From Desulfobacula sp. (lineage in GTDB: Bacteria; Desulfobacterota; Desulfobacteria; Desulfobacterales; Desulfobacteraceae): DNA of 6,326 nucleotides. This document shows positions 1-6,326 of the stretch, piece after piece. The first letter of the stretch is position 1; each line of letters opens with the position of its first letter. The translations under genes were made by a program, and so were the position numbers. Below the pieces are notes generated by a model. The model saw nothing but the letters and a program-made list of their open reading frames with translations, was not told the DNA's origin and did not search any database. Location of the stretch: the NCBI RefSeq assembly GCF_021107415.1, contig NZ_JAIOSW010000134.1, positions 1-6,326 of the forward strand, in the 5' to 3' direction.

Positions 1-63
1 AAACCGGACAAGAAGGTCTAAATATGGTTTCAAAATCAGGAATATACTAAAAGAGAAAAAATT
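1..63. other. Upstream leader of the phosphate permease gene
   Basis: This short non-coding stretch precedes the permease start. The frame from base 1 reads six codons and then TAA at 19-21, so it could hold the tail of an upstream gene, but that is too little to call. A loose inverted repeat (AAACC at 1-5, GGTTT at 26-30) is present. The AG-rich tract around 50-58 is the only Shine-Dalgarno-like sequence before the ATG at 64, and it is weak. No promoter was recognised. Confidence 0.3.
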
Positions 64-2316
64 ATGGGTCTCCAATTGTGCTATATAATTGTCGGTATGC
101 TGATCTTATTTGCCATATTTGATCTGATGGTCGGTGTGACCAATGATGCGGTTAATTTTTTAAATTCATCTATCGGGTCCAAGGCTGCCCCCTTTTTCAT
201 TATCATGACCGTTGCAAGCTTGGGTATCCTGGCCGGTGTTACCTTTTCAGGCGGCATGATGGAAGTGGCGAGAAAAGGAATTTTCCATCCCCAATTTTTT
301 TCCATGCCGGAACTTTTAACCATTTTTCTGGCTGTCATGATCACGGATATCCTGCTGCTTGATCTGTTCAATACCCATGGGTTACCAACTTCAACAACAG
401 TATCCATTGTATTTGAGCTGCTGGGAGCGGCTGTAGCCCTTGCCATGATTAAGATCATGGCCGCCTCCGACAGCACTATGGCATTATGGGACTATATTAA
501 TACAGCCAAAGCCATGGCCATTGTGGGTGGCATCCTTTTATCCATTGTATTGGCCTTTTTCGCGGGAGCTTTGATGCAGTTTTTATCCCGTATGATTTTC
601 ACATTTGATTATCAGGAACGATTAAAAAAATATGGGGCGCTCTGGGGTGGCATGGCCCTGACTGCCATTACCTTTTTTATCCTTGTCAAAGGATCTAAAG
701 GGGCGACCTTCATGGATGCCGGGACTATTGCCTGGATAAAAACCAATTCTTTTGTGATCATGGCCGGTATTTTTATTGTCTCTGCCATGATCTTACAGAT
801 TCTTATATCGCTTTTTAAGGTCAATATTTTAAAACTCATTGTTCTTGTGGGAACCTTTGCTCTTGCCATGGCATTTGCAGCCAATGATCTGGTTAATTTT
901 ATCGGGGTTCCCCTTGCAGGCCTCAATGCCTTTCAAAATGCCATTGCATCCGCTGACCCTTTAAATATCACAATGACAGCTTTAAGCAAAAAGGTGCACT
1001 CCCAGACTTATATTATGCTGGTGGCAGGGCTTATCATGGTGGTGACCCTATGGCTGTCCAAAAAAGCACGAACAGTCACGGAAACGGAAATCAGCCTGGG
1101 CCAACAAGATGAGGGTACAGAAAAATTTGAGTCTATCTGGCTGTCCAGAAAAATTGTCAACATGTTTGATTTTCTATTCAACACGGTAACAAATCTGACC
1201 CCGAAAACCATTAGAGAAACCATATCCCAACGCCTTACCCCGGTTATGGAAAGCCGCGGGGCATCCCAAGCGGAAAGGCCCTCATTTGACCTGGTTCGTG
1301 CTTCAGTCAACCTGATGGTGGCAAGTATGGTTGTTTCTTTTGCCACATCTTTGAAACTGCCGTTGTCCACCACATACGTGACGTTCATGGTTGCCATGGG
1401 AACAAGTTTTTCAGACCAGGCCTGGGGCAGAGAAAGCGCGGTATACAGGGTCACGGGTGTATTAACCGTTATCGGTGGATGGTTCATGACTGCCTTTATC
1501 GCATTTGTGGTCTCATTTATTTTTGCCAATATCCTGTTCTATTTAAAAGTACCGGGATTTTTCATTTTATTTGCCTTTGCCGGATATATGATCTGGAAAA
1601 ATCACCAGAAACATAAAAGCCAGGAAAAAGACAAGGAAGAAATGAGCATTTACAACCTGCACAAGGTTGAACACTTCAAAGAATCCATATCCGAGACCTT
1701 TGATCATCTGGCTTTTCTTCTCAAAGGCATCAGGGAATCCTTTGATATCTCTTTTGATGCACTCTTCCAGGGGGATTTATATAAACTCAGAGAGGAACGG
1801 ATGCATGTCAAGCACTTCCAGAACAGTACCAATATCATCATTGCCAATGTCTTTAAGGTATTGAGATTGCTTTCAAAAGAAGATCAGGAAGTTTCCTACA
1901 ACTTTTACCAGATTATCAGGAGGCTTCAAAAACTCACCGACGGCCACAGGGATACGGTTATCCGTGCCAGCATGCATGTCAGCAACCGTCACAAGGGATT
2001 GTTAGACGTTCAAAAGTCAGAATTAAAAGAAATCAAAAAAGTTTTCTTAAATATTTTCTCTCTTGTCGAGACTGCCTTTCGGGACAAAGAAATCGTAGAC
2101 TGCCAGGAAGCGGTAGAGCAGTTTCATTATCTAAGGGAACTTGTGGATGATTTTAATGAAAACCAGATTGAAAGAATCAGGGATGATTCTTCAAAAACTC
2201 GGCTCAGCATTCTTTTTTATGCCATAAGCGGTAATTGTGTAATGATGGCAAAACAGAATGTAAAACTTCTGGACATCTTTAACGAATCCTTTAAATTGAA
2301 TCAGAAATGCTCATAA
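64..2316 (+). CDS. PiT-family inorganic phosphate permease with C-terminal PhoU-like domain
   Basis: This is a predicted inner-membrane symporter for inorganic phosphate (Pho4/PiT family, driven by H+ or Na+). The family's duplicated half-repeats are visible. The first Asn-Asp motif is VTNDAVNF near residues 25-32, and the second is AANDLVNF near 272-279. The matching re-entrant motifs are HGLPTSTT (105-112) and LPLSTT (432-437). Many hydrophobic segments lie between residues 5 and 510. Residues about 530-750 are soluble, charged and helical, resembling the PhoU/DUF47-like regulator that is often a separate gene beside PiT. The fusion explains the length of 750 residues against roughly 400-500 for plain PiT proteins. 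A long linker (about 335-405) separates the two membrane halves. The start at 64 keeps the whole first membrane helix, although its ribosome site is weak. An alternative start is Met12. The gene converges on the next one with a 3-nt gap. The family is well supported; ion coupling and the function of the PhoU-like tail are inferred. Confidence 0.9.
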   Translation: MGLQLCYIIVGMLILFAIFDLMVGVTNDAVNFLNSSIGSKAAPFFIIMTVASLGILAGVTFSGGMMEVARKGIFHPQFFSMPELLTIFLAVMITDILLLDLFNTHGLPTSTTVSIVFELLGAAVALAMIKIMAASDSTMALWDYINTAKAMAIVGGILLSIVLAFFAGALMQFLSRMIFTFDYQERLKKYGALWGGMALTAITFFILVKGSKGATFMDAGTIAWIKTNSFVIMAGIFIVSAMILQILISLFKVNILKLIVLVGTFALAMAFAANDLVNFIGVPLAGLNAFQNAIASADPLNITMTALSKKVHSQTYIMLVAGLIMVVTLWLSKKARTVTETEISLGQQDEGTEKFESIWLSRKIVNMFDFLFNTVTNLTPKTIRETISQRLTPVMESRGASQAERPSFDLVRASVNLMVASMVVSFATSLKLPLSTTYVTFMVAMGTSFSDQAWGRESAVYRVTGVLTVIGGWFMTAFIAFVVSFIFANILFYLKVPGFFILFAFAGYMIWKNHQKHKSQEKDKEEMSIYNLHKVEHFKESISETFDHLAFLLKGIRESFDISFDALFQGDLYKLREERMHVKHFQNSTNIIIANVFKVLRLLSKEDQEVSYNFYQIIRRLQKLTDGHRDTVIRASMHVSNRHKGLLDVQKSELKEIKKVFLNIFSLVETAFRDKEIVDCQEAVEQFHYLRELVDDFNENQIERIRDDSSKTRLSILFYAISGNCVMMAKQNVKLLDIFNESFKLNQKCS

Positions 2317-2319
2317 ATT

Positions 2320-2742
2320 TCAGCAATCCTGTAGCAGATCCACAAGATCTGCCGCAACAATTTTAACAACCTTGCAACACTCTTTCTCCAGCATTTCTTC
2401 TCCAAATCGTTCCCGAAGTGTTGCGCAATGTGTGGTTTCAAAATGATCAATAAATTTTTGCCTGATTTTACTCCCCAGTTCTGCCGGGATATCCCAGTTT
2501 TCTCCGGGGATGCGCCGTCCATAAAGGTGACCTATGGCAATCAGGCTTCCTGAAAGGGCACCGCAAGCCTCATCAAATGTCATCCCAAACCCGCCGCCAA
2601 AAGCAGTTGCATGAATGGCAGCCTGGGAAGTATCTTTACCCAATCCTTCTAACACTGCTACTGCAACAGCTTCAGCACAATGAAATCCGTTTTCAAAATA
2701 ATACCCTGCTTTCTCTTTGATGATACTTTTTTCTTCAATCAT
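2320..2742 (-). CDS. C_GCxxG_C_C family cysteine-rich redox protein
   Basis: This is a 140-residue soluble protein of the C_GCxxG_C_C family. These proteins carry spaced conserved cysteines and are thought to be redox-active or metal/Fe-S-binding, with no defined reaction. Visible hallmarks are HCAEAV at the N-terminal Cys (Cys22), AFGGGFGM (47-54), the ACGALSG block with Cys60, Cys106 in THCATL, and Cys122-Cys123 near the C-terminus. An extra Cys is the last residue (140). There is no signal peptide or membrane segment. The length is normal for the family. The ATG at 2742 is preceded by AGGAG (complement of 2751-2755) at 8-nt spacing, which supports this start. The gene is divergent from the LysR-type regulator at 2857, so it is the likely regulated target. 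It is convergent with the phosphate permease. The stop is TGA, but the next in-frame codons soon reach another stop, so Sec readthrough at the end is not suggested. Confidence 0.85.
   Translation of the reverse strand: MIEEKSIIKEKAGYYFENGFHCAEAVAVAVLEGLGKDTSQAAIHATAFGGGFGMTFDEACGALSGSLIAIGHLYGRRIPGENWDIPAELGSKIRQKFIDHFETTHCATLRERFGEEMLEKECCKVVKIVAADLVDLLQDC
2334..2364 (+). terminator. Possible terminator of the permease gene, inside the convergent gene
   Basis: A perfect 7-bp inverted repeat, GCAGATC / GATCTGC (2334-2340 and 2346-2352) with a 5-nt loop, begins 18 nt after the permease stop. A short TTTT follows at 2361-2364. The hairpin lies in the 3' coding end of the minus-strand gene, so the sequence may be conserved for protein reasons instead. 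The T-tract is short and displaced, which makes the call weak. Confidence 0.3.
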
Positions 2743-2762
2743 TTTCTCTACTCCTGCACTTG

Positions 2763-2768
2763 TTTATA
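2763..2768 (-). promoter_or_regulatory. Candidate -10 element of the C_GCxxG_C_C gene
   Basis: On the minus strand this reads TATAAA. At a 17-nt spacing the -35 position (2786-2791) reads TTATTT, a poor match. A weak -35 with inverted repeats centred about 49 and 70 bases upstream of the predicted start site (near 2756) would fit an activator-dependent promoter of the LysR type. This is inferred from sequence only. Confidence 0.35.
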
Positions 2769-2772
2769 TCTG

Positions 2773-2786
2773 TTTAATCGATTAAA
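2773..2786. repeat. Palindrome 1 in the divergent control region
   Basis: TTTAATCGATTAAA is a perfect 14-bp palindrome. It overlaps the proposed promoter of the LysR-type gene. The ATCGAT core shares its half-site with the neighbouring inverted repeats, making it a candidate operator. Confidence 0.5.
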
Positions 2787-2796
2787 ATAAAAAATC

Positions 2797-2813
2797 AATC
2801 GTGTCCAACGATT
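2797..2813. promoter_or_regulatory. Palindrome 2: LysR-type box (ATC-N9-GAT)
   Basis: This is a perfect 6-5-6 inverted repeat, AATCGT / ACGATT. It contains ATC-N9-GAT (2798-2812) and therefore T-N11-A, the classical binding pattern of LysR-type regulators. It lies between the divergent redox-protein and LysR genes and is the best single candidate for the regulator's primary site. Confidence 0.6.
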
Positions 2814-2817
2814 TATT

Positions 2818-2834
2818 CCGATGCAATCCATCGG
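2818..2834. repeat. Palindrome 3 in the divergent control region
   Basis: This is a perfect 6-5-6 inverted repeat, CCGATG / CATCGG, with the same arm and spacer lengths as palindrome 2. Its centre is 21 bp from that of palindrome 2, two helical turns, so both could sit on one face of the DNA under a LysR tetramer. It overlaps an alternative in-frame ATG at 2821, which argues that this ATG is leader and not the true start. Confidence 0.5.
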
Positions 2835-2856
2835 CACAAACGATAAAGGAATTAAA

Positions 2857-3741
2857 ATGGAATTTCGCCAGCTTAAAACTTTCCGTGCAGTTGCTGATAA
2901 TTTAAATTTCACAAAAACAGCCGAACAACTTTTTATGGCACAGTCTTCTGTATCAGCACAAATAAAGGCGCTTGAAGATGAACTTAAAATCAAATTGTTT
3001 GACCGGATCGGAAGACGGGTGCTGCTGACTGAAGCCGGCCGCAAACTATATGAGTATGCACGCCGCATGGAAGAGATGTCACTTGAAATCCGTTCGGAAG
3101 TATCTGGCAGCCGCTATACACGTGGCAGTCTTACCATCCGTGTGCCCGAAACACTGGCGGCCGTTTACATGCCTGATATTGTAGACCGCTTCCACAAAGC
3201 CAATCCGAAAGTCAAACTGACATTCATCAACTGTACGGATACACAGCTTAAAGAAGAATTGAATTCGGGCCGTATTGATCTGGCCTTTTTAATGACGGAT
3301 ACAATTCATTTTAAAGATGTCAATGTCCGTCTGCTGAAGACAGAAAAACTAGTCCTGACTGCAAGTCCATCCCATCCGCTTGCCTTTGAAAATAAGATAA
3401 ATTTAAAGAATTTAAACCACCAGACGGTTCTGCTTGCCAAAACCGACTGAAGTTACCGGCGAGCTTTCGAGCGGTCGCTCGAAAAATTGGATGTCACTCC
3501 CATGATACTGGAATTTTCCAGTATTAACAGCATGAAAACCTGCCTGAAAATGGGTATTGGCGTGACAATCTGCCCTGAAATATCTGTCCGGGAGGAACTG
3601 GCTGCCAGTGAACTTGCAAGTCTCAAATGGGATATACCGGATGCTGAGACATCTGTTATCATGATATGGCACGCTCAGAAATGGTGTTCACCAATTTTAG
3701 AACAATTTCTATACTTATCTGAAAAGCTGATTTCCGAATAA
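2857..3741 (+). CDS. LysR-type regulator, predicted selenoprotein (in-frame TGA = Sec198)
   Basis: This is a predicted 294-residue DNA-binding transcription factor. Residues 1-60 form the winged helix-turn-helix: FRQLKTF, then NFTKTAEQLFMAQSSVSAQI, then LFDRIGRRVLLTEAG. A linker helix (about 61-88) and the two-lobed effector domain (91-294) follow. The frame is broken once, by TGA at 3448-3450. Codons on both sides are in the same frame and both encode normal LysR sequence (LLAKTD, TGA, SYRRAFE, then SMKTCLKMGIGVTICPE). LysR relatives often have Cys at this place in a CSYR motif, and OxyR has its peroxidatic Cys199 at the equivalent point. A SECIS-like hairpin follows the TGA. OxyR's resolving Cys208 corresponds here to Ser207, but Cys126, 229, 239 and 277 are present. 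The start at 2857 is chosen because AAAGGA (2845-2850) is 6 nt upstream and the protein then starts MEFRQL, as is typical; an upstream ATG at 2821 is less likely. The divergent cysteine-rich gene is the probable target. The alternative is a nonsense-mutated pseudogene. Confidence 0.8.
3448..3489 (+). promoter_or_regulatory. Predicted bacterial SECIS element with UGA codon
   Basis: The TGA (3448-3450) is followed by a perfect 8-bp stem, TTTCGAGC (3465-3472) with GCTCGAAA (3477-3484), closing a GGTC tetraloop (3473-3476). Below it a 2-nt internal mismatch is followed by three possible further pairs (3460-3462 with 3487-3489). The loop begins 22 nt after the TGA, in the range expected for SelB-dependent recoding and about 4 nt further than in E. 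coli fdhF, whose apical loop also carries GGUC. The stem is GC-rich against an AT-rich gene and uses codons such as CGG, TCG and CTC. No bulged U like U17 of fdhF is evident. The structure is seen in the sequence; recoding is inferred. Confidence 0.7.
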
Positions 3742-3751
3742 CCCCTGTAGC

Positions 3752-3768
3752 AGGATCAATCCTTTTTT
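3752..3768 (+). terminator. Weak candidate terminator after the LysR-type gene
   Basis: AGGA / TCCT (3752-3755 and 3760-3763) encloses a 4-nt loop and runs directly into T5 (3764-3768). The stem is only 4 bp, and it competes with an overlapping CCTG / CAGG pairing just upstream (3744-3754). Position and T-tract are right, stability is low. Confidence 0.4.
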
Positions 3769-3843
3769 CCCCCATAATTACTTTTATAAAAAGTATCAAC
3801 TGCTTTAGATGCCTTACAATACCTTTTAAGGAGGGGAAGAAGA

Positions 3844-3888
3844 ATGACAGCTGCCCGCCTTTATTCTATACTGGCACCAGGAAATTAG
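3844..3888 (+). CDS. Possible 14-codon ORF with strong ribosome site
   Basis: The ATG at 3844 opens a 14-residue frame (MTAARLYSILAPGN) ending at TAG 3886-3888. It is notable only for the strong Shine-Dalgarno AAGGAGGGG (3828-3836) at 7-nt spacing. No family was recognised. It could be a short peptide, the remnant of a lost gene start, or chance in a 370-nt intergenic region. Confidence 0.15.
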   Translation: MTAARLYSILAPGN

Positions 3889-3928
3889 AATCATGTACTC
3901 CTGTTTTGATTTTTGATAAATTAGGTTC

Positions 3929-3985
3929 TTTTTTACCCAAAATTATGTACTTTTTTATCCAATTTATGTAATTTTTTTCCTAATT
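3929..3985. repeat. Tandem ~21-nt T-rich repeats upstream of the sigma-54 promoter
   Basis: Three imperfect direct copies run head to tail. Unit 1 is T6-ACCCAAAATTATGTAC (3929-3950), unit 2 is T6-ATCCAATTTATGTAA (3951-3971), and unit 3 is partial, a T-run followed by CCTAATT (3972-3985). An inverted copy of the last motif (AAATTAGG, 3918-3925) precedes them. They lie about 75-130 nt upstream of the expected start of the sigma-54 promoter, the usual place for enhancer-binding-protein sites. They are best read as upstream activating sequences. The periodicity of two helical turns fits, but the binding protein is not in this window. Confidence 0.5.
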
Positions 3986-4007
3986 CGGAGCTTAATTATA
4001 TAAGAAT

Positions 4008-4022
4008 CCCTTGTTTAAAGGG
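4008..4022. repeat. Inverted repeat just upstream of the -24 element
   Basis: CCCTT / AAAGGG-type arms (CCCTT 4008-4012, AAGGG 4018-4022) enclose a 5-nt centre and end 10 nt before the -24 element. It may be an operator or a structural element between the enhancer repeats and the promoter. No known site was recognised. Confidence 0.3.
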
Positions 4023-4032
4023 TTTCACCTCC

Positions 4033-4048
4033 TGGCACGCTAGTTGCT
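4033..4048 (+). promoter_or_regulatory. Sigma-54 (-24/-12) promoter of the PEP-CTERM gene
   Basis: TGGCACGC (4033-4040) and TTGCT (4044-4048) match the RpoN consensus TGGCAC-N5-TTGC with exact spacing. Transcription is expected near 4058-4060, leaving a leader of about 55 nt before the ATG at 4114. Sigma-54 promoters ahead of PEP-CTERM genes are an established pattern, usually linked to the PrsK/PrsR two-component pair. Here the only downstream gene in range is the PEP-CTERM gene. Confidence 0.88.
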
Positions 4049-4113
4049 TTGATAAAGATTAATTGCAAAAAGTGAAAATGAATAAAAATTATAATTAACT
4101 AAGGAGAATGACT

Positions 4114-4782
4114 ATGAAAAAAATGATTAAAGCAGGATTGTTATTCGGGTTGATGTTATTATTTGCAGGAAATGTGTGGGCATTGCCAATGGCTGGAGAT
4201 ACAGTTCAAATGAACACCGAGTGGGGTGATAATTATGGAATGAAAATCAATAATAGCACTAATACCAACACTATCGGTGATCTTTATAATACGTTCTGCA
4301 TTGAAAAAAACGAAATCTTTAATAACAATGGTATTTACAAGGTAGAATCCGTCGGATCAGTTGCCACCCTGGGAGGCACCAACTATGGTGTCTGGGAGAC
4401 AGAATCCACTACTGGTAAAACCGGTGACCCCCTATCCCAGGAAAGCATATGGCTGTATGCTTCATTTTTCAATGGCGACTTTGATAGTCTGTTTACAGGT
4501 CTCACCCATCAACAAGGTGTAGATAAAGTTCAAAACGCTATCTGGTACATGGAAGATGAGATCACCAGCAACACAGATTGGAGCCTTCTTTCCAATGGCA
4601 TTTCAGATTTCAAGGTAACAGGCTGGGATATAAAAGTTGTTAACTTAGTCGCAACGGACGGTACTGGTAATTTTCAAAGCCAACTCGTTGGTGCTCCTGT
4701 TCCGGAACCTGCTACCATAGTTCTTTTTGGAATCGGTCTTCTAGGTCTTGCCGGAATCGGAAGAAAAAGAATACAAAAATAA
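4114..4782 (+). CDS. PEP-CTERM exported protein with thioester-domain-like motifs
   Basis: This is a 222-residue secreted protein expected to be sorted by exosortase at the cell envelope, often in exopolysaccharide or floc-forming systems. Residues 1-23 are a Sec signal peptide (MKK, hydrophobic core, likely cleavage after VWA). The C-terminal tripartite signal is complete: VPEP (196-199), a hydrophobic helix (about 201-215) and a basic end (GRKRIQK). In between, the only Cys of the whole protein is Cys62 in TFCIE, and Gln140 lies in VQNAIW. These match the Cys and Gln motifs of thioester (TED) adhesin domains. The start at 4114 is preferred over ATG 4108 because AAGGAG (4101-4106) is 7 nt from 4114 but only 1 nt from 4108. 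It stands alone between a sigma-54 promoter and a strong hairpin. The exosortase is not in this window. PEP-CTERM identity is near certain; the thioester is inference. Confidence 0.92.
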   Translation: MKKMIKAGLLFGLMLLFAGNVWALPMAGDTVQMNTEWGDNYGMKINNSTNTNTIGDLYNTFCIEKNEIFNNNGIYKVESVGSVATLGGTNYGVWETESTTGKTGDPLSQESIWLYASFFNGDFDSLFTGLTHQQGVDKVQNAIWYMEDEITSNTDWSLLSNGISDFKVTGWDIKVVNLVATDGTGNFQSQLVGAPVPEPATIVLFGIGLLGLAGIGRKRIQK

Positions 4783-4794
4783 ATACATGACAAT

Positions 4795-4823
4795 GGGGGA
4801 TAGATTTCAAATCTGTCCCCCCC
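4795..4823 (+). terminator. Strong hairpin terminator after the PEP-CTERM gene
   Basis: A 12-bp stem (4795-4806 with 4810-4821, one T-G wobble) closes a 3-nt loop: a GGGGGA / TCCCCC base with an AGATT / AATCT top. It begins 12 nt after the stop codon. The following sequence has only a short T-tract (4828-4831), so it may stop transcription or mainly protect the transcript's 3' end. Confidence 0.7.
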
Positions 4824-5010
4824 TGAGTTTTATCCATACTTTTCTGATTTCATCTGCAAATCAAGATAGTTCCTGAAAAAAATCATTAATAAACCGACTG
4901 CTCTCTTCCACCAGATAGAGCGGTAAGGAGAACAAATTAAACGCCCCCTTTGTATTCGACACCCAAAAATTAAGTTTGTTCAAAAATAATTAAAAAAAGG
5001 AGATTTTTAT
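4824..5010. other. Intergenic region before the lipoprotein gene
   Basis: No gene is seen. Two modest hairpins can be drawn: TGATTT / AAATCA (4845-4850 and 4858-4863) and ACTGCTCT / AGAGCGGT (4897-4904 and 4917-4924, one wobble, 12-nt loop). The second is followed at once by TAAGGAG (4924-4930), which has no ATG, GTG or TTG in suitable range. No convincing -35/-10 or sigma-54 promoter was found, though the AT-rich stretch at 4945-4998 must presumably drive the next genes. Confidence 0.4.
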
Positions 5011-5100
5011 TTGAAATTACAATCTTCATGTCATACTCTTTTTTCAACTATTTTTTCAATCGTTTTTTACTGGATACAGGGTAATAAAAAATGCGAATAA
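5011..5100 (+). CDS. Possible 29-residue leader peptide overlapping the lipoprotein start
   Basis: The TTG at 5011 is preceded by AAAAAGGAG (4994-5002) at 8-nt spacing, the best ribosome site in this region. It opens a frame of 29 residues with a hydrophobic middle (LFSTIFSIVFYWI) and a basic end. Its TAA (5098-5100) lies inside the first codons of the lipoprotein gene (ATG 5091), which itself has only a weak AGGG site. This arrangement suggests translational coupling. No family was recognised, and chance in AT-rich DNA is possible. Confidence 0.3.
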   Translation: MKLQSSCHTLFSTIFSIVFYWIQGNKKCE

Positions 5101-6326
5101 CAAGCTGTTTTCATCTCTTGATTCTCTCTTGTTTAATCTCTTTTTTCCCAGGCTGTATAACAAGCCCTGAAAACGATATTGATAATCTCCATACCAGCAT
5201 CACTTCCTATCCTATAACCATCGAGCTTAACCTTGACGGCACAAGCCATGGTCATAAGCTTTTGTTCAAATCCAGGACTACGGGAACCAATTTTCAGGAG
5301 TCTTGTGTGGCCTATACCAACGGCATGGCCTACGTGACATCCTGCGCCACCCACGGCCCGGGATTCAACAAAATATTTGCCATTGATACCAAAAACGGCA
5401 CCATCTTGTGGGATCGAACCATCGGCCCTGGATATGTGGGCCCTGTCATTGATGGTGATATCATCTATATTGGCAACTACTCCCATGAAACCGATCCCTT
5501 TAACGAATATGTTTATGCCTTAAACCGTTTCACCGGAGCAGTTAAATGGAAAAAAAACATCCCCAACGGCATCCCGGAATCCATCCTTTATAATGACACC
5601 CACCTGTTTTTTGCCTCGGACAAGGTGTACTGCCTGGACAAGCAGACCGGGCAGACCATCTGGAATTATGATCTTGGCAGTCTGAGCCTTACAAAGCCCA
5701 TACTAAAGGATGGAGCTTTTTTTATTGCCTCGTCCCGGGGCCGCATGGTCAAGCTGGATGCCAAAACAGGCCGGTCCGTCTGGAAAAAAAACCTTGCTGC
5801 CGGCCCCTGGGATAATTCCATCACCGCGGACGGCAAAGGCCGGCTCTTTCTTGCCATTGCCAGGAACAACACCCTTAATGCCTATGATGAACAAACCGGT
5901 GCAAGATTCTGGTCCTTTGATCTTGAAGCCTGCCCTCTGTCTTTTAATGCCTTGCACAAAGGGGTCGTCTTTATTTCAGATACAAAAGGATGGGTCTATG
6001 CTGTCCACTCCATCTCAGGCACCCTGAAGTGGAAAACAAAAATCGGAGAAAAAACCGATATCAGCTCCCCCACACTTGCCCGCGGCCTTGTCTTTATCGG
6101 GACCAGGGATGGGGAAAAGGGCGGATTTTTTGCTCTGGATGAAGAAACAGGCCGTATTCTCTGGACATACAGGGTCGGGGCCAGTGTTACCGCACCGCCT
6201 TCCATTGCCGATGGCATGCTCTTTTGCGTTACTGATGACTGGCACATGTATGTCTTTGATATCGGAATCGGTGAGGGGGACTGGCTTTTGCACCGTTATG
6301 ACCGGTTGAACACGGCTTTTACCCCC
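5091..6326 (+). CDS. PQQ-like beta-propeller lipoprotein (partial, runs off window)
   Basis: The frame is open from ATG 5091 to the window end, 412 codons without a stop, so the 3' end is missing. Residues 1-21 form a lipoprotein signal peptide with Cys22 in FFPGC. Ile follows the Cys, so retention by an inner-membrane Asp+2 signal is not indicated and an outer-membrane or periplasmic-facing lipoprotein is likely. The rest is built of PQQ-type propeller blades, each with a pattern like YALD-x-TG-xxxW. The blade tryptophans are at 107, 153, 191, 231, 274, 314 and 358, about 38-46 residues apart. An eighth blade begins near 385 (MYVFDIG). This is the architecture of BamB-like and PQQ-repeat proteins, which scaffold other proteins and usually lack PQQ. 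No catalytic residues were recognised. It may be coupled to the small ORF at 5011. It is too far from BamA context to call bamB. Confidence 0.85.
   Translation, partial: MRITSCFHLLILSCLISFFPGCITSPENDIDNLHTSITSYPITIELNLDGTSHGHKLLFKSRTTGTNFQESCVAYTNGMAYVTSCATHGPGFNKIFAIDTKNGTILWDRTIGPGYVGPVIDGDIIYIGNYSHETDPFNEYVYALNRFTGAVKWKKNIPNGIPESILYNDTHLFFASDKVYCLDKQTGQTIWNYDLGSLSLTKPILKDGAFFIASSRGRMVKLDAKTGRSVWKKNLAAGPWDNSITADGKGRLFLAIARNNTLNAYDEQTGARFWSFDLEACPLSFNALHKGVVFISDTKGWVYAVHSISGTLKWKTKIGEKTDISSPTLARGLVFIGTRDGEKGGFFALDEETGRILWTYRVGASVTAPPSIADGMLFCVTDDWHMYVFDIGIGEGDWLLHRYDRLNTAFTP

What the first reader, a model, noticed from the sequence alone, without database searches (positions are those of the whole stretch)
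2857..3741. Candidate selenocysteine-containing LysR-type transcription regulator
A normal-length LysR protein is interrupted by exactly one TGA, with no frameshift and intact coding on both sides. The TGA replaces the residue that is Cys in CSYR-motif LysR relatives and aligns with peroxidatic Cys199 of OxyR (here Sec198). Known bacterial selenoproteins are mostly oxidoreductases; a Sec residue in the effector domain of a DNA-binding regulator would be a Se-based redox or ligand sensor. I do not know of a characterised example.
Basis: partly seen in the sequence, partly recalled or inferred. Interest (0 to 1): 0.92.

Follow-up and report, generated by a model that had tools for sequence, protein, structure and literature searches.

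The report
LysR gene regulator containing selenocysteine
A DNA-binding gene regulator from sulfate-reducing bacteria appears to carry the rare selenium amino acid selenocysteine at its likely sensing site, in a whole family of related genes, which would make it a selenium-based sensor rather than the usual selenium enzyme.

Summary
Confirmed and extended. ORF 2857-3741 is a full-length LysR-type regulator with one in-frame TGA at 3448. Relatives give 20 more genes with TGA at exactly this codon, 19 intact and one with a frameshift elsewhere; 60 of the 79 genome-scan loci readable there have Cys. Of the 120 listed closest database proteins, 107 (one is the window's own) end at residue 197; the other 13 continue with Cys. 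A hairpin follows the TGA, formed in 18 of 21 TGA genes and 0 of 60 Cys genes; the four most uniform of 100 codon columns lie in it. All four Sec-decoding genes are found in 13 of 17 relatives' genomes; the window's genome is not held. So it very probably encodes a selenoprotein. All 21 share an operator and a divergent neighbour, a Cys- or Sec-rich small protein in 20. It is not LysR_Se/HrsM. Equivalence to OxyR Cys199 is off by one residue. Best mechanism, inferred: Sec198, with invariant Cys126, senses an oxidant, electrophile or metal(loid). No Sec-containing LysR was found in the 2022 and 2026 reviews searched.

The parts
2857..3741 (+). Sec-containing LysR-type regulator gene (294 residues with U198)
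   Evidence: Pfam HTH_1 and LysR_substrate
3448..3450 (+). in-frame TGA read as selenocysteine 198
   Evidence: 21 genes with TGA here, no TAA/TAG seen; Cys in 60 of 80 loci; 13 of 13 listed proteins that continue have Cys
3465..3484 (+). SECIS-like hairpin: 8-bp stem, GGUC loop at 3473-3476 (bases 26-29 counted from the U of UGA)
2798..2844 (.). conserved operator ATCGTGTCCAACGAT-TTATTYCGATG-N5-CATCG-N6-CGAT between the two divergent genes
2760..2788 (+). putative lysR promoter TTGTTT-N17-TAAAAT
   Evidence: own pattern match; not reported by the stricter scan
2780..2808 (-). putative divergent promoter TTGGAC-N17-TTAATC; its -35 lies in the first operator dyad
   Evidence: own pattern match; not reported
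2320..2742 (-). divergent C_GCAxxG_C_C putative redox protein (140 aa, no in-frame TGA), likely target gene
   Evidence: Pfam PF09719 68.2 bits, TIGR01909 51.6 bits; partner conserved

Best explanation
The gene encodes a selenocysteine-containing LysR-type regulator. SelB reads the UGA with the help of the hairpin just downstream. Sec198 sits immediately before helix 199-210 of the effector domain and, with invariant Cys126, forms a reactive Se/S site. An oxidant, other electrophile or soft metal(loid) reacts there (Se-S or Se-metal bond), the effector domain changes shape, and the tetramer on the operator switches on the divergent gene while holding down its own promoter. Without selenium, translation would stop at 197 residues and the regulator would be lost or crippled. 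Shown by sequence: family, TGA, hairpin, machinery in relatives, operator, partner. Inferred: Sec insertion itself, a Cys126-Sec198 pair in space, chemistry at Sec198, direction of regulation, selenium gating.
For: TGA/Cys column. Codon uniformity: E205 GAG 20/20, R206 CGG 19/19, S207 TCG 18/18, E209 GAA 15/15 are the four highest of 100 testable columns, median 0.575. Seven stem pairs: 97.3% of 147 cells paired, 3 pairs changed on both sides, 3 to 14 of 500 shuffles reach the measures. Hairpin in the minimum-energy fold of 18 of 21 TGA genes, 0 of 60 Cys genes. Over cut-off: selB 16/17 (control 2/14), tRNA-Sec 15/17 (control 5/14), selA 16/17 (control 1/14), selD 18/20 (control 2/14). Cys126 in 50 of 50 rows of the Sec clade and its relatives, 0 of 40 other rows. 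Operator upstream of 21 of 21: 19-26 of 26 bases, shuffled upstreams never above 18 in 4200; 18 sites within 3 mismatches in 20 genomes, reversed control 0. In G002, where the C_GCAxxG_C_C gene lies 1.9 kb away, the better operator lies at that gene; the one extra site, in G001, lies upstream of another C_GCAxxG_C_C gene with no LysR read beside it. Divergent partner: 12 C_GCAxxG_C_C, 6 CMD/AhpD-like with TGA, 1 MerB-like with 2 TGA, 1 DGC, 1 unnamed. Model pLDDT 87.5, helix 199-210.
Against: No protein or selenium measurement. The window's own genome is not held. The window hairpin alone is not unusually stable (z -1.11, 24 of 200 shuffles as good) and Rfam gives no SECIS hit. L009, L016 and L096 take another minimum-energy fold, and three loops differ from GGUC (AGUU, AGGU, GGUU). 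Two hairpin codons are less uniform: L208 CTC 16/20, F204 TTC 14/19. L096 has a frameshift. tRNA-Sec control rings over the cut-off in 5 of 14, so that test alone is weak. No OxyR-type Cys at 208. The distance Cys126-Sec198 was not measured. Operator-like sites (19 or more of 26) also stand before 9 of 26 Cys-LysR genes, so operator and circuit are not tied to Sec. 14 of 21 partners have no TGA in the matched stretch; in L011 the partner has no Cys in the read sequence.
Confidence: 0.6

Rival explanations
1. Selenium-status switch: Sec is there mainly so that full-length regulator is made only when selenium is available; the residue has no sensing chemistry.
For: Truncation at 197 residues follows from the code; 7 of 21 partner genes carry in-frame TGA; all 6 CMD partners beside Sec-LysR have TGA, none of the 3 found beside Cys-LysR (26 Cys loci searched).
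Against: 60 of 80 loci keep Cys at the column, which points to thiol/selenol chemistry; 14 of 21 partners have no TGA in the matched stretch; a separate LysR_Se gene is over its cut-off in 18 of 20 genomes.
Confidence: 0.15
2. Narrower form of the best explanation, counted within it: a soft metal(loid) or organometal sensor, in which Sec198, Cys126 and other Cys bind Hg, As or an organic form and switch on a detoxifying partner.
For: MerB-like partner with two TGA; two CMD partners match the AhpD part of an arsenite methyltransferase/AhpD selenoprotein model (41 to 42 bits, cut-off 510); the 2026 review ties several unusual selenoproteins to Hg and As (passages).
Against: 1 of 21 partners is MerB-like and it is below the SaoL cut-off (43.7 vs 140); C_GCAxxG_C_C has no substrate known to me; only part of the neighbours was annotated.
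Confidence: 0.25
3. Pseudogene or functional truncation: TGA is a real stop and a 197-residue protein is the product.
For: 107 of 120 listed database proteins are annotated as ending there; one gene (L096) has a frameshift.
Against: Codon-position pattern after the TGA is like that before it; all 21 stops are TGA; hairpin constraint.
Confidence: 0.03
4. UGA is read by Cys or Trp insertion or general readthrough, not Sec.
For: None found; not tested separately.
Against: SECIS-like hairpin; Sec-decoding genes in relatives; selD itself has one TGA in 17 of the 18 genomes in which it was found.
Confidence: 0.02

Closest known systems
LysR_Se / HrsM (NCBIfam NF040786), selenium-metabolism LysR regulator
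   Same: LysR-type regulator found in selenium-using prokaryotes (PMC5322559, passages); top NCBIfam model for the window protein, by 2.6 bits over GltC
   Different: 159.8 bits against a cut-off of 250; a separate gene is over the cut-off in 18 of 20 genomes; four such genes form their own clade and have Ser at the column
OxyR
   Same: LysR fold, reactive residue at the start of the same helix region; OxyR entries are among the structural matches
   Different: Sec198 aligns with His198, not Cys199; Cys208 aligns with Leu208; OxyR model 107.1 bits against 329
YeiE (sulfite-sensing LysR)
   Different: Tied with other LysR effector domains; about 20% identity; YeiE model 137.3 bits against 480
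Bacterial selenoproteins with Cys/Sec pairs
   Same: UGA, downstream hairpin, Cys homologues, Sec-decoding genes in relatives
   Different: The table of PMC9312934 (read) has no LysR, and the word LysR does not occur in the held text of PMC13188914; nearest regulator-like entry that I saw in both is an FmdB-family putative regulatory protein

Membership tests
Bacterial selenoprotein gene | in-frame UGA with coding conserved on both sides | tested here: met
   one of 21 genes (L096) has a frameshift as well
Bacterial selenoprotein gene | Cys in homologues at the UGA column | tested here: met
   60 of 80 loci Cys, 17 TGA, 2 Ser, 1 unread; 13 of 13 listed proteins that continue have Cys
Bacterial selenoprotein gene | SECIS-type hairpin shortly after UGA | tested here: met
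   18 of 21 TGA genes, 0 of 60 Cys genes; window alone z -1.11; binding by SelB not tested
Bacterial selenoprotein gene | selA, selB, selC, selD in the same genome | tested here: inconclusive
   window genome not held; relatives 16/17, 16/17, 15/17 and 18/20, all four in 13 of 17
Bacterial selenoprotein gene | selenium incorporation | not testable with these tools
   needs 75Se or mass spectrometry
LysR-type transcriptional regulator | HTH_1 plus LysR_substrate domains | tested here: met
   77.9 and 138.9 bits
LysR-type transcriptional regulator | divergent target with dyad operator | tested here: met
   binding not tested
LysR_Se / HrsM (NF040786) | score over 250 bits | tested here: not met
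   159.8 bits; separate gene over cut-off in 18 of 20 genomes
OxyR | Cys199 and Cys208 | tested here: not met
   Ser199 and Leu208 by sequence alignment
OxyR | peroxide-driven activation | not testable with these tools
   needs experiment

The most novel reading that the evidence does not exclude
A family of selenocysteine-containing transcription regulators in Desulfobacterales and kin, in which a selenolate paired with Cys126 is the sensing element and in which UGA decoding also ties regulator synthesis to selenium supply.
Probability: 0.5. Interest if true: 0.93.

Novelty: new variant of a known kind. Interest (0 to 1): 0.86.

Why it matters
Reported prokaryotic selenoproteins are mostly thought to be involved in redox reactions (abstract start of PMC9312934). 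A selenolate in the presumed sensing pocket of a DNA-binding regulator would show selenium used for signalling, offers a defined operator and target to test it on, and gives a lead to the function of C_GCAxxG_C_C proteins. 106 database proteins besides the window's own end at this residue (their stop codons were not seen), so a family of this size may stand in databases as truncated regulators.

Tried and rejected
Orthology to LysR_Se: rejected; ten Cys or Ser relatives also score 142 to 175 bits, under 250. OxyR Cys199 equivalence: rejected as stated. Pseudogene: rejected. Rfam search of the window: two chance-level lncRNA matches only. Viral contigs: 13 pattern matches, no relative. Plasmids: among the 5000 records kept (limit reached) all best places are under 60% identity. 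Phylum-wide sample: 1 of 395 genomes at E<=1e-78, the one already known. MerB-like protein of L007 against PDB: no hit, so whether its two TGA stand for catalytic Cys of MerB is open. Promoter scan 2700-2900: one match at chance level; the promoters listed are my own looser patterns: lysR-type matches starting 95-109 bases before the ATG in 10 of 21 loci (matches elsewhere in L006 and L008 not counted), divergent-type in 11 of 21.

Literature: searches. PMC9312934: passages and the whole table section. PMC5322559, PMC11097638, PMC13188914, PMC12013277, PMC8318568, PMC5029168: outputs of term searches only. Other papers: listings only. Haft and Gwadz 2023 and Haft and Tolstoy 2025 are not held, so a mention there is not excluded; the 2026 review that cites both has no occurrence of LysR in the held text.

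Full report
What is there. The ORF at 2857-3741 encodes a LysR-type regulator with one in-frame TGA at 3448-3450, HTH and effector domains both over Pfam cut-offs. The window also holds a phosphate-transporter-like gene, a divergent C_GCAxxG_C_C gene, a PEP-CTERM protein gene and a BamB-like repeat protein gene.

The TGA is a conserved feature. Of 80 loci from one genome scan, 17 have TGA at this codon, 60 Cys, 2 Ser, and 1 could not be read. A search of 389 genomes of the same order found a TGA gene in 16 of the 32 genomes with a match at E<=1e-60, 3 of them new (L091, L095, L096). Five of the Cys-type genes of that search were read and have Cys; the others are reported stop-free but were not read at the column. 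With the window that makes 21 genes, all TGA, none TAA or TAG. Two of the new ones lie on contigs of 3.4 and 5.0 Mb; the latter (L096) has a frameshift near codon 38. Of the 120 proteins listed (of 1074 found), 107 end exactly at residue 197, one of them the window's own; the 13 that continue all have Cys. On a 70-row tree parsimony needs 4 changes between Sec and Cys, 2 of them forced by well-supported branches, with Cys rows nested among Sec rows.

The hairpin. A stem with loop GGUC lies at bases 18-37 counted from the U of UGA. The four most codon-uniform of 100 testable columns are E205, R206, S207 and E209, all inside the hairpin, each 100% against a median of 57.5%; two other hairpin codons, L208 (80%) and F204 (74%), are less uniform, at places where G-U or A-U pairs keep the stem. 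Seven pairs are formed in 97.3% of cells and three have changes on both sides; 3 to 14 of 500 shuffles reach the measures. The hairpin is in the minimum-energy fold of 18 of 21 TGA genes (not L009, L016, L096) and of 0 of 60 Cys genes; 6 or 7 of the 7 pairs can form in 21 of 21 TGA genes and in 1 of 60 Cys genes; the loop is GGUC in 18 of 21. Against this, the window hairpin alone is not exceptional. Its resemblance to the E. coli fdhF SECIS loop is recalled, not from a call.

Sec machinery. In the genomes of the first 17 TGA loci: selB over the cut-off in 16, tRNA-Sec in 15 (14 at 63.7 bits or more, G013 at 49.2 with a cut-off of 47), selA in 16; selD in 18 of 20 genomes. Misses: selB G006; tRNA-Sec G005 and G006; selA G013; selD G005 and G008; so 13 of 17 have all four. 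Most of these are metagenome-assembled drafts by their titles, which may explain misses. Of the 14 control genomes 2, 5, 1 and 2 pass these cut-offs, so tRNA-Sec alone is a weak test. For the three later genomes only selD was sought (3 of 3). The window's own genome is not held, so this is by kinship.

Regulatory anatomy. Upstream and divergent from the 21 genes stand: C_GCAxxG_C_C in 12 (in L002 as the third gene, 1.9 kb away), a CMD/AhpD-like gene with an in-frame TGA in 6 (second gene in L005 and L006), a MerB-like gene with two TGA in 1, a DGC gene in 1, and in L011 only an unnamed family (Pfam of some). All 21 share an operator of two dyads, 19 to 26 of 26 bases like the window's; shuffled upstream regions reach at most 18 in 4200 trials. 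Within 3 mismatches it occurs 18 times in 20 genomes, in 17 of them, and the reversed control never; G011, G013 and G334 have only poorer sites. In G002 the listed site lies at the displaced C_GCAxxG_C_C gene; the one extra site, in G001, lies upstream of another C_GCAxxG_C_C gene (80.7 bits) with no LysR read beside it. So the divergent gene is very probably the target. Of 26 Cys-LysR loci, 8 have a C_GCAxxG_C_C and 3 a CMD neighbour by the same search, all without TGA (three more by looser clustering), and 9 have an operator-like site of 19 or more: the circuit is wider than the Sec residue.

Sensing site. Cys126 is present in all 50 rows of the clade with the Sec genes and their nearer relatives and in none of the 40 other rows, groups that I set from the tree; Cys229 in 49 of 50 but also 26 of 40; Cys239 and Cys277 in 24 and 23 of the 24 rows of the Sec clade (18 Sec, 6 Cys rows), in 1 of 4 sisters each, and not elsewhere. 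In the model (pLDDT 87.5, 54 rows) residue 198 precedes helix 199-210. Two alignments place Sec198 opposite OxyR His198, Ser199 opposite Cys199 and Leu208 opposite Cys208. Hence it may work like a Cys-based LysR sensor but is not an OxyR. Chemistry, direction of regulation and selenium gating are inference.

Known or not. LysR_Se/HrsM is a selenium-linked LysR subfamily (PMC5322559), but it is a different gene here. The selenoprotein table of PMC9312934 has no LysR, and the word does not occur in the held text of the 2026 review PMC13188914 or of PMC12013277. Two further relevant papers could not be read. I rate it as a new variant: a known regulator type with a selenocysteine at its presumed sensing site, in 21 genes read here and, judging by truncated database proteins, probably over 100.

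Noticed in passing
L007 7066-7800 (minus): MerB-like protein (Pfam MerB 65.6 bits, SaoL 43.7 below cut-off 140) with two in-frame TGA, divergent from the Sec-LysR; possible double selenoprotein.
   Followed up: partly
L005, L006, L009, L010, L015, L111, upstream of LysR: CMD/AhpD-like genes with an in-frame TGA (motif CYPU in the four read) divergent from Sec-LysR; the three CMD genes found beside Cys-LysR (L097, L099, L101) have none.
   Followed up: partly
L005 1943-2437, L006 7163-7909, L011 7524-7877, L023 6274-6972 (all minus): Unnamed protein family in the divergent operon; no Pfam match in the 3 tested and no NCBIfam match in the 2 tested.
   Followed up: partly
L096 and L111 (genome G268): The LysR gene has a frameshift near codon 38 in a 5.0 Mb contig: assembly error or decay.
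   Followed up: no
L136 799-823: Second operator copy in G001, upstream of another C_GCAxxG_C_C gene and with no LysR read beside it.
   Followed up: partly
window 64-2316: PHO4-type phosphate transporter-like gene, also beside the pair in L001 and L004.
   Followed up: no
window 4108-4782: PEP-CTERM sorting-signal protein gene.
   Followed up: no
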